This document shows positions 1-64,000 of a stretch of 64,000 bases of DNA, piece by piece. Numbering within the stretch: position 1 is the stretch's first letter; each line of letters starts with the position of its first letter. Source of the DNA: an uncultured Ruminococcus sp. (GTDB taxonomy: Bacteria; Bacillota; Clostridia; Oscillospirales; Ruminococcaceae); assembly GCA_902800795.1 (NCBI GenBank), contig CADCFQ010000012.1:1-64000 (forward strand), given 5' to 3'. The notes beneath the pieces are model-generated. The model made no database searches and was not told the DNA's origin. It saw only the letters and a list, made by a program, of their open reading frames with translations. The position numbers and the translations under genes are program-made.

Positions 1-115
1 GACAGCAAGCACCACAACTACCACCAACCCCGGTACCGGTGCCGCTACCGCAGCCTTCGGCCTTACAGCAGCTCTCGCAGCAGCAGTTGTTGTAACAAAA
101 AAGAGAAATAAGTAA
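1..115 (+). CDS. C-terminal end of a cell-wall-anchored surface protein (partial)
   Basis: Only the last 37 or so codons are present, read in the frame that starts at base 2 and ends with TAA at 113-115. The tail shows a Thr-rich linker, an NPGTG pentapeptide, an Ala/Val-rich hydrophobic stretch and a basic end (KKRNK). This is the layout of a sortase sorting signal. By family knowledge such proteins are exported, cut at the T-G bond and attached to peptidoglycan. The function of the missing body cannot be told. The gene is followed by a hairpin terminator shared with the convergent mannanase gene. Confidence 0.75.
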   Translation, partial: TASTTTTTNPGTGAATAAFGLTAALAAAVVVTKKRNK

Positions 116-134
116 TTATATCTTAGGATATGAG

Positions 135-167
135 AAAACGCCCTGATTAAATGTCAGGGCGTTTTTG
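135..167. terminator. Bidirectional intrinsic terminator
   Basis: An inverted repeat (ACGCCCTGA / TCAGGGCGT, 7-nt loop) is flanked by A and T tracts. It lies between the convergent surface-protein gene and the GH26 gene and can serve both strands. Confidence 0.85.
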
Positions 168-168
168 T

Positions 169-1140
169 TTATTTGACTTTATAAAGCCTCGGCAGTTCGT
201 CGGCTGTCACTGAATAATCGCTGTTATAGACACTCTTTAGCTGATCGAATGTGCTGTACTTTTCCCCAAGGCAAAATTCATTGGACCAGGTCATATAATA
301 TGTCCAGGGAACATTTTCTTTGACTATTGCTTCCGGGTCAGGCAGAACACCTGTCTCGGCGACAGCGGCAAGCTTTTCTGTTTCGGTTATCTCACAAAGC
401 CCGGTATATTCTTCTTTGTGAGCTGTATATTCAAATGCCGGCGGATACAAATCCCTTGATATGATATCTACGACATCATCCCCGGGATAACCGCTTTTGA
501 GAGGAGAATTCCACACCCATATAAGGTTGTGAAGCTCACACTTATTAGTAAAGTGATCAAACATCAGCCGATACAGCCCCTTAGCAGCTTCCGGCCCCTT
601 AGCGCTCCACCAGAACCAGTTTCCTTCGGATTCGTGAAACGGCCTCCAGAGGATAGGAATATGTCTGTCACAAAACGGTCTTAGCAGTCCTGCCATACAG
701 TCAAGGTCTGACATAAGAGCCTTGTGCTCCTCGGTGCCGGGTTCTAGTGCTTTCTTGGCATCAAAATCGGTGTTGGCAGAAAAGAAAGACTTTGATCGTC
801 CTCCAAGCGGTGAGAACCAGTGCCAGGTGAATGTTATCAGCCCGCCTTTTTCTGCCCATTCCCAGGCTTTTTTGAGGGTGCCGAGGTTTTCTGTTATCTC
901 AGTGATACACTCCTCGTCGGTGTCCAGATAGTTTATGTTCGGCGAGTAGGAGAGCAGCTCGAATCCCAGCAGGGCAGGTTCCTTGCCGGTTTTCTCCCGG
1001 ATCAGCTGAAGCTCTTTCTGGGCAATAGTCTGGGTGTGCTGTCCGGTCAGTATCTTTTTGCCGCTTATATCACAAAGATATTTCAGTACACTTTTTACTT
1101 CATCTATCGCTTTATTATCTGCAGGCTCATAGTATCTCAT
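169..1140 (-). CDS. Glycoside hydrolase family 26 beta-mannanase-like enzyme
   Basis: A 323-residue protein that is essentially a single GH26 catalytic domain. It would hydrolyse beta-1,4-mannosyl linkages in mannan or manno-oligosaccharides with retention. The GH26 signature WRPFHE places the acid/base Glu at about residue 170, and the AETG motif places the nucleophile Glu at about 262. Aromatic residues after the first motif (NWFWW) fit the sugar-binding cleft. No signal peptide, dockerin or carbohydrate-binding module is visible, so it may act inside the cell on imported oligosaccharides. The ATG at 1140 is preceded by an AGGAG ribosome-binding site and by its own promoter. Substrate specificity within GH26 is not settled by sequence. 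Confidence 0.88.
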   Translation of the reverse strand: MRYYEPADNKAIDEVKSVLKYLCDISGKKILTGQHTQTIAQKELQLIREKTGKEPALLGFELLSYSPNINYLDTDEECITEITENLGTLKKAWEWAEKGGLITFTWHWFSPLGGRSKSFFSANTDFDAKKALEPGTEEHKALMSDLDCMAGLLRPFCDRHIPILWRPFHESEGNWFWWSAKGPEAAKGLYRLMFDHFTNKCELHNLIWVWNSPLKSGYPGDDVVDIISRDLYPPAFEYTAHKEEYTGLCEITETEKLAAVAETGVLPDPEAIVKENVPWTYYMTWSNEFCLGEKYSTFDQLKSVYNSDYSVTADELPRLYKVK

Positions 1141-1170
1141 AGCCGTTCTCCTTTATATAAAAGTGCTATT

Positions 1171-1199
1171 ATTATATCACAAAAGAAATGCTCCGTCAA
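1171..1199 (-). promoter_or_regulatory. Sigma-A promoter of the GH26 gene
   Basis: Read on the minus strand: TTGACG, 17-nt spacer, TATAAT, about 30 nt upstream of the mannanase start codon. Confidence 0.8.
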
Positions 1200-1315
1200 T
1201 TTGAAAATTGAAGCTTTTGAGTTTCATTTTGTGATATCATATTGTCAAGGTAGGAATTGTTTACAAAGACCTTCAAATATATAATAGTTCTATTGTAGGA
1301 AACAACAAAAAGCAC

Positions 1316-1352
1316 AAAACCTATTGACATGATAGGAATTAAATGATATAAT
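1316..1352 (+). promoter_or_regulatory. Consensus promoter with inverted-repeat operator over the -35 box
   Basis: TTGACA (1324-1329), 17-nt spacer and TATAAT (1347-1352) form a perfect sigma-A promoter. An inverted repeat CCTAT-N7-ATAGG (1320-1336) is centred on the -35 box. Extra copies of TAGGAA half-sites occur at about 1252, 1296 and 1375. The same arrangement precedes metY at 36876-36911. Transcription would run antisense through the serine hydrolase gene toward gshA at 2310. A sulfur-responsive Rrf2-type regulator is an inference. Confidence 0.7.
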
Positions 1353-1386
1353 ACAGTTAAATCATTGAATACTGATAGGAATTATA

Positions 1387-2247
1387 TCATATCTCGATCT
1401 GTAAGTCTGATAAACAGTCTTCAAACACATCGCAAAGCTCTTTTGAGCGTTCGGGCTGATGTGAAAGATATGCTGCCACAAGCTTCTTTTCGGGATAAAC
1501 CATACAGCGCTGACCCCATTTTCCGGACATCGAGAAATGGTCATCAGCGACCCTGAAGAAATATCCGTAGCTGTCTTTTTCGTTGGTTTTAACAAAGGGA
1601 GTCACCAAGCGATTCATGGCTGCCTTGCTTATTATCTGTTTTCCGTTGATGCTGCCGCTGTCAAGATAAAACTTGCCAAGGAGCGCAAGCTCATTAACAG
1701 TCAGCTCCATTCCTGTGGCACCGTAAAAATGACCTTCCGGTGAAGTCTGGAAAGGCGGTGGGCTGATCCCGAGGGGCTCCCAGAGACGCTTATTCAGGTA
1801 GGACGAAAGATCACCACCTGCGGCATTCTCGACAGCCACCCCTACCAGGTAGGCAGGTATGTTCGAGTAGTGAAACGAATCGTCTGTGTGGTCGGTGTCA
1901 AGGGACAGGATGCTTTCACACCAGTTGTCACCCGACGGCCTGAAAGGAAATCTCCCGGCGGTCATCGTCAGGAAACGGTGAAATGAAAGCTTTATAAAGT
2001 CGTCCGACATAAGCGTCTTATAGCGGCTTTCCAGGAAATCGGATAGCCTTGCATCGGGACTTAGCAGCCCGTCATCACAGGCCAGAGAGAAAGCTGTGGA
2101 TGTGACAGACTTAGTGATCGAGTAGACCGGACGTCTTATATCGCCGTTAAAGCATTTGTGCAGCACTGTTTCACCGTCATGGATGATCTCGGCTGCGTGA
2201 ATATCAAGCCCTGATTTTTCAAGGTGTTCAAACAAAGTATTAAACAT
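1387..2247 (-). CDS. Serine hydrolase of the beta-lactamase / penicillin-binding-protein fold
   Basis: A 286-residue protein of the class C beta-lactamase-like family, which includes esterases, D-amino-acid peptidases and amide hydrolases. The SxxK catalytic motif is SITK with Ser at about 43 and Lys at about 46. A YxN motif (YSN) lies near 127-129. No signal peptide is visible, so a cytoplasmic hydrolase is more likely than a secreted beta-lactamase. The ATG at 2247 is chosen because GGGGGTC lies just upstream, although the frame stays open to 2304. Its promoter overlaps the ribosome-binding region of the divergent gshA. The true substrate is unknown. Confidence 0.8.
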   Translation of the reverse strand: MFNTLFEHLEKSGLDIHAAEIIHDGETVLHKCFNGDIRRPVYSITKSVTSTAFSLACDDGLLSPDARLSDFLESRYKTLMSDDFIKLSFHRFLTMTAGRFPFRPSGDNWCESILSLDTDHTDDSFHYSNIPAYLVGVAVENAAGGDLSSYLNKRLWEPLGISPPPFQTSPEGHFYGATGMELTVNELALLGKFYLDSGSINGKQIISKAAMNRLVTPFVKTNEKDSYGYFFRVADDHFSMSGKWGQRCMVYPEKKLVAAYLSHQPERSKELCDVFEDCLSDLQIEI

Positions 2248-2268
2248 ATAAGACCCCCTTTTTTTACT

Positions 2269-2297
2269 ATTATAAAACTGCAAAGAGTTATTGTCAA
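2269..2297 (-). promoter_or_regulatory. Promoter of the serine hydrolase gene
   Basis: Minus strand: TTGACA, 17-nt spacer, TATAAT. The -35 box lies 13 bases from the gshA start codon, so activity here could interfere with gshA expression. Confidence 0.75.
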
Positions 2298-2309
2298 GGA
2301 GCAAATATC

Positions 2310-3515
2310 ATGTCAGACAAGTTTTTCTATAAAGGCAAATTCGGACTTGAGCGTGAAACGCTCAGGGTAGATATAAACGGGAGACTGGCACAGACGCCTC
2401 ATCCTTTCACAGAGGATGGGAATATAACCAGAGACTTCTGTGAAAACCAGATCGAGCTCATTACACCCGTCTGTAACAGCGTTGACGAGGTCATGGATGA
2501 GCTTGATAAGTTGGATTCAATGGTCAGAAATAGGATCGCAAAAAACGGTGAGAGTATCTGGCTTTATTCAAATCCTCCTCATTTTGACAGCGAGGATGAG
2601 ATCCCGGTGGCAAACTTTACCGGCGAGCATACCGGCAAGAGGATCTACCGTGAACAGCTAAGCCTCCGCTACGGAAAAAAGCTAATGCTTTTCTCGGGTA
2701 TACATTTCAACTTTTCTTTTGATGATGAGTACCTTAAAACGCTGTATAATGGTCCTGATTTTGATTTTTGGCGCGATGAGTTTTACCTGTCCCTTTACAA
2801 AAAGCTTTCACTTAACAGCTGGCTGCTGCTTCTTTTGACAGCCGCAAGCCCTGTTTGTGACAGGTCATTGCTGGGAGAAGCTGCTGACGGAACAACAGAA
2901 AGCGGCTATTCCTCTATCAGGAGCGGCGATAAGGGTTATTGGAACGATGAGATACCGATACTTGATCACAGAAGTTTAAAAAGCTTTGTTGACAGCATCC
3001 AAAGCTATGTTGACAGCGGAAAGCTTTTTTCTGCCAGCGAGCTTTATCTTCCGGTAAGGCTTAAACCCAAGGGGATAAATCATATTGATAACTTTAAAAA
3101 CGGTATCAGCCATATTGAACTCAGGATGTTTGATCTTAACCCTCTGACAAAGCTTGGGATCGACAAGAGAGATCTTGAGTTTGCGCATCTGCTGATAATG
3201 TATCTCTCGGCACAGCCCGATTTCGAGTATACACCTGATCTGCAGAAGCAAGCAGTAATAAACCATAAAAACGCTGCTCTTTACGATCTGTCGGATGTTA
3301 AGATCGATAACGAAAACATAATAGAGAGAGCACAGAGCGAGCTTTGTGAAATGGCTGACTTCTTTTGTAAAGATGATGAAGCAGCAAAGATCATTGAGTT
3401 TGAGATACAAAAACTAACAAACAGACTATGCGAACAGATAACGAACATATACAGACAGAAGGTGACAAAATGTGCGAGCTTTTCGGGCTGTCTGCATACA
3501 GAAAAACAGACATAA
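2310..3515 (+). CDS. gshA: Glutamate-cysteine ligase (gamma-glutamylcysteine synthetase)
   Basis: This enzyme joins glutamate and cysteine with ATP to give gamma-glutamylcysteine in the cytoplasm. The N-terminus FGLERETLRVD, the segment ENQIELITP and the motif SGIHFNFSF are typical of GshA and of the N-terminal half of GshF. At 401 residues it matches only the ligase domain. There is no ATP-grasp glutathione synthetase domain and no gshB next to it, so the product may stop at gamma-glutamylcysteine. An AAGGA site precedes the ATG. Its 3' end overlaps the next gene by 46 bases, and it appears to be the first gene of an operon running into sufCBDSU. Confidence 0.85.
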   Translation: MSDKFFYKGKFGLERETLRVDINGRLAQTPHPFTEDGNITRDFCENQIELITPVCNSVDEVMDELDKLDSMVRNRIAKNGESIWLYSNPPHFDSEDEIPVANFTGEHTGKRIYREQLSLRYGKKLMLFSGIHFNFSFDDEYLKTLYNGPDFDFWRDEFYLSLYKKLSLNSWLLLLLTAASPVCDRSLLGEAADGTTESGYSSIRSGDKGYWNDEIPILDHRSLKSFVDSIQSYVDSGKLFSASELYLPVRLKPKGINHIDNFKNGISHIELRMFDLNPLTKLGIDKRDLEFAHLLIMYLSAQPDFEYTPDLQKQAVINHKNAALYDLSDVKIDNENIIERAQSELCEMADFFCKDDEAAKIIEFEIQKLTNRLCEQITNIYRQKVTKCASFSGCLHTEKQT

Positions 3516-4225
3516 AAGAATATCTTAAAGAGTTTTTCTCACACAGCGACAAAAACCCTCATGGCTTCGGCTTGATGACAGGCGATGACAAAGGCCTGAT
3601 AAAAGAACCCTGCAAAGCTTCTGACAGCAAACCGCTGGAAGAAATACTTGAAAAGATCTCGCCGCAGAGATCGGCAGTTGCACATATCCGATATGCAACT
3701 GTCGGAATGGTCACAGCACAGAACTGTCATCCGTTCATACTAAAGGATGCTTCCGGCAGAGAATGGTCAATGATCCATAACGGAACTATCTATTCGGTCC
3801 GGGACACGATCAAGTATACATACAGGCAGACCGGAGACACGGATTCTGAAAGGCTGTTCCTGAACTTTATAGATGTAATGAACAGCCACCTTGAAAAAAG
3901 TGAGCTTTGTGAGCGTGAACGCTTTGATATAGTCAATGATTTCATTGTTGAGAATGCACCCAGGAATAAGCTCAATATCATATTTTTTGACGGAGAAACG
4001 ATGTATGTTCACAAGAACCTCAGAAACACTCTTAGCTTCAAGCGCCTTGAGAACGGTATAGTCTTTTCGACATTTCCTCTTGACGATAACGGCTGGGAGC
4101 AGTTCCCGATGACACAGGTCATCGCTTATAAACAAGGAAAAGAAGTGTTCAGAGGTAAGCCTCACAAAGGCGAATTTATCCCGACACTTGAATACATAAC
4201 AGCGCTTGATGCTATGCACATATAA
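3470..4225 (+). CDS. Class II glutamine amidotransferase-like hydrolase (YafJ/EgtC/DUG3 type)
   Basis: A 251-residue Ntn-type amidohydrolase. The start at 3470 is chosen because it places the catalytic cysteine at residue 2 (MCELFG), as the family needs, and because AAGGTG lies upstream. Motifs AHIRYATVG and MIHNGT match the glutaminase domain. No synthase domain follows. By family knowledge, relatives such as DUG3 and EgtC cut gamma-glutamyl bonds in glutathione or ergothioneine precursors. Being inside the gshA reading frame suggests it acts on gamma-glutamylcysteine or an adduct of it; that is an inference. Confidence 0.8.
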   Translation: MCELFGLSAYRKTDIKEYLKEFFSHSDKNPHGFGLMTGDDKGLIKEPCKASDSKPLEEILEKISPQRSAVAHIRYATVGMVTAQNCHPFILKDASGREWSMIHNGTIYSVRDTIKYTYRQTGDTDSERLFLNFIDVMNSHLEKSELCERERFDIVNDFIVENAPRNKLNIIFFDGETMYVHKNLRNTLSFKRLENGIVFSTFPLDDNGWEQFPMTQVIAYKQGKEVFRGKPHKGEFIPTLEYITALDAMHI

Positions 4226-4243
4226 CAGAAAGGAGACATTGAA

Positions 4244-4993
4244 ATGTCTGATATACTGAAGATCGAAAATCTTACTGTAGCCGCCGAGGAGACAGAGCTC
4301 CTGCATGGAGTGGACCTTGCGGTGGGTGAAGGCGAGACACACGTCCTTATGGGACAGAACGGTGCCGGAAAGTCCACCCTGGGTTCGACCATAATGGGCA
4401 GCCCGGAATATAAGGTGACAGGCGGAAAGATCATTTTTGACGGTGAAGACATCACCGAAGAGAGCGCCGATAAGAGAGCTAAAAGAGGCATCTTTCTTTC
4501 GTTCCAGAATCCTGTTGAGATCCCCGGGATCACACTCTCGGAGTTTTTAAGAAATGCAGCCGAGCAGCAGACAGGCAAGAGAGTAAAACTCTGGGATCAC
4601 AAGAAAAAGCTTGCTGCCGCTATGGAAGTCCTGGGAATGGACAGCTCCTATGCAGACCGAGATCTTAATGTGGGCTTCTCCGGCGGAGAAAAGAAGAAAG
4701 CCGAGATACTCCAGCTGTTGATCTTAAAGCCTCGTTTTGCGATACTTGACGAGACAGACTCCGGACTTGATGTTGATGCTGTAAAGACTGTATCAAAGGG
4801 GATTGAGGAATATCGCAAAAGCGTCGGCGGAACACTGCTGGTAATCACTCACAATGCAAAGATACTTGAAGAGCTAAGCGTTGATGCTACCCACATCCTT
4901 GTAAACGGCAGGATAGCTAAAGAGGGTGACGGAAAGCTTGCGGCTGATGTTCTGGAAAACGGATTTGAAAAATATGTTGGCGAGGAAAACTGA
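4244..4993 (+). CDS. sufC: SufC ATPase of the SUF iron-sulfur assembly complex
   Basis: An ABC-type ATPase of 249 residues that drives the SufBCD scaffold in cytoplasmic Fe-S cluster assembly. It shows Walker A (GQNGAGKST), the family-typical insert around SFQNPVEIPG, a signature loop (GFSGGEKKK) and Walker B followed by ILDETDSGLD. It is preceded by an AAAGGAG site 18 bases after the amidohydrolase stop and abuts sufB directly, so the SUF genes are probably cotranscribed with gshA. Confidence 0.97.
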   Translation: MSDILKIENLTVAAEETELLHGVDLAVGEGETHVLMGQNGAGKSTLGSTIMGSPEYKVTGGKIIFDGEDITEESADKRAKRGIFLSFQNPVEIPGITLSEFLRNAAEQQTGKRVKLWDHKKKLAAAMEVLGMDSSYADRDLNVGFSGGEKKKAEILQLLILKPRFAILDETDSGLDVDAVKTVSKGIEEYRKSVGGTLLVITHNAKILEELSVDATHILVNGRIAKEGDGKLAADVLENGFEKYVGEEN

Positions 4994-6403
4994 ATGAAAG
5001 AGAAAACACAGGTCACGGATATTGACCGTTCGTTATATGACTTCCGCTATGAAGAGGATGAGAGCGATTTTCTTGAAGGCGGTATAACTCCGTCGATAAT
5101 CGAGGAGATCTCCAAAGAGAAGAATGACCCCGAATGGATGAGAGAATTCAGGCTGAATTCTTTGGAGATATATAACAAAACACCGATGGTCAACTGGGGG
5201 GCTTCCATAGATGGTCTTGATGTTGACAATATCGTTACTTATATCCGCCCGAAGACCAGAATGAACAAGGACTGGGACAGCGTTCCTGACAATATAAAAG
5301 AGACCTTTGAACGCCTTGGCATCCCGCAGGCTGAAAGAGAAAGCCTGGCCGGTGTCGGAGCTCAGTATGACTCCGAGCTTGTATATCACAATGTCCGAGA
5401 AGAGGTCGCAAAGTCGGGAGTTGTCTACACCGACCTTGAAAGTGCTATGCACGATCCTAAATATGCAGAGCTTATACGCTCGCACTTTATGAAGCTGGTC
5501 CCCCCGACAGACCACAAGTTTGCAGCCCTTCACGGAGCAGTATGGTCAGGCGGTTCTTTTGTATATGTTCCAGAGGGCGTAAAGCTGGATATCCCGCTTC
5601 AGTCTTATTTCAGGCTCAATGCCAAAGGGGCAGGCCAGTTTGAACACACGCTGATAATCCTTGAGAAGAACAGCTATCTTCACTTTATTGAGGGATGTTC
5701 AGCCCCTAAATACTATGAAGCCGGTCTTCACGCCGGTTGTGTTGAGCTGTATGTTGCAGAGGGTGCAAGCCTCAGATATTCAACTATAGAAAACTGGTCA
5801 AAGAATATGTATAACCTTAATACCAAGCGTGCTATAGTTGAAGAGGGCGGAAAGATAGAGTGGGTATCCGGAAGCTTCGGTTCTCACGTTTCCTATCTTT
5901 ATCCTATGAGTATCCTAAACGGAAGAGGCGCAAGCGCTGAATTCACAGGTATCACTTTTGCCGGCGAGGGTCAGGACCTTGATACCGGTGCGAAGATCGT
6001 TCATAACGCTCCGGATACATCATCCTATATGAACACAAAGTCTATCAGTAAATCCGGCGGCAAGAGCACATTCAGAAGCGCTGTTGTGGTAAACAAGAAC
6101 GCTGTCGGCTCCAAGAGCTCGGTAAACTGCGAATCGCTGATGCTTGATAGGATATCAAGGTCAGACACGGTGCCTGTCATTGATGTGAAAACGGACAAGT
6201 GTGATGTTGGCCACGAAGCGAAGATAGGACGCATAAGCGACGAAGCTATTTTCTATCTGACTTCAAGAGGACTTTCCGAAGAGGAAGCGAGAGCGATGAT
6301 CGTCCGTGGCTTTGCCGACAATGTTTCAAAGGAACTGCCGCTTGAATACGCAGTTGAAATGAACAATCTCATAGGACTTGAAATGCACGGAAGTGTAGGT
6401 TAG
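4994..6403 (+). CDS. sufB: SufB scaffold protein
   Basis: SufB (469 residues) forms the SufBC2D scaffold on which Fe-S clusters are built. The sequence has the family's beta-helix core with HFIEGCSAPKY and the C-terminal motif SRSDTVP followed by GHEAKIGRIS. It begins directly after the sufC stop codon with no spacer, showing translational coupling. Length is normal. Confidence 0.97.
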   Translation: MKEKTQVTDIDRSLYDFRYEEDESDFLEGGITPSIIEEISKEKNDPEWMREFRLNSLEIYNKTPMVNWGASIDGLDVDNIVTYIRPKTRMNKDWDSVPDNIKETFERLGIPQAERESLAGVGAQYDSELVYHNVREEVAKSGVVYTDLESAMHDPKYAELIRSHFMKLVPPTDHKFAALHGAVWSGGSFVYVPEGVKLDIPLQSYFRLNAKGAGQFEHTLIILEKNSYLHFIEGCSAPKYYEAGLHAGCVELYVAEGASLRYSTIENWSKNMYNLNTKRAIVEEGGKIEWVSGSFGSHVSYLYPMSILNGRGASAEFTGITFAGEGQDLDTGAKIVHNAPDTSSYMNTKSISKSGGKSTFRSAVVVNKNAVGSKSSVNCESLMLDRISRSDTVPVIDVKTDKCDVGHEAKIGRISDEAIFYLTSRGLSEEEARAMIVRGFADNVSKELPLEYAVEMNNLIGLEMHGSVG

Positions 6404-6412
6404 GAGGAACAA

Positions 6413-7237
6413 ATGGAAAACGTAAAACTGAATACTCTGCCTGTTCCGACTTTTTCAAGCCTTGGTGTAAACTTTGCGGAACGTGAGATAGAGATAAGCG
6501 GGCCCGAACATATAAGTGTAGGAGCAAATGAACAGAAGCAGATAATCAGATATATTGACAGAGAAAGCGATGCTTTCACAGCCCTTGATCTGAATATTGA
6601 AAGCGGAGCCGATGTAAAGCTTGTTCAGGTGTTTGAAAGAACAGCCCCTCTGGTCTCAAAGCTTGATATCGCTCTGGGAGACAACGCAAAGCTTGATCTT
6701 GTGCAGATCTATATAGGCGGAAGCGATACGGTGAGCGAGATAGGTGCAAAGCTAAACGGAAGAAAAGCCGTGTTCAATGCTGACATTGCCATGAAGCTTG
6801 ATGGCAAAGATAAGATAGACCTCAACCTTGTGTCTGAACAGTTCGGGAAAAAGACGGTTTCGGATATCAAGCTCGGTGCTGTTCTAAGCGGAGAAGCCAG
6901 AAAGATATTTAAAGGCACTATCGACTTTAAAAACGGAGCAGTCGGAGCCAAAGGCTCGGAGCACGAGGACGCACTGCTTCTTAGTGAAGATGTTGTCAGC
7001 AAGACAGTCCCGGTCATCCTTTGCGCCGAAGAGGACGTTGAAGGAAATCACGGAGCTACTGTCGGCAGGCTCGATGAGCGTCATGTTTTCTATCTTCGTT
7101 CTAGAGGTCTTGACGAAGAAAAGATATATGAGCTGATGGCTCGCTCAAAGCTTTTACAGGCAATAGATAAAACAGGAGACGAACAAACGAATAGCAGGAT
7201 ATATAAAGCTCTTGGATGGGGTGAAAGAGATGAGTGA
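6413..7237 (+). CDS. sufD: SufD-like scaffold subunit, short form
   Basis: A SufB/SufD-family protein and the SufB partner in the SUF scaffold. The C-terminal half keeps the conserved block with GNHGATVGRLD and FYLRSRGLDE. At 274 residues it is much shorter than classical SufD (over 400), lacking most of the N-terminal helical region. Position between sufB and sufS, with an AGGAGG site, supports a functional short SufD. The overlap with sufS is 8 bases. Confidence 0.9.
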   Translation: MENVKLNTLPVPTFSSLGVNFAEREIEISGPEHISVGANEQKQIIRYIDRESDAFTALDLNIESGADVKLVQVFERTAPLVSKLDIALGDNAKLDLVQIYIGGSDTVSEIGAKLNGRKAVFNADIAMKLDGKDKIDLNLVSEQFGKKTVSDIKLGAVLSGEARKIFKGTIDFKNGAVGAKGSEHEDALLLSEDVVSKTVPVILCAEEDVEGNHGATVGRLDERHVFYLRSRGLDEEKIYELMARSKLLQAIDKTGDEQTNSRIYKALGWGERDE

Positions 7238-8447
7238 CAGAGATTATAAATATGATTTCCCTGTTTTTGATGTATACAAGGATCTTGTGTATCTAGATAA
7301 TTCCGCTACCACGCAAAAGCCCCGTAAGGTGATTGAAGCGGTAGAGAAATACTATTTTGAAGAGAATGCAAATCCTTTAAGAGGTCTTTACGACCTTAGC
7401 GTCAAGGCCACAGAGGCTTATGAGAATGCAAGGGAGGCGGTAAGAGAGTTCATAGGTGCATCGAGCACAAAGGAGATCGTGTTCACACGAAATGCTACCG
7501 AGAGCCTGAATCTTATTGCTTACAGCTATGGCAGAGCAAATATAAAGGCCGGAGATGAGCTGCTTGTTACTATCTCCGAGCATCATTCCGATCTTCTGCC
7601 CTGGCAGAACCTTGCAAGGGAGACGGGAGCGATCCTGAAATTCCTGGAGTGTGACGAACATGGAGCTTACACAGAGGAACAGCTCAAACAGGCACTTACT
7701 CCGAAAACAAAGATATTTGCGATAGCACAGATCTCAAACATATTCGGGCGTATCAACCCGATAAAAGAGTTTGCAAAGATCTGTCATTCAAACGGGACCC
7801 TGATAGTCTGCGATGCTGCACAGAGCGTGCCGCATACACCTATCGACGTATCGGATCTTGATGTTGATTTCCTTGCTTTCTCCGGTCATAAGATGTACGC
7901 ACCTATGGGAATAGGCGTTCTTTACGGAAAGCAGGAGCTTCTGGAAAAGATGCCGCCTTTCCTATACGGCGGTGAGATGATAGAGCTTGTAACAAGAGAA
8001 AGTGCTACCTATGCAGAACTCCCTCACAAGTTTGAAGCAGGTACAGTCAATGTCGGCGGCGCTGTCGGACTTCATGCTGCTATCGACTATATCAAGAGTA
8101 TAGGTTTTGAGACTATAGTCCGCCGTGAGGACGAGCTTACGAAAAAAGCTTTTGAGAAAATGAAGAGCCTGCCCTATGTCCGTGTCCTTGGTTCGGACAA
8201 GGCAGAAGACCATCACGGGATAATCTCCTTTACGATCGATGGTGTTCATCCACACGATGCTGCAGCTGTTTTTGATGCTGACGGTATAGATATTCGTGCC
8301 GGACACCACTGCGCACAGCCGCTTCATAAGTATCTTGGAGTTCAATCTTCTGCGAGAATGAGTCTTGCTTTTTATAATGACGAATCAGATATTGACAGGT
8401 TTTTGAAAACACTTGAAACAGTTAGGGGGAGAATGGGAATTGGCTGA
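7230..8447 (+). CDS. sufS: SufS group II cysteine desulfurase
   Basis: A PLP enzyme of 405 residues that takes sulfur from cysteine as a protein persulfide for Fe-S assembly. The PLP lysine lies in the SGHK motif, the active-site cysteine is in the RAGHHCAQP loop, and the substrate Arg region SARMSLAFYN is present. The ATG at 7230 follows GGGGTGAAAG, while an upstream in-frame ATG (7212) lacks such a site. A second desulfurase of the IscS type is encoded at 21.5 kb. Confidence 0.97.
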   Translation: MSDRDYKYDFPVFDVYKDLVYLDNSATTQKPRKVIEAVEKYYFEENANPLRGLYDLSVKATEAYENAREAVREFIGASSTKEIVFTRNATESLNLIAYSYGRANIKAGDELLVTISEHHSDLLPWQNLARETGAILKFLECDEHGAYTEEQLKQALTPKTKIFAIAQISNIFGRINPIKEFAKICHSNGTLIVCDAAQSVPHTPIDVSDLDVDFLAFSGHKMYAPMGIGVLYGKQELLEKMPPFLYGGEMIELVTRESATYAELPHKFEAGTVNVGGAVGLHAAIDYIKSIGFETIVRREDELTKKAFEKMKSLPYVRVLGSDKAEDHHGIISFTIDGVHPHDAAAVFDADGIDIRAGHHCAQPLHKYLGVQSSARMSLAFYNDESDIDRFLKTLETVRGRMGIG

Positions 8448-8865
8448 GAATATATATAACGAAGTACTCATAGATCACAATCTTCACCCGGCACATATGC
8501 ACGATCTGCCTTGTGCTACCTGCTCAAACGACGGGCTCAATCCTACCTGCGGCGATCAGCTGACGCTGAACCTTGTGATAGATAACGGAATAATAAAAGA
8601 CGGTTCTTTCACCGGTGTCGGCTGTGCTATTTCTCACGCTTCCACAGACATAATGCTTGATCTTGTTATCGGCAGAACTGTTAAAGAGGGAAAGCATCTG
8701 GTAGGACTGTTTTCAAAGATGATAAGCGGCAGCATAACAGATGAAGAACTTGACGAACTTGAAGAGGCCGGTGCTCTTCAGAGTATAGCTAAGATGCCTG
8801 CAAGGGTAAAATGTGCTACACTTGGCTGGAAAACGCTCGAAAAGCTGCTTGACGAGAAGACTTGA
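8440..8865 (+). CDS. sufU: SufU sulfurtransferase
   Basis: A 141-residue zinc-dependent sulfur acceptor that moves persulfide sulfur from SufS to SufBCD. The three conserved cysteines sit in PTCGDQ, GVGCAISH and RVKCATLGW. I place the start at TTG 8440, because AGGGGGAG lies at a good distance upstream. An earlier in-frame TTG (8413) has no such site. The start overlaps the sufS stop by 8 bases. There is no sufE in the operon. Confidence 0.93.
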   Translation: MAENIYNEVLIDHNLHPAHMHDLPCATCSNDGLNPTCGDQLTLNLVIDNGIIKDGSFTGVGCAISHASTDIMLDLVIGRTVKEGKHLVGLFSKMISGSITDEELDELEEAGALQSIAKMPARVKCATLGWKTLEKLLDEKT

Positions 8866-8874
8866 AAGGGGTGT

Positions 8875-9327
8875 ATGATGAAGATCTCAACAAGAGTTGA
8901 ATACGGGCTGATAGCCCTTGCCGACATAGCTATCAACTGCAAGGACGGAAAGACTGTATCATCTGCTGACATAGCTTCAAGGCAGGGGATATCTCAGAAA
9001 TACCTGGAGCAGATAATAATGGGGCTGAGGCAGGGCGGATTTGTGAAAGGACAGAAGGGATCAAAAGGCGGATACACACTTTCGAGGAGCGCTTCAAAGA
9101 TATACCTCTCGGAGATCCTTAACGCCCTTGACAACACTATACTTGCAGACACTTATGATGAGGAAGACCAGAACTCCAACAACATCCGTTCATCAATGAA
9201 CACTTGTCTGTGGGAAAAGTTCAACGGCTATATGCGCCGCTGCGCAGAGCAGATGACGCTGTCGGACCTTATCAACGAGTGCAACGAAAATTCCGGAAAC
9301 GGACAGAACTATATGTATTATATCTGA
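8875..9327 (+). CDS. Rrf2-family transcriptional regulator
   Basis: A 150-residue winged-helix regulator of the Rrf2 family (IscR, CymR, NsrR). The N-terminus KISTRVEYGLIALADIA and the recognition region ISQKYLEQIIMGLRQGG are typical, followed by the wing GSKGGYTL. The compact three-cysteine Fe-S motif of IscR is not evident; cysteines are scattered (NTCLW, RRCAEQ, INECN). It closes the gshA-suf operon. A role in sensing Fe-S or cysteine status and binding the CCTAT-N7-ATAGG operators is an inference. ATG codons at 8875 and 8878 are both possible starts. Confidence 0.88.
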   Translation: MMKISTRVEYGLIALADIAINCKDGKTVSSADIASRQGISQKYLEQIIMGLRQGGFVKGQKGSKGGYTLSRSASKIYLSEILNALDNTILADTYDEEDQNSNNIRSSMNTCLWEKFNGYMRRCAEQMTLSDLINECNENSGNGQNYMYYI

Positions 9328-9362
9328 CAACAAGTGAAATAACAATACATCAGGCCATAACC

Positions 9363-9411
9363 AAAACAGACAGATACTTTAATTGTGAGGTATCTGTCTG
9401 TTTTGCTTTTT
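9363..9411 (+). terminator. Intrinsic terminator of the suf operon
   Basis: A perfect 15-bp stem (AAAACAGACAGATAC and its complement) with a 12-nt loop runs into a T-rich tract 35 bases after the rrf2 stop. Confidence 0.85.
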
Positions 9412-9493
9412 CTAAAGTTAAAGACTTGTTAAGAAATCCTGTGCTATTATATGTGCATAACAGAAAACGATCAAGAGAAAAGAGGTATGCGCT

Positions 9494-11845
9494 GTGTTTT
9501 TCAGGATCTTAAAAAAGGATCTGAAAAGAAAGAAAACTATGAATGTGATCCTTTTGCTGTTTGTTATCATCTGTTCGATGTTTACATCTGCAAGTCTTAA
9601 CAACATCTCGGCGGTAACAAGCGGGATCGAGCATTATTTCAGTATAGCCGGTGTATCAAAGTATATCGTTGATATCGGAGAACAGGATATCGCCGATGAT
9701 ATCAAGGCTATGTCAACTGTAACGGATGTCAAGGAACAGACCTTGTATTCTATTCTGGGTCCTAAGTATTTCTCCTTCAAAGGCAAAAAGCTTTCTAATT
9801 TCGTCAATCCTGCAATGGTAAGCACGGAAAAAGAGATGCCTATAAAGCTTTATGACACTGATAACGATCCTGTGGACGGAGTTGAAGAGGGCTGGTTTTA
9901 TGCGACTGCACCTTTGACTTTGAAACTCGATGTTAAAGAGGGCGACGTTTTCACCCTGAATGTCGGAGACACAGTTCTAAAGCTGAAATATAAAGGCAGG
10001 ATCAAAAATGCGATATTCGGTAATGATGAGCAATCATCTCCGTTTTTGCTGTTGGATGAGAAGGACTATCAAAAGCTAAGTCGTGAACCTCAGGTCCATT
10101 CCTATATGGAACGGCTACTCTATGTAAATGCATCAGATGACAGCCAGATCAAAGCGCTTCTGGAAAAATATGACGATGTGTCCTACTCTTCAAGAGAAAG
10201 CTTCAAAACCAATTATATCTATGATATGCTTGTCGCTTACATAATGATGGTAGTCAGCATTGTGCTTATGGCAACGGCATTTGTTGTTCTTCGCTTCACT
10301 ATCAGGTTTACGATAAGCGAGGAGTTCCGTGAGATTGGCGTTATGAAAGCTGTTGGTATCGACAATTCCGGTATCAGGCGGCTGTATATTACGAAGTATC
10401 TTGCGATATCCGTTTTCGGAGCAGTTATAGGTTTCCTTGCATCGATCCCTCTCACTAACACGATGCTGAAAACTGTTTCCGGCAATATGGTGCTGGAAAG
10501 TGACAGCGGATTTATCCTTGGCCTTTTGAGCTCGGCTTTTGTAGTAATAGTTATAGTTTCTTTCTGCTATCTCTGTACACGCAGGATAAAGAAGCTGTCG
10601 GCTATCGATGCTGTCCGCAGCGGACAGACAGGCGAGCGGTTCAAAAAGAGAAGCCTGCTTCATCTTGGCAGGTCAAAGCTCCCAACAACAGGCTTTCTTG
10701 CACTCAACGATGTGCTAAGCGCCCCTAAGCAGTTTTCGATCATAACTGTTATATTCACCCTTTGTATGCTTCTGATGACAACAATGTCAAACTTCTCTCT
10801 GACGCTGAAAAGCGAGAGTATGTATCCATTTTTCAGCATTTCACAAGCTGATGTCCATATCGGCGACATTTCATACTACTCGGCTATCCTTGATGATTTT
10901 GGAAAACACAAAGAGATCATTGACGATATGGAACAGAATCTTAAAGAAAACGGTATGGATGCAGAATGCTCAATCTCCTTCGGTTCAATATATAATACCA
11001 CTCACGGAAGCAACAAAGAAAAAATATTTTATGTTGTTACCAAGGGACACATCGATTATGTCCCTGAATGTGATGAAGGCAGTGTCCCGCAGAAAACCGA
11101 TGAGATAAACCTGACCGGTGAGGCTATGAAAAAGCTTGGCGTCGGAATAGGAGACAAGGTCAAGGCCGAAATGGGAGACGAGATATTAGAATTTATCGTT
11201 ACAGGAAAGTTTTCCACATTTATGGAAAACGGCGTAGCAGCCCGTGTTCATCCTGACTTTGAACTGGTAACAAACAGAACCCTTGGAACAATGGGTATTC
11301 AGGTAAAATTCACAGATGCTCCGGATCAGGAAACCATCGATGAAAGAGTGGAAACGATTAAGGATATGACCGACAGCGACAAAGTCTTCAATTCCGAAGA
11401 CATGATAAAGTTTGCAACCGGTATGTCAGATACGCTGAACGCCATGAAGTATATGATGATGATCCTTACAACTATCTTAACAACAATGATTGTTGTTTTG
11501 ATGGAGCGTTCGTTCATATCAAAGGAGAAGAGCGAGATAGCCCTTATGAAGGCTGTCGGCATCCCCGACAGAAGCATAATCCTGCAGCATTCGCTGCGCT
11601 TCGTTATAGTCTCTATCCTGGCTGTAATCCTCTCATCGATCGTTCTAATGCCGATCTCTAACGCAACAATGAAATGGGTATGCAATATGATAGGTGATAT
11701 CTCATCGATCAAATGCGGATATGACCCGATAGATGTGTTTGTTATCTGTCCTGCGATACTCATCGGTGTTGCAGCGGCAGGGTCGCTGCTGACAGCTCTT
11801 TACACCAAGACGATCAGATCATCCGATACAGCTTCAATTGAATAA
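9494..11845 (+). CDS. FtsX-type ABC transporter permease, two FtsX domains
   Basis: A 783-residue membrane protein with an N-terminal membrane segment, a long extracytoplasmic region and two FtsX-like domains, one near 235-375 and one at the C-terminal 640-775. Each domain carries the typical helix group and an EIGVMKAVGI or EIALMKAVGI cytoplasmic loop that contacts the ATPase. It starts at GTG 9494 after GAGG. With the ATPase at 11858 it forms a MacB/LolCDE-type transporter, probably for lipids, peptides or cell-envelope material. The following two-component system suggests response to envelope-active compounds. Confidence 0.88.
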   Translation: MFFRILKKDLKRKKTMNVILLLFVIICSMFTSASLNNISAVTSGIEHYFSIAGVSKYIVDIGEQDIADDIKAMSTVTDVKEQTLYSILGPKYFSFKGKKLSNFVNPAMVSTEKEMPIKLYDTDNDPVDGVEEGWFYATAPLTLKLDVKEGDVFTLNVGDTVLKLKYKGRIKNAIFGNDEQSSPFLLLDEKDYQKLSREPQVHSYMERLLYVNASDDSQIKALLEKYDDVSYSSRESFKTNYIYDMLVAYIMMVVSIVLMATAFVVLRFTIRFTISEEFREIGVMKAVGIDNSGIRRLYITKYLAISVFGAVIGFLASIPLTNTMLKTVSGNMVLESDSGFILGLLSSAFVVIVIVSFCYLCTRRIKKLSAIDAVRSGQTGERFKKRSLLHLGRSKLPTTGFLALNDVLSAPKQFSIITVIFTLCMLLMTTMSNFSLTLKSESMYPFFSISQADVHIGDISYYSAILDDFGKHKEIIDDMEQNLKENGMDAECSISFGSIYNTTHGSNKEKIFYVVTKGHIDYVPECDEGSVPQKTDEINLTGEAMKKLGVGIGDKVKAEMGDEILEFIVTGKFSTFMENGVAARVHPDFELVTNRTLGTMGIQVKFTDAPDQETIDERVETIKDMTDSDKVFNSEDMIKFATGMSDTLNAMKYMMMILTTILTTMIVVLMERSFISKEKSEIALMKAVGIPDRSIILQHSLRFVIVSILAVILSSIVLMPISNATMKWVCNMIGDISSIKCGYDPIDVFVICPAILIGVAAAGSLLTALYTKTIRSSDTASIE

Positions 11846-11857
11846 GGAGGAAAAAGA

Positions 11858-12628
11858 ATGAATACGGTTTTACAGGCAAAAAGCCTTTGCAAAACATATA
11901 TAGTGAACAAAAGACAGAACAACGTCCTTAAAAACATTGATCTGGGAATTGAAGAGGGCGAGATGGTTGCGGTCATGGGCCCTTCCGGCTCGGGGAAAAG
12001 CACACTGCTTTACTGCGTTTCAGGTATGGACAGGGTAACAGCGGGAGAAGTATTCTTCGACAGCAAGGATATCTCAAAGCTTAATGACAAGCAGCTCGCA
12101 AGACTAAGGCTTGACGATATGGGCTTTATCTTCCAGCAGATGTATATGATGAAAAACCTCTCGGTTCTTGACAATATTATCCTGCCGTCGGTAAAATCAA
12201 AGAAAAACGATCTGAGCCGTTCGCAGTCTGTTGAAAAGGGCAGAGCGTTGATGAGAAAGCTGGGGATAGAAGATATCGGGGACAATGACATAAACGAAGT
12301 GTCCGGCGGACAGCTCCAGAGAGCCTGTATCTGCCGCAGTATGATAAACTCGCCGAAGATGATCTTTGCGGATGAGCCGACGGGGTCTCTCAACCGCTCA
12401 AGTTCGGACGAGGTCATGAACGAGCTTTTGAAGCTCAACCGTGACGGCACCACTGTTATGTGCGTGACCCACGACCCAAAGGTAGCGGCGAAATGCAGCA
12501 GGATACTCTATCTTGTTGATGGCTCGATAGTCGGTGAGAAGCTTCTTGGACATTATGATGACAGCGAGAGCTCACTTCGTGACAGAGAAAGAGAATTAAA
12601 TAACTGGCTGCTGGAGCAGGGCTGGTAA
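11858..12628 (+). CDS. ABC transporter ATP-binding protein (MacB/LolD type)
   Basis: A 256-residue ATPase with Walker A (GPSGSGKST), Q-loop FIFQQMYMM, signature SGGQLQRACICR and Walker B FADEPTGSLN. The sequence groups with MacB/LolD-like ATPases that work with FtsX permeases. The AAGGAGG site lies 12 bases after the permease stop, so both are made together. A C-terminal charged extension follows the usual domain. Confidence 0.93.
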   Translation: MNTVLQAKSLCKTYIVNKRQNNVLKNIDLGIEEGEMVAVMGPSGSGKSTLLYCVSGMDRVTAGEVFFDSKDISKLNDKQLARLRLDDMGFIFQQMYMMKNLSVLDNIILPSVKSKKNDLSRSQSVEKGRALMRKLGIEDIGDNDINEVSGGQLQRACICRSMINSPKMIFADEPTGSLNRSSSDEVMNELLKLNRDGTTVMCVTHDPKVAAKCSRILYLVDGSIVGEKLLGHYDDSESSLRDRERELNNWLLEQGW

Positions 12629-12645
12629 ACTTAAATAATTATCGT

Positions 12646-12681
12646 GAGAGGTTAGATGAGTCTGACCTCTTGCTATATTTT
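12646..12681 (+). terminator. Weak hairpin between transporter and two-component genes
   Basis: A short stem (GAGAGGT / ACCTCTT with an internal loop) is followed by a partly T-rich stretch. It may give partial termination before the response regulator gene. Confidence 0.4.
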
Positions 12682-12698
12682 TCAAAATATGCTAAACT
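12670..12698 (+). promoter_or_regulatory. Possible promoter for the two-component genes
   Basis: TTGCTA, 17-nt spacer, TAAACT, 20 bases before the response regulator start. It overlaps the preceding hairpin. Confidence 0.45.
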
Positions 12699-12717
12699 AT
12701 ACACAGGTGGTGATACT

Positions 12718-13380
12718 ATGACAGATATACTGATAGTCGAGGATGACAAGGAGCTAGCTTCCTTGCTTACAGACTTTCTTCGTGCCGAGGGATATACGGT
12801 TTCTGCTGTTGAGAGCGGAGAACGGGGTATCCAGCTTTTTGAGCGTTACGGCGCAAGGCTTGTGGTCCTGGATATCAATCTCCCCGATATAAACGGCTTT
12901 GCTGTTTGTTCAAAGCTCAGGGAAAAGGCTGATACTCCGATACTCATAGTCAGCGCAAGGACAGACAAGGAGGATAAGCTCAGCGGTCTTGGCTATGGTG
13001 CGGATGATTATATCGAGAAGCCATACGATATTGATATTCTTATTGCAAAGATAAAAGGAATATTTAAGCGCCGCTATCAGAGAAACATCATCTCTGCCAA
13101 CGGTGTGACCCTTAACCTTGCTGACAGAACGGCAGATATAGACGGTGAAAGCGTCGAGCTCCCGACCAAGGAGTTTGACCTGCTGGCTCTGCTTATAGAA
13201 AATCAAGGCAAAGCGCTTAAAAAGGAGTATCTGTTCAATACTGTATGGGGCAGCGACAGCGACTCGGAGCTCCAGACGCTCCATGTTCATATAAACCGTC
13301 TTCGCCAGAAACTTGGAGATGACCCGAAGAACGCAAAGCGTCTTCTGACAGTATGGGGTGTGGGGTATAAGTTTATATGA
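12718..13380 (+). CDS. OmpR/PhoB-type response regulator
   Basis: A 220-residue regulator. The receiver domain has the acidic pair EDD, the phospho-acceptor Asp in LDINLPDINGF and the Lys of EKPYD. The C-terminal winged helix contains LPTKEFDLLALL and VHINRLRQKLG. The ATG at 12718 follows AGGTGG; an in-frame upstream codon at 12670 has no site. It overlaps the kinase gene by 4 bases. It probably controls the adjacent transporter, which is the usual arrangement but not proven here. Confidence 0.93.
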   Translation: MTDILIVEDDKELASLLTDFLRAEGYTVSAVESGERGIQLFERYGARLVVLDINLPDINGFAVCSKLREKADTPILIVSARTDKEDKLSGLGYGADDYIEKPYDIDILIAKIKGIFKRRYQRNIISANGVTLNLADRTADIDGESVELPTKEFDLLALLIENQGKALKKEYLFNTVWGSDSDSELQTLHVHINRLRQKLGDDPKNAKRLLTVWGVGYKFI

Positions 13381-14594
13381 AGGCTTTCAGACACATCTGT
13401 ATCGCAGTGATATCTGTTTTTCTTATCGTTGCTGTGATAGTAAATATAGCTCTTATAAAGAATAAAAACAGTGCCGAGGGAGAATACCGTGTTGAAGCCA
13501 GCCGCCTGGCAGATGATATTGAAAAAAATGGTACATACGATCTGTCAGAGTATCCAAGGCTTACAGGCGTTTACACATCCGCTGACGGTCCGCTTTATGA
13601 GAGCGAGAATAATTATCTTATTATTGAAGCCCGTGGAGAGCTTTACAGAGTTGAGTATAAACAGTTCACACAGGATGATTCGCTTGTGCTCATCAACTGT
13701 ATACTGGCGGCGCTGTTTTTGCTGATACTCGGATTTCTTATCTATATAAGAACAAAGATAATCGTTCCGTTCGGCCGCTTGGACAGTGTCCCCCGTGAGC
13801 TTGCAAAAGGAAACCTTGCAGTAGAGATACCCGAGGAAAAGAGCCGCTTTTTCGGAAGATTCACCTGGGGTATCAATATGCTCCGTGAAAACTTAGAGGG
13901 GAGCCGCAAACAGGAACTTCAGCTCCTTCGTGAAAAAAAGCTCCTGCTTTTGTCCCTGTCCCACGACATAAAAACTCCTCTTTCTGCTATAAAGCTTAAT
14001 TCCAAGGCTCTTGCCAGAGGCCTGTATCAGGATGAGGACAAGCGACGTGCAGCCGCCGAAAGTATAAACAAGCGTGCGGACGAAATAGAGAATTTTGTGA
14101 CCGATATCACAAGGGCAGCCAGCGAGGACTTTATGAATTTTGAGGTCAATATCGGAGAGGTCTTTCTCAGTGAGATCATTTCAAAGATCAATGCCAGATA
14201 CGCTGCTCAGCTGGAGCTTTCCGGAACAAACTTTAAGATAGGAGAGTACGGCGACTGCCTTTTGTCCTGCGATGGTGACAGACTCGGAGAATGTCTCCAG
14301 AACCTGATCGAAAACGCTATCAAATACGGCGACGGCACACGCATATCTATAAGCTTTGACAAAATGGACGGCTGTGAGCTTATCATGGTCTCAAATCCCG
14401 GCTGTACACTTGAAAACAAGGAACTCGTTCAGATCTTCGACAGCTTCCAGCGTGGAAGCAACGCACAAGGCGCAGGCGGAAACGGACTGGGACTGTTTAT
14501 CTGCAAGCGCCTGATGACGCTTATGAACGGCGATGTCTATGCCGAGATCAAAGACGGAGAATTCAGGATAACACTTGTGGTAAGGCTTGCGTAA
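13377..14594 (+). CDS. Sensor histidine kinase
   Basis: A 405-residue membrane kinase. Two membrane helices (about 7-25 and 100-120) flank a short extracellular loop, so it may sense within the membrane or through the transporter. A HAMP-like linker is followed by the H-box SHDIKTPLSAI, N-box NLIENAIKYG and G-box GNGLGLFICKRLM. It overlaps the response regulator by 4 bases (ATGA). Confidence 0.93.
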   Translation: MKAFRHICIAVISVFLIVAVIVNIALIKNKNSAEGEYRVEASRLADDIEKNGTYDLSEYPRLTGVYTSADGPLYESENNYLIIEARGELYRVEYKQFTQDDSLVLINCILAALFLLILGFLIYIRTKIIVPFGRLDSVPRELAKGNLAVEIPEEKSRFFGRFTWGINMLRENLEGSRKQELQLLREKKLLLLSLSHDIKTPLSAIKLNSKALARGLYQDEDKRRAAAESINKRADEIENFVTDITRAASEDFMNFEVNIGEVFLSEIISKINARYAAQLELSGTNFKIGEYGDCLLSCDGDRLGECLQNLIENAIKYGDGTRISISFDKMDGCELIMVSNPGCTLENKELVQIFDSFQRGSNAQGAGGNGLGLFICKRLMTLMNGDVYAEIKDGEFRITLVVRLA

Positions 14595-14607
14595 AGGGGA
14601 GAATGAT

Positions 14608-14961
14608 TTGAAGATAGAATATGTCCATGAACCTACGGATCTTCAGTGCGGTCAGGCTGTGCTTGCTATGGTGCTTGGTCTCCCGGTCGAACAGGTGTCA
14701 GGAGAGCTTGATAATGACCGTGAGACAACGCTGAAAGAAATGAAGGACTATTTTCGCTCTCACGGAGTTAAGATCTCTGACGAACGAAAACAAGCGCAGA
14801 CAAAAGATGATCTGCCGCCGCTTGCTCTTTTGAGCCTTGAGACTCCACGCTGCTGGCATTGGTCACTTTATTGCGAGGGCGCTTTCTATGATCCCGAGCA
14901 TGGTGTGCTTAATGATTTTCCTGTGTGCAGCAGGAAATACTATTGGGAACTTAATAAATAA
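14608..14961 (+). CDS. Small C39/papain-like cysteine protease domain protein
   Basis: A 117-residue protein consisting of one C39-like peptidase fold. The probable nucleophile is in DLQCGQAVLAM near the N-terminus, and the histidine is in the WHWSLY or DPEHG region, as in bacteriocin-processing peptidase domains. The start is TTG 14608, because AAAGGGGAG lies 8 bases upstream; an earlier TTG (14587) lies inside the kinase gene. There is no transporter or membrane part. Its position after the FtsX transporter and kinase suggests peptide processing or degradation, but the substrate is unknown. Confidence 0.65.
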   Translation: MKIEYVHEPTDLQCGQAVLAMVLGLPVEQVSGELDNDRETTLKEMKDYFRSHGVKISDERKQAQTKDDLPPLALLSLETPRCWHWSLYCEGAFYDPEHGVLNDFPVCSRKYYWELNK

Positions 14962-14968
14962 AGTATCA

Positions 14969-15005
14969 CCGCAGATGTTTTGTCTTCATCTGCGGCGAAT
15001 TTTTG
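14969..15005 (+). terminator. Intrinsic terminator
   Basis: An inverted repeat (CCGCAGATG / CATCTGCGG) followed by a T-run ends the transporter/two-component cluster. Confidence 0.8.
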
Positions 15006-15089
15006 GATGAATTTGCCGATAATAATTGAAAGCAGTGCTCATATAATACTATTGCAAACCCGGATGAAACAAAAAAAGGAGATACAAAA

Positions 15090-15269
15090 ATGAGAGGTAT
15101 CACATCACAGCAGGGCAGAGAGACCCTGAACAGATTCAAGATGGAAGCAGCAAACGAGGTCGGCGTAAACCTCAAGCAGGGTTACAACGGCGATCTTACA
15201 GCCCGTGAGGTAGGTTCTGTAGGAGGTCAGATGGTCAAGAAGATGATCGACTCCTACAAGAATTCCTAA
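15090..15269 (+). CDS. Alpha/beta-type small acid-soluble spore protein
   Basis: A 59-residue protein. The family hallmarks are LNRFKMEAANEVGV in the first half and REVGSVGGQMVKKMI in the second, the latter with the GSVGG turn of DNA-binding SASPs. In sporulating Firmicutes these proteins coat and protect spore DNA. AAAAGGAGAT precedes the ATG. Upstream, GATAA, 17 nt and CATATAA (about 15017-15045) could be a forespore-sigma promoter, but the match is loose. A terminator follows. The gene suggests sporulation ability or its recent loss. Confidence 0.85.
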   Translation: MRGITSQQGRETLNRFKMEAANEVGVNLKQGYNGDLTAREVGSVGGQMVKKMIDSYKNS

Positions 15270-15288
15270 TTACAGCTAAACCCTGAAG

Positions 15289-15320
15289 AAAGGAGATCTG
15301 CCTTGTGCAGGTCTCCTTTT
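15289..15320 (+). terminator. Intrinsic terminator of the SASP gene
   Basis: A 13-bp stem (AAAGGAGATCTGC with one mismatch to its partner), a 5-nt loop and four T residues. Confidence 0.8.
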
Positions 15321-15369
15321 GCTGTAAAAAAAGAAAACTGTCCCTGATTATCAGAAACAGTTTGGCGTG

Positions 15370-15709
15370 AGAGAGCCGATAAGCCGAGTTTTGTCGTGTG
15401 CGGTAATCTATCTGGTCTGTATGTCGCCATACAGCTCAAGCCACCTATAGCAGCGTGCCTGACGAGCAGCCATTGACACGCAGACTACCATTGGTGTTGC
15501 ATCGGATAAGGTTTACATACCCCGTACATCTCTGTCAGGGTGGTGAGCTCTTACCTCACCTTTCCACCCTTACCGCAAAAAGCGGCGGTATATCTCTGTT
15601 GCACTTGCTCTAAGGTCGCCCTCGGCTGATGTTATCAGCTATCCTGCTCTGTGATGCTCGGACTTTCCTCATAAACTAAAGCGTTTACGCTACCGCATAG
15701 CTCACTCAC
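15370..15709 (-). ncRNA. rnpB: RNase P RNA (class A type)
   Basis: On the minus strand the region holds the conserved rnpB blocks: GAGGAAAGTCCGAGC near the 5' end, AAGGGTGGAAAGGTGAG with GTAAGAGCTCACC in the middle, and the 3' end with CGGCTTATCGG. This RNA is the catalytic part of RNase P, which matures tRNA 5' ends. The 5' end is set about 7 nt after the -10 box of a strong promoter. The exact 3' end is uncertain by several bases. Confidence 0.95.
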
Positions 15710-15715
15710 AGAAAG

Positions 15716-15745
15716 ATTATAGCATATTGTAAAGCTCCTTGTCAA
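15716..15745 (-). promoter_or_regulatory. Promoter of rnpB
   Basis: Minus strand: TTGACA, 18-nt spacer, TATAAT just ahead of the RNase P RNA 5' end. Confidence 0.85.
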
Positions 15746-15849
15746 GCGCCTTGACAGGTTTGAAACATGAGTGTATAATACTATATATTATATGGAGCAG
15801 AGTAAATTGTAAAAAAAATATTAACTTTGCTTCTTTTTGGATGTTTTAC

Positions 15850-15878
15850 TTGACTTTTGCTGTCGGGTATGATATGAT
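15850..15878 (+). promoter_or_regulatory. Promoter of the rplU-prp-rpmA operon
   Basis: TTGACT, 17-nt spacer, TATGAT, giving a leader of about 90 nt before rplU. Confidence 0.8.
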
Positions 15879-15884
15879 ATTAGA

Positions 15885-15973
15885 GCCGCATATTCACGGT
15901 TCAGGGAAGAACTATGCCTAAACGGGCCGGTCACCGTGCGTAGCGAGATCATATTAAAGGTGGTGCATTCAGA
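15885..15973 (+). ncRNA. Probable ribosomal protein L21 leader
   Basis: The 5' leader of rplU holds several short GC-rich inverted elements (for example CACGGTTCAGG and CCGGTCACCGTG) between the promoter and the AAAGGTGGTG ribosome-binding site. L21 leader RNAs that let the protein regulate its own operon are known in Firmicutes. The assignment rests on position and apparent structure, not on a model match. Confidence 0.5.
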
Positions 15974-16285
15974 ATGTACGCAGTAATTGAGACAGGCGGA
16001 AAGCAGTATCAGGTTAAGGCAGGCGACGAGATCTTTGTAGAGAAGCTCACAGCTGAAGCTGACGAGGCAGTTACTTTTGACAAGGTAATGGCAGTTGGCG
16101 GAGACAACGGTATCAAGGTCGGCGCTCCTTATGTAGACGGTGCTACTGTATCTGCAAAGGTCATCAAGAATGGCAAGGCTAAGAAGATCACAGTTTTCAC
16201 TTACAAGCCTAAGAAGGGCGAGAAGAGAAAGATGGGTCACAGACAGCCTTACACAAAGGTAGTTATCGAAGCTATCAACGCATAA
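15974..16285 (+). CDS. rplU: Large ribosomal subunit protein bL21
   Basis: A 103-residue ribosomal protein with the bL21 signatures [14 protein letters not shown] at the start and [15 protein letters not shown] near the end. It binds 23S rRNA in the large subunit. It is the first gene of the usual rplU-prp-rpmA order. Its stop codon overlaps the prp start. Confidence 0.98.
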
Positions 16286-16611
16286 TGATAATCGCAGATT
16301 TTTTCAAATCACCCGATAATAAGCTCAAAGGCTTTTCAGTATCGGGTCACTCGATGACAGCTGAGTCCGGACAGGACATTTGCTGTGCGAGCGTTTCGTC
16401 GGCAGTTATGCTGACGGCAAACACTGTGACCGATTCGTTCAAGCTTGACGCAAAGGTCAGAGTGGAAGAAAATGAGATCAAGCTGAAGCTCGGGGATGAC
16501 CCTGAGGGGCAGGGAGACAAGCTTGTGCTGGCTCTCCTTGAACACCTGTATTTTATAGGTGAGCAGTTTCCGGGCGCTGTAAAGGTCAGCGTCATAGAGC
16601 TTGACGGCTGA
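16285..16611 (+). CDS. prp: Ribosomal-processing cysteine protease Prp
   Basis: A 108-residue protease that in Firmicutes removes the N-terminal extension of bL27. The catalytic His lies in SVSGHS and the Cys in GQDICCASVSSAV. Position between rplU and rpmA is canonical, and the downstream rpmA product has a matching cleavage site. Confidence 0.95.
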   Translation: MIIADFFKSPDNKLKGFSVSGHSMTAESGQDICCASVSSAVMLTANTVTDSFKLDAKVRVEENEIKLKLGDDPEGQGDKLVLALLEHLYFIGEQFPGAVKVSVIELDG

Positions 16612-16641
16612 CAGTATCACTTTTACGGAGGTGTAACAAAA

Positions 16642-16923
16642 ATGATAAAGATATCTATGCAGTTCTTCGCTCATAAGAAGGGAATGGGTTCTACAAAGAA
16701 CGGCCGTGAGTCTGAGTCCAAGAGACTCGGTGTCAAGAGAGCAGACGGACAGTTCGTTCTCTCCGGCAACATTCTCGTTAGACAGAGAGGAACACACATT
16801 CATCCGGGCCAGAACGTAAAGCGTGGTTCTGATGATACACTTTTTGCAACAGCTGACGGTGTTGTAAGATTTGAAAGACTTGGAAAAGACCGCAAGAAGG
16901 TCTCTGTTTATCCGCAGGCATAA
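16642..16923 (+). CDS. rpmA: Large ribosomal subunit protein bL27, with cleaved leader
   Basis: A 93-residue ribosomal protein that reaches the peptidyl-transferase centre. The N-terminus carries the Firmicutes extension ending in MQFFAHKKG. By comparison with studied species, Prp cuts after the FF pair to expose the mature AHKKG end. The core [17 protein letters not shown] and [13 protein letters not shown] is typical. It is preceded by a GGAGGTG site. Confidence 0.98.
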
Positions 16924-16980
16924 GTCACAGAACATATGACCCTGAGCTGATGCTTGGGGTCTTTGCTTTAAGGAGCTAAA

Positions 16981-17925
16981 ATGAATATCGCAGCAAAAGT
17001 CAACGCTTCAATAGCAAAGAGCCTGGCAGTTATAGGCGGTGTTATCGTGCTTGCTGCTGTTATGCTCAGGCTTTATGCAGCTGTTTTTTATCTGCCTGAG
17101 CTAAGGTTTTATAAAAACGTCCCTGACTGTTCTTTAAGGGTCTACACGGTTGTCGAAAACGAGATTAAAAGAAAATGTGTTTTTATAGACAATAATGACT
17201 ACAACGTTCACGAGAAGCTGTATGTCAACAGTGAGTACTGCAGCTATCTTATGAAATATAATCGTAAGAATAATGTGGATGTTTCATTGTTTAAGACCTA
17301 TGGCAACAAGACTTTTGCGACCTTTGATTTCAGGTGCTCGGAAAAGGAAGCTGCAAAGCAGTATAAACAGTTCTATCCGCCGAGAAAGCTGGAGCTTGCC
17401 GGAAATATAGTTTTCGGTATCGGCTGCTCAATTGTTACGATGGGGCTTGTGGCCTTGGGAATATCGAGGAGATATAACGACCCTGATGAGACTTATATCC
17501 CGACACAAAAAGAACAGGAGCTTTCAAAGGAGCTTTCGCAGCAGTTTGATAATGAGCTTGCAAAAAGCCCATATAGTTACAGGAAGGCTCCCCGGAGAGG
17601 CCCTTCGCAGATATCCGAGAGCGAGAAAGAACAACTGCTTCATCAGTTTGATGAGATGACTGAAAACCAGAGGTATAAGTATTCAGCTCCTTTTGAACCG
17701 CATATCCGTACACCTGAGGAGATCGAGGCTGATAAGGCTCTTGCAAGAGAGTTTGATTCCGTGGTTTCCAAGGATCCTTACAGGTACAGCCGTGTCATCC
17801 CGGATGATATGAAGGAGCAGGAGAAAACTGCGGATATGATTACTATGGATGATAGGGATGATCTTCTGGAGCAGTATGAAAAACTGACAGAAGACGGAAA
17901 GTATAATTATAAAACACACGAATGA
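16981..17925 (+). CDS. Membrane protein with internally repeated C-terminal tail, unknown function
   Basis: A 314-residue protein not assigned to a known family. A membrane helix lies at about 14-38 and another near 138-160, with a roughly 100-residue region between them that is probably extracytoplasmic. The C-terminal half holds two alternating repeat units: type A ends in LAKSPYSYR and again VSKDPYRYSR, and type B reads HQFDEMTENQRYKY and again EQYEKLTEDGKYNY, giving A-B-A-B. It sits between rpmA and obg, which are usually adjacent, with AAGGAG before the ATG. It may be cotranscribed with the ribosome-assembly genes; no role can be stated. Confidence 0.75.
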   Translation: MNIAAKVNASIAKSLAVIGGVIVLAAVMLRLYAAVFYLPELRFYKNVPDCSLRVYTVVENEIKRKCVFIDNNDYNVHEKLYVNSEYCSYLMKYNRKNNVDVSLFKTYGNKTFATFDFRCSEKEAAKQYKQFYPPRKLELAGNIVFGIGCSIVTMGLVALGISRRYNDPDETYIPTQKEQELSKELSQQFDNELAKSPYSYRKAPRRGPSQISESEKEQLLHQFDEMTENQRYKYSAPFEPHIRTPEEIEADKALAREFDSVVSKDPYRYSRVIPDDMKEQEKTADMITMDDRDDLLEQYEKLTEDGKYNYKTHE

Positions 17926-17943
17926 TCGAAGGGAGGAAACGAA

Positions 17944-19221
17944 ATGTTTGTCGATCAGGCCAGGATATATATAAAAGCCGGCGACGGCGGCGACGGTGCT
18001 GTTTCGTTTCACAGAGAAAAATATGTTGCTGCGGGCGGCCCTGACGGCGGCGACGGCGGCAGAGGCGGAAATATAGTTTTTCAGGTCGATGACAATATTT
18101 CCAACCTCATCGATTTCAGATTCAAGAAAAAGTATGCCGCAGAAAAGGGTCAGAACGGTTCGGGAAAGAACTGCTCGGGCAGAAATGCTCCCGATGTTGT
18201 GATAAAGGTCCCGAGAGGTACTGTTGTCAAGGAGTCCCAGACAGGCAGGATACTTGCCGATATGTCTGATGATGAGCCTGTTATTATCGCTAAAGGCGGT
18301 AAGGGCGGCAGAGGAAATGCACATTTTGCTACCTCTACCAGACAGATACCCCGTTTTGCAAAGCCCGGTTTCAAGGGCGATGAATACGAGGTGACACTTG
18401 AGCTAAAGCTTATAGCTGATGTGGGTCTTGTAGGTTTTCCAAATGTGGGAAAATCGACCCTTATTTCGGTCGTTTCGGCCGCAAAGCCCAAGATCGCAAA
18501 CTATCACTTCACGACCCTGACTCCTGTTCTTGGCGTTGTGAAGATAGATGACGGTCAGTCTTTTGTTATGGCTGATATCCCCGGTCTTATCGAGGGTGCC
18601 AGCGAGGGCGTTGGCCTTGGCCATGAGTTTCTAAGACACGTCGAGAGATGCCGTCTGATCGTTCATATTGTTGACGTTTCCGGCAGTGAGGGCCGAGACC
18701 CGATAGAGGACTTCGAGACTATAACAAAAGAGCTTGAAAACTTCTCACTGGATCTTGCACAGGCACCGGTAATAGTTGCTGCTAATAAGAGCGATATGGC
18801 TACCGAGGAGCAGATAGCTGCTTTCCGTGAGTATATTGAAGCCAAGGGGCTTCGCTTTTTCGAGATATCGGCGGCTACCACCAAGGGCACGCAGGAGCTT
18901 GTCAAAGCGGTATACGAGGAGCTTATAAAGCTTCCGCCCGTTAAAAGGTTCGAGGCTCAGCCTCTTACCCGTGAGGAGCTTGACGAAAAGCTTCTTTCCA
19001 AGAAGGAGTTTGAGGTCACTGTCGAGGATGGTATCTACTTTGTTGAAGCGGACTGGCTCTGGGATATACTCAGAACAGCGGATATGGAAGACTATTCGTC
19101 TTTACAGTATTTCCAGAAGGTGCTTCGTTCCACAGGTATCATAGACAAGCTGGAGGAAATGGGCATCCAGGAGGGCGACACAGTGTCGATCTTCGACTTT
19201 GAATTTGAGTTTGTTCACTAA
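17944..19221 (+). CDS. obg: Obg-family GTPase
   Basis: A 425-residue GTPase involved in large-subunit assembly and stress control. The Gly-rich Obg fold fills the first 155 residues (GDGGDGAVSF, PDGGDGGRGG). The G domain shows GFPNVGKST, the DIPGLIEGAS switch and NKSD. The C-terminal OCT domain is present (EFEVTVEDGIYFVEA). It starts after GGGAGG, 18 bases beyond the membrane protein gene. Confidence 0.97.
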   Translation: MFVDQARIYIKAGDGGDGAVSFHREKYVAAGGPDGGDGGRGGNIVFQVDDNISNLIDFRFKKKYAAEKGQNGSGKNCSGRNAPDVVIKVPRGTVVKESQTGRILADMSDDEPVIIAKGGKGGRGNAHFATSTRQIPRFAKPGFKGDEYEVTLELKLIADVGLVGFPNVGKSTLISVVSAAKPKIANYHFTTLTPVLGVVKIDDGQSFVMADIPGLIEGASEGVGLGHEFLRHVERCRLIVHIVDVSGSEGRDPIEDFETITKELENFSLDLAQAPVIVAANKSDMATEEQIAAFREYIEAKGLRFFEISAATTKGTQELVKAVYEELIKLPPVKRFEAQPLTREELDEKLLSKKEFEVTVEDGIYFVEADWLWDILRTADMEDYSSLQYFQKVLRSTGIIDKLEEMGIQEGDTVSIFDFEFEFVH

Positions 19222-19232
19222 GGAGGTCAAGG

Positions 19233-19646
19233 ATGCTTCCTTTGAATGAAAGAGATGCAATGCAGTATTCCCCTCTTGCGCTGGCTTTTATCGGCGACAG
19301 CGTTTATGAGCAGATGGTAAGGCTCAGGCTGCTTCTGCTTGCCAATATGCCTGCCAACAAGCTTCATAAGCTGACTGTCAAGCGTGTATGTGCCGAATAC
19401 CAGGCACAGGCTGTTAGGAAGTGGATAGACGAGGAGCTGCTGAATGATAAGGAGCTTGAAGTTTTCAAGCGAGGCAGGAACACGAGCGGTATAACCGCAC
19501 CGAAACACTCGACTGTTTCGGAATACAGGATAGCCACAGGGCTTGAATGTCTGTTCGGATATCTTTATCTTACAGGCAGACAGGACAGGCTGGACATATT
19601 ATTTGATTCGGCATGGGAGATCGGCGGAGACGATCTTGAAATATAA
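19233..19646 (+). CDS. mrnC: Mini-ribonuclease III
   Basis: A 137-residue protein consisting of an RNase III catalytic domain without the double-stranded RNA-binding domain. It has ALAFIGDSVYEQMVR, with the catalytic Asp, and the basic region RGRNTSG. In Bacillus this enzyme matures 23S rRNA, which fits the ribosomal neighbourhood. AAGGAGG precedes the ATG, and it directly follows obg. Confidence 0.93.
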   Translation: MLPLNERDAMQYSPLALAFIGDSVYEQMVRLRLLLLANMPANKLHKLTVKRVCAEYQAQAVRKWIDEELLNDKELEVFKRGRNTSGITAPKHSTVSEYRIATGLECLFGYLYLTGRQDRLDILFDSAWEIGGDDLEI

Positions 19647-19671
19647 TCATATCATTAAGGAGTGAAAAAGA

Positions 19672-20418
19672 ATGTCAGGTCATTCAAAATGGGAAAATAT
19701 CAAGCGTAAAAAGGGCGCTACAGACGCCGCAAGAGCTAAGATCTTCACTAAGATCGGCAGAGAGATCGCTGTTATAGTTAAGGAAGGCGGCCCTGACCCC
19801 GCAGGCAACGCTAAGCTTCGTGATGCTATCGCTAAGGCTAAAGCAAACAACGTGCCTAACGACAATATTGAGAGAATAATCAAGAAGGCTGCCGGTGACG
19901 GTGACAAGAACAACTATGAAACAATGGTATATGAGGGCTACGGCCCCTGCGGTGTTGCTGTTATCGTTGAGTGTCTGACAGACAACAAGAACAGAACAGC
20001 AGGAGATGTTCGTCATTTCTTTGATAAGTTCGGCGGAAATCTCGGTACTACCGGCTGTGTATCCTTTATGTTCTCGGATCAGGGAACTGTTGTTATCGAG
20101 ACCGGCGGAGCAGAAGAGGACAAGATCATGGATGACTGCTTTGAGGCCGGCGCTGATGACTTTAACATTGATGAGGACATGGCACAGATCGTCTGCGACC
20201 CTAACAAGGTCACCGCTGTAAGAGAGGCTCTTGAGGGAATGGGCTACAAGGTCGTTTCCGCAGAGGCTGAAAAGGTGCCTGCAAACTACACCACGATCGA
20301 GGACGAGGACGCTATCAGAAAGATGGGACTTCTCCTTGATGCTCTTGAGGACAACGATGACGTTCAGAACGTTTACCACAACTGGGAGAATATGCCTGTT
20401 GAGGAAGAAGACGTCTGA
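19672..20418 (+). CDS. yebC: YebC/PmpR-family protein
   Basis: A 248-residue member of the TACO1/YebC family, with the start SGHSKWENIKRKKG, the segment NVPNDNIERIIKKA and the block GPCGVAVIVECLTDN. These proteins were named as transcription regulators, and recent work ties relatives to translation through difficult stretches. It is preceded by AAGGAG and followed by a terminator shared with mnmA. Confidence 0.95.
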   Translation: MSGHSKWENIKRKKGATDAARAKIFTKIGREIAVIVKEGGPDPAGNAKLRDAIAKAKANNVPNDNIERIIKKAAGDGDKNNYETMVYEGYGPCGVAVIVECLTDNKNRTAGDVRHFFDKFGGNLGTTGCVSFMFSDQGTVVIETGGAEEDKIMDDCFEAGADDFNIDEDMAQIVCDPNKVTAVREALEGMGYKVVSAEAEKVPANYTTIEDEDAIRKMGLLLDALEDNDDVQNVYHNWENMPVEEEDV

Positions 20419-20436
20419 TATAATGAATAAAAAGAG

Positions 20437-20469
20437 AACCGATATACCTGTATGGGTATATCGGTTTTT
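20437..20469. terminator. Bidirectional terminator between yebC and mnmA
   Basis: A 12-bp stem (AACCGATATACC and its complement, TGTAT loop) is flanked by A-rich and T-rich tracts between the convergent genes. Confidence 0.85.
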
Positions 20470-20470
20470 G

Positions 20471-21544
20471 CTATATTATCGTCCCTCCGCCAAGCACATA
20501 TTCACCGTCATAGAAAACCACAGCCTGACCCTTTGAGATAGCCTTGTGAGGCTCTTTGAAATCCACTCTGACTTTGCCGCCCGGAAGGGGAGTTACTATG
20601 CACTCGCTGTCCTTCTGGTGGTATCGTGTCTGTGCAGTACATTCAAGAGGCTCGGTGAGCTTATCAAAGGGGATGAAATTCACGTCATCAGCTATCAGCG
20701 TTGATGAGAATATCTCGTCTTTTGTCCCAAGCACAAGCCGGTTGTTATCTGTTTCTTTTCTCACCACATAAAGCGGCTCAAAGTAAGAAACGCCTATGCC
20801 TTTGCGCTGACCCACAGTGTAGTTTATAAGTCCGATATGCTCTCCGATCTTTGTCCCGTCTGTAAGGACTATCTCGCCGTGCTCCGGCTCTTTTGAGCTG
20901 TTTATAATGAACTTTGCATAATCGCCGTCCGGGATAAAGCAGATATCCTGGCTGTCAGGCTTGTTTGCGTTTATCAGCTCGTTTTCTTCGGCTATACTGC
21001 GTATGCTGTCCTTTGTCATCTCGCCGACAGGGAAGTGGGTGTGTGCCAGCTGATCCTGCGTAAGTGCATAAAGCACATAGCTCTGGTCTTTTTTTCTGTC
21101 AGGAGAGCGCTTTAAAAGCCAGCGTCCGCTTTTTTCGTCAAACTCCTTGGTCACATAGTGTCCTGTGGCTATATCTTCAAAGCCAAGCTCTCTGCTCCTT
21201 TGAAGAAATCTGTCAAATTTCAGATGCTTGTTGCATTCGATGCACGGGTTAGGTGTAAAGCCTCTAAGATATGAGTTAACAAAATGGTCTATAACATATT
21301 TTTTGAAATCGGCCGCAAAATTGAAAACATAAAATTCAATGCCAAGCTTCATAGCAACATATCTGGCATCCTCGGTGTCGTTCAGCGAGCAGCAGGTCTT
21401 TGTCTTTGCTGCGCCGATATCATCGTTTGTGTAAAGGTGCATAGTAGCACCCGAAACATCGTAGCCTTTATCCAGCAGCAGCTTGACTGAAACAGAGCTG
21501 TCTACTCCGCCGCTCATAGCGACCAGAACCTTTTTCTTTTCCAT
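20471..21544 (-). CDS. mnmA: tRNA-specific 2-thiouridylase
   Basis: A 357-residue enzyme that puts sulfur on the wobble uridine of Lys, Glu and Gln tRNAs. The PP-loop is SGGVDSSV near the start, and the catalytic cysteines lie in NPCIECNKHLKF and DSQDICFIP. It is encoded 4 bases after the cysteine desulfurase gene, its likely sulfur donor. Length is normal. Confidence 0.96.
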   Translation of the reverse strand: MEKKKVLVAMSGGVDSSVSVKLLLDKGYDVSGATMHLYTNDDIGAAKTKTCCSLNDTEDARYVAMKLGIEFYVFNFAADFKKYVIDHFVNSYLRGFTPNPCIECNKHLKFDRFLQRSRELGFEDIATGHYVTKEFDEKSGRWLLKRSPDRKKDQSYVLYALTQDQLAHTHFPVGEMTKDSIRSIAEENELINANKPDSQDICFIPDGDYAKFIINSSKEPEHGEIVLTDGTKIGEHIGLINYTVGQRKGIGVSYFEPLYVVRKETDNNRLVLGTKDEIFSSTLIADDVNFIPFDKLTEPLECTAQTRYHQKDSECIVTPLPGGKVRVDFKEPHKAISKGQAVVFYDGEYVLGGGTII

Positions 21545-21548
21545 TATC

Positions 21549-22718
21549 TCACCCGTTATCCCACAGCGGAGAAACGCTCCTTAGATGCTCTACCGCCTCT
21601 TTGAGCTTCTGACTAATGCAGTCTACATCTTCCTCTGTGTTTTCTTCGTTCAGTGTGATCCTTACAGATCCCTGCGCCTGCGTTTCGCTCTTTCCGAGAG
21701 CCAGCAGAACATGAGACGGCTCCAGTGAGCCGCTTGCGCAGGCAGCTCCCGATGACACGCAGATGCCCTGCATATCAAGGACGATTATAAGACCCTCTCC
21801 TTCGATACCGTAAAAGGACAGATTCACATTCCCGGGCAGCCTGTTATCAAGGCTGCCGTTTATATCCATTTTTTCTATACCGTCAAGACCCTTTATAAGT
21901 CTGTCCCTGAGCCCTTTTACAAAAGCAGCACGCTCGCTTATCCCTTTTGATGCCTGCTCCATTGCTTCACCAAAGGCGGCAATAAATGCAGTGTTTTCCG
22001 TTCCTGCACGCTTTCCACGCTCCTGGTGACCGCCTTTTATAAATGACGGCAGGTCTATAGATTTACTGCAATAAAGACAGCCCACGCCTTTCGGAGCGTG
22101 TATCTTGTGACCCGAGACAGAAAGAAGGTCTATGTTCATCTCGTTAACGTCAATAGCTATGTTCCCCATGGCCTGAACAGCATCGGTATGGAACAAAACG
22201 CTTTTTTTACGGCACAGCTTTCCGATATCTGCGATCGGCTGGATAGTTCCTATCTCGTTGTTTGCAGCCATGATGCTCACAAGGCAGGTGTCTTCTCTTA
22301 TCGCCGCTTCAAGATCGCTGACAGACACAAACCCGTCATCAGAGACAGGAAGATAAGTGAACTCAAAGCCCTGTCTTTCAAGGGCTTTGCAGCTTTCAAG
22401 AACAGCGTAGTGCTCGATAGACGATGTTATTATGTGTTTCTTATTCTTTGCTTCGCCCAGCTGCGCACAGGCGTTTATCGCCCAGTTATCGGCTTCCGTT
22501 CCGCCGCTTGTAAAATAGATCTCATACACCTCGGCACCCAGTGCTTTTGCAGCCTGCTGTCTTGCTTTTAAGATAGCCTCACGGCTTTTTCTCCCAAGTG
22601 AATAAACTGCGGAAGCATTGCCGAACTGTTCGGTCAGATAAGGCATAGCCGCATCTAACGCTGCTTTTGATATTCGAGTCGTTGCTGCATTGTCGGCATA
22701 TACAAATCTTTTTTCCAT
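21549..22718 (-). CDS. iscS: IscS/NifS group I cysteine desulfurase
   Basis: A 389-residue PLP enzyme. The PLP lysine lies in SGHKIHAPKG, and the active cysteine in the extended loop SSGAACASGS. Pairing with mnmA points to tRNA thiolation rather than bulk Fe-S assembly, for which the cell has sufS. In this organism the enzyme could also feed the nitrogenase-like locus, but no evidence here supports that. Confidence 0.94.
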   Translation of the reverse strand: MEKRFVYADNAATTRISKAALDAAMPYLTEQFGNASAVYSLGRKSREAILKARQQAAKALGAEVYEIYFTSGGTEADNWAINACAQLGEAKNKKHIITSSIEHYAVLESCKALERQGFEFTYLPVSDDGFVSVSDLEAAIREDTCLVSIMAANNEIGTIQPIADIGKLCRKKSVLFHTDAVQAMGNIAIDVNEMNIDLLSVSGHKIHAPKGVGCLYCSKSIDLPSFIKGGHQERGKRAGTENTAFIAAFGEAMEQASKGISERAAFVKGLRDRLIKGLDGIEKMDINGSLDNRLPGNVNLSFYGIEGEGLIIVLDMQGICVSSGAACASGSLEPSHVLLALGKSETQAQGSVRITLNEENTEEDVDCISQKLKEAVEHLRSVSPLWDNG

Positions 22719-22720
22719 AG

Positions 22721-23164
22721 TCAGTTCCTTGCGTGTTTCTTCGATTGTTCGACAGCCAGAGCGTCACAGCGTTCATTTTCAGGGTGGCCTGCATGGCCTT
22801 TTACCCAGATGAAATCGACCTTGTGAACAATCAGCAGCTCCAGAAGCTTCTCCCAGAGATCGCTGTTCAGTGCCGGCTTTTTATCTGCCTTGACCCAGTT
22901 GTTCGCTTTCCATTTCTGTGCCCAGCCCTTTGTAACAGCGTCGATTATATATTTCGAGTCACTGTAAAGGCTGACCTCACATGGTTCTTTTAATGCCGAA
23001 AGCGCAGCGATAACAGCCGATAGCTCCATTCTGTTATTGGTCGTCTGCTCCTCGCCGCCGCTTAGTTCTTTTTCGTGTCCGTTATACCGAAGTATCGCTC
23101 CCCAGCCGCCGGGCCCCGGGTTACCCGAGCAGGCGCCATCTGTAAATATTTCAACTGTTTTCAT
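22721..23164 (-). CDS. rnhA: Ribonuclease HI
   Basis: A 147-residue enzyme that cuts the RNA strand of RNA-DNA hybrids. The catalytic residues fall in [14 protein letters not shown] (Asp), RMELSAV (Glu), YSDSKYI (Asp) and NERCDALA (Asp). The ATG at 23164 follows GAGGTG; an in-frame GTG two codons earlier is less likely. It precedes iscS by 2 bases on the same transcript. Confidence 0.95.
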
Positions 23165-23225
23165 AAGCACCTCAAGATACTATTAAACAACAATTCATTC
23201 TCTTCATTATTTATAGATTCCATAC

Positions 23226-23870
23226 TTACCTCCACCAAATCTCTATTTCATCAATAGTGCCATCACTAGTTGCTAAGAAATACATATACTTTTTATCTGT
23301 AATCTTATAGTCATATCTTTTGTAATAGCCTTGATTTGTAATGGGAGTTTCATCCTTTTCACCATACTTTGCAAACACTTTACTAATATTATCACCTATT
23401 GCAATATCATCGATTCTAATATCATATTGAGGGCTATTGATCAATAGGCTTATCATTTTATAATCTCGCAGATCTCCGTCATCTGTTCTGACTGCAACAT
23501 TCATTAAATTTTCATCATTTTTAAAAAGATCATAGTATGCTAAATCTTGACTTTCAATTTCAAAAAAGTTTTCATATCTATACTCATCACCAAGATCATT
23601 CAAAGTAAAAGGAAATGAGACTTTTTGTCCTCTAATAACAACATTCTGGCACATTTCTTCAAAAACCTTTTCATTAAACTCGCCTTTATACTCTGGCTCG
23701 GCTTCGCTGATAGGCTCACTTTCGCTTATCGTCTCGGCTTCGGAAGTAACCGAAGCTTTTGTTTCAGTCTTTTCGGCTTCTGAGCTTGAATCATCAGCCT
23801 TTTCACCGCATGATGAGAGCGATAGGAGCATAGCAGCTGTTACAAGATAGTAGATAATTGTTTTTTTCAT
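23226..23870 (-). CDS. Putative lipoprotein of unknown function
   Basis: A 214-residue exported protein. A basic start and hydrophobic stretch end in a lipobox (LSSC), followed by an acidic, Ser/Glu-rich linker to about residue 60 and a globular domain of about 150 residues. GAGGTATTAAA precedes the ATG at 23870; the frame opens further upstream without such a site. The gene and its surroundings are clearly richer in A and T than the neighbouring genes, which hints at acquisition. No family is recognised. It could read through into rnhA, as no clear terminator separates them. Confidence 0.75.
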   Translation of the reverse strand: MKKTIIYYLVTAAMLLSLSSCGEKADDSSSEAEKTETKASVTSEAETISESEPISEAEPEYKGEFNEKVFEEMCQNVVIRGQKVSFPFTLNDLGDEYRYENFFEIESQDLAYYDLFKNDENLMNVAVRTDDGDLRDYKMISLLINSPQYDIRIDDIAIGDNISKVFAKYGEKDETPITNQGYYKRYDYKITDKKYMYFLATSDGTIDEIEIWWR

Positions 23871-23934
23871 TTTAATACCTCTCTGAGTTAATAGCTTCAT
23901 TAAATGTATTATACTAATCTACAATACTCATTAT

Positions 23935-23963
23935 ATCATACCACAATAATAGATAATTTGCAA
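23935..23963 (-). promoter_or_regulatory. Probable promoter of the lipoprotein gene
   Basis: Minus strand: TTGCAA, 17-nt spacer, TATGAT, with an AT-rich leader of about 60 nt. Confidence 0.55.
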
Positions 23964-24057
23964 GAGCTAACTACGTTGTTTAATATAGTTATAATATTTA
24001 AAAATCTATAAGTTTAAATAACCAAAAGTCACGATATGGAATTGTTTAAAATGATTA

Positions 24058-24086
24058 TTGACAGTGATAGCTAATTATCATATAAT
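24058..24086 (+). promoter_or_regulatory. Consensus promoter of the sugar-binding protein gene
   Basis: TTGACA, 17-nt spacer, TATAAT, about 50 bases before the start codon. Confidence 0.85.
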
Positions 24087-24137
24087 TATATTGTAGATTT
24101 GTATAACGGATACGTTTGCAAGAAAGGAATGATTTAT

Positions 24138-25550
24138 ATGAAGCTTAAAAAGATTCTTGCCTTTTCGGTAGCTATGACAGCATCGCTTTCTGCTTTTGGA
24201 TGCGGTTCTTCAGGCAATAGCTCCTCTGAGGCTACAACTACTGTAAAGAAGGTCGCAGTTGAGGATACTCAGGAGATCGAGAACATCCCCGACGATGCTC
24301 AGAAAGAGATCATCTGGATGGGTACATATGACCTTAATCCAAGAAAAGGACAGGACAAGACTGTTGAGATGACACTGTTCAACAACAAGGGCGGCACAGT
24401 TAAGTTCAGCCAGGTTGCTGATAATGAAAAGTTTGACAAGCTTGCAGCAGCTCTTATGTCTCAGAAGGATGTTCCTGATATATTCAAGTATGAGTGGATG
24501 GCTTTCCCTGCACAGGTACTGAAGGATATGTATCAGCCTGTTGACGAGATCGTTGACTTCGATGCTCCGCTCTGGGCAGATGTAAAGAAGAATGCTGACC
24601 TGTTTGTAATGGGCGGCAAGCACTATGTTGCACCTATCAACTTTACAGTTGGTACACTTATGATGTATGACCAGGATGTTATAGATTCTGAAGGTCTTAA
24701 CGATCCTTACGAGCTGTATCTTGAAGGAAGCTGGAACTGGGATACATGGTATGAAATGATGTCCGAGTTCTGCGACAATGCTGGTCCTGACGAGGAGAGA
24801 TACGGTATCAACGGCTGGTATCAGACTCAGCTGATCCAGCAGACCGGTAAAACAATGGTCAACTATGACGGCGAAAAGTTTACTTCTAACCTCGACGATC
24901 CTGATATTGAGAGAGCAGAGAACCTGCTTTATGATATCGGCAAGAATGGTTATGTAAATCCTGATTGGCTCGGAAATGCAAGAAAAGCTCTTGCAGACGG
25001 AAACATCCTGTTCTATTGTATGGGTACATGGGCAATGACCGGAAACAACGGACCTAAGGATTCTGATACATGGAGAGTCGTTCCTGTTCCGAGTGATCCT
25101 AACACAAGTGATAAGTACATGACCGCTGATATGCTGGCATATATGTGGGTAAAGGGTTCAAAAGCTAAGGAAGCTGTAAAGACATGGTTCGAGTGCAGCA
25201 GAATGGCTAATACCGATCAGGAATATAAGGACAACGGTAAGGAGAAGTTCCTTAACGCTAACCTGAACTGGACCGAGGATATGTATCAGGTATTTATGGA
25301 CTGCTCGTCCTCTGAGTATCAGATGGTATTTGATTACGGTTACGGTATTTCGTCCTCTATGTCTGATGATAATGCTAATGAGGATGGCAGCTGCGTTACC
25401 AGAAAGCTTTATGAGAGCGTAAACAAGACCGATGAAAACGGCAAGCAGTACTCATGGAGTGAGGTAAGAGATTCTTATTCTTCCACAGTAAACGCTGAGC
25501 TCAAGACTATCAACGAGGCTGTTGAGAAGTACAACGCTGCAAACTCCTGA
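24138..25550 (+). CDS. Extracellular solute-binding lipoprotein, family 1 (sugar ABC transport)
   Basis: A 470-residue lipoprotein with a signal peptide and lipobox (AFGC), a Ser/Thr-rich linker and a solute-binding domain. Aromatic residues such as GSWNWDTWYEMM fit a carbohydrate-binding cleft. The start at 24138 follows AGAAAGGA; the frame is open to 24099. No permease or ATPase genes lie next to it, so the transporter partners must be elsewhere. The GH13 enzyme downstream suggests starch or maltooligosaccharides as ligand. Confidence 0.85.
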   Translation: MKLKKILAFSVAMTASLSAFGCGSSGNSSSEATTTVKKVAVEDTQEIENIPDDAQKEIIWMGTYDLNPRKGQDKTVEMTLFNNKGGTVKFSQVADNEKFDKLAAALMSQKDVPDIFKYEWMAFPAQVLKDMYQPVDEIVDFDAPLWADVKKNADLFVMGGKHYVAPINFTVGTLMMYDQDVIDSEGLNDPYELYLEGSWNWDTWYEMMSEFCDNAGPDEERYGINGWYQTQLIQQTGKTMVNYDGEKFTSNLDDPDIERAENLLYDIGKNGYVNPDWLGNARKALADGNILFYCMGTWAMTGNNGPKDSDTWRVVPVPSDPNTSDKYMTADMLAYMWVKGSKAKEAVKTWFECSRMANTDQEYKDNGKEKFLNANLNWTEDMYQVFMDCSSSEYQMVFDYGYGISSSMSDDNANEDGSCVTRKLYESVNKTDENGKQYSWSEVRDSYSSTVNAELKTINEAVEKYNAANS

Positions 25551-25578
25551 TTTATATAATTCATATTTATGATTTGTT

Positions 25579-25618
25579 ACGGAATATCTCTTTTAATTAT
25601 GGAGATATTCCGTTTTAT
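25579..25618 (+). terminator. Intrinsic terminator
   Basis: A stem of about 12 bp (ACGGAATATCTC and its complement) with a T-rich tail follows the binding-protein gene. Confidence 0.8.
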
Positions 25619-25700
25619 TTATTTTTAAACAGCAATTTAATTTTATGTTCATATTTTTGTGCTATACTGTTTTTGTCGGCAAAACAGTCGGCACTATAAA

Positions 25701-25720
25701 CTGTACATTTTTATGTACAG
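25701..25720 (+). promoter_or_regulatory. Perfect inverted repeat upstream of the GH13 gene
   Basis: CTGTACAT-TTTT-ATGTACAG lies 24 bases before the start codon and 20-25 bases after a possible -10 box (TATACT, about 25664). It could be a regulator operator or an mRNA hairpin that controls translation. Confidence 0.5.
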
Positions 25721-25743
25721 CAATTTGAAAGGATGTTTTATAA

Positions 25744-27054
25744 ATGTGGGCATATGAAAGTGTGTTTTATCAGATCTATCCACTTGGATTCTGCGGTGCA
25801 CCGTTTGAAAATGATGGTGTACAGGAAAGCAGGATACTCAAGGTGATCGACTGGATACCCCATATAACCAAGCTTGGTGCAAATGCGATCTACTTTTCTC
25901 CTGTGTTCGAGTCGGATACTCACGGATATAACACAAGAGACTATAAGAAGATAGACTGCCGTCTCGGAACTAACGAAGATTTTAAAAAGGTCTGCGACGA
26001 GCTTCATAAGAAAGGCATTAAGGTCGTTCTTGACGGTGTGTTCAACCATGTCGGACGTGGCTTCTGGGCTTTCCAGGATGTTCTTAAAAACCGTGAGAAC
26101 TCTCCTTACAAAGACTGGTTCAATATCAATTTCGGCGGCAACAGCAATTATAATGACGGCCTTTGGTATGAGGGCTGGGAGGGTCATTATGACCTTGTCA
26201 AGCTCAACCTTTACAATCCGCAGGTAGTGGACCATATCCTTGAATGCGTTACCGGCTGGGTAAAGGAGTTTGATATTGACGGCCTCAGGCTTGATGTTGC
26301 ATACTGTCTTGACAAGGGCTTTCTGAAGAGACTCAGACAGCACTGTGACTGGCTGAAAAAGGATTTTGTTCTTATCGGCGAGCTGCTCCACGGTGACTAC
26401 GCACAGTTTGTAAATCCCGAGATGCTCCATTCCTGCACTAACTATGAATGCTATAAGGGGCTTTACTCAAGCTTTAACAGTGCAAATCTCTTTGAGATCT
26501 GTCATTCCCTCAAAAACCAGTTCGGCCCTGAGCAGTGGTGCAGATACAGAGGGATGAACCTTCTTTGCTTCGTTGATAATCACGACGTTTCAAGGATAGC
26601 GAGCCAGCTGACGAACGAAAAGCACTTGCCGCTTATTTACGGACTGCTGTTCGGTATGCCCGGCATCCCGTGTGTATATTACGGCTCTGAGTGGGGAACA
26701 AAGGCAAATAAGAGCGAGGGCGACCCAGCGCTCAGAGTAAGCTTTGAAAAGCCGGAGTGGAACGACCTGACTGATCTTATTTCAAAGCTTGCTAAGATCC
26801 ACAGAGAGAGCAAGGCTCTTTGCTATGGCTCAATAAAGATACCTGTTCTGACTAACAGGCAGTGTATAATCGAGCGCCAGTTTGAGGATGAGAGGATACT
26901 TATTGCTGTTAATATGGACGATCAGCCCTTTACAGCTCATTTTGATGCCGGCTGTGGTCAGGCTGATGAGCTTATCACAGGAACTGTCCACGACTTTGGC
27001 GGCGGCAGTGAACTTGCACCCTTCTCTCTGGAATACTGGAAAATGGAAAGATAA
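25744..27054 (+). CDS. GH13 alpha-amylase-family enzyme, cytoplasmic
   Basis: A 436-residue alpha-glucan-active enzyme without signal peptide. The GH13 regions are GVFNHVG, DGLRLDVAYC with the nucleophile Asp, LIGELLHG with the acid/base Glu, and FVDNHDVSR with the third carboxylate. It is short, with a reduced C-terminal domain, and resembles neopullulanase or maltodextrin-degrading enzymes. With the adjacent binding lipoprotein it probably belongs to starch-breakdown product use. AAGGATG precedes the ATG. Confidence 0.88.
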   Translation: MWAYESVFYQIYPLGFCGAPFENDGVQESRILKVIDWIPHITKLGANAIYFSPVFESDTHGYNTRDYKKIDCRLGTNEDFKKVCDELHKKGIKVVLDGVFNHVGRGFWAFQDVLKNRENSPYKDWFNINFGGNSNYNDGLWYEGWEGHYDLVKLNLYNPQVVDHILECVTGWVKEFDIDGLRLDVAYCLDKGFLKRLRQHCDWLKKDFVLIGELLHGDYAQFVNPEMLHSCTNYECYKGLYSSFNSANLFEICHSLKNQFGPEQWCRYRGMNLLCFVDNHDVSRIASQLTNEKHLPLIYGLLFGMPGIPCVYYGSEWGTKANKSEGDPALRVSFEKPEWNDLTDLISKLAKIHRESKALCYGSIKIPVLTNRQCIIERQFEDERILIAVNMDDQPFTAHFDAGCGQADELITGTVHDFGGGSELAPFSLEYWKMER

Positions 27055-27058
27055 TAAT

Positions 27059-27091
27059 AATGACCGTCTGTGCCGATCACAGACGGTCATC
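27059..27091. terminator. Bidirectional terminator between GH13 and MarR genes
   Basis: A 13-bp stem (ATGACCGTCTGTG and its complement) with a 5-nt loop. The stop codon of the convergent MarR gene lies in the loop. Confidence 0.8.
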
Positions 27092-27538
27092 GTTTTCTTT
27101 TCTTACTCTTTCAAAGAGATCTCTCATAAATGTTGTGCATTCTTTCATCTTTATCATATCTTCATCGGATATATTTTTGAAGGTGTCGTTCAAGACCTCG
27201 AGATATTCATTCTCGGCCTTGTATATCATATCAAGTGCCTTGTTCGAGATAGAAACATTTATTATCCTTCGGTTGGTTTCTTCATGTTCTCTGATGATAT
27301 AACCTTTTTCATAGAGTGCCTGTGCTGCTCTTGCTGCCTGCTCATTGGATGTCCTGACATTCCTTGCGAGGATGCCCATGGACATTTTTCCGTGAATATA
27401 AAGCTCGCTTATGATAAGTCTCTGGATCCTTGTAAGGCCTGTTTTCTTTCCGTTAAAGGTGCTGCGTGCTATGCTGGTGAAAACCGGTATCATCTGATAT
27501 AATGCACGGATCGATTCATATCTGTTATCTTTTCCCAT
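27077..27538 (-). CDS. MarR-family transcriptional regulator
   Basis: A 153-residue winged-helix regulator. The helix-turn-helix is at about 55-90 (KMSMGILARNVRTSNEQAARA), followed by the wing EHEETNRRIINVSIS, and dimerisation helices lie at both ends. A strong promoter and an AGAGGTG site lie upstream. No obvious target is adjacent; the GH13 gene converges on it. Confidence 0.88.
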   Translation of the reverse strand: MGKDNRYESIRALYQMIPVFTSIARSTFNGKKTGLTRIQRLIISELYIHGKMSMGILARNVRTSNEQAARAAQALYEKGYIIREHEETNRRIINVSISNKALDMIYKAENEYLEVLNDTFKNISDEDMIKMKECTTFMRDLFERVRKENDDRL

Positions 27539-27565
27539 AAAAACACCTCTTTGAAGTCTCTGTTT

Positions 27566-27594
27566 AGTATAAACAAAAAATGCGTTTTTGTCAA
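27566..27594 (-). promoter_or_regulatory. Promoter of the MarR gene
   Basis: Minus strand: TTGACA, 17-nt spacer, TATACT. Confidence 0.8.
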
Positions 27595-27599
27595 TAGTT

Positions 27600-28020
27600 T
27601 TATCTTAAACCTATCTTGTTTGCAGCTTATAAACTTGATTTTTAGATACACAGTTAAAAATTTCTAAGTCAGCGAATATTCGCCCGAGAAGATCAGCAGA
27701 TTCTATTTTGAGAATGTGGATATTTGAATAACAAAGCCCCGAGAAATGCTTGCCAGCACATCTCAGGGCTTTTTCTGTTATTTAGTTCCAAAAGGGTATG
27801 TGACCATTGTGATATGTTCCACAATGCCTAATCGGACTTGCGCGGAACGGTTTATAGGTGCGCCAATAGGCTACGGTCATACGGTACACTTACTCCAATA
27901 GAATTGTTATAATAGAGTGAAGCATATTTCTTTACTCCATAATTTCCCGCATCATCGCCTCGATAGGTTTTATGTAAAAAGAATATAAAGATCAAAGTTG
28001 TTTCTGCTTTCTAAATTGAG
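27600..28020. other. Intergenic stretch without a supported gene
   Basis: About 420 bases. A perfect palindrome GCGAATATTCGC lies at 27672-27683. A long imperfect hairpin (GCCCCGAGAAATGC / GCACATCTCAGGGC) at 27739-27772 followed by T-rich sequence looks like a terminator. From about 27860 to 28000 the minus strand has a short open stretch (with GDDAGNYGVKKY) without a good start, which may be a gene remnant. Nothing else is recognised. Confidence 0.5.
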
Positions 28021-28024
28021 TTAT

Positions 28025-28588
28025 TCAATCAAATATGCTTCTTATAACTTTCGCAGGGCTGCCGACTGCTATCATATTTTCGGGAATATCCTTTGTGACC
28101 ACCGAGCCTGCACCGATGACTGCATGATCTCCGATCGTCACGCCTGAAAGGATTGTCGAGTTAGAGCCTATCCACACATTCCTGCCGATGTGAATGGGCC
28201 TGGGTATCAAATCATGACGTTCTTCGGGCAGAAGCCCATGATTCAGCGTGGCAAGCACCGTATTGTGACCGATCAGCGCACCGTCACCTATGAAAATACC
28301 GCCCTGATCCTGAAATTTACAGCCTGCATTGATGAACACGCCCCTGCCGAGATGAATGTTCTTTCCGCAGTCTGTGTAGAACGGAGGAAACAGCCCGACC
28401 TCAACAGGTTCACCAATCAGCTCCGACATCAGCAAGTTGATCTCATCGGGAGTATGATAGCAGCTGTTGATCTCCATTGTGATGCGGATTGCCTCCTGAC
28501 TCAGCTTATGCATGATCTGATGCACATTGCTCTCCGCCGTGACCTGATTGCCGCTGTTCATGAAGTCAAGAAATTCTGCTGTTGTCAT
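28025..28588 (-). CDS. Sugar O-acetyltransferase, hexapeptide-repeat family
   Basis: A 187-residue enzyme of the maltose/galactoside acetyltransferase type that moves acetyl from acetyl-CoA to a sugar. Left-handed beta-helix repeats are clear (GDGALIGHN, IGRNVWIGSNSTIL, GVTIGDHAVIGAGSVV), with the catalytic His in LNHG. The start at 28588 is set by GGAGGAAAC; the upstream ATG at 28603 overlaps that site. It is the last gene of a five-gene run opposite a LysR gene. Confidence 0.9.
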   Translation of the reverse strand: MTTAEFLDFMNSGNQVTAESNVHQIMHKLSQEAIRITMEINSCYHTPDEINLLMSELIGEPVEVGLFPPFYTDCGKNIHLGRGVFINAGCKFQDQGGIFIGDGALIGHNTVLATLNHGLLPEERHDLIPRPIHIGRNVWIGSNSTILSGVTIGDHAVIGAGSVVTKDIPENMIAVGSPAKVIRSIFD

Positions 28589-28609
28589 AGCTGTTTCCTC
28601 CATGTAAGA

Positions 28610-29608
28610 TCATTTCAGATATTCGTGATAGAATGCTTCCAGCTTGTCAAACGGGATGACCTTCTTTTCACCGCCGTCATAGAGGTCAGTATGCGAAGCG
28701 CCCTCGATCACAAGAAGCTGTTTATTGTCGGTGTACTTGTTTCCGTTTATCATATTCTCATACGCATCTTTTCCGAAGTAGAAGGAGTGCGCCTTGTCGC
28801 CGTGCATAACCATGACAGCCGAGCGTATCTCATTACTGTATTGCAGAATCGGCATATTGATGAACGACATACAGCCGATCTTGTTCCAGCCGCCGTTGGA
28901 GTTGAGGGAACGGGGGTGATAGCCTCTTTCGGTCTTGTAGTAGGCGTGATAGTCCTTGACGAAATATGGTGCATCATCGGGCAGGGGATCAACAACACCG
29001 CCTGCGAGAGCATACTCACCGCTTGCATAATCCTTTGTACGCTGAGTGTTCATAGCGACCTTTTTCTCATATCGCTTTTCTTCGCTGTCCTCCGAATCGA
29101 AATAGCCCTTTGCATTCACTCTCGTCATATCGTACATGGTCGAAGCAACAGTCGCTTTTATACGGGTGTCGAGCGCTGCGGTATTTATAGCCATACCGCC
29201 CCAACCGCAGATGCCGAGGATACCGATCCGCTCGGAATCGACATTGTCCTGCACGGAGAGGAAGTCAACGGCTGCGGAGAAATCTTCGGTGTTGATGTCG
29301 GGAGAAGCCATGTATCTCGGCTGTCCGCCGCTTTCACCCGTAAAGGACGGATCGAAGGCAATGGTCAGGAATTCACGCTCTGCGAGTGTCTGCGCATACA
29401 GACCGCTGCACTGCTCCTTGACTGCGCCGAAAGGACCGCTGACAGCAATCGCAGGGAGCTTGTCCGAAGCGTTCTTTGGGATATACATATCAGCGGCAAG
29501 CGTGATACCGTAACGATTATGGAAAGTGACCTTCTTGTGATCGACCTTATCGGACTTCGGGAAGGTCTTGTCCCATTCAGTGGTTAAAGTCAGCATCTCG
29601 TTTTTCAT
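28610..29608 (-). CDS. Alpha/beta hydrolase (dienelactone-hydrolase/acetyl-xylan-esterase-like)
   Basis: A 332-residue hydrolase. The nucleophile elbow is GICGWGG, with a variant Cys instead of Ser at the usual catalytic place, which favours a dienelactone-hydrolase-like or divergent enzyme. Early motifs AVSGPFGAVKEQ and later GASHTDLYDG (probable His) fit the fold. The start 29608 follows GAGGAGG. It is the fourth gene of the LysR-linked operon. Substrate unknown. Confidence 0.8.
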   Translation of the reverse strand: MKNEMLTLTTEWDKTFPKSDKVDHKKVTFHNRYGITLAADMYIPKNASDKLPAIAVSGPFGAVKEQCSGLYAQTLAEREFLTIAFDPSFTGESGGQPRYMASPDINTEDFSAAVDFLSVQDNVDSERIGILGICGWGGMAINTAALDTRIKATVASTMYDMTRVNAKGYFDSEDSEEKRYEKKVAMNTQRTKDYASGEYALAGGVVDPLPDDAPYFVKDYHAYYKTERGYHPRSLNSNGGWNKIGCMSFINMPILQYSNEIRSAVMVMHGDKAHSFYFGKDAYENMINGNKYTDNKQLLVIEGASHTDLYDGGEKKVIPFDKLEAFYHEYLK

Positions 29609-29621
29609 GTTCAGTACCTCC

Positions 29622-30158
29622 TCAGATATTTCTGCCCATATCATAGGCTTCTTTCAGTTTCGGGTTATCTTTTATTTCTCCGACAGCGGTAACACCGCCG
29701 CAGAACAGTGTGCCGACCAGTTTTGCTTTTTCAAAGCAGTCTACCCAGCCCTCAATACCGGTGAAAGCCTTTTCGGGAACGTGTTCCTCATCTTCGGCTG
29801 CCGCTGCAAGGGCATATACCTCACGGAAACGATAATCAGAGGGATAAAGCGGATTCGCCCTGTCGAGCAGCGTTTTCAGTATACCGCTCATTTCGTAGTA
29901 GTAGATCGGCGTTGCAAACACAAGCACATCGGCGTGAAGCATCTTCTCACGTATCGCATCTGCATCATCGTGCATAAAGCACCGCTGTGTTTTCTGACAG
30001 GCAAGACAGCCTACACAGAACCTGATCTCCTTGTCTCGCAGAGAAATGACCTCGACTTCGTTTCCTGCCGATTTTGCACCCTCTGCAAAAGAAACCGCAA
30101 GCTGTTCGGAGTTTGAGTTTTTTCGCAGGCTTGATGATATGACAAGCACTTTCTTCAT
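29622..30158 (-). CDS. Iron-sulfur flavoprotein / NADPH-dependent FMN reductase family protein
   Basis: A 178-residue flavodoxin-like protein. The FMN phosphate loop SSLRKNSNSEQLA is at the N-terminus. A compact cysteine motif C-x2-C-x2-C-x5-C (CVGCLACQKTQRC) is of the kind that binds a 4Fe-4S cluster in Isf proteins of anaerobes. PIYYYEMSG is part of the FMN site. It probably carries electrons to oxygen, peroxide or a quinone-like substrate. An AGGAGG site precedes the ATG. Confidence 0.85.
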   Translation of the reverse strand: MKKVLVISSSLRKNSNSEQLAVSFAEGAKSAGNEVEVISLRDKEIRFCVGCLACQKTQRCFMHDDADAIREKMLHADVLVFATPIYYYEMSGILKTLLDRANPLYPSDYRFREVYALAAAAEDEEHVPEKAFTGIEGWVDCFEKAKLVGTLFCGGVTAVGEIKDNPKLKEAYDMGRNI

Positions 30159-30173
30159 GATGTTTCCTCCTGA

Positions 30174-30647
30174 TTATTCTTTCAGCGAGAGCGTGACAGT
30201 CACATCGCCCTCACCGAATAATGCCTTTAATTCTTCCTGTGTGATATTGTCTATATGTCCGAGCTTTGTGTAGCTCCATGAGTTGGAGTTATAGAATATT
30301 GTCATTTGATCTCCCTGATAGAGCATTATGTCGCCCGGCTCTGTTTCGATGCTTTCATCAGTTTTGGTAAGAGACCACGGAAGGTCTCCGACCTTTTCAA
30401 ATCCGCCGTATTCGTTCAGCAAAACGGTGACAGGCTCTGCTTCCAGCTTTTCTGCAAGTTCCTTTGCGGCGGTGCTGTCTGCAAGTGCAGCTGTCAGCTT
30501 ATTGCCTCTAACATCTATCGTTATCTCCATTTGTGACACCTCCGTTACATCTGAGGTGCCTGCTCCCGACCCGCTTGATTCAGGAGCTGCGCAGCCTGAA
30601 TTAAGCAGTCCTATCATTATTGAAATAATGATCTCTATAAGTTTCAT
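30174..30647 (-). CDS. Cyclophilin-like-fold lipoprotein
   Basis: A 157-residue protein with a short hydrophobic start and possible lipobox (LNSGC), a Ser/Gly-rich linker and a domain of about 115 residues that resembles the cyclophilin-like family often found beside flavoproteins. Typical are the beta-strand ITIDVRGNKLTAAL and the stretch PGDIMLYQGDQMTIFY. Its role is unknown. It overlaps the 70-residue upstream gene by 4 bases. Confidence 0.7.
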   Translation of the reverse strand: MKLIEIIISIMIGLLNSGCAAPESSGSGAGTSDVTEVSQMEITIDVRGNKLTAALADSTAAKELAEKLEAEPVTVLLNEYGGFEKVGDLPWSLTKTDESIETEPGDIMLYQGDQMTIFYNSNSWSYTKLGHIDNITQEELKALFGEGDVTVTLSLKE

Positions 30648-30856
30648 AGGGATCCCTCCTTTTTCATCATGAACACCAGATAATCAAGGCAACTTATGCA
30701 GCGTTCTTTTTCATGGACCTCGTCGAGCAGCGCCTTCCTGTGAGCTGCAAGCATTTTCTCGCATTGTTTTGTGTCACATGAACAGGCATCGAATTGCTCG
30801 ATAAATACATCATCACAACCGGCATCGATCAGATTTTGCCTGATGCTTTCTTTCAT
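30644..30856 (-). CDS. Small cysteine-rich conserved protein, unknown function
   Basis: A 70-residue protein with seven cysteines or so (including CSCDTKQC and ERCISC), a pattern seen in small proteins that sit next to flavodoxin-like operons. The cysteines may bind metal. It is the first gene of the operon opposite lysR, with a GGGGGTGAG site and a promoter upstream. Confidence 0.7.
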   Translation of the reverse strand: MKESIRQNLIDAGCDDVFIEQFDACSCDTKQCEKMLAAHRKALLDEVHEKERCISCLDYLVFMMKKEGSL

Positions 30857-30886
30857 ATGCTCACCCCCGATTTTCTTGTTGTATCC

Positions 30887-30915
30887 ATTATAACATGGTT
30901 ATCCGTAAATAGCAA
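30887..30915 (-). promoter_or_regulatory. Promoter of the flavoprotein operon
   Basis: Minus strand: TTGCTA, 17-nt spacer, TATAAT. Between this and the lysR promoter lies CTATAT-TAA-ATATAG (about 30920-30935), a fair LysR-type operator. Confidence 0.65.
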
Positions 30916-30942
30916 ATACCTATATTAAATATAGTGCTATGC

Positions 30943-30971
30943 TTGACAGTTATAGTGATATGTGGTATGAT
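30943..30971 (+). promoter_or_regulatory. Promoter of the lysR gene
   Basis: TTGACA, 17-nt spacer, TATGAT, divergent to the flavoprotein operon promoter. Confidence 0.75.
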
Positions 30972-30992
30972 ATAGAAAAGGAGGCGGAGTGT

Positions 30993-31877
30993 ATGGATAT
31001 TCGTGTACTCAGATATTTTCTTGCGGTCGCAAGAGAACAGAGCTTTTCCACAGCAGCAGAAAGGCTTTATCTTTCGCAGCCGACGCTGTCCCGCCAGTTG
31101 AAGGAGCTTGAGGATGAGCTCGGCAAAACTCTGCTCATCCGTTCCAACAAAGGCGTTACTCTGACCGAGGAGGGCATGATCCTCCGCAAGCGTGCCGAGG
31201 AGATCGTGGAGCTTATGGACAAGACCGAGCAGGAGGTCAGGCAAAGCAATGACAACGTGTCCGGAACGGTGTATATCGGTGCAGGCGAGACCTATGCGAT
31301 AAAGCTTATCGCCGATACCGCTCACAAGCTGAGAAAAGATCACCCCGATATTCATTACAGCTTTTTCAGCGGCAACGGCACAGATGTAATGGAAAAGCTC
31401 GAACATGGTTTGTTGGATTTCGGGCTGATCTTCGGGAATGATGACAAAACTAAATACGAAGCTATTGAGATACCTCTGCATGACACCTGGGGAGTGCTGA
31501 TGCGCCGTGACGAACCGCTTGCGAAGAAGGAAAAAGTTACATTTGCAGATATTGCAGGGCTTGATCTGATCATACCACGTCAGCCAAATCATAATACCAT
31601 GTTGTCTGAGCTGATCGCAGAACAGGCGTCCGATGCAAATATAGTAGCTGAATACAATCTGATCTATAATGCTTCTGTAATGGTAAATGAGGGCATCGGC
31701 AGTGCTATCACATTGGATAAGCTGATCAACGTCAGCGGTGACAGCCGTCTTTGCTTCCGACCTTTTGAACCACGCATTGAAGCAGTCAGCTATTTCATCT
31801 GGAAACGCTATCCAGTATTTACAAAGGCTGCAAGCACATTTTTAGAGCAATTCAGAAAAGACTTGCTTGAGATATAG
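30993..31877 (+). CDS. LysR-family transcriptional regulator
   Basis: A 294-residue regulator. The N-terminal helix-turn-helix reads FSTAAERLYLSQPTLSRQLKELE, followed by an inducer-binding domain. The ATG at 30993 follows AAAAGGAGG; the frame is open to 30939. It is divergent from the 70-residue/cyclophilin-like/flavoprotein/hydrolase/acetyltransferase operon and very probably controls it. The inducer cannot be told. Confidence 0.93.
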   Translation: MDIRVLRYFLAVAREQSFSTAAERLYLSQPTLSRQLKELEDELGKTLLIRSNKGVTLTEEGMILRKRAEEIVELMDKTEQEVRQSNDNVSGTVYIGAGETYAIKLIADTAHKLRKDHPDIHYSFFSGNGTDVMEKLEHGLLDFGLIFGNDDKTKYEAIEIPLHDTWGVLMRRDEPLAKKEKVTFADIAGLDLIIPRQPNHNTMLSELIAEQASDANIVAEYNLIYNASVMVNEGIGSAITLDKLINVSGDSRLCFRPFEPRIEAVSYFIWKRYPVFTKAASTFLEQFRKDLLEI

Positions 31878-32013
31878 GCAAATACCTAAAAAACATCAAA
31901 TTGAGCCTTGCACTGAGCTTCGGCGCAGCTCAATCACCTATGATATTGCCCCACCGCAGGACGGAGAACATACAAAACTGAGGGTGCTTGATTGTGGATA
32001 TGCTGAATAAGAA
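31878..32013 (+). other. Short intergenic stretch with possible coding remnant
   Basis: After the lysR stop an open stretch on the plus strand (for example ITYDIAPPQDGEH) ends in TAA near 32009 but has no start or ribosome-binding site. It may be a fragment of a lost gene. The sequence is otherwise featureless. Confidence 0.3.
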
Positions 32014-32050
32014 ATGGATAGCCGTCTGATGAGGACGGTCTATCCGTGTT
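32014..32050. terminator. Terminator between lysR and pnuC
   Basis: An 11-bp stem (GGATAGCCGTC / GACGGTCTATCC) followed by T-rich sequence lies between the convergent genes. Confidence 0.7.
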
Positions 32051-32061
32051 TGATTCGATTT

Positions 32062-32751
32062 TTACTGTACAGACTGCCTTTTCTTCATTCGCTGCCAGCT
32101 TATAAAGCCGTATATGTCATTGACAAGGAACACGACAAAGCATATTAGAACCGAAATGTAATGTATATCTTCTATGCTTGCCAAAGTCCAAAGTACAATC
32201 AGCAATATATCATTTGCTGCGTAAGCGACCGCAAAAAACGGTATCCTGCAAAAAGTAAGATAAACTGCTATAAAACTTGTCGTTACGGATAGTGTACTCG
32301 GAATGAGATTGGCTGTATGAAAATGCCTCAAGATAAAGTAAAACAGCACAGTAACCGAAGCAGTAAGGAACAGCATAAAAACAGTTTCAGTCTTGCAGAT
32401 ACTCCCGACCTTAACTTCAGATTTCTTCCCATTAAAAGGATTTTTGAGCCATGATACCAAAGCAATGACTGCCATAGGCATTGTCATACCAATATAAGTT
32501 ATCATTTCGCCGTAATAAGAGAATGAGTACGAAATGATACCGTAAAGCACGCTGAATGTGACCATTAGAACCTGACCTATAGGATTTCCCTTAGCGTTGA
32601 AGATCAATGAAGTCACACCAATCAATGAAGCGACCAGCGATAAGTAGTTTGTCCTGTCGAAAGCGAAAAAAGCTGTTATAACAAGCAATACTGACGAAAG
32701 CCATAATGCTATTTCAAATCTTGAAAAATAGGTGGTTATTCTGTTGAGCAT
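32062..32751 (-). CDS. pnuC: PnuC-family vitamin/nicotinamide riboside transporter
   Basis: A 229-residue integral membrane protein with about seven helices. The region FNAKGNPIGQVLMVTFSVLYG and later WTLASIEDIHYISVLICF match PnuC-like facilitators. These import nicotinamide riboside (PnuC), thiamine (PnuT) or riboflavin (PnuX). The start 32751 follows GGAGGAAAC. The leader contains an attenuator-like hairpin, which suggests ligand-controlled expression. Which vitamin is carried cannot be told from the protein alone. Confidence 0.85.
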   Translation of the reverse strand: MLNRITTYFSRFEIALWLSSVLLVITAFFAFDRTNYLSLVASLIGVTSLIFNAKGNPIGQVLMVTFSVLYGIISYSFSYYGEMITYIGMTMPMAVIALVSWLKNPFNGKKSEVKVGSICKTETVFMLFLTASVTVLFYFILRHFHTANLIPSTLSVTTSFIAVYLTFCRIPFFAVAYAANDILLIVLWTLASIEDIHYISVLICFVVFLVNDIYGFISWQRMKKRQSVQ

Positions 32752-32768
32752 ATCGTTTCCTCCAAAAT

Positions 32769-32877
32769 AAAAAGCATCCGAACACACATCTTCTAAGACC
32801 TAACGATGTGTATCGAATGCTTACGCATACTACCCGGTGGCAGTTTATAGTTGTTTTTTTCGCAGTTTTTTGACCGC
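32769..32877 (-). promoter_or_regulatory. Attenuator-like leader of pnuC (possible unassigned riboswitch)
   Basis: The leader between the promoter and pnuC is about 125 nt. Its 3' part folds into a long hairpin (minus strand GCATTCGATACACATC pairing with GATGTGTGTTCGGATGC, 32774-32820) directly followed by a T-run, i.e. an intrinsic terminator placed before the gene. The 5' part (with CTGCCACCGGGTAG and a small ATGC-GTAA-GCAT hairpin that overlaps the terminator's stem) could be the aptamer/antiterminator. It does not look like a TPP or FMN riboswitch. Confidence 0.55.
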
Positions 32878-32883
32878 CTATTC

Positions 32884-32912
32884 ATTATAACATAAACTCT
32901 CAAAAAAGTCAA
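32884..32912 (-). promoter_or_regulatory. Promoter of the pnuC leader
   Basis: Minus strand: TTGACT, 17-nt spacer, TATAAT. Confidence 0.8.
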
Positions 32913-32941
32913 TTAGTAAGCCCTTATTTACGCCCTTTTCA

Positions 32942-32970
32942 TTGCATATTACCGCCAATTGTGCTATAAT
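32942..32970 (+). promoter_or_regulatory. Orphan promoter of a truncated gene
   Basis: TTGCAT, 17-nt spacer, TATAAT, followed by a good GGAGGTG site and an ATG at 33003 whose frame stops after 26 codons. Confidence 0.65.
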
Positions 32971-33002
32971 TAGGTTATAGAGCAGATCGGAGGTGAACTG
33001 CA

Positions 33003-33258
33003 ATGGATAACGAAAACGAAGAATTAGTAAACCGATCAGGAAACGCTTGCGATTTTTTGTATTCGGAATCATTTCAAGCGTGACATAGCCTTTCTTCACA
33101 AGCGCCGACACAGCGGAATTGATCGTCTGCTTCGGGAACAGCATCAATTCTATCAGGTCTTGCTGAGAAAGCTGCTCCTCGGCATTTTGCAGATAATACA
33201 GCGCCCACATCGAGCAGTCGGAAAGTCCGAAGGCTGCCGTATCAGCAACCGACCGAGA
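33003..33258 (-). pseudogene. Broken MarR-family regulator with inverted core
   Basis: On the minus strand (33258 to about 33030) a frame without start codon encodes a MarR core: AAFGLSDCSMWALYYL, a helix-turn-helix (LSQQDLIELMLFPKQTINSA) and the wing up to NTKNRKRFLI, after which similarity ends. On the plus strand at 33003, a promoter, ribosome-binding site and start produce only MDNENEELVNRS and some 14 more residues. Read together, the 5' end and the core of one gene now lie in opposite orientations, as after an inversion. No functional protein is expected. Confidence 0.6.
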
Positions 33259-33317
33259 TCAAATGCTTTTTATCGAACTATACGTTCTGAACATAGCAAA
33301 GTATAGAATGTAAGCAT

Positions 33318-33346
33318 TTTACATATCGAGTTAACTATGCTATAAT
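33318..33346 (+). promoter_or_regulatory. Promoter of the monooxygenase / CMD-cupin genes
   Basis: TTTACA, 17-nt spacer, TATAAT, 60 bases ahead of the first start codon. Confidence 0.75.
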
Positions 33347-33405
33347 GAGTACAAGGATCGATCAAGTTTTATTGTATACGGAGCATCAGGAAAGCGAGGG
33401 TCGAT

Positions 33406-33738
33406 ATGAGTATAACTATAAACATCTACTACATAGGGGAAAACGGGAACGCACGTAATTTCGCAGAAGAAATGATAAAAAGCGGTACTGTGGACAAGAT
33501 ACGAAGCGAGCAAGGCAATCTTCGCTATGAGTATTTTCAGCCCTTTGATGAGCCTGAAACGGTACTGCTGATTGATCAGTGGTCAAGCCAGGACGCAATT
33601 GATGTCCATCACGCTTCGCCAATGATGCGGACAATTACAGAGCTTAGGGAGAAGTACGGACTGAAAATGAAAGTCGAGAGGTATATCTCCGATGAGGATG
33701 GTATACCCGATAAGGATAAACAATTTATTGTGAAATAG
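33406..33738 (+). CDS. Antibiotic-biosynthesis-monooxygenase-fold protein (YgiN-like)
   Basis: A 110-residue ferredoxin-like-fold protein. The pattern EQGNLRYEYFQP, LIDQWSSQDAIDVHHASP is typical of the ABM family of small dimeric enzymes, which includes quinol monooxygenases and haem-degrading enzymes. It lies 11 bases before the CMD-cupin gene, so they form an operon. It may act in quinone or reactive-electrophile handling. Substrate unknown. Confidence 0.82.
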   Translation: MSITINIYYIGENGNARNFAEEMIKSGTVDKIRSEQGNLRYEYFQPFDEPETVLLIDQWSSQDAIDVHHASPMMRTITELREKYGLKMKVERYISDEDGIPDKDKQFIVK

Positions 33739-33749
33739 GAGGTGTCGCT

Positions 33750-34505
33750 ATGGCTGAGAAGATAGTACAGACCGCAGGACGGGATGCCCTCGGTGAGTTC
33801 GCTCCCGAATTTGCACATTTCAATGATGACATTCTGTTCGGGGAGAACTGGAACAACACGGATATCGATCTGAAAACACGAAGCATTATTACGGTGGTCG
33901 CTCTCATGTCGCAGGGTGTGACCAGCGATGCGCTGAAATTCCACCTGATGAATGCGAAAAATCACGGTGTATCTCAGAAAGAAATCGCAGCGATCATCAC
34001 CCACACGGCTTTCTATGCAGGCTGGCCGCACGCTTGGGCGGTATTTGGTCTTGCAAAAGAGGTATGGAACGAGAAGTCGCCCGAAATGACCGACAAGGAT
34101 AGGTATCAGAACAAGATATTCTTCCCCATAGGCGAGCCTAACCCTTACGGCGATTTCTTTGTTGGGCAGAGCTATCTTGCACCCGTTTCCACTGAACAGC
34201 TTGCGGTATTCAATGTGACCTTCGAGCCTGCCTGCCGCAACAACTGGCATAACCACCACGCAAAAAGTGGCGGCGGTCAGATGCTTATCTGTGTCGGCGG
34301 TCGAGGATATTATCAGGAATGGGGCAAGCAAGCGAGGGAGCTTCACCCGGGAGATATTGTGAATATCCCTGCAAATGTCAAGCACTGGCACGGTGCTGCG
34401 CCCGATTCGTGGTTCTCACATCTTGCGATAGAGATCGAGGGCGAGGACGGCAGAACGGAGTGGTGCGAGGCTGTTTCCGACGAGGATTACAACAAGCTAA
34501 AATAA
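33750..34505 (+). CDS. Carboxymuconolactone decarboxylase-cupin fusion protein
   Basis: A 251-residue two-domain protein. Residues about 1-100 are a CMD/AhpD-like helical domain (TRSIITVVALMSQG, EIAAIITHTAFYAGWPHA), although the CxxC of AhpD is not there. Residues about 135-240 form a cupin with the metal-binding pattern HNHHAKSGGGQ and KHWHG. Such fusions are common in gut anaerobes, with unproven roles in oxidative or electrophile stress. An AGGAGG site precedes the ATG. Confidence 0.88.
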   Translation: MAEKIVQTAGRDALGEFAPEFAHFNDDILFGENWNNTDIDLKTRSIITVVALMSQGVTSDALKFHLMNAKNHGVSQKEIAAIITHTAFYAGWPHAWAVFGLAKEVWNEKSPEMTDKDRYQNKIFFPIGEPNPYGDFFVGQSYLAPVSTEQLAVFNVTFEPACRNNWHNHHAKSGGGQMLICVGGRGYYQEWGKQARELHPGDIVNIPANVKHWHGAAPDSWFSHLAIEIEGEDGRTEWCEAVSDEDYNKLK

Positions 34506-34551
34506 ACGAAGCTATCCGTTGTATGAACTGAATTACATTATCAAATGGCAT

Positions 34552-34582
34552 AAAAACGCCGCAGCCAAGCTGCGGCGTTTCG
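34552..34582 (+). terminator. Intrinsic terminator
   Basis: An 11-bp GC-rich stem (AAACGCCGCAG and its complement, CCAAG loop) lies downstream of the CMD-cupin gene. Confidence 0.85.
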
Positions 34583-34772
34583 TATGTAACAAGAATGAGA
34601 ATAAACTATTTGAACCTGCAAAGAAAAGATGATCGGTCTCTGCAAAAACTACAGCGGATAACAGATAAACGGTGCAGACGCTGTTATCGCCATAATGGTT
34701 AAAAAGGACAGACAGAACCCTTGATAGAGGATGCAGTGCAGGGGAGTTGCGCAACAATTCCTTAGAGTGAAC

Positions 34773-35343
34773 TCATAGCAGTATCCACACTCCGAGATAG
34801 CCATTTTCGTTGCCGTCGCCGTGAACTCTCACATCAGCATCCCTCACCGAGATGTTTGCGACCCCGTCATAAGAACCAAAGCAGACTACGCTGACACCGT
34901 TGCCGACGAGATCGAGTTTGCCGCCGATCACGCTGATGCCTTCGCCTGTGCTCCTTCCGCCGCCAAGACAAGTTATCTTCTCGCCGGAAGCGTGTACTGA
35001 GACCGTTCCGTTCGTTTCGATCCGGATAGTACCGTAGGGATCGTTGTAGCTCGAGCCGATGCCTACAGCGTAATTGCGTGTATTGTTTATGCGAAGATCT
35101 CTGCCGCCCCTCACTGTCAGGCTCGCTGACGCAGGAACTAGAATACCCTCCTTATCAAGAGTGTTATTACCGTTGAGTATAAGCTCGAGCCTGCTTCTGT
35201 CGCCGAGCCTTATCGTCGGTTCCTCAATGCCATTGATATTTATGTTGTTCACTGTCAGCTGTGCGTTAGCACCGTCAGCGCAGTATATTGCGAAATCTAT
35301 GTTGTGTGAAGCCTCACCGTTGAGTGTATAGCTGCCATACGGA
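34773..35343 (-). pseudogene. Fragment of a beta-helix carbohydrate-binding-like surface protein
   Basis: The minus-strand frame is open from about 35343 to the stop at 34773 but has no convincing start or ribosome-binding site. It encodes repeated short strands such as ASLTVRGGRDLRI, ISVIGGKLDLVGNG and ISVRDADVRVHGDG, typical of right-handed beta-helix domains of secreted proteins. Upstream it runs into a different frame with another domain remnant. It is best read as a decayed gene piece. Confidence 0.55.
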
Positions 35344-35344
35344 A

Positions 35345-35507
35345 AAATTTCTCAGAGGTCTTACGAACCACTGTATCGAGTATTTCCTCATTATCAGCTG
35401 AGTCAATGACAACAAACTGATCCTCCGATATACGGGCGATCTGTTCAGTTTCCGGATCAGCGCTGCGCAGTGCATTTGCAATAGTCTTAACTATTTCCTC
35501 AATAAAC
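35345..35507 (-). pseudogene. Fragment resembling a degenerate GGDEF domain
   Basis: A 54-residue open stretch bounded by stops on the minus strand includes IARISEDQFVVIDS, which resembles the GGDEF signature region of diguanylate-cyclase-like domains but with the key residues changed. It is out of frame with the adjoining beta-helix fragment. Too short for a firm call. Confidence 0.35.
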
Positions 35508-35674
35508 TATCTTTACAAGCTGTATCATTCTGACTTTTCTGCTATCATTCTATCACAGATTCTCTCAGCGGTCAACTGATTTTAATAACATAAACTGTTT
35601 TTATTTCCATATATTCCTTTACAATGTCGGTATCAAAGGACGGCAGAGGACGTTAATATGTGTAAGTTTTGGGG
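35508..35674. other. AT-rich intergenic stretch
   Basis: No gene or clear signal is seen between the decayed fragments and the galE promoter. Confidence 0.4.
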
Positions 35675-35703
35675 TTGCATTTTCGGCGTCAATGTGATAT
35701 AAT
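35675..35703 (+). promoter_or_regulatory. Promoter of galE
   Basis: TTGCAT, 17-nt spacer, TATAAT, 40 bases before the start. Confidence 0.8.
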
Positions 35704-35742
35704 ATGATCATAATTTAAGATATCTGTCTGGAGGTAATACTT

Positions 35743-36753
35743 ATGAATAAAATACTGGTTACAGGCGGCGCCGGATTTATAGGCAGCCACACCTGCGTTG
35801 AGCTTCTCGATTCGGGATACGATATTGTTATCGTTGACAATTTCTCAAACTCAAAGCCCGAGGCTCTTGAGAGAATTAAGAAGATAACAGGAAAGACCTT
35901 TGATTTCTATCAGGCCGATCTGCTTGATCTTCCGGCTGTTGAGAAGATATTTGAGGAAAACAAGATCGATGCGGTCATCCACTTTGCGGGGCTCAAGGCC
36001 GTAGGAGAGTCTGTTGAAAAACCGGTGGAGTATTACCATAATAATATAACCGGAACTCTTATGCTTATAAAGGCAATGCAGAAATACGGCTGCAAGAAGA
36101 TCGTTTTCTCATCCTCTGCTACTGTTTACGGCCCTGTCAACAAGGCGCCCTACACGGAGGATATGCCGACTTCCGCAACAAACCCTTACGGCTATACCAA
36201 GGTCATGATCGAGCAGATCCTTCGTGACGTCTGCGTTTCTGATCCTGACTGGTCGGTTTCGCTGCTTCGTTATTTCAATCCTATCGGAGCTCACAAGAGC
36301 GGTCTTATCGGTGAGGACCCGAACGGAATACCCAATAATCTCCTGCCTTACATCTGTCAGGTGGCTGTCGGAAAGCTTGAAAAGCTGGGGATCTTCGGCG
36401 ATGACTATGATACCCCCGACGGAACAGGTGTAAGAGATTATATCCATGTTGTTGATCTTGCGAAGGGTCATCTTTGTGCTCTTAAATATGTTCTTGAAAA
36501 CAAGGGCGCAGACGCTGTAAACCTTGGAACAGGAAAAGGATCCAGCGTATATGATGTTCTTCACAGCTTTGAAAAAGCCTGCGGCAAGAAGCTGCCTTAT
36601 GCTGTAAAGCCCAGAAGAGCAGGGGATATTGCAACCTGCTATGCTGACACAAAGAAGGCTAAGGAGGTTTTCGGCTGGACAGCACAGTTTGGGCTTGATG
36701 AGATGACAGCAGACAGCTGGAACTTTATCAAAAACAACCCTAACGGTCTTTGA
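35743..36753 (+). CDS. galE: UDP-glucose 4-epimerase
   Basis: A 336-residue SDR-family enzyme that interconverts UDP-glucose and UDP-galactose for galactose use and cell-surface sugars. The NAD-binding motif is GGAGFIGSH, the catalytic triad is Ser in SSSATVYG and Tyr-xxx-Lys in YGYTKVM, and NLGTGKGSSV is typical. GGAGG precedes the ATG. A single-gene unit with its own promoter and terminator. Confidence 0.96.
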   Translation: MNKILVTGGAGFIGSHTCVELLDSGYDIVIVDNFSNSKPEALERIKKITGKTFDFYQADLLDLPAVEKIFEENKIDAVIHFAGLKAVGESVEKPVEYYHNNITGTLMLIKAMQKYGCKKIVFSSSATVYGPVNKAPYTEDMPTSATNPYGYTKVMIEQILRDVCVSDPDWSVSLLRYFNPIGAHKSGLIGEDPNGIPNNLLPYICQVAVGKLEKLGIFGDDYDTPDGTGVRDYIHVVDLAKGHLCALKYVLENKGADAVNLGTGKGSSVYDVLHSFEKACGKKLPYAVKPRRAGDIATCYADTKKAKEVFGWTAQFGLDEMTADSWNFIKNNPNGL

Positions 36754-36764
36754 TAGCAAAGTCA

Positions 36765-36799
36765 AGCACCTGTGATGAGTCATATCACGGGTGCTTTTT
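36765..36799 (+). terminator. Terminator of galE
   Basis: A 12-bp stem (AGCACCTGTGAT with a G-T pair in its partner) followed by five T residues. Confidence 0.85.
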
Positions 36800-36875
36800 G
36801 TGTATAATGGCTTTATTTGTCCAAATGAGCTTGCTGTTGTTCGTTAAGAATTCACAAAAACAAAAAATATACCGA

Positions 36876-36911
36876 ATTCCTATTGACATTATCGGAAATG
36901 TATGCTATACT
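36876..36911 (+). promoter_or_regulatory. metY promoter with inverted-repeat operator over the -35 box
   Basis: TTGACA (36883-36888), 17-nt spacer, TATACT (36906-36911). CCTAT-N7-ATCGG with outer TTCC/GGAA pairs is centred on the -35 box, and a third half-site CTAGGAAAT lies at 36929-36937. It matches the arrangement at 1316-1352. A repressor bound here would block the -35 region. Confidence 0.75.
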
Positions 36912-36958
36912 CTAAGCATAGTTAAACGCTAGGAAATATATGAATTTGAGGTGAGCAC

Positions 36959-37003
36959 ATGAAACCTTATGTTTTGACCCTCTTATCCGATTCACGAATG
37001 TGA
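36959..37003 (+). CDS. Possible 14-residue leader peptide ahead of metY
   Basis: A GAGGTGAGC site precedes an ATG at 36959 that opens a 14-codon frame, MKPYVLTLLSDSRM, ending 65 bases before metY and inside its transcript. The site is as strong as that of metY. It could be a regulatory leader peptide or a remnant. Function unknown. Confidence 0.45.
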   Translation: MKPYVLTLLSDSRM

Positions 37004-37068
37004 AGATATACAGCATTCAAACGGTAAGATACATTTAAATCATAATAATCAGAAAGAGGTAATTAAAT

Positions 37069-38367
37069 ATGAGCAATATAAATGAGAGAAACTTAAAGTT
37101 TGAGACCAAGCAGCTTCACGTAGGACAGGAGAATCCTGATCCGGCAACAGACGCAAGGGCAGTGCCTATCTACCTGACATCTTCCTATGTTTTCCATAAC
37201 AGCGAACACGCAGCTGACAGATTCGGCCTGAGAGATGCCGGAAACATATACGGCAGACTTACAAACCCCACACAGGATGTTTTTGAGCAGCGCATCGCAG
37301 CTCTTGAGGGCGGCTCGGCAGCAATAGCAGTAAGCTCTGGTGCAGCGGCAATAACCTACGCTATCCAGACAGCAGCTCACGCAGGTGATCACATCGTTGC
37401 TGCAAAGAACATCTACGGCGGTACATATAACCTGCTGGCTCACACATTAAAGGACTACGGCATAGAGACCACCTTTGTTGATCCCTTTGATTATGACGCT
37501 ATCGAGGCCGCAATCAAGGATAATACAAAAGCTATCGAGATAGAGACTCTCGGAAATCCTAATTCAGAGGTCGTTGACATTGAAAGGATAGCGCAGATCG
37601 CTCACGCACATAAGATCCCGCTTATCGTTGACAACACCTTTGCCACCCCTTATCTTGTAAGACCTATCGAGCACGGAGCTGATATCGTTGTTCATTCTGC
37701 TACAAAGTTTATCGGCGGCCATGGTACCTCGATCGGCGGTGTTATCGTAGATTCCGGTAAATTTGACTGGATCGGAAGCGGAAAGTTCCCTTGGCTGGTC
37801 GAGCCAAACGTGTCCTATCACGGTGTAAGCTTTGCAAAGGCTGTTCCTAACGCAACTTTTGTAACATATATAAGAGCTATCCTTCTCAGAGACACAGGCG
37901 CTACACTTTCACCTGTACACGCTTTTGTGTTCCTCCAGGGTCTCGAGACATTGTCGCTCAGAGTTGAGAGACACGTTGAAAATGCTCTGAAGGTAGCGCA
38001 GTTCCTTGCAAATGATCCCAGAGTCGAGAAGGTAAATCATCCTTCCGTATCTTCAGATCCTAAACAGCAGGAGCTCTATAAGAAATATTATCCTAACGGC
38101 GGCGGCTCTATCTTTACATTTGAGATCAAGGGTGACGCCAAGACCGCACAGAAGTTTATTGATAACCTCAAGCTGTTCTCGCTGCTTGCAAACGTTGCCG
38201 ATGTGAAGAGCCTTGCTATCCATCCTGCATCCACAACACATTCCGAGTGCAACGAGCAGGAGCTGCTTGACCAGGGGATCAAGCCCAACACAATCAGGCT
38301 TTCCATCGGTACAGAGCACATTGATGACATTCTGTTCGATATCAAGGAAGCTCTTGACAACATCTGA
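37069..38367 (+). CDS. metY: O-acetylhomoserine sulfhydrylase (aminocarboxypropyltransferase)
   Basis: A 432-residue PLP enzyme of the Cys/Met metabolism family, which makes homocysteine from O-acetylhomoserine and sulfide. The start KFETKQLHVGQENPDPATDARAVPIY (only partly quoted as KFETKQLHVGQ), the PLP lysine in SATKFIGGHG and the length match MetY rather than shorter cystathionine enzymes. AAAGAGG precedes the ATG. The operator shared with the gshA-suf side suggests sulfur control. Confidence 0.94.
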   Translation: MSNINERNLKFETKQLHVGQENPDPATDARAVPIYLTSSYVFHNSEHAADRFGLRDAGNIYGRLTNPTQDVFEQRIAALEGGSAAIAVSSGAAAITYAIQTAAHAGDHIVAAKNIYGGTYNLLAHTLKDYGIETTFVDPFDYDAIEAAIKDNTKAIEIETLGNPNSEVVDIERIAQIAHAHKIPLIVDNTFATPYLVRPIEHGADIVVHSATKFIGGHGTSIGGVIVDSGKFDWIGSGKFPWLVEPNVSYHGVSFAKAVPNATFVTYIRAILLRDTGATLSPVHAFVFLQGLETLSLRVERHVENALKVAQFLANDPRVEKVNHPSVSSDPKQQELYKKYYPNGGGSIFTFEIKGDAKTAQKFIDNLKLFSLLANVADVKSLAIHPASTTHSECNEQELLDQGIKPNTIRLSIGTEHIDDILFDIKEALDNI

Positions 38368-38400
38368 TAAAAACGATCATATCATAAGACAACCTCATAG

Positions 38401-38450
38401 AAAAAGCGAGACCTCCGATATCATTCGTCGGAGGTCTCGCTTTTTGCTTT
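38401..38450. terminator. Strong bidirectional terminator
   Basis: A perfect 18-bp stem (AAAAAGCGAGACCTCCGA and its complement) with a 9-nt loop. The stop codon of the convergent recombinase gene lies in the loop. Confidence 0.92.
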
Positions 38451-39437
38451 ATTCTTAGTTTTGCTATCGGGCTTTATATCCGCAAGGGGATTGGCTTCGA
38501 TCGCTTTTCTGATATTAGCGCTGTTTATGTGAGTGTATATCTCGGTGGTAGCCGTACTCTCGTGCCCAAGGACTTCCTTCAGAAGCAGGGTATCAACGCC
38601 GTTCTGATACATAAGCGTTGCTGCGGTATGTCTTAGCTTGTGAGTTGAAAGACCGAGATTTGAAAGCCCGGCCTTTGCAAGACATTCTTCAACTATCTGT
38701 TCTACACGCCGTGTTGTTATACGCTTGTTCTGGTTGGAAATGAACAAAGCATTGACGTCGGTTTTCTTTGCTGCCCGTCCCGGCATATAGTTGTTGATTG
38801 AAGCGATACAAGCATCGTTCAGCGCAACGATACGTTCTTTTCGTCCTTTGCCAAAGATCCTTACTGTCCTGTTATCCAGGCTTATGTCATCGATGTCTAT
38901 ACCGCAAAGCTCTGAAAGCCTCATTCCGCAGTTCAGAAACAGAGTGATAATACAGTAATCACGGGCCGTGTATCTTGATTCTACAGACATAAGAAGCTTC
39001 TGGGCTTCCTGCAGCGTAAGATACTTGGGAAGCGTTTTTTCCGAACGAGGCAGTTCAAGGTTTTCAATAGGATTTGATTTTATAAGCATGACCTTGTTTG
39101 TGAGATAGTTATAGAAGTGACGAAGACAGGTCACTTTTCTGGCTCTGGTTTTTGCTGTGTTCTCACGCTCATCAGTCAGCCAGCGCAGATAACTGTATGC
39201 GTCATGCAGAGAAAACTGTTCGACATATTCAAAAGGAACATTTTTTATAGGTATATCTTTGAACTCGGTCTTGTTAGGATCAACATCATTGTGATCTATA
39301 AGAAGATAACGCAGAAACGTCTTCATATCTGTGTAATAGGCATCTTCTGTCCTTGGAGCTCTGTCTTCAACTATCCTTATATGTGTCAGAAAGTCTTTCA
39401 AATATTTAGGACAATCAGTTTTATTGTTAATTGACAC
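38421..39437 (-). CDS. Tyrosine recombinase, XerC/XerD-like
   Basis: A 338-residue site-specific recombinase. The N-terminal SAM-like domain is followed by the catalytic domain with Arg in NCGMRLSELCG, His-x-x-Arg in HKLRHTAA, His in LGHEST and the Tyr nucleophile in EIYTHI. The starting GTG follows GGAGG. No att sites or phage genes are seen nearby, so a chromosome-dimer-resolution or similar housekeeping role is more likely than a mobile integrase. Confidence 0.9.
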   Translation of the reverse strand: MSINNKTDCPKYLKDFLTHIRIVEDRAPRTEDAYYTDMKTFLRYLLIDHNDVDPNKTEFKDIPIKNVPFEYVEQFSLHDAYSYLRWLTDERENTAKTRARKVTCLRHFYNYLTNKVMLIKSNPIENLELPRSEKTLPKYLTLQEAQKLLMSVESRYTARDYCIITLFLNCGMRLSELCGIDIDDISLDNRTVRIFGKGRKERIVALNDACIASINNYMPGRAAKKTDVNALFISNQNKRITTRRVEQIVEECLAKAGLSNLGLSTHKLRHTAATLMYQNGVDTLLLKEVLGHESTATTEIYTHINSANIRKAIEANPLADIKPDSKTKNKAKSETSDE

Positions 39438-39473
39438 ACACTTTGCCTCCGTTTCAGGACAGGTTATATGGAT

Positions 39474-39950
39474 TTACAGATCTACCAGAGCACAGCTTGT
39501 GCCGTAGGGTGACAGATCAATAAATGCGTAGCTTGGCGGAAGGTCATCCTTTGGCTGAGATGCACTCCCGGGATTAAGGATATGAAGACCGTTCTTGTAT
39601 TTATAGTATCGGCAATGAGTATGGCCGTAAAGAGCGATCTGTGCATTACTCTCCTTTGCAAGAGAGATAAGAGTGTCATAAGAGTTCTTCACATCAAGAT
39701 CATGTCCGTGAGCAAGCAGGATCTTTGTTTTAAAGATCTCGATCACATCTGTGGAGGGGATGACCGGCTCATCACAGTTTCCCGAAACACAGTATATATG
39801 CTTGTCGGTATAGATCTCTTTCATCACTTCGAGCTCCTTCAGACCGTCTCCGAGGAAGATGAAGTGATCGCAGATATGTTTGTTCAAATCAAATATCTGT
39901 CTTGCAGCAGAAATGTTGCCGTGAGTATCAGAAAAAACTATTATCCTCAT
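39474..39950 (-). CDS. yfcE: YfcE-like metallophosphoesterase
   Basis: A 158-residue metal-dependent phosphodiesterase with SDTHGN, LGDG, SGNCD and GHTH motifs that bind the two metal ions. The start at 39950 follows AAAGGAG; the frame extends to 40037 without a site. Substrates of this family are small phosphodiesters, and the physiological one is unknown. It is probably cotranscribed with the downstream recombinase. Confidence 0.9.
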   Translation of the reverse strand: MRIIVFSDTHGNISAARQIFDLNKHICDHFIFLGDGLKELEVMKEIYTDKHIYCVSGNCDEPVIPSTDVIEIFKTKILLAHGHDLDVKNSYDTLISLAKESNAQIALYGHTHCRYYKYKNGLHILNPGSASQPKDDLPPSYAFIDLSPYGTSCALVDL

Positions 39951-40086
39951 TTGATTAACTCCTTTACGGAACAGTAGTTTTTCTTTATTATAACATAATT
40001 TTTGAAAATCGCAATATTGTTCACAGAAAATTCTCAAAGAAATTTTGAAATTATTTGTTCAAATATACAAAATTCATAGTTTGTTA

Positions 40087-40115
40087 TTGAAATTTGTGTA
40101 AAAATGTGCTATGAT
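40087..40115 (+). promoter_or_regulatory. Promoter of the 185-residue unknown gene
   Basis: TTGAAA, 17-nt spacer, TATGAT. Its position argues for the 40175 start over the one at 40130. Confidence 0.7.
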
Positions 40116-40174
40116 AAGTTAAGGTAATTATGCAGTCATTTCGTCTTACCTTGTCAAGGAGTGTTCGTACGATC

Positions 40175-40732
40175 ATGAAAAAAAAGTATGCTATCTATAA
40201 GTCGGAAACGGGATACTACTACTATGAGTATTACGATACGCTTGAAGCGCTTAAAGGAACAAAGTTTGACGGGATCGTAACAGAGGACAAGCTCCCTGTG
40301 GTTCTTGACAATACAGGGGGATATTACCACTTTACTGAAGATGATTTTATGTTTGACAGGCTTGTCGAATGCGAGGGCTGCCCACTGAAGCTGGAACAAA
40401 TGTTTTTCAAGAATCAGGATTGCTTCAAGCTTGGCTGGATGTCACCTGAAGGAGATACTTATTCCTGTGATTATACCAGTCATACAAAGGCTGCGATAAT
40501 GATAGCTGAAAAGTTTTTTGGAAAAGTCAAGTATCCGGAGCGAACACTTGGAAAGGCCGGCTGGCTCAAAATAATCGATTCATGGGACGGCACTCAGCGT
40601 GAACACGGTCAGTTTGTTTATTCTCTTACGGGCAGGATAACCAAAAGACAGGCGGACAGACTTTTTGATCTCGGGCTTTACGCAAACAAGGAAGTCAAAA
40701 GCATGATAGATGAATGTGAACAGAACTGGTAA
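40175..40732 (+). CDS. Conserved protein of unknown function
   Basis: A 185-residue soluble protein. It is rich in aromatic residues near the start (ETGYYYYEYYDTL) and contains a possible pair of cysteines (CEGCPLK) and later CSCDYTSH-like spacing. No family is recognised. The start at 40175 gives an AAGGAG site and a normal leader after the promoter. It lies 52 bases before the hydrogenase-related regulator gene and could be cotranscribed with that cluster. Confidence 0.65.
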   Translation: MKKKYAIYKSETGYYYYEYYDTLEALKGTKFDGIVTEDKLPVVLDNTGGYYHFTEDDFMFDRLVECEGCPLKLEQMFFKNQDCFKLGWMSPEGDTYSCDYTSHTKAAIMIAEKFFGKVKYPERTLGKAGWLKIIDSWDGTQREHGQFVYSLTGRITKRQADRLFDLGLYANKEVKSMIDECEQNW

Positions 40733-40784
40733 AGCAGGACTGTCTGAATTATAATTATAATGAATAAAAAAGGAGTGCTGTGTT

Positions 40785-41030
40785 TTGGGAACAAGAGTTG
40801 CGATCATTGCGATCATCGTCGAGAACAAGAACTCCGTTGAGCGTATAAATGCCATTCTTCACGAGTATAAGGATGCGATCATCGGAAGAATGGGCATCCC
40901 TTACAAAGCGAAAGGCATAAGTATTATAAGCATAGCGGTAGATGCATCTCAGGATGACATAAATACTCTTGCAGGAAAGATAGGCAGACTTGACGGTGTT
41001 TCTGCAAAAACTGTATATTCTGCGAACTGA
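40785..41030 (+). CDS. TM1266-like putative iron-only hydrogenase system regulator
   Basis: An 81-residue ACT-like small protein (RVAIIAIIVENKNSVERIN, GISIISIAVDASQDDINTLAGKIGRL). This family typically sits with hydEFG genes and is annotated as a hydrogenase-system regulator. The start is TTG 40785 after AAGGAG. It opens the cluster with hydF and hydE. What it senses is not known. Confidence 0.85.
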   Translation: MGTRVAIIAIIVENKNSVERINAILHEYKDAIIGRMGIPYKAKGISIISIAVDASQDDINTLAGKIGRLDGVSAKTVYSAN

Positions 41031-41079
41031 ATTTAATAATTTCAATCTGTTTCTAACGCCGAAAATAGTATTTGAGGCG

Positions 41080-41127
41080 AAAGTAAGATCATTGTTCAAA
41101 AACGTTTCGGTCGGATTCTTACTTTTT
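41080..41127 (+). terminator. Hairpin between the TM1266-like gene and hydF
   Basis: A stem (AAAGTAAGATC pairing with GATTCTTACTTT, one bulge) with a T-run. It may attenuate transcription into the 13-kb cluster. Confidence 0.55.
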
Positions 41128-41170
41128 GAAGGATCCGGCTTTTTTTCATAAGCTATAAAGGGTGATAAAT

Positions 41171-42367
41171 ATGGGACTTAATTCAACACCTTCATCGGAG
41201 AGGATACATATAGGTTTCTTTGGCGTTAGAAACGCCGGAAAATCAAGCCTTGTCAACGCTGTGACAAATCAGGAGCTTGCTGTAGTTTCGGATACTCCGG
41301 GCACAACTACCGATCCTGTGACCAAAGCTATGGAGCTTTTACCTCTGGGTCCTGTCGTTATAATCGACACTCCCGGTTTTGATGACGAGGGAGCTCTTGG
41401 AGAGCTTCGTGTTAAAAAGACATCACAGGTGCTCAACAGAGTAGATATCGCTGTTCTGGTCACAGATATAACTAAGCCTCTCTGTGAATGTGAAAGGCAG
41501 CTCATTGGTCTTTTTGAAGACAAGAAGATACCATATCTTATTGTCGGGAATAAGAATGACCTTTCTGATAAAGCCCCTGACGGCGAGAGATTTGCTGTCA
41601 GTGCGCTAAACAAAGCCAACATTTATGAGCTGAGAGAAAAGATCGCTTCTCTTGTTGAGACAAAGGATCAGACTCATCGGATAGTCGGCGATATTATCAA
41701 AGAAAACGAGCTGGCTGTGCTTGTTGTCCCGATAGATAAGGCAGCGCCTAAAGGCAGGCTTATCCTGCCGCAGCAGATGGTTATAAGGGATATCCTTGAA
41801 TCAGGCGCTTGCTCGGCGGTTGTCCGTGAAACGGAATTGCCGTACACGCTTGAAAACCTTGTAAGCAGACCGGCTGTTGTTATCACAGACAGTCAGGCTT
41901 TCACTAAGGTCGCTAAGGATACTCCGGAAGACATCAAGCTGACATCGTTTTCCATCCTTATGGCAAAATACAAGGGCTTCCTTGAAACGGCAGTAAAGGG
42001 CGCTGCGGCAATATCAAAGCTTAAAGACGGCGACAGGATACTTATCTCAGAGGGCTGCACACATCACAGACAGTGCGGCGATATAGGAAGCGTCAAGCTT
42101 CCTGCGCTTTTAAAAAAGACAACGGGCAAACAGCTTGAGATAGAGCTTAGCTCCGGCAGGGAGTTCCCCGAGGACCTTGAGCGCTTTGCTATGGTCATCC
42201 ATTGCGGCGGCTGTATGCTCAACGAAAGAGAAATGCTTTACAGGATGAGAACTGCAGTTGACAACGGAGTTCCTTTTACTAATTACGGAGTTGCGATAGC
42301 TCATATGAACGGGATACTTTCAAGAAGCCTCGAGGTTTTCCCCGAGGTCAGAAAGCTCCTTGATTAA
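41171..42367 (+). CDS. hydF: [FeFe]-hydrogenase maturation GTPase HydF
   Basis: A 398-residue scaffold on which the diiron subcluster of the H-cluster is finished before transfer to HydA. The GTPase domain shows GVRNAGKSS and DTPGFDD, with NKNDLSD. The C-terminal domain has the Fe-S ligands in EGCTHHRQCGDIG and VIHCGGCM. The ATG 41171 follows AAAGGGTG. It is followed by hydE, while hydG is missing from the locus. Confidence 0.95.
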   Translation: MGLNSTPSSERIHIGFFGVRNAGKSSLVNAVTNQELAVVSDTPGTTTDPVTKAMELLPLGPVVIIDTPGFDDEGALGELRVKKTSQVLNRVDIAVLVTDITKPLCECERQLIGLFEDKKIPYLIVGNKNDLSDKAPDGERFAVSALNKANIYELREKIASLVETKDQTHRIVGDIIKENELAVLVVPIDKAAPKGRLILPQQMVIRDILESGACSAVVRETELPYTLENLVSRPAVVITDSQAFTKVAKDTPEDIKLTSFSILMAKYKGFLETAVKGAAAISKLKDGDRILISEGCTHHRQCGDIGSVKLPALLKKTTGKQLEIELSSGREFPEDLERFAMVIHCGGCMLNEREMLYRMRTAVDNGVPFTNYGVAIAHMNGILSRSLEVFPEVRKLLD

Positions 42368-42385
42368 TAAACAGCAGGTGATCGT

Positions 42386-43432
42386 GTGGGAGATAAAGTA
42401 AAGAAGCTTATTGATAAGCTGAACAAGAATAAACATCTTGACAGGGAAGAGTGGCTCACTGTTCTCGGAGAATGGGATGAAAGTGACAGAGAGTATGCGG
42501 CAGATATCGCCAGAGCTGTCAGTGAAGGTGTTTTCGGAAAGAAGATATATATCAGAGGTATCGTTGAGTTTTCAAACGTCTGTAAAAATGACTGTCTTTA
42601 CTGCGGTATCAGACGCTCAAACAAAAACGCTCAAAGATACAGACTGACAGATGATGAGATACTGATGTGCTGTGATGAGGGCTATGAATACGGCTTCCGT
42701 ACTTTTGTTCTGCAAAGCGGTGAGGACCTTTCATATTCTGCAAAGCGTATAGCTGATATAGTTTCGAGGATCAAAAAGGCTCATCCTGACTGTGCGGTCA
42801 CACTTTCTCTCGGAGAAAAGGAGTATGACGAGCTGAAGCTTATGCGCCAAGCAGGTGCTGACAGATATCTGCTAAGACACGAAACTGCTAACGAGGAGCA
42901 CTATAAAAAGCTTCATCCGTCTGATATGTCTTTTTCTCACAGAATGAAGTGTCTTGAGGATCTTAAATCTCTGGGCTATCAGACAGGTGCCGGCATAATG
43001 GTAGGTTCGCCTTATCAGACTATCGACTGCCTGGCTGATGATATGGCTTTCTTTGAGAGCTTCAGACCGGAAATGATCGGAATCGGTCCTTTCCTTCCTC
43101 ATAAAGACACGCCGTTCTGTGATGAACCCAAGGGCTCTTATGAGCTGACGTTGTTCCTTCTTAGCCTTTGCAGGATACTGCTCCCGAGAGTTTTACTGCC
43201 TGCAACGACTGCCCTTGGAACGATAAGACCGAACGGACGTGAACAGGGAGTCCTCTCGGGTGCCAATGTAATAATGCCGAATCTTTCTCCGACAGCTGTA
43301 CGTAAGAAGTATATGCTTTATGACGGAAAGATCTGCACCGAGGATTCCAGCGATGAATGCCGCAGCTGCATTCAGGCGAGAATGAAACGAATAGGCTATG
43401 AGGTCGAGATATCGAGAGGAGATTTTAAATGA
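42386..43432 (+). CDS. hydE: Radical SAM [FeFe]-hydrogenase maturase HydE
   Basis: A 348-residue radical SAM enzyme. The 4Fe-4S/SAM motif CKNDCLYC lies at about 60-67, and the regions [14 protein letters not shown] and GSPYQT are typical of HydE. By current understanding HydE takes the Fe(CO)2(CN)cysteine complex made by HydG and prepares it for dimerisation. It starts at GTG 42386 and its stop overlaps the start of the NifH-like gene (ATGA), tying H-cluster maturation to the nitrogenase-like genes. Confidence 0.93.
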
Positions 43433-44190
43433 TTAAGCTAGCGATATACGGAAAAGGCGGGATCGGTAAGTCTACTATATCCTGTAACATGGCTGCTTGC
43501 TTTGCGAGAAAAGGCTATAGTGTCATGCAGATCGGCTGCGACCCTAAAGCCGACTCAACTTCGCTGCTTCACGGCGGTGAAAGGATAGATACAGTTCTTG
43601 ATCTTAGCCGTAAAAAAGGCAAGGGCTTAACACTTGATGATATTGTCTGTGAGGGCGCATTTGGAGTTAAATGTGTTGAAGCAGGCGGCCCTGTTCCGGG
43701 GCTCGGATGTGCCGGCAGAGGTGTTATAAATGCGCTTGAGACCCTTGAAAAGCTTGGCGCTTATGAAAAATACAAGCCTGACATTGTTATATATGACATC
43801 CTCGGTGATGTTGTCTGCGGCGGCTTTTCCATGCCTATGAGAAAGGGCTATGCAGACAAGGTCTTCGTAGTGACATCGGGAGAGAAGATGTCGATATACG
43901 CTGCTGCAAATATCTGCATGGCGGTCGAGAACTTCAAAGGCAGAGGTTATGCATCCCTTGGCGGAGTTATCCTTAACAGACGAGGTGTTGAAGACGAAGA
44001 TAAAGCTGCGGCTGAACTTGCTAAAGACTTTGGAACTTCGGTTATCGGCTCGATCGACCGCTGCGAGGAGATACCTCGTGCAGAGAAAGCAGGAAAGACT
44101 GTTTCTGAAGTAAGCCCTGATTCTGAAGTGCAAAAACAGCTCGACTCCCTGGCCCAGAGAATACTTGACAGCTTCGGAGGTGCCTTATGA
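43429..44190 (+). CDS. NifH-like reductase ATPase, copy 1
   Basis: A 253-residue nitrogenase-iron-protein homologue. It has the P-loop GKGGIGKST, switch region [10 protein letters not shown], and both cluster-bridging cysteines, Cys94 in GLGCAGRG and Cys130 in GDVVCGGF. As a homodimer it should carry one 4Fe-4S cluster and pass electrons to a partner at the cost of ATP. It is shorter than true NifH (about 290) and lacks its usual C-terminal tail. It overlaps hydE and the D-like gene by 4 bases each. It belongs to the broad nitrogenase-like group rather than to nitrogen fixation. Confidence 0.92.
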
Positions 44191-45503
44191 GCCGCACTGA
44201 CGGGCTTGACAAGCCCTGCTTTGTGAAGATAAAAGACGCAAACAGAGATGAGCTCTTTGCATCGGGTCTTGAGTATAATCCCCCGGCAAGAGGAATGTGG
44301 AACATTGTCCATTCGGGAATGCTTCTACCGGGAGCACACGAGATCTTTGCCTGTGCCCAGGGATGCTTAAGAGGCGTTATCCTGACGGCAGCCGAGATGC
44401 TGGAGCTTGACCGTTTAAGCTGGATATCCGTTTCGGAGAGTGATATGTTCGACGGAACGCTGGAGAGCGATATCGTTGACGGAGTCTGTGAGATCATTGA
44501 GAAGCTTGATAAAAAGCCTCCTGTCATTTTGCTTTATCTTAGCTGTATTCATCTTTTTGTCGGAGTTGATTTTGAGGCTATTATAAGCGAGCTTTCGCAA
44601 AAGCATCCTGAAATAACCTTTGTTGACTGCTATATGACGCCAACAATGAGGCAGACTGTTTCTCCTGTTGCAAAGATGAGTTCACAGCTCTACTGTGCTT
44701 TAAAGCCCCTTCCGCTTAAAGATAAGGTAGTAGGTATAGTCGGAAACGACCGGGCAACGGATGAGGATTCAGAGCTTGTCAAGATCATAAGGAGTGCCGG
44801 ATGCGAGCTTCGTGATATAACTCTTTGCAAGACCTTTGAAGAGTATCTGACACTTGCCGAGTGCAGCCTGAATATAAGTTATATCCCTACAGGTTTCCTG
44901 GCAGGAGAAGATCTAGAGCACAGACTTGGCGCAAATCACCTTCATCTGCCTGCTAGATACAGCTATGAGGGCATAAAAGACAATTACAAGAGGCTCTGCG
45001 ATGAACTCGGCATAGATATGCCTGACTTTTCACACGATGAAGCGGCAGCAGAAAAGTCATTGTTAAAAGCAAAGGAGATCATCGGTGACACGCCCATCGC
45101 TATCGACTTTACAGCAGTTACAAGGCCTTTCGAGCTTGCATGGCTGCTTTGCGAGCACGGATTCAATGTTAAGCATATAATCGCAGACAGCGCCGCAGGT
45201 GAGGAAGACAGTTTTGATAAGCTCTGCGCTCACGATCCTGAGATAAAGATCTGGTATGCGGTCAATGTCAATATGCTTGAAATGCCTGAGCAGGATCACG
45301 AACATATCCTGGCTGTGGGGCAAAAGGCAGCTTATTATTTTGCAACAGACAGTTTTGTAAATATCATAGTCAACGGCGGTTATTACGGTTTTTCGGGCAT
45401 AGCAAAGATAGCTGACCTGATGATCGATGCATATAATACGCCAAAGGACAGACGGGAAGTGCTCAGGCTCAAGGGCATGGGCTGTGCGAGCTGTCTTGTT
45501 TGA
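44187..45503 (+). CDS. NifD-like nitrogenase component 1 subunit, copy 1
   Basis: A 438-residue member of the oxidoreductase/nitrogenase component 1 family. Candidate P-cluster-type cysteines are Cys56 and Cys60 (FACAQGC) and Cys120 (LYLSCIHLF). The C-terminus ends in an unusual GMGCASCLV with a CxxC pair. No convincing FeMo-cofactor Cys/His pair is seen. It is about 50-100 residues shorter than NifD. Partner of the K-like protein encoded next. The bound cofactor and reaction are unknown. Confidence 0.85.
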
Positions 45504-45516
45504 GGAGGGCAGTTAT

Positions 45517-46662
45517 ATGAAAAATGTTTCTAAGATCATACCTTGCTATGCTGCCGATACCTCGGGAGTATGCTCGGCGCTTTACGAGCTTGGCGGCCTG
45601 ACGGTCGTTCACGATGCTTCGGGCTGCAATTCGACTTATTCTACTCATGATGAGCCCAGATGGTATGATGTACGCTCAAAGATATACATATCAGCGATGA
45701 CTGAGCTTGATATGGTGCTTGGCAATGATGAAAAGTTTATCTCTGATGTTGTCTCTGCTGCTCACGATCAGGAACCTGAGTTCATTTCTATCTGCGGTTC
45801 TCCTATGCCTATGATGACCGGATTTGATTATGATGCTGTTGCTTATGAGATCGGGCAGAGAAGCGGGATAAAGACCATCCCTCTTCATACAAACGGCACA
45901 AGATCATATATCGAGGGTGCTTCCGAAGCATTTGTTGAGATCATTAAGGCTTATGCCGAAGAGACAGAGAAAACCAAAAACGGTGTCAATGTTTTAGGCC
46001 TTACACCGCTTGACTTTCCTCTGGGAGCAGATAGGGATATAAAAAAATGGCTTGATGAAAACGGCTTTAAGTGTATCTGTACCCTTGCTATGGGCTGTAC
46101 AGTTGATGATGTAAGAAAAATGGCCGGTGCTGCTTTAAATCTCGTTGTTTCACATTCGGGACTTGCAGCAGCCGAGTATATGAAGGAACAGTTCGGGATA
46201 CCCTATGTTTGCGGTGTTCCTTTTGGAAAAGGCTTCTCAAAGAAACTCGCTGATCACATGATCAGTGTTATCACTGACAGCGACAGCTTTTCACCCTTTG
46301 TTCTTCCGTGTGACGGCTTTCCCGATGCCGATACTATAATTATCGGCGAGAGCATTACCTCGGGATCTCTGGCAGCAGCGCTATGGTCTGATATGAAGAT
46401 CACGGCTAAACCCCTCTGCACTCTTCCGTCTCATAGGTTTTTCACAAGGCACAGCGCCGAAGATATTTATGCAGAGGAAGATATAGAAGCATATCTCAAG
46501 GAGACGGCACCTAAGACTGTTATTGCCGACCCTCTTTACAAATACATACTACCGAAAGAGACAAAGCTGATAACACTTCCGCATTTTGCTTTTTCGGGAC
46601 GGTGCTTTGCTAAAGATATGCACAGCCTTATAAATAGGGAAATAAAGGAGTATTTCAAATGA
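45517..46662 (+). CDS. NifK/E-like nitrogenase component 1 subunit, copy 1
   Basis: A 381-residue component 1 family protein. Cys10 ([13 protein letters not shown]) and Cys37 (HDASGC) match the spacing of NifK P-cluster ligands, and [13 protein letters not shown] supplies a third cysteine in the right region. The start at 45517 follows GAGGAGGG; the frame opens further into the D-like gene. It ends [24 protein letters not shown] in part, a segment conserved in copy 2 as LPHFAVSGR. Expected to pair with the D-like subunit as a heterotetramer. Confidence 0.85.
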
Positions 46663-47423
46663 TAAAGATCGCTCTTTACGGAAAAGGCGGTATCGGAAAA
46701 TCGACCTGCACGTCCAATCTCTCTGCTGCTTTCGCAAAGCTTGGAAAAAAGGTCATACAGATCGGCTGCGACCCGAAAGCAGACTCTACGATAAATCTGC
46801 TTCACGGTGACCCTGTTATGCCTGTAATGGATTATATGAGGATACACGACGAGGAGCCCGACAGGATCGAGCAGATCTCAAAGGTTGGGTTCGGCGGTGT
46901 CGTATGTATTGAAACAGGCGGCCCTACACCCGGTCTTGGCTGTGCGGGACGTGGAATAATCACGACTTTCAGTCTGCTTGAGCAGCTTGAACTGTTTGAT
47001 ACAGTGAAGCCCGATGTTGTGCTTTATGACGTACTCGGCGATGTTGTGTGCGGTGGCTTTGCAGCACCGATAAGAGAGGGCTATGCCGAAAAGATTCTGA
47101 TAGTGACCTCAGGCGAAAAAATGGCGCTTTATGCTGCGAATAATATAAACAGTGCAGTAAAGAACTTTGAAGACAGAAGCTATGCCAAGGTAAGAGGCAT
47201 AATAATGAACAGAAGAAATGTCGAGAATGAGGAAGAGAAGGTAAGAGCTTTCGCAGAGAGTTCAGGGCTTGATATTGCTGCTGATATACCCCGTTCCGCT
47301 GATATCATAAAGTATGAGGATATGGGTATGACCTGCGTTGAGGGTGATCCTGAATGCGAGACTTCAAAGCGCTTCCTTGAGCTTGCTAAGCTGCTTATAA
47401 GTGAGGATGAGAATAATGACTGA
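46659..47423 (+). CDS. NifH-like reductase ATPase, copy 2
   Basis: A 254-residue paralogue of copy 1 with the same motifs: [18 protein letters not shown], Cys95 (GLGCAGRG) and Cys131 (GDVVCGGF). It overlaps the preceding K-like gene by 4 bases and the next D-like gene by 8. Both Fe-protein copies therefore look active, and the second probably serves its own D/K pair. Confidence 0.92.
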
Positions 47424-48714
47424 TGCTTACTATATTACAGCCGCCGAGCTTGCAAAGACGGGTATTGATGATCTCCCGACGGAGCTTAATTCCGCAAAGC
47501 ACATGATCTACAGCTCTCCGGCTACTCTTGATTTCAATTCTCCCGGCGCCAGAGGCTTCGGCGTCAAAAGGGCAGGACTTGCAATACCGGGTTCTGTGAT
47601 GCTTCTAATTGCGCCCGGCTGCTGCGGCCGAAACACAGCTCTGCTCAATGAGCTTGGCTACAGTGAAAGATTTTTCTATCTGATGCTCGACGACACGGAT
47701 ATCGTGACAGGAAGATATATAAGCAAGATACCTAAAGCCTGCGCAGAGCTTCTTGAAGAGCTTGATGAAAAGCCTTCGGTTGTTATGCTTTGTGTTACCT
47801 GCGTCGATGCGCTCCTTGGAACAGATATGGAGAGAGTCTGCCGTGCCTGTGAAGAAGAAACGGGCGTCAGGACCGCCCCAGCATATATGTATGCGCTGAC
47901 AAGGGAAAAAAGGCTCCCGCCTATGGGGCTTGTTAGAAAGTCAGTATACTCACTTCTTGAACCGCAGAAACGCCGTTCAAACGAATGCGCTGTTATGGGT
48001 TATTTCTCGGCGCTTGAAGATGGCTGTGAGCTCTACGATATGCTTAAAGCTATTGGTATAAAGAAGGTCCACGAGCTTGGCAGATGCAAAACATTTGAAG
48101 AGTATAAAGACATCTCAAGGGCAAATTTCAGTCTGGTGCTAAATTCCGAAGCCAGGGCAGCTGCACAGGATATGCAGTCCCGCTTAGGGATACCTTTTAT
48201 TGAGCTTACAAGAGTCTACAGACTCTCAAAGATACACAACCAGTATATGCTTCTCGGTCAGGCGATCGGTTCAGAGTTCGATGATTCTGAATATTACCGC
48301 AGAGCAGAGAAGTCTGTAAATGACTTTAAAGAAAAATACAGCGATACCGTGTTTGCGATCGGCGAGAGCCTGAACGCAGACAGCTTCGAGCTTGCACTCG
48401 CACTCACAGAATACGGCTTCAAGGTGGCTGAGATATACGGTACTGTCGGAGAAAGAAACTTTGTGTTCGTAAAGAAACTTGCGGAAGTTTCTCCCGAAAC
48501 GAGGATCTATTCAAATCTTTCTCCGACAATGATGAACTATATCCCGATGAGTGGTGTAACGGCCGCCATCGGTGCTGACGCTGTGTATTATCACAAAGAT
48601 TGTGCCGGAGTCTGCTTTAATGAAGAAGAGCAGCCTTTTGGCTACAGGGGCGTTGAGCTTTTGTTTGAAAAGCTTACAAAAGCGCTGAATGACAGGGAGG
48701 AGAGTGTGTTATGA
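47416..48714 (+). CDS. NifD-like nitrogenase component 1 subunit, copy 2
   Basis: A 432-residue component 1 family protein with Cys69-Cys70 (APGCCGRNT) and Cys126/Cys129 ([13 protein letters not shown]) in the P-cluster-ligand regions, and DCAGVCF late in the protein. The start at 47416 gives the family start; two in-frame codons before it lie inside the NifH-like gene. The ligand pattern differs from copy 1, which suggests a different cluster or a scaffold role, as NifEN does relative to NifDK. Confidence 0.84.
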
Positions 48715-49751
48715 AAAAGCTTCTGAAACATATTTCTCCTATTGCTCCCGATGATTCCGGAGCCTGCTCGGTGCTGTATGAAATGGGCGGTATCACCGTT
48801 ATATGTGATGCAGGCGGCTGCGCAGGAAACGTCTGCGGATTTGATGAGCCGAGGTGGTTTGAAAAGAGATCAGCTCTTTTCTCGGCAGGCCTGAGAGATA
48901 TGGACGCTATCCTTGGCAGAGATGAGCTTCTGATTAAAAAGCTTGCTCTTATCTGCAAACAGGTCGATGCCAGGTTTACTGCTATAGTCGGGACCCCCGT
49001 TCCTGCTGTTATTGCTACCGATATGAGAGCTCTCGAAAAAATGGCAGAGAAAAAGACAGATCTTCCCGGAATTGCTCTTCCCACGGACGGAACAAGGCTT
49101 TATGACTACGGCGAAGAAATGGCTTATCTTAAGCTTTTTGAGCGCTTTGCCGTGGAAAAGCTCCCTGTTAAAAAAGGTCTTGTGGGCGTTCTGGGAGCTA
49201 CTCCGCTCAATACAGGCGAGACAGGCTCTGACAGGATAAAAAAAGAGCTTTCGGCTGATGAAAATGAAGAGATCGTTTGCTTTGGAATGGACAGCGGCAT
49301 TGATGACGTTATCAGAGCGAGCGAGTTTGAAAAGATAATTGTTATCGCTCCCTCCGGTCTTGCTGCTGCTAAGTATCTGAACAAAAAGTTCGGCATACCT
49401 TACGAAGTAAGAGGCTGCTGTATAAACGATGATGTTAGCTGTAAAGCCGACAAGCTTGTCGGCAAAAAGATCTTGATAATTCATCATCAGTTTACTGCAA
49501 ATGCTGTCAGAGACCGTCTTAAAGGCTGTGATGTCGTTTGTGCCAGCTGGTTCAGGATGATACCATCTCTCAAGAAGGAAAACGACATCCACATCAAAGA
49601 AGAACAGCAGCTTGCTGAGCTTGCAAAGGACGGCGGTTTCGATGTTATTATCGCAGACAGCTTTTTCAAGCGTGCGATGAAAGATTTTAAAGGACAGTGG
49701 ATAGATCTTCCGCATTTTGCTGTAAGCGGAAGACTCAATAAGGATTTATGA
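48711..49751 (+). CDS. NifK-like nitrogenase component 1 subunit, copy 2 (reduced ligand set)
   Basis: A 346-residue component 1 family protein, the shortest of the four. It keeps DSGACSVLYEMGG and DAGGC (Cys37), but the first ligand position is Pro instead of Cys (HISPIAPDD) and the third region is IVGTPVPAV without Cys. Extra cysteines lie at 32 and 42. A changed or absent P-cluster-like site is likely. It overlaps the D-like gene by 4 bases and is 1 base from hypF. Confidence 0.82.
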   Translation: MKKLLKHISPIAPDDSGACSVLYEMGGITVICDAGGCAGNVCGFDEPRWFEKRSALFSAGLRDMDAILGRDELLIKKLALICKQVDARFTAIVGTPVPAVIATDMRALEKMAEKKTDLPGIALPTDGTRLYDYGEEMAYLKLFERFAVEKLPVKKGLVGVLGATPLNTGETGSDRIKKELSADENEEIVCFGMDSGIDDVIRASEFEKIIVIAPSGLAAAKYLNKKFGIPYEVRGCCINDDVSCKADKLVGKKILIIHHQFTANAVRDRLKGCDVVCASWFRMIPSLKKENDIHIKEEQQLAELAKDGGFDVIIADSFFKRAMKDFKGQWIDLPHFAVSGRLNKDL

Positions 49752-49752
49752 T

Positions 49753-52065
49753 ATGACAACTGTAAATATTCATGTCTATGGGATAGTTCAGGGTGTCGGT
49801 TTCAGGCCGTTCACGGCTGTTTCGGCTTCAAAGTTCGGAATAAAAGGTACTGTCTCGAATAAAGGCTCCTATGTTGAGATCATAGCCCAGGGAGACCGGG
49901 ATGATATCGAGAACTTCATCGATGAGATAAGATACCGCCCGCCTGATCGTGCGGTCATTCTTGGTATCGATGAGCTGCCTTGCCACGAAGAACAGAGCTT
50001 TGACAGCTTTGAGATCATTGAGAGCGAAAAAGAGTACGGTGATATTTTCATATCCCCGGATATTGCGACCTGTGACAAATGCAAAGCTGAGCTCTTTGAT
50101 AAGTCTGACAGACGGTATCTTCACCCTTTTATCAACTGCACACAGTGCGGTCCACGTCTAACGATACTTGATTCTATGCCCTATGACAGAGTAAGAACGA
50201 GCATGAGCGAGTTCCCGATGTGTGATAAGTGTTCAGCTGAATACTATGATTCCAAAACAAGGCGTTACGATGCGCAGCCTGTCTGCTGCAACGACTGCGG
50301 ACCGGAGGTCTATATCCTCGGTTCGGATATAAAGGGCTCTGATGCGATAACTGCCGTCCGCAAAAGTATTATGGACGGAAAGATCGCAGCTATAAAAGGC
50401 ATCGGCGGTTTTCATCTTTGCTGCGATGCAAAGAACACCGAGGCAGTGGAAAGGCTTCGTAAGCTCAAGCGCCGCCCGATGAAACCCTTTGCGGTCATGA
50501 TGAAGGACCTTGATACCGTGAAGCGTGAGTGTGTCATAGCTGACGGCCAGGAGGAATACCTCACTGGCTGGCAGAAGCCGATCATGCTTCTGGAAAAGAA
50601 AGAAAAGCAGTCTATAAGCGACAGGATCGCTCCCGATAACCTGACAGTAGGCGTTATGCTTCCTTATGCGCCTGTGCAGATGCTCCTCTTTGATTATCCT
50701 GACGGGATAGAAATGAGCGACTGTCTTGTTATGACCAGCGGTAATGCCAGAGGCGCACCTATCTGCCGAAACGATGAGGACGCTGTCAAGGAGATAGGCG
50801 GTTTCTGCGATCTTATCCTTTCTCATAACAGAAAGATAAGGATAAGGGCAGACGATTCAGTCACAGACTGGCTTTACGGAAAGCCCTATATGATAAGACG
50901 TTCAAGAGGCTTTGCACCACTTCCTATAATGCTTGACAGTGACAAAACTAAGCAGGCGATGGCCATAGGCGGTGAGCTAAAAAACAGTTTCTGCGTTGCC
51001 AGAAACGGGATGCTCTACCTTTCTCCCTACATAGGTGATATGGCTGACATCAGGACTGTAAAGGCCCTTGAAGAATCATCCCGGAGGATGTGTGAGATGC
51101 TTGAAGCCGTGCCGGAAGCTGTTGTTTCAGACAAGCATCCTATGTATAATACTGTGTCTTTTGCAGAGGACTATGCTGAAAATCACAATGTACCGTTGGT
51201 ACAGATCCAGCATCATTATGCCCATATTCTTTCCTGTATGGCTGAAAACGGCTATGACGGCAAAGTGATAGGCCTTAGTCTTGACGGCACAGGATACGGC
51301 GATGACGGGACTATCTGGGGCGGAGAGATACTCCTTTCTGATTACAGCGGATTTGAACGCAAGGGTAGTATCAAGCCGTTTATCCAGGTCGGCGGAGATA
51401 TTTCCGCTAAAGAGGGCTGGCGTATCGCAGCAGCTATGCTTCGTGACTGCTTTGGCGAAGAGGGAAGCGAAGTTTGCCAGAAGCTTGGTATATGCTCTGA
51501 AAAAGAATATGCTCTTATCGGCATGATGGCTGACAAGCACATCAACAGTGTCGTATCGACAAGCTGCGGAAGGCTGTTTGATGCGGTGTCTGCTATCCTC
51601 GGGATAAGGCGGGCATCTACCTATGAGGGCGACGCTTCAACAGCTCTAATGTATCACGCACAGCTGTTTGAAAAAGAGCTTGGTGATAAAGAGTTTACAA
51701 GCGGCTTTGCCGGAAACCTGATATCTGATAATGAGGGCTGTATCACCCTTGAGACCGATGCTCTGGTAAAATATATCGCAGAGCAGCTCCTGGATAACAG
51801 TTCTCCGGACATCAACAGACTTGCCTACGAGTTTCACTGCACTCTGTCTGATATGCTCATTAAAGCATCCGAGAGAGTAAGAGAGCTTTGCGGTATAGAC
51901 ACAGCTGCATTGAGCGGCGGCGTGTTCCAGAACAAGCTTCTGGTAAGGCTTACAAATGAGGGCCTTAGAAGCAGGGGATTCAATGTCCTGCTTCACAGCC
52001 TGGTCCCGCCGAATGACGGCGGTATTGCCCTCGGTCAGGCGGCTTATGCCGTGAAACAAAGATAA
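49753..52065 (+). CDS. hypF: Carbamoyltransferase HypF
   Basis: A 770-residue protein that activates carbamoyl phosphate and loads the carbamoyl group on HypE as the cyanide precursor for Fe(CN)2CO. Domains in order: acylphosphatase (YGIVQGVGFRPF), two zinc-finger pairs (CDKCKAELF, CTQCGP, CDKCSAEYY, CNDCGP), YrdC-like (KGIGGFHLCCDA) and the Kae1/TobZ-like domain (IQHHYAHILSCM, SLDGTGYGDDG). Full length. Its coupling to the K-like gene with a 1-base gap shows that the Hyp and nitrogenase-like genes are coexpressed. Confidence 0.96.
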   Translation: MTTVNIHVYGIVQGVGFRPFTAVSASKFGIKGTVSNKGSYVEIIAQGDRDDIENFIDEIRYRPPDRAVILGIDELPCHEEQSFDSFEIIESEKEYGDIFISPDIATCDKCKAELFDKSDRRYLHPFINCTQCGPRLTILDSMPYDRVRTSMSEFPMCDKCSAEYYDSKTRRYDAQPVCCNDCGPEVYILGSDIKGSDAITAVRKSIMDGKIAAIKGIGGFHLCCDAKNTEAVERLRKLKRRPMKPFAVMMKDLDTVKRECVIADGQEEYLTGWQKPIMLLEKKEKQSISDRIAPDNLTVGVMLPYAPVQMLLFDYPDGIEMSDCLVMTSGNARGAPICRNDEDAVKEIGGFCDLILSHNRKIRIRADDSVTDWLYGKPYMIRRSRGFAPLPIMLDSDKTKQAMAIGGELKNSFCVARNGMLYLSPYIGDMADIRTVKALEESSRRMCEMLEAVPEAVVSDKHPMYNTVSFAEDYAENHNVPLVQIQHHYAHILSCMAENGYDGKVIGLSLDGTGYGDDGTIWGGEILLSDYSGFERKGSIKPFIQVGGDISAKEGWRIAAAMLRDCFGEEGSEVCQKLGICSEKEYALIGMMADKHINSVVSTSCGRLFDAVSAILGIRRASTYEGDASTALMYHAQLFEKELGDKEFTSGFAGNLISDNEGCITLETDALVKYIAEQLLDNSSPDINRLAYEFHCTLSDMLIKASERVRELCGIDTAALSGGVFQNKLLVRLTNEGLRSRGFNVLLHSLVPPNDGGIALGQAAYAVKQR

Positions 52066-52115
52066 TGACCGCTTAACGGTTAAGATAAGATTTTTATAAT
52101 GAAAGGACGATAAAT

Positions 52116-52325
52116 ATGTGTGTTGGATTATCTGCAAGAGTTGTCAGTGTCAAGGATCAGACAGCTGTTATCGAGGCAGGCGGAGCACAGCGTGCTGTGA
52201 GCGCCGGAGTTCTCGAGGAGCTTGAGCCCGGGGACTATGTTATGGTCCATGCCGGTGTAGCTATCGCTAAGATCACAGAAAGCGATGATGAACAGACAGA
52301 TGAAGTAATGGAGAGCTTGCTATGA
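52116..52325 (+). CDS. hypC: Hydrogenase maturation chaperone HypC
   Basis: A 69-residue HypC/HybG protein. It starts with MCVGL, giving the essential Cys2 that holds the iron together with HypD. In NiFe systems HypC delivers the Fe(CN)2CO unit to the hydrogenase large subunit. Here no such subunit is encoded nearby. It overlaps hypD by 4 bases. Confidence 0.93.
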   Translation: MCVGLSARVVSVKDQTAVIEAGGAQRAVSAGVLEELEPGDYVMVHAGVAIAKITESDDEQTDEVMESLL

Positions 52326-53374
52326 ATGAACAGATCAAAGCTGCCAGAGACATAATCACAGGATACAAGGGGAGACCCATTCGTATCATGGAAGTCTGCG
52401 GCACTCATACCCATGAGATATTCAGACTGGGCATAAGAAAGCTCCTGCCTGAAAACATTGACGTTATTTCCGGCCCAGGCTGTCCTGTCTGCGTAACTGC
52501 GGTAGGATACATCGATGAGGCCTGCTGGCTGGCGCTTGAAAAAAACTGCATCATCTGTACCTTTGGTGATCTTATAAAGGTCCCCGGAACGGAGATGAGC
52601 CTTGCAGGCGCAAGAGCAAAGGGAGCACAGGTAAGGCCTGTGTACTCTCCGCTGGATGCAGTAGAGCTTGCAAAGGAAAACCCTGACAAACAGGTCGTTT
52701 TTCTTGCTGTCGGTTTTGAGACGACAACTCCTTCTGCCTGTCTCGCTGCAAAGCAGGCTAAAGAAGAAGGACTTGAAAACTTTTCTCTCCTGACAGCCAA
52801 TAAAACTATGCCGAATGCTTATAACGCTCTTGTCGGCAGTGCTGATGCATTTATCTATCCCGGTCACGTTAATGCGATCACAGGAAATGCAGCCTGTAAA
52901 AAGCTTTGCGAAGAAAAGGGCGTTTCGGGTGTTGTCGCCGGATTTACGGCAAATGAGCTTCTTATAGCCCTTGCTGTTGCGATAAAGCTTCTGGAAAAGG
53001 GCGAGCCTTTCTTCAAAAACTGTTATCCTCGTGTTGTCAAGGACGAGGGCAACCTCTCGGCGATAAAGCTTATGGATGAGGTCATGGAACCCTGTGATAG
53101 CGAATGGAGGGGGCTGGGAGTCATCCCTATGTCAGGTATGAAGCTCAGAGAAGAATATGCCGGCTATGATTCAAGGATAAAGTATTCTATGCCCGAGATA
53201 AAAGGCAGACCTAATCCTGCCTGCCGCTGCGGTGATGTTCTTCAGGGCAAGTGCAAGCCGAGCGACTGTAAGGTCTTCGGCAAGGTGTGCACACCGCTTC
53301 ACCCTGTTGGTGCTTGTATGGTGTCTGACGAGGGTGCCTGCTCGGCTTATTATCAGTATTCAGGAATAATATGA
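52322..53374 (+). CDS. hypD: Fe(CN)2CO scaffold protein HypD
   Basis: A 350-residue 4Fe-4S protein on which iron receives cyanide and carbon monoxide ligands. Motifs CGTHTHEIFR with the iron-binding Cys, GPGCPVC, GFETTTP and the C-terminal cluster ligands CRCGDVLQGKC and CTPLHPVGAC are present. Length is normal. Confidence 0.96.
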   Translation: MNEQIKAARDIITGYKGRPIRIMEVCGTHTHEIFRLGIRKLLPENIDVISGPGCPVCVTAVGYIDEACWLALEKNCIICTFGDLIKVPGTEMSLAGARAKGAQVRPVYSPLDAVELAKENPDKQVVFLAVGFETTTPSACLAAKQAKEEGLENFSLLTANKTMPNAYNALVGSADAFIYPGHVNAITGNAACKKLCEEKGVSGVVAGFTANELLIALAVAIKLLEKGEPFFKNCYPRVVKDEGNLSAIKLMDEVMEPCDSEWRGLGVIPMSGMKLREEYAGYDSRIKYSMPEIKGRPNPACRCGDVLQGKCKPSDCKVFGKVCTPLHPVGACMVSDEGACSAYYQYSGII

Positions 53375-53392
53375 TTTCGGAGGAGTAAAACA

Positions 53393-54400
53393 ATGAGTTC
53401 AAATACAGTAACGCTTGCTCACGGCGCAGGCGGAAAACAGACAAGTGATCTTATCGACAAGGTTTTCAAAGCACATTTTTCAAATCCCGAGTTTACAGCA
53501 GATGATGCGGCAGTTTTGCCGAAGATCGACTCAAAGCTTGCATTCACAACAGACGGTTTTATAGTGTCTCCATGGAAGTTCAACGGCGGAAACATCGGAA
53601 AGCTTTCTATCTGCGGAACAGTAAACGATCTGTCCTGTATGGGAGCTAAGCCTATGTATATGACCTGCGGCTTTGTTATTGAAGAGGGATTCGACCTTGA
53701 TGACCTCGAGCAGATAGCTGCCGCTATGGAAAAAACAGCTGCTGAAGCCGGTGTAAAGATAGTTGCAGGCGACACAAAGGTAGCCGGCAAGGGACAGGTA
53801 GACGGCGTTTTCATTACAACAACCGGGATCGGTTCTGTTCAGGAAGGAGCTGATACCTCGGGTAAATATGCAAGACCGGGTGATGCTGTCATCGTTACAG
53901 GCGATGTCGGAAGACATGGATGCACGATCCTGCTCGCAAGAGACGAATTCGGCATCGAGTCGGATGTGGACAGCGACTGTGCTCCTCTCTGGGGAACAGT
54001 AAGCTCTATATTTGAGGTCACAAAGGACGTCCATGTTATCCGTGATGCTACAAGAGGCGGAGTCGGAACAGTTCTTTATGAGATCGCAGAGCAGAGCGAT
54101 GTAGGTATCACTCTTGATCAGACCGCTATCCCTGTTGATGATAGAGTTAAGGGCGTCTGCGGTATGCTGGGACTTGAACCGCTTTATCTTGCCTGTGAGG
54201 GAAGACTTGTTATTTTTGCTCCGGCGGAGAATGCTGAAAAGATAGTTGAGAAGCTGAGAGAAGGGAAGTATTCCAAGAATGCAGCTATCATAGGCAGAGT
54301 TACGGAGGATAACAAGGGAAAGGTCATAATGGAGACCGAAATTGGCACCCAGACAATTCTTCCGCAGCCAAAGGGAGAACTCCTTCCCAGGATCTGTTAA
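53393..54400 (+). CDS. hypE: Cyanide-forming maturation protein HypE
   Basis: A 335-residue PurM-like ATP-dependent enzyme. It takes carbamoyl from HypF and dehydrates it to thiocyanate on its C-terminal cysteine; the sequence ends PRIC as required. N-terminal AHGAGGKQT and the block ATRGGVGTVL are typical. It closes the cluster, which is followed by a terminator. No hypA or hypB is found. Confidence 0.96.
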   Translation: MSSNTVTLAHGAGGKQTSDLIDKVFKAHFSNPEFTADDAAVLPKIDSKLAFTTDGFIVSPWKFNGGNIGKLSICGTVNDLSCMGAKPMYMTCGFVIEEGFDLDDLEQIAAAMEKTAAEAGVKIVAGDTKVAGKGQVDGVFITTTGIGSVQEGADTSGKYARPGDAVIVTGDVGRHGCTILLARDEFGIESDVDSDCAPLWGTVSSIFEVTKDVHVIRDATRGGVGTVLYEIAEQSDVGITLDQTAIPVDDRVKGVCGMLGLEPLYLACEGRLVIFAPAENAEKIVEKLREGKYSKNAAIIGRVTEDNKGKVIMETEIGTQTILPQPKGELLPRIC

Positions 54401-54410
54401 GGAACCTGAA

Positions 54411-54450
54411 AAATTTACCCGTATGTATTTTTATACGGGTGAATTTTTTT
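54411..54450 (+). terminator. Terminator of the hyd/nif-like/hyp cluster
   Basis: A 14-bp stem (AAATTTACCCGTAT with one G-T pair) followed by a run of T, right after hypE. Confidence 0.85.
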
Positions 54451-54578
54451 GTTTTTAAATGATAAAATATTTTTATTACTAGAATGTAATCAATTAATTG
54501 TTACTGTTAATTATGACAAAAATATGTATTACTTGTTGTTGCTTATGATAAAATTAGGTTTAAATGTACAAATATTTA
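54451..54578 (+). other. AT-rich intergenic DNA before the DivIVA-like gene
   Basis: No gene is seen. The whole gap between hypE and the next start codon is about 260 bases and holds a terminator and a promoter. Confidence 0.4.
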
Positions 54579-54607
54579 TTGACTTTTAGCACTATATGTG
54601 GTATATT
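54579..54607 (+). promoter_or_regulatory. Promoter of the DivIVA-like gene
   Basis: TTGACT, 17-nt spacer, TATATT, 50 bases before the start. Confidence 0.75.
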
Positions 54608-54659
54608 TACACTTGGAAATTAGTGAATTTTCTATTATTCTCTGTTAGGAGGTTTATAA

Positions 54660-55757
54660 ATGGCAGAATCCAGATTTATCAGGACAGTAACATTCGGAGG
54701 ATATGATAAAGGCGATGTTGATAAGCGTCTTGAATACCTCTATTCACAGGTCTATGACCTTAAAAATGAGCTCAGAGCAACAAAGCTTATAAACGCAAAG
54801 CTCAAAGACGGTGCTACAGAAGAAGCAGCTGAGAATTCTGTGCTCGCTAATGAAAGAGTGAAGCTTACAGAGTTCCAGGTAAAAAATGAAACTCTCAGTG
54901 AAAAGCTCAAGAGCACTGATGAAGACAATAAGAAGAAGGAAGAAGAGCTTGTAGTTCTCAGAGAAAAGGTCAAAGTGCTTGAAGAACAGCTTTCCGATGC
55001 AAATACAAAGCTCGCTGCTGCTTCAAGCGGCGGAGACGCAGGAATGTTCGGTGTTGTATTTGCAGAGGCTCAGAAATCTGCCAATATGATCGTTGCCACA
55101 GCTCAGCAGAAGGCTGATGATCTTGAAGCTGATTCCAAGAAGCTTGCAGAGAACATGGTCACTGATGCCAATAACAAGGCTTCAAAGATCATTTTTGATG
55201 CCGAGACCCGTGCAGCACAGATCGAAGCTGATTCCAAGAACGATGCCGCTAAGATGAGCGCTGCTTCAGAGAATATGAAGGCTACGATGCTCAATGATAT
55301 GAATAAGATCAGTAGTGAGGTGGCTAAGCTCAAGAAGGTCCTCTCTGATTTTGAGGCAACAGGTATCGGAATGGTCGATGAGTCCATCAAGCTTCTCGAT
55401 GATACAAAGGCTGAACTTATGGTCGGCGGAGTTCCTGTATTCAAGGATCCTCAGCTGGTCGATCCTGCTTTTCCGGATGCACCGGAGTATACTGAAACAG
55501 ATAATACTTATGTTACCGGTACGGACGAGCAGACTAAGAAAAATAACGAGGAACTCGATAAGCTTAAGGCAATGGCTGATTCCATCGGAGGCGATAAGCC
55601 TAAGGAGGACAAGGATGATACCGGAGCGATAGATCTTGCTTCTCTCGCTAAGCAGGCAGCTGCTATTGGCGGCGAGAAACCGGCCGAAAAGGAGGAAGCT
55701 CCCAAGAGCGACGGCGGACTCGGAGACCTTCTTAAACAGGCTAAAGCTATAAAATAA
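54660..55757 (+). CDS. DivIVA-domain coiled-coil protein
   Basis: A 365-residue protein. The N-terminal TVTFGGYDKGDVDKRLEYL resembles the DivIVA membrane-curvature domain. Long coiled-coil stretches follow (about 30-115 and 145-240), and the C-terminal 100 residues are charged and low in complexity. Such proteins organise poles or septa in Firmicutes. Here it precedes a hydrogenase-like sensor by 47 bases, so it may localise it, though that is an inference. AGGAGG precedes the ATG. Confidence 0.78.
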   Translation: MAESRFIRTVTFGGYDKGDVDKRLEYLYSQVYDLKNELRATKLINAKLKDGATEEAAENSVLANERVKLTEFQVKNETLSEKLKSTDEDNKKKEEELVVLREKVKVLEEQLSDANTKLAAASSGGDAGMFGVVFAEAQKSANMIVATAQQKADDLEADSKKLAENMVTDANNKASKIIFDAETRAAQIEADSKNDAAKMSAASENMKATMLNDMNKISSEVAKLKKVLSDFEATGIGMVDESIKLLDDTKAELMVGGVPVFKDPQLVDPAFPDAPEYTETDNTYVTGTDEQTKKNNEELDKLKAMADSIGGDKPKEDKDDTGAIDLASLAKQAAAIGGEKPAEKEEAPKSDGGLGDLLKQAKAIK

Positions 55758-55804
55758 TCCATTAGTCTTACATATCTACTATTTGAAAGTGAGTTGTTTT
55801 TTTA

Positions 55805-57490
55805 ATGAGCGCAACTGAGATCATTATTGTTAAGCCTGACAAGTGCGTTGGATGTAATGCCTGTGTCAGGACCTGCCCCGCACCCGAGGCAAATATAACC
55901 AAGATGCTTGATGACGGTCGTTTTGTAACTACCGTTAATCCTGAAAAATGTATAACCTGCGGCGAGTGTGTAAGAAACTGTGCACACGGCGCAAGAGACT
56001 ATATCGATGATACTGACGCTTGTATGTCCCGTGTAGGCAGAGAGAAGATGATAATCCTGGCTACACCTGCTATCAAGACTGTTTTCCCGACTAAATGGAA
56101 GGGCATACTTGACTGGTTCAAAGCCAAGGGATGTCTAATTTACGACGTTTCTCTCGGAGCCGATATTTGTACATGGGCACATCTCAGATCGATAGAGCAG
56201 AGAAAGGTCGGTAATGTTATTACTCAGCCCTGTGCTGCTATCGTTAAGTACATAGAGATCTATCAGCCTAAGCTTCTTCCGAATCTTTCGCCGATCCACA
56301 GTCCTATTTCCTGTGCGGTCACTTACATAAAGAAGTATCTCAAGAGATCAAATCCTATCGCAGTTCTTACTCCCTGCATAGCAAAGAAGAATGAGTTCAT
56401 GGAGACAGGCCTTGTTGATTTCAATGTCACATTCAACAAGCTTTCGGAGTATTTCGACAAGAACGGCATCAAGATAGCTGTTAATGCTGCTAATGACTTT
56501 GAGTATAAGTTTGAGGAGCAGCAGGGTCAGGTCGGTGCGGTCTATCCTCGTCCAGGCGGACTTCGTGATAACCTCTGGCTGCATGATCCTGACATCAACA
56601 TCACCACTTCCGAGGGTGTTCATAAGGTTTATCCTGAGCTTGATATGTATGCTCAGATGCCTGAATTCAAGCATCCTGAGGTATTTGACGTTCTTTCCTG
56701 CGAGTTCGGATGTAATGTTGGTCCCGCATCGGGAACGACACAGACTGTTTTCGATGTGATGGCATCGATGAGAGAGATCGAAAAGGCTGCCAAAACAAAG
56801 CGTAAGACAGGCGTTTTCAGAGGTGGTGAGGATAAGCTTTTCAAAAAGTTTGATGACGAACTCAAGATCAGCGATTTCTTGAGAACTTACAGACCCTCTA
56901 CGCCTACTCCGCTGCCTACAGACAGACAGCTCGACGCTGTATTTGAGATGATGGGCAAGCATACAGAAGAAGAGCGCAACTTCAATTGCCATGCCTGTGG
57001 ATATAATTCTTGCCGTGATATGGCGATCGCTATATGCAGAGGCCTGAACACTTCTGATAACTGTATCGTTCATGCAAAGAGCGTTCTTACAGCAAGACAC
57101 AGCGAACTGACTGCTCAGCACGAGCTGCTCAGTGAGATCACAAATGAGTGTCTTTCACTTTCCGATAAGCTCAGAGATGACCTCAAGAATATCACTACGA
57201 ATATGGATACTATCGGTGAATCCACATCCAAGACCAGCGACAGAGCAGGTGTTGTTAACGATCTGCTTACTAAGGTCATTTCGTTCTGCAAGAGCACGAA
57301 TAATATGGACGCATCGAGCATCGGACAGCTTGTTGAGATACTTGAGACAACATTGGGCGCATTTAAGGATCTGGACAACAATGTCAATGCTACAAATGAG
57401 AGCTCGGAGATCATCCGTAATTCTATAGGCGAGATCAGCAGTCTTGTTGACAACATCAACGACAGCCTCCGCAAAACACAAAAAGAATAA
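55805..57490 (+). CDS. HydS-like [FeFe]-hydrogenase homologue, putative sensor
   Basis: A 561-residue cytoplasmic protein. Two 4Fe-4S ferredoxin motifs (CVGCNACVRTC and CITCGECVRNC) are followed by an Fe-hydrogenase large-subunit domain with variant H-cluster loops: TQPCAAI, TPCIAKKNE and SCEFGCNVG, keeping the four cluster cysteines. A second Fe-S motif (CHACGYNSC) lies near 395-420. The C-terminal 130 residues are helical, like a signalling coiled coil. This matches sensory hydrogenases (HydS) more than catalytic HydA. No PAS domain or phosphatase is visible. Confidence 0.82.
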   Translation: MSATEIIIVKPDKCVGCNACVRTCPAPEANITKMLDDGRFVTTVNPEKCITCGECVRNCAHGARDYIDDTDACMSRVGREKMIILATPAIKTVFPTKWKGILDWFKAKGCLIYDVSLGADICTWAHLRSIEQRKVGNVITQPCAAIVKYIEIYQPKLLPNLSPIHSPISCAVTYIKKYLKRSNPIAVLTPCIAKKNEFMETGLVDFNVTFNKLSEYFDKNGIKIAVNAANDFEYKFEEQQGQVGAVYPRPGGLRDNLWLHDPDINITTSEGVHKVYPELDMYAQMPEFKHPEVFDVLSCEFGCNVGPASGTTQTVFDVMASMREIEKAAKTKRKTGVFRGGEDKLFKKFDDELKISDFLRTYRPSTPTPLPTDRQLDAVFEMMGKHTEEERNFNCHACGYNSCRDMAIAICRGLNTSDNCIVHAKSVLTARHSELTAQHELLSEITNECLSLSDKLRDDLKNITTNMDTIGESTSKTSDRAGVVNDLLTKVISFCKSTNNMDASSIGQLVEILETTLGAFKDLDNNVNATNESSEIIRNSIGEISSLVDNINDSLRKTQKE

Positions 57491-57503
57491 TAGGTTGATT
57501 TTG

Positions 57504-57546
57504 ATGAGCGGTCGCATAACAATACCTGCGGCCGCTCATGTATTTT
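57504..57546 (+). terminator. Hairpin terminator after the HydS-like gene
   Basis: A 12-bp stem (ATGAGCGGTCGC with one G-T pair) with a 12-nt loop, followed by T-rich sequence. Confidence 0.65.
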
Positions 57547-57576
57547 ACTGATATCAACTTGAAGCAAGTGATGATT

Positions 57577-59172
57577 ATGACCGAAAATGAGACTTTGAAA
57601 AAGACAGAAGAACTGGCTGCCGGGGTCATGCAGATCTCTGTTGCTGCTTTGCTTTTGAATATGCGTTTTCTTGCCAGAGCCGTCAACAGACTTCCGTATT
57701 ATAGCTCGGGCAAAGGTTTCACCTGCGACGGGTTAAAGCTTAGCTATGAGAGCGAGCTCGTTCTGAAAAGATACAAGAAGAGCGAACGGCTTCCTGTTCA
57801 TGATTATCTGCATATGCTTCTTCACTGTATTTTCAGGCATTGGAAGGTCGGAGCAGCTGTAGATGAAAAGGCGTGGAATGCTGCCTGTGATATTGCTTCT
57901 GAAGCGGTTATTTTCCGGTGCGCTCCGGAGTTTCGTGATACTGATAATGAAAATGCGAAACAAAAGATCATCCACGATATGGATCTTAGATTCAAGCCCT
58001 TGACCGCAGAGAAGATATATTCCTATTTTATGAAAAATGACATTTCCAGGGAGCAGTTGGATGAGTTTATCGCTCTGTTCGGTATCGATGATCATAAAGT
58101 CTGGTATAAAAACAGAAAAAGGGAATATGAGCCGGAAGAAAAGGTTGATGTTCTCAATATCGGGTATCCGGATGAAGAGCATTCCGGACAGAATAGTAAC
58201 AGCGGCAGCGGTCCAGGCGAACAGGGGAAACTTCTCTCTGATGCAGAGGATCCCGGCTCCGGCAGTGACGGATCAAATGAAAACAGGGATGAGAGCGCTG
58301 AAAGAGAAGGCTCTGAAGACGAACGTGACCCCGAGAGCGGTCCGGATGACGGGACCGGCGAAAACAACGATGACCCGTCACTGGAGGACTGGCTCATGCA
58401 AAGCAGGGCAGAGCAATTGGAAAAGCTTGAAGATATGTGGAAAGAGATATCCGAGCAGATCGAATCTGATCTGAATAACTTTTCCAAGAATTCTGGCAGA
58501 GACAGCAAGTATCTGACAGATATTATCAGTAATGTAAACCGGGACAGATATGATTACGCTGCTTTTCTGCGACGCTTTGCTGTCTCCGGCGAGGTGATGA
58601 GACCTGATCCCGAGTGTTTTGATGTCAATTTCTATTCCTATGGGCTTGACCTTTATGGAAATGTTGCCCTTATCGAGCCGCTTGAAAATAAAGAAGTCAG
58701 ACTTGTCCGTGACTTTGTGATAGCTATAGATACTTCCGGCTCCGTGAGCGGAGCGCTTGTAAAAGGCTTTATCAGCAAAACATACAGTATCCTTAAAAGT
58801 GAGGAGAGCTTCTTTACAAAGGTCAATATCTACATCATACAGTGTGATACCGAAGTAAGGGAAGCTAAGAAGATCACTGATAATACCGAGTTTGAGAAGT
58901 ATTTGAATGAGCTTGAGATAAAAGGGCTCGGAGGCACTGATTTCAGACCGGTTTTTGAGCAGGTTGATACGCTTGTTGATAAAGGTGAGTTCAAAAACCT
59001 GAAAGGACTTATATATTTCACGGACGGCTTCGGTACGTTTCCGGAGTATAAACCGACTTATGAGACCGCCTTTGCTTTTTTACGAAGTGATTATGATGCA
59101 AACGAGCCGCCAGATATCCCGCCGTGGGCAGTTAAGCTCATTCTTGAGGAGGATGATGTTCTGTATGACTGA
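57577..59172 (+). CDS. Metallopeptidase-like / VWA-domain protein (DUF2201 type)
   Basis: A 531-residue protein. The N-terminal part has a degenerate metallopeptidase-like helix (HMLLHCIFRHW). A Ser/Gly/Glu-rich linker spans about 190-280. The C-terminal VWA-like domain has the metal-site motif DTSGSVSG, GLGGTDFRP and IYFTDG. In other bacteria this type pairs with a MoxR ATPase, encoded here at 60.96 kb. It may be a metal-linked chaperone or protease adaptor. The start is uncertain (57571 or 57577). It overlaps the LRR gene by 8 bases. Confidence 0.8.
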   Translation: MTENETLKKTEELAAGVMQISVAALLLNMRFLARAVNRLPYYSSGKGFTCDGLKLSYESELVLKRYKKSERLPVHDYLHMLLHCIFRHWKVGAAVDEKAWNAACDIASEAVIFRCAPEFRDTDNENAKQKIIHDMDLRFKPLTAEKIYSYFMKNDISREQLDEFIALFGIDDHKVWYKNRKREYEPEEKVDVLNIGYPDEEHSGQNSNSGSGPGEQGKLLSDAEDPGSGSDGSNENRDESAEREGSEDERDPESGPDDGTGENNDDPSLEDWLMQSRAEQLEKLEDMWKEISEQIESDLNNFSKNSGRDSKYLTDIISNVNRDRYDYAAFLRRFAVSGEVMRPDPECFDVNFYSYGLDLYGNVALIEPLENKEVRLVRDFVIAIDTSGSVSGALVKGFISKTYSILKSEESFFTKVNIYIIQCDTEVREAKKITDNTEFEKYLNELEIKGLGGTDFRPVFEQVDTLVDKGEFKNLKGLIYFTDGFGTFPEYKPTYETAFAFLRSDYDANEPPDIPPWAVKLILEEDDVLYD

Positions 59173-60940
59173 CAGTGTATTTGAAATAGATAACGGTGTT
59201 TTAATTAAATATAACGGCGGTTCTGTTGCTGAGATACCTGATGGGGTGACAGAGATCGGCGAGTATTCTTTCCTTGGATGTGAAGACGTCGAAAAGGTGA
59301 TAGTCCCTGAAAGCGTTAAGAGAATAGGACAGCAAGCCTTTCGTGGCTGTTCTTTGCTTCGTGAGATAAATCTGCCGGATGCTCTTGAGCGGATCGCAAG
59401 ATTTTCTTTCTGCGAATGCGGAAGTCTGGAGGAGATATCCATTCCGGAAAGCGTTTCCGAGATCGGAAATTCCGCTTTTCGCTGCTGTGATATGCTGATC
59501 AGCGCAAAGCTTCCCGAAACCATCGAACGGATAGGAGAAAGCGCTTTTTCAGACTGCACAAGCCTAAGATTTATAAATATCCCCAAAGGGATAAGCGTTA
59601 TCAGAAAGCGCTCTTTTTCAAGCTGCAGATCTCTGACCGTGATAGATATTCCGGAGGGAGTAACAGAAATAGCAGAGCACGCTTTTGATAACTGTGCATC
59701 TCTTTCTCGCTGCAATCTGCCTGAAACCCTTGAAAGGATCGGAAATCATACGTTCAGCGGATGTTCAGAGCTTGCGGACATTTCAATCCCCGGAAGCGTA
59801 ACTCATATAGGCAGCAGTGCCTTTAACGCAACGCCGCTTATAAACGCTCCTGATAATGAATTTGTCATTGTGGGCAAAGGTATCCTTATATCATGCCGGA
59901 GCGATAAAGAGATAATTGAGGTGCCCTCCGGGGTGATCTCCATAGGGCAGAATTCTTTTACAAATAACACTGATCTGAAAAAGGTCATTTTGCCTGAAAG
60001 CGTTAAACAGATCTGTGATTATGCCTTTGAATACTGCGTTTCACTTGAGAGTATAAAGCTGCCCGATAAGCTTGAAAGAATCGGCAGCAGGGCCTTTATC
60101 GACTGTGCAGCTTTATCGGATATTGATCTTCCCGGTGAGATAAAAGATATAGGCAGCGACGCATTTTTCGGCACTGCCAAGCTGGAAAGCTTAACGGACG
60201 ATATCGTAGTTTTCAGTGATAAATATCTTATCCGAGCAAGAGTCAGCGATAAAACATTCAGTATCCCGTCTTGGATAGAGCTTATCGCAGGAAACGCTTT
60301 CAGCGGTTCGTCGGGTATCGAGGAGATGATCATACCCGACAGCGTTAAATACATCGGCGCAGGGGCATTTAAATCGCTGCCGGAACTAAAGAAGATCGTT
60401 ATTCCTGAAACCGTGGTCACTCTCGGTAATGAGGCTTTAATAAGCAGCGGCGGCCTTAGTGCTGTTATTCACCCGGCAAACCTGACACTAGGAGAAAATG
60501 TCTTTTCTCATTCGTCGAAGCTAACACTTGAAAACTCGGGCAGAAGCTTTGCCGTTATTCTTTCGGATGACAGCGGAGCAAGCTCGCCGGTTATTCGTTT
60601 CGGAGCATCACCGTCTAAGGAAACCTTTGAAGCTATGACAGAGCAGTGCGATCTTGTGCCTTCTGCTGCGTGCTATGCTGATATGATATCCGAATGCGAT
60701 GAATACCTGACTGACCATGTTGAAGAGTCGATATGCTACGCTGTCAGTATCGAAGATAATGTTCTCTTAGAAAAGCTCCTGTCATCAGATCATGCGGATG
60801 AAGCGCAGATACAACATTGTATAGAATATGCTATATCTGCCTTGAAGCACGAGCAGCAGATAATACTTATGCGATACAAGAACGACAGATTCGGTGATCA
60901 CAGTGTTGATGAGATAATCAGCGATAAATTCACACTCTGA
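59165..60940 (+). CDS. BspA-like leucine-rich-repeat protein
   Basis: A 591-residue protein made largely of about 15 repeats of 23 residues with the BspA pattern (for example VTEIGEYSFLGCEDVEKVIVPESV in part, with IGEYSFLGC). No signal peptide is visible, so it is probably cytoplasmic, unlike many BspA-like surface proteins. The C-terminal 130 residues are not repeats. It is embedded between the VWA and ATPase genes, so it may be their interaction partner. Confidence 0.85.
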   Translation: MTDSVFEIDNGVLIKYNGGSVAEIPDGVTEIGEYSFLGCEDVEKVIVPESVKRIGQQAFRGCSLLREINLPDALERIARFSFCECGSLEEISIPESVSEIGNSAFRCCDMLISAKLPETIERIGESAFSDCTSLRFINIPKGISVIRKRSFSSCRSLTVIDIPEGVTEIAEHAFDNCASLSRCNLPETLERIGNHTFSGCSELADISIPGSVTHIGSSAFNATPLINAPDNEFVIVGKGILISCRSDKEIIEVPSGVISIGQNSFTNNTDLKKVILPESVKQICDYAFEYCVSLESIKLPDKLERIGSRAFIDCAALSDIDLPGEIKDIGSDAFFGTAKLESLTDDIVVFSDKYLIRARVSDKTFSIPSWIELIAGNAFSGSSGIEEMIIPDSVKYIGAGAFKSLPELKKIVIPETVVTLGNEALISSGGLSAVIHPANLTLGENVFSHSSKLTLENSGRSFAVILSDDSGASSPVIRFGASPSKETFEAMTEQCDLVPSAACYADMISECDEYLTDHVEESICYAVSIEDNVLLEKLLSSDHADEAQIQHCIEYAISALKHEQQIILMRYKNDRFGDHSVDEIISDKFTL

Positions 60941-60956
60941 GAAAAGAGGAAATGCT

Positions 60957-62432
60957 TTGAATATCAAAAAAGCTAAAGAACAGATTATATCCACAGTAAA
61001 AGCTTATCTTGCGAAGGATGAGCTTGGCAGATACATGATACCTCAGAACAAACAACGCCCTATCTTCCTTGTGGGTCCTCCGGGCATAGGAAAGACAGAA
61101 ATAATGTCGCAGATAGCGTCCGAGCTCGGCATAGGCCTTCTATCCTATTCGATGACGCATCACACAAGACAGAGTGCTCTGGGGCTTCCGATAATCAGGA
61201 AAGGGGAGTATAAGGGCGAACAGTTCGATGTTTCCGAATACACGATGAGCGAGATACTCGCTTCCGTTTTTTCGCTGATGAACAGAAGTGGGCTGGAAAG
61301 CGGCATCCTGTTTCTTGATGAGATCAACTGTATTTCGGAAACACTGATGCCAATAATGCTCCAGTTCCTGCAGTATAAGGTTTTCGGCGGACATAAGCTG
61401 CCCGAGGGCTGGATAGTCGTTACAGCCGGAAATCCCCCTGAATATAACAACAGCGTCAGGGAGTTTGATATCGTGACTCTGGACAGACTTAAAGTCATCG
61501 AAGCCGCTCCGGATCTTAATGTCTGGAAAGAATACGCCTATTCCGGAAATGTTCACGGCTCTGTCCTGACTTATCTGGAGATAAAGCCGCAGAACTTCTA
61601 TAAGATCGAAGCTGTTGCAGGAGGCAAGCGCTTTGTGACCGCCCGTGGATGGGATGATCTTAGCCGTGTCATAACAGTTTATGAAAAGCTGGCTATGAAG
61701 CCGGACGGCGATCTTATAAAGCAGTATATACATAATAATTCTATTGCTGATGATTTCGCTGTCTATTATGAGCTTTATGATAAATACAAGAGCGATTATA
61801 AAGTCGATCAGATCCTTTCGGGCGATGCATCGGATGAGATAAAGAACAGAGCCCGTCAGGCTAAGTTTGATGAACGGTATTCGCTTCTCGGTCTTTTGAT
61901 AGAATCGGTCAATGCACAAGTTCGACTTGTCCTTGACCGTGACGAGCTGCTGACAGAGCTCAAGCCATCTGTTTCCGAAGGAAAACAACAAGATGACCCG
62001 AAGGCTTATTTTGCTGATCTTGCGCAGAAGTGCCGCTCTGAAAGAGAACGCTTTGCAGAGTCGGGAAGCCTCTCGGCTAAAAAGGAAGAGCTTCTTATAT
62101 CCCTTGTCAGGGTATACGAAGGATTCAGGGTCTGTGATGATGCTGCTTCTATGTATATGAGCGAAGTTGAAAGGTTCAGACGTATACTTACCGAAGCAAA
62201 AGATCACTTTTCAAATCTGTTTGATTTCTGTGAGGAAGTGTTCGGGACCGGGCAGGAAATGCTTATCCTTGTAACGGAGCTTGCTGCCAATCCTCTGACG
62301 GCGAGATTCATTTCTGCTTATGGATGCCCTGAATATCATAAATATGATAAGTCTCTGATGTTTTATGAACGCCGGATCGAGCTGATAAATGAGATCGAAG
62401 CTGTCTCTGACAATGAAAAAAGCACAGATTAA
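60957..62432 (+). CDS. MoxR-type AAA ATPase
   Basis: A 491-residue ATPase with Walker A (GPPGIGKTE) and Walker B (GILFLDEINC), an Arg-finger region and a long helical C-terminal part without recognised domains. MoxR ATPases act with VWA proteins as chaperones for metal-centre insertion or complex assembly. The start is TTG 60957 after AGAGGAA. It is 16 bases after the LRR gene. Confidence 0.87.
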   Translation: MNIKKAKEQIISTVKAYLAKDELGRYMIPQNKQRPIFLVGPPGIGKTEIMSQIASELGIGLLSYSMTHHTRQSALGLPIIRKGEYKGEQFDVSEYTMSEILASVFSLMNRSGLESGILFLDEINCISETLMPIMLQFLQYKVFGGHKLPEGWIVVTAGNPPEYNNSVREFDIVTLDRLKVIEAAPDLNVWKEYAYSGNVHGSVLTYLEIKPQNFYKIEAVAGGKRFVTARGWDDLSRVITVYEKLAMKPDGDLIKQYIHNNSIADDFAVYYELYDKYKSDYKVDQILSGDASDEIKNRARQAKFDERYSLLGLLIESVNAQVRLVLDRDELLTELKPSVSEGKQQDDPKAYFADLAQKCRSERERFAESGSLSAKKEELLISLVRVYEGFRVCDDAASMYMSEVERFRRILTEAKDHFSNLFDFCEEVFGTGQEMLILVTELAANPLTARFISAYGCPEYHKYDKSLMFYERRIELINEIEAVSDNEKSTD

Positions 62433-62447
62433 TGTGCATAATGCACA
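62433..62447. promoter_or_regulatory. Perfect palindrome after the ATPase gene
   Basis: TGTGCA-TAA-TGCACA. A related TTTTGCACAT element lies at about 62521. It could be a regulator site; the stem is too short for a convincing terminator. Confidence 0.35.
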
Positions 62448-62546
62448 AAGAAAAGCTTATTTATAACATTTTACTTATTAAAATTCGTATAATATGCCGA
62501 TTAGTGAAAGCTTTTCATTATTTTGCACATGATATTTTGTTTTGAC

Positions 62547-62575
62547 TTGACATATTTTTATAGAAATGTTATAAT
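62547..62575 (+). promoter_or_regulatory. Consensus promoter of the zinc-ribbon LRR / kinase genes
   Basis: TTGACA, 17-nt spacer, TATAAT, about 105 bases before the start codon. Confidence 0.85.
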
Positions 62576-62680
62576 TACTATAAAGGTGTATTATGTTTAA
62601 ATGAATTATCATTACACCGGTTTACCTGCGGGATAATTGCCCGCAAGGTCCAGTTCGGCATAAGAATGGGAGAGTTGCTT

Positions 62681-63736
62681 ATGCGATGTGAATGCTGTCA
62701 TGCTGAAATACCAGAATACAGTGCTATCTGTCTTCAGTGCAGAAATGTTGTCCCTTATAATATCAAGGGCTTTATGAACACAAAACAGATCCAGTCTATT
62801 ATGCGCCTGCTTGTTTCGGAGCATTGTGACAGGATCGAGGATACTCAGCAGCTTGTCGGTGTAGTAGCCGATATGCTGCCAAACTATGATGAAGAAAGGA
62901 TCCTTCTGATAAAAGTGTTCAGCGCAGGCCTTATGGATCATTTTCTGAATGAGTCTGACAGAAGAACTGCTGTTTCTAATGCAAGAGATTTTCTTGTGAA
63001 GGACCTGGAGCTTCAGGAAAATGAAGTCGAGTTCGTCCTGGCTGTTGTTACATATATGCTGAAGATGAGGTACATCTCGAAGCTTATTGTAAGAGAACGA
63101 AGCAGAGCCAACGAGCAGACAGAGCAAAAGGCTGCGCCTGTTCCGATCGACCTCAAGGTTTACAGGAAGGTCGATGCACTTATACATAGATTGTCAAGAA
63201 AGATAATCGTCAAGGAAGGCTTCACTAAGATTGACAACTACTGCTTTGATGGCTTTGGTATCGTCAGGAACATTTCATTGCCTCAGACGCTTTTAGCGAT
63301 AGGGGAGTACGCCTTTACAGATTGCAAAAACCTTGTTGAGATAGATATACCACCTTCTGTCAAAAAGATCGATAAGGGAGCATTCAATGCCTGTGTGAGC
63401 CTTAAAAGGATCAGACTCCCTGACGGGCTCCTTGAGATCGGTGATAATACATTTTTGTGCTGCTCTGATCTTGAAACGCTTGTCATTCCGGACAGTGTCT
63501 CGGGATTTGGAGAAAATGCTTTCTCGGGCTGCGAGTCGCTGAAAAAGCTTGTAGTTCCGCAGAATGTTAAGTTTATCAATAAAAACGCTTTTGCATACTG
63601 TCCGAACCTTGTTGTGTATTGTCATGAGAATTCTTATGTGCATAAATACTGTATGCAGAAAAAAATAAAATTCAAAACCCAGGCTGCGGGAACGCAGCTG
63701 CCTGGTTATGATACTAAGGAGGAAGAAACTACATGA
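62681..63736 (+). CDS. Zinc-ribbon, BspA-like LRR protein
   Basis: A 351-residue cytoplasmic protein. It opens with a zinc ribbon (CECCHAEIP and CLQCRN), followed by a helical region of about 130 residues and then about five BspA-type repeats (IGEYAFTDCKNL, IDKGAFNACVSL, FGENAFSGCESL). GGGAGAG upstream favours 62681 over the ATG at 62666. It overlaps the kinase gene by 4 bases, which suggests that it is a substrate or adaptor of the kinase. Confidence 0.8.
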   Translation: MRCECCHAEIPEYSAICLQCRNVVPYNIKGFMNTKQIQSIMRLLVSEHCDRIEDTQQLVGVVADMLPNYDEERILLIKVFSAGLMDHFLNESDRRTAVSNARDFLVKDLELQENEVEFVLAVVTYMLKMRYISKLIVRERSRANEQTEQKAAPVPIDLKVYRKVDALIHRLSRKIIVKEGFTKIDNYCFDGFGIVRNISLPQTLLAIGEYAFTDCKNLVEIDIPPSVKKIDKGAFNACVSLKRIRLPDGLLEIGDNTFLCCSDLETLVIPDSVSGFGENAFSGCESLKKLVVPQNVKFINKNAFAYCPNLVVYCHENSYVHKYCMQKKIKFKTQAAGTQLPGYDTKEEETT

Positions 63737-64000
63737 CGGAGCTGAAAATCGGTCAGGAAGTTGAACTTGAATACGGCGGCAAAGCAGTCGTAGAGAAAGT
63801 TATCGGCAGCGGCGGACAGGGAACTGTTTACCTTGTTGAGTACAATGGAATGAAATGGGCGCTCAAATGGTACGATATCGCCAAGATAAAGAACCCTGCT
63901 GAATTTAAAAACAACATAAAGAAAAATATCTCTGACGGCCCTCCGAGCAATAAGTTCCTGTGGCCAAGGTATATGACCAAGGATGCTGCTGACGGAACAT
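63733..64000 (+). CDS. Ser/Thr protein kinase, N-terminal part (cut by the window end)
   Basis: The first 89 codons are present. The Gly-rich ATP loop is VIGSGGQGTVYLVE and the conserved Lys follows in WALKWYD, as in Hanks-type kinases. The HRD and DFG motifs would lie beyond the window. It is translationally coupled (ATGA) to the zinc-ribbon LRR gene. Confidence 0.82.
   Translation, partial: MTELKIGQEVELEYGGKAVVEKVIGSGGQGTVYLVEYNGMKWALKWYDIAKIKNPAEFKNNIKKNISDGPPSNKFLWPRYMTKDAADGT

What the first reader, a model, noticed from the sequence alone, without database searches (positions are those of the whole stretch)
40785..54400. Hybrid operon: [FeFe] maturases + two nitrogenase-like triads + HypCDEF
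One strand carries a TM1266-like regulator, hydF, hydE, then two complete H-D-K-like nitrogenase homologue sets, then hypF, hypC, hypD and hypE. Several junctions overlap by 4-8 bases and the gap to hypF is 1 base, so coexpression is built in. HydEF and HypCDEF normally serve unrelated hydrogenase classes. Joined with nitrogenase-like ATP-driven reductases, they suggest a pathway in which an iron unit with CO/CN ligands is made and reduced or inserted into a further cluster. The locus has no NiFe hydrogenase, no nifB/E/N, and no marker of the F430, bacteriochlorophyll or methylthio-alkane reductase systems. I do not know of a described system with this content.
Basis: partly seen in the sequence, partly recalled or inferred. 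Interest (0 to 1): 0.95.

Follow-up and report, generated by a model that had tools for sequence, protein, structure and literature searches.

The report
Nitrogenase-like replacement for hydrogenase maturase HydG
Many rumen and gut bacteria and several CO-eating acetogens carry one or two nitrogenase-like enzymes, often beside proteins normally used to build nickel-iron hydrogenases, and nearly all genomes checked here that carry them lack HydG, the enzyme that normally starts the active site of iron-iron hydrogenases; these enzymes likely do HydG's job by a route not described in the papers searched.

Summary
The operon is real and conserved: hydF-hydE-(H1-D1-K1)-(H2-D2-K2)-hypF-hypC-hypD-hypE, one strand, closed by a terminator-like hairpin. 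Among 118 hydE-bearing genomes of the order, triad 1 (H1D1K1) occurs in 11, none with hydG; of the other 107, 103 have hydG (Fisher p about 1e-12). Of 50 further triad genomes from three phyla, 49 lack HydG, Ruminococcus albus among them. K1 proteins also occur in Clostridium ljungdahlii, C. ragsdalei and C. carboxidivorans, where a 2022 survey found no typical HydG and had only hypotheses. On the HydE tree the HydG/triad label changes at least three times. Triad 2 lies with hyp genes wherever the contig runs on; in seven genomes that block is replaced by a FecBCD-type importer, in two genera with its ATPase fused to a TM1266 hydrogenase domain. So triad 1 is the likely HydG substitute, and triad 2 plus HypCDEF (or the importer) likely supplies its Fe-CN/CO precursor. 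H1/H2 keep nitrogenase Fe-protein residues; D and K proteins lie outside the Nif and Bch rows of the tree. The chemistry is inferred; no enzyme was assayed.

The parts
40785..41030 (+). TM1266-like putative [FeFe]-hydrogenase system regulator
   Evidence: PF21699 108.7 bits; also beside hydE in HydG-type loci
41109..41140 (+). terminator-like hairpin between TM1266 gene and hydF (possible attenuator)
   Evidence: 12-pair stem followed by T-run; consensus match only
41162..42367 (+). hydF, H-cluster maturation GTPase/scaffold
   Evidence: TIGR03918 551 bits, cut-off 325.55
42386..43432 (+). hydE, radical SAM H-cluster maturase
   Evidence: TIGR03956 547 bits, cut-off 254.6
43429..44190 (+). H1: NifH-like ATP-dependent reductase of triad 1
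   Evidence: PF00142 293.7 bits; P-loop lysines and both [4Fe-4S] cysteines conserved; H1 clade 98*
44187..45503 (+). D1: NifD-like subunit of triad 1, C-terminal Cys tail
45517..46662 (+). K1: NifK-like subunit of triad 1 (ORF open from 45427; start by homology 45517)
   Evidence: PF00148 112 bits; homologues start here; K1 clade 92
46659..47423 (+). H2: NifH-like reductase of triad 2
   Evidence: PF00142 290.5 bits; cluster cysteines conserved
47401..48714 (+). D2: NifD-like subunit of triad 2
   Evidence: PF00148 85.4 bits; D2 clade 100*
48711..49751 (+). K2: NifK-like subunit of triad 2
   Evidence: PF00148 49.8 bits; K2 clade 100*
49753..52065 (+). hypF, carbamoyltransferase (cyanide ligand synthesis)
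   Evidence: TIGR00143 740.6 bits
52116..52325 (+). hypC, Fe-CN/CO carrier chaperone, starts Met-Cys
   Evidence: TIGR00074 58.2 bits; MCV start in 62 of 65 loci
52322..53374 (+). hypD, Fe(CN)2CO assembly scaffold
   Evidence: TIGR00075 417.4 bits
53393..54400 (+). hypE, thiocarboxamide dehydratase, ends PRIC
   Evidence: TIGR02124 429.1 bits; C-terminal Cys in 47 of 47 loci
54408..54449 (+). terminator-like hairpin closing the operon
   Evidence: 18-pair stem with T-rich tail; consensus match only

Best explanation
This operon is likely a HydG-independent pathway for the [FeFe]-hydrogenase H-cluster, in which the nitrogenase-like triad H1-D1-K1 would supply HydE with the CO/CN-ligated iron unit that HydG normally makes. 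Shown: the gene content, the absence of HydG beside HydE, HydF and a canonical HydA, the near-exclusive distribution of triad 1 and HydG, and the coupling of triad 2 with hypFCDE. Inferred: HypF and HypE would make cyanide from carbamoyl phosphate and HypC-HypD would build Fe(CN)2(CO), as in [NiFe] maturation; the H2-D2-K2 enzyme, driven by ATP and low-potential electrons, would release or reduce that unit and/or reduce CO2 to CO; H1-D1-K1 would then finish an Fe(CO)2(CN)-type synthon for HydE, after which HydE and HydF work as usual. In the variant without hypFCDE and triad 2, a FecBCD-type importer would bring in an equivalent precursor. The substitution of HydG is the part I hold at 0.72; the division of chemistry between the two triads is a guess (about 0.3).
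For: (1) Own genome: canonical group-A HydA with TSCCPGW / IPCTAKKFE / EVMACPGGCINGGGQ motifs, HydE and HydF, but the only HydG-model hits are HydE itself and a ThiH (526 bits to ThiH, 197 to HydG, cut-off 312). (2) 237 order genomes, one draw: HydE in 118, HydG in 103, all inside the 118; triad 1 in 11, all HydE+ and HydG-; 0 of 11 against 103 of 107, p = 1.4e-12. (3) 50 further triad genomes (50 of the 80 kept loci, chosen for spread): HydG in 1, C. drakei. (4) [FeFe]-hydrogenase domain in 59 of the 61 triad genomes searched. (5) Among labelled genes hydG comes next after hydE in 29 of 37 loci that I chose and fetched from other genomes (3 of the 37 were chosen for lacking HydG); in triad genomes H1 follows hydE. 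(6) HydE tree: the triad label needs 4 changes, at least 3 forced by well-supported branches; 32 triad-type and 29 HydG-type HydE share 110 invariant columns and show one clear class difference (three divergent HydG-type rows left out), which suggests the same substrate. (7) R. albus [FeFe]-hydrogenases are described as isolated and characterised (review passages; strain 7), and R. albus strains 8 and KH2T6 carry the operon without HydG (L092, L093). PMC9431212 reports no typical HydG in C. ljungdahlii, carboxidivorans, coskatii, ragsdalei and AWRP; K1 homologues are named from ljungdahlii, ragsdalei and carboxidivorans. (8) H1-D1 are one natural fusion ORF in L120.
Against: No biochemistry. 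C. drakei has both HydG and the triads; C. scatologenes has a K1 homologue and a HydG by PMC9431212, so the two can coexist. The same paper also reports, in all its acetogens except C. autoethanogenum, a radical SAM protein of about 450 residues with an atypical C-terminal Cys motif that might be a divergent HydG, and cites weak (about 1%) activation in vitro without HydG; no such extra HydG-like hit stood out in C. luticellarii, but I did not test those species. Four HydE+ genomes of the order lack both HydG and triad (G042 fragmentary, G074 weak HydE, G088, G232). HydE lies beside triad 1 in 55 of 80 loci and was not sought elsewhere in those 50 genomes. Fe(CN)2(CO) has the wrong CN:CO ratio for the HydE substrate, so a ligand exchange must be assumed. 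Related nitrogenase-like clusters with FecBCD importers exist without hydE.
Confidence: 0.72

Rival explanations
1. HypCDEF alone replaces HydG: the [NiFe]-type Fe(CN)2(CO) unit is handed to HydE, and the triads are accessory reductases.
For: HypCDEF sit in the operon while 45 of the 50 further triad genomes show no [NiFe] large subunit; HypC Met-Cys start and HypE C-terminal Cys are conserved.
Against: Of 7 importer-type genomes in the order draw, 6 show no HypD; the seventh (G224) has HypD on a contig that also has a (partial) [NiFe] large-subunit hit. All 7 lack HydG and keep triad 1.
Confidence: 0.1
2. The triads reduce or release an imported metal chelate or tetrapyrrole (an iron or corrinoid acquisition system) and lie next to hydEF only because both need iron; HydG's work is done by an unrecognised enzyme.
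For: Importer variants and hydE-free relatives on Treponema and Sporomusa plasmids pair nifHDK-like genes with FecCD/Peripla_BP_2-type transporters. PMC9431212 proposes an atypical HydG-like radical SAM protein in acetogens.
Against: Exclusivity with HydG at p about 1e-12 and at least three label changes on the HydE tree; TM1266 hydrogenase domain fused to the importer ATPase in two genera; 70 of 80 loci have Hyp genes rather than an importer; in many of the 50 genomes the HydG model finds only one or two hits of the score and length of HydE and ThiH (their identity is my reading).
Confidence: 0.14
3. The products of the operon build a new organometallic cofactor for an enzyme other than the classical [FeFe]-hydrogenase.
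For: No published precedent for the combination in the searches made; in some genomes only Ser-type HydA or sensory-like homologues were seen.
Against: HydE and HydF are ordinary by curated models, HydE shows almost no class-specific change, and HydA with the full catalytic motif is present in the window genome and in 17 of 30 HydA loci fetched.
Confidence: 0.09
4. Artefact: hydG is simply missing from incomplete assemblies.
For: The window genome is a 43-contig draft.
Against: HydG is absent from 11 of 11 order genomes with triad 1 (10 of them at least 97% complete) and from 49 of 50 others, while the same search finds HydG in 103 of the 107 remaining hydE genomes.
Confidence: 0.01

Closest known systems
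HydEFG maturation of [FeFe]-hydrogenase
   Same: HydE, HydF, TM1266-like protein and a canonical HydA; HydE nearly unchanged
   Different: No HydG; a nitrogenase-like triad stands after hydE, where hydG usually stands
HypCDEF part of [NiFe]-hydrogenase maturation
   Same: Full-length HypF, HypC, HypD, HypE with diagnostic residues
   Different: No [NiFe] large subunit found in this genome or in 45 of 50 relatives; in one operon with triad 2. HypA/HypB were not searched
Group IV nitrogenase-like reductases (MarHDK methylthio-alkane reductase, IsrHDK, NfaHDK, CfbCD)
   Different: No radical SAM MarB/NifB-like partner in the operon, the only radical SAM protein is HydE; H proteins score below the curated NifH and CfbC cut-offs
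Nitrogenase and DPOR/COR (NifHDK, BchLNB)
   Same: Fold; Fe-protein residues; D1 Cys56 and Cys120 and K1 Cys37 align with conserved NifD and NifK cysteines that I recall as P-cluster ligands
   Different: Outside the Nif and Bch rows of the tree; FeMo-cofactor Cys position not conserved in D1 or D2, His position neither, though its alignment is unsure
Uncharacterised FecBCD-linked nifHDK-like clusters (Treponema saccharophilum pTS1, Sporomusa termitida pSPTER)
   Same: Nearest rows in the trees (Sporomusa placement weak); same type of importer by annotation
   Different: No hydE or hydF annotated in the stretches fetched; D1, K1, D2 and K2 form their own clades

Membership tests
HydEFG H-cluster maturation system | HydE and HydF present | tested here: met
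   TIGR03956 547 bits and TIGR03918 551 bits, both over cut-off
HydEFG H-cluster maturation system | HydG present | tested here: not met
   Only HydE and ThiH hit the HydG model in the own genome, below cut-off
HydEFG H-cluster maturation system | Client [FeFe]-hydrogenase with H-cluster motifs in the genome | tested here: met
   NF040763 840 bits; three motifs intact
[NiFe]-hydrogenase maturation (HypA-F) | HypC, HypD, HypE, HypF with diagnostic residues | tested here: met
[NiFe]-hydrogenase maturation (HypA-F) | [NiFe] large subunit as client | tested here: not met
   PF00374: none in own genome, 5 of 50 relatives
[NiFe]-hydrogenase maturation (HypA-F) | HypA and HypB for nickel insertion | not tested
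   Not among the operon's genes; genome not searched for them
Nitrogenase (NifHDK) | H, D, K over curated cut-offs | tested here: not met
   H1 309.8 and H2 301.6 bits against 394.35; D1, K1, D2, K2 at most 64.5 bits to any Nif model, cut-offs 326.8 or more
Nitrogenase (NifHDK) | FeMo-cofactor ligands in the D subunit | tested here: not met
   Cys position: Cys in 1 of 23 D1 and 0 of 19 D2 rows; His position: 2 of 23 and 0 of 19, with that column's alignment unsure
Nitrogenase (NifHDK) | Fe-protein P-loop lysines and [4Fe-4S] cysteines in H | tested here: met
   Conserved in 73 H1 and 75 H2 rows
DPOR/COR (Bch/Chl) | Members over curated cut-offs or in the Bch clade | tested here: not met
   BchL 191 and 205 bits against 345; K1 to BchB 66 against 490; one BchL, BchN, BchB row each outside the triad clades
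CfbCD (F430 synthesis) | CfbC over cut-off and a CfbD-type partner | tested here: not met
   CfbC 305.7 and 291.1 bits against 402; no CfbD model hit listed for D1, K1, D2, K2
MarHDK methylthio-alkane reductase | Placement in the Mar clade | tested here: inconclusive
   No Mar sequence in the trees; weak profile matches (40-50 bits) and shared fold only
IsrHDK and NfaHDK | Placement in those clades | not tested
   No reference sequences fetched; groups known here from PMC11423573 passages

The most novel reading that the evidence does not exclude
Nature has a second, complete route to the H-cluster: two nitrogenase-type ATP-driven reductases convert the Fe(CN)2(CO) unit of the [NiFe] pathway, or an imported equivalent, into the Fe(CO)2(CN) synthon that HydE uses, so that [NiFe] and [FeFe] hydrogenases share one organometallic currency and tyrosine cleavage by HydG is not needed. 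It would be the main [FeFe] maturation route of many ruminococci and of industrial gas-fermenting clostridia.
Probability: 0.43. Interest if true: 0.97.

Novelty: categorically new. Interest (0 to 1): 0.93.

Why it matters
HydG is the only described source of the CO and CN ligands of the [FeFe]-hydrogenase active site. If a nitrogenase-like system replaces it, three things follow. A published puzzle, the missing hydG of gas-fermenting acetogens (PMC9431212), gets a concrete, testable answer. Nitrogenase-like enzymes gain a new role in building an organometallic cofactor. And HypCDEF stop being a marker of [NiFe]-hydrogenases, so genome-based predictions of hydrogen metabolism in the rumen, gut and industrial strains need correction. 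It may also offer another way to mature [FeFe]-hydrogenases for biotechnology.

Tried and rejected
Rejected: (a) that hydG is hidden elsewhere in the genome: the one good hit outside the window is ThiH by model, in what I read as a thi cluster. (b) That HypCDEF serve a [NiFe] enzyme here: none found. (c) That the triads are true nitrogenase: cut-offs, FeMo-cofactor positions and tree argue against. (d) That the layout is a one-genome oddity. (e) Class-specific HydE residues that would betray another substrate: one clear and eight mild differences.

The fold search with the D1 model (mean pLDDT 79) places it in the nitrogenase fold but ranks DPOR, V-, Fe- and Mo-nitrogenase, NifEN and Mar within a few Z units, so it does not tell the substrate. 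The reading of Cys positions against NifD/NifK rests on one alignment per subunit, and in the FeMo-cofactor His column one of the two NifD references does not carry His, so that column is unsure.

Rows dropped before counts: the HydE tree used 66 of 102 collected HydE (near copies and fragments left out) and the residue comparison left out three more, divergent HydG-type rows; the D/K tree used 81 of 109 rows; HydG was tested in 50 of the 80 loci kept out of 549 confirmed stretches. G148 and G124 matched K1 at 34% and 39% but belong to the broader importer-linked group, not the K1 clade, and G070 and G202 matched weakly (24-27% identity); these four were not counted as triad 1, so G148, which has HydG, stands in the HydG column. 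The first HydA search of the order draw scored only 7 candidates a genome, so its misses are not firm.

Full report
WHAT IS THERE. The window is contig C12 of a 2.54-Mb, 43-contig draft genome (97.3% complete, 0.39% contamination) whose nearest named relatives are Ruminococcus. From 40785 to 54400 on the + strand it encodes a TM1266-like protein, HydF, HydE, two NifH/NifD/NifK-like triads (H1-D1-K1 and H2-D2-K2), HypF, HypC, HypD and HypE. Five junctions overlap by 4 bases and K2/hypF are 1 base apart. An 18-pair terminator-like hairpin follows hypE at once; a second, 12-pair one separates the TM1266 gene from hydF. So hydF-to-hypE looks like one transcript; the TM1266 gene may be apart. These are consensus matches, not transcript data.

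THE KEY FACT. The same genome has a canonical [FeFe]-hydrogenase on contig C8 (NF040763, 840 bits; motifs TSCCPGW, IPCTAKKFE, EVMACPGGCINGGGQ) but no HydG: the HydG model finds only HydE and a ThiH. No [NiFe] large subunit was found. HydG is the known source of the CO and CN ligands and makes the Fe(CO)2(CN)(cys) synthon that HydE takes up (PMC12752695, passages read).

CO-OCCURRENCE. In one draw of 237 genomes of the order (at least 90% complete), HydE was found in 118 (117 over cut-off, one fragment), HydG over cut-off in 103, all within the 118. Triad 1 was found in 11, from 4 families and 7 genera: all have HydE, none has HydG. Of the other 107 HydE genomes 103 have HydG and 4 do not (G042, G074, G088, G232). 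Fisher p = 1.4e-12; this ignores relatedness. The HydE tree (66 of 102 HydE collected) addresses it: the triad label needs 4 changes, at least 3 forced by well-supported branches, namely a main triad clade of 29, plus G161, G218 and a Clostridium-like MAG (L120) among HydG-type HydE. A change may be a gain or a loss.

BREADTH. A scan of the GTDB species genomes with the K1 alignment confirmed 549 stretches, of which 80 were kept: Ruminococcus (including R. albus 8 and KH2T6, Ruminococcus sp. FC2018 and YE71), other Oscillospiraceae, Eubacterium, Clostridium drakei and C. luticellarii, Lentisphaeria/Victivallales, and a Spirochaetaceae MAG. In 50 of these 80 genomes HydG was sought: only C. drakei has it. 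HydE lies beside the triad in 55 of the 80 loci; it was not sought elsewhere in the 50 genomes. An [FeFe]-hydrogenase domain was found in 59 of the 61 triad genomes examined (misses G122, G264; G244 and G275 have only weak, sensory-like hits; one genome is probably counted twice). The 30 HydA loci fetched with that search (29 genomes with a triad, and G088 without) carry the L1, L2 and L3 motifs, but 13 of the 30 have Ser in place of the proton-transfer Cys, in importer-type and operon-type genomes alike.

LITERATURE LINK. A 2022 survey of eight acetogenic clostridia (PMC9431212, sections 11 and 17 read) found HydE and HydF in all but no typical HydG in C. carboxidivorans, C. ljungdahlii, C. 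sp. AWRP, C. coskatii and C. ragsdalei. The authors could give no straightforward explanation; they raised an atypical radical SAM protein as a possible HydG and HydG-free incorporation of trace CO and CN. They assign a HydG candidate to C. autoethanogenum. They also found HypCDEF in all eight but HypA/HypB in only three. K1 homologues are named from C. ljungdahlii, C. ragsdalei, C. carboxidivorans, C. scatologenes and C. drakei. The two fetched Clostridium loci, C. drakei and C. luticellarii, have H2-D2-K2-hypFCDE-H1-D1-K1 without adjacent hydE. R. albus HydABC is listed among isolated and characterised enzymes in a review (PMC6288185, passages); that work was on strain 7 (PMC6776011, passages), the genomes here are strains 8 and KH2T6.

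TWO MODULES. Triad 1 is the constant part. Triad 2 lies beside it in 78 of the 80 kept loci and Hyp genes in 70; the rest are cut or short contigs, except L131. In seven order genomes triad 1 instead comes with a FecCD permease, an ABC ATPase and a periplasmic-binding-type protein (by BLAST; by Pfam for examples), and six of these show no HypD. In two genera the importer's ATPase carries a C-terminal TM1266 domain, which ties the importer to hydrogenase maturation. In the two triad-1 genomes with HypD away from the triad (G224, G170), HypD is on the same contig as a partial [NiFe] large-subunit hit, i.e. probably ordinary Hyp. The simplest reading is that triad 2 + HypCDEF makes, and the importer takes up, a precursor that triad 1 uses.

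GENE ORDER. In HydG-bearing genomes the usual order is TM1266-hydE-hydG-hydF; among labelled genes hydG comes next after hydE in 29 of 37 loci that I chose and fetched (three of the 37 were chosen because HydG is missing; in a few the gap exceeds 200 bases). In triad genomes H1 follows hydE with a median overlap of about 5 bases (52 pairs). H1 and D1 are a single 698-residue ORF in L120.

MECHANISM. Likely: triad 1 replaces HydG. HydE is almost indistinguishable between the two kinds of genome (32 against 29 rows, 110 shared invariant columns, one clear class difference), so its substrate is probably the same Fe(CO)2(CN) synthon. HypEF would make cyanide, HypCD Fe(CN)2(CO) (known for [NiFe] maturation; recalled). 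Conversion to one CN and two CO needs CO and low-potential electrons; nitrogenase-type enzymes can reduce CO2 to CO and can reduce cyanide (recalled). Which triad does what is open. Points against are listed in Best explanation: coexistence in C. drakei, the atypical HydG candidates of the 2022 paper, four genomes with neither, and unclear clients in part of the genomes.

NOVELTY. Ten full-text searches of the open library returned no paper that I could see linking nitrogenase-like enzymes or HypCDEF to H-cluster maturation; I saw the listings, two sections of PMC9431212, and passages of seven papers in all. Subscription journals and preprints are mostly not held, so this is not proof of absence. 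All parts are known families; the pathway they imply is not a described kind.

Noticed in passing
L203-L214 (order genomes G003, G005, G017, G063, G139, G098, G085, G019, G195, G201, G231, G102): Group-A HydA homologues with TSCSPGW (Ser at the proton-transfer Cys) in 12 of 12 sampled genomes that lack both HydE and HydG; at least 92 of 237 order genomes have a group-A HydA hit without HydE. A similar hydA without hydEFG is noted for heliobacteria in PMC9147875 (passage). Either unmatured relatives or another maturation route.
   Followed up: partly
L161/L047 (G088) and L162/L048 (G232): HydE and HydF with no HydG and no triad; in G232 a BPD-type ABC permease lies between hydE and hydF, which could be a further replacement.
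   Followed up: no
L005 1339-4181 (own genome, contig C17): A third nitrogenase-like D/K pair, below all curated cut-offs (best NifE 177 bits, BchB 85 bits), apart from the two triads.
   Followed up: partly
L132 6000-12296 (Treponema saccharophilum pTS1); L135 1747-9071 (Sporomusa termitida pSPTER): Plasmid-borne nifHDK-like genes clustered with iron-type ABC importers and no annotated hydE: an uncharacterised wider family from which the triads may derive.
   Followed up: partly
window 55805-57490: Putative sensory [FeFe]-hydrogenase-like protein (PF02906 87 bits) downstream of the operon; a close homologue lies in the same locus in L057, L060 and L068.
   Followed up: no
L036 5358-6413, L032 1899-3005: ABC ATPase with a C-terminal TM1266 domain, a fusion that may give a handle on what TM1266 senses.
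   Followed up: no
window 41109-41140: Strong terminator-like hairpin between the TM1266 gene and hydF, possibly an attenuator.
   Followed up: no
P0002, P0006, P0008 and others: Several K1 proteins are annotated in public records as 'oxalate:formate antiporter', an evident misannotation.
   Followed up: no
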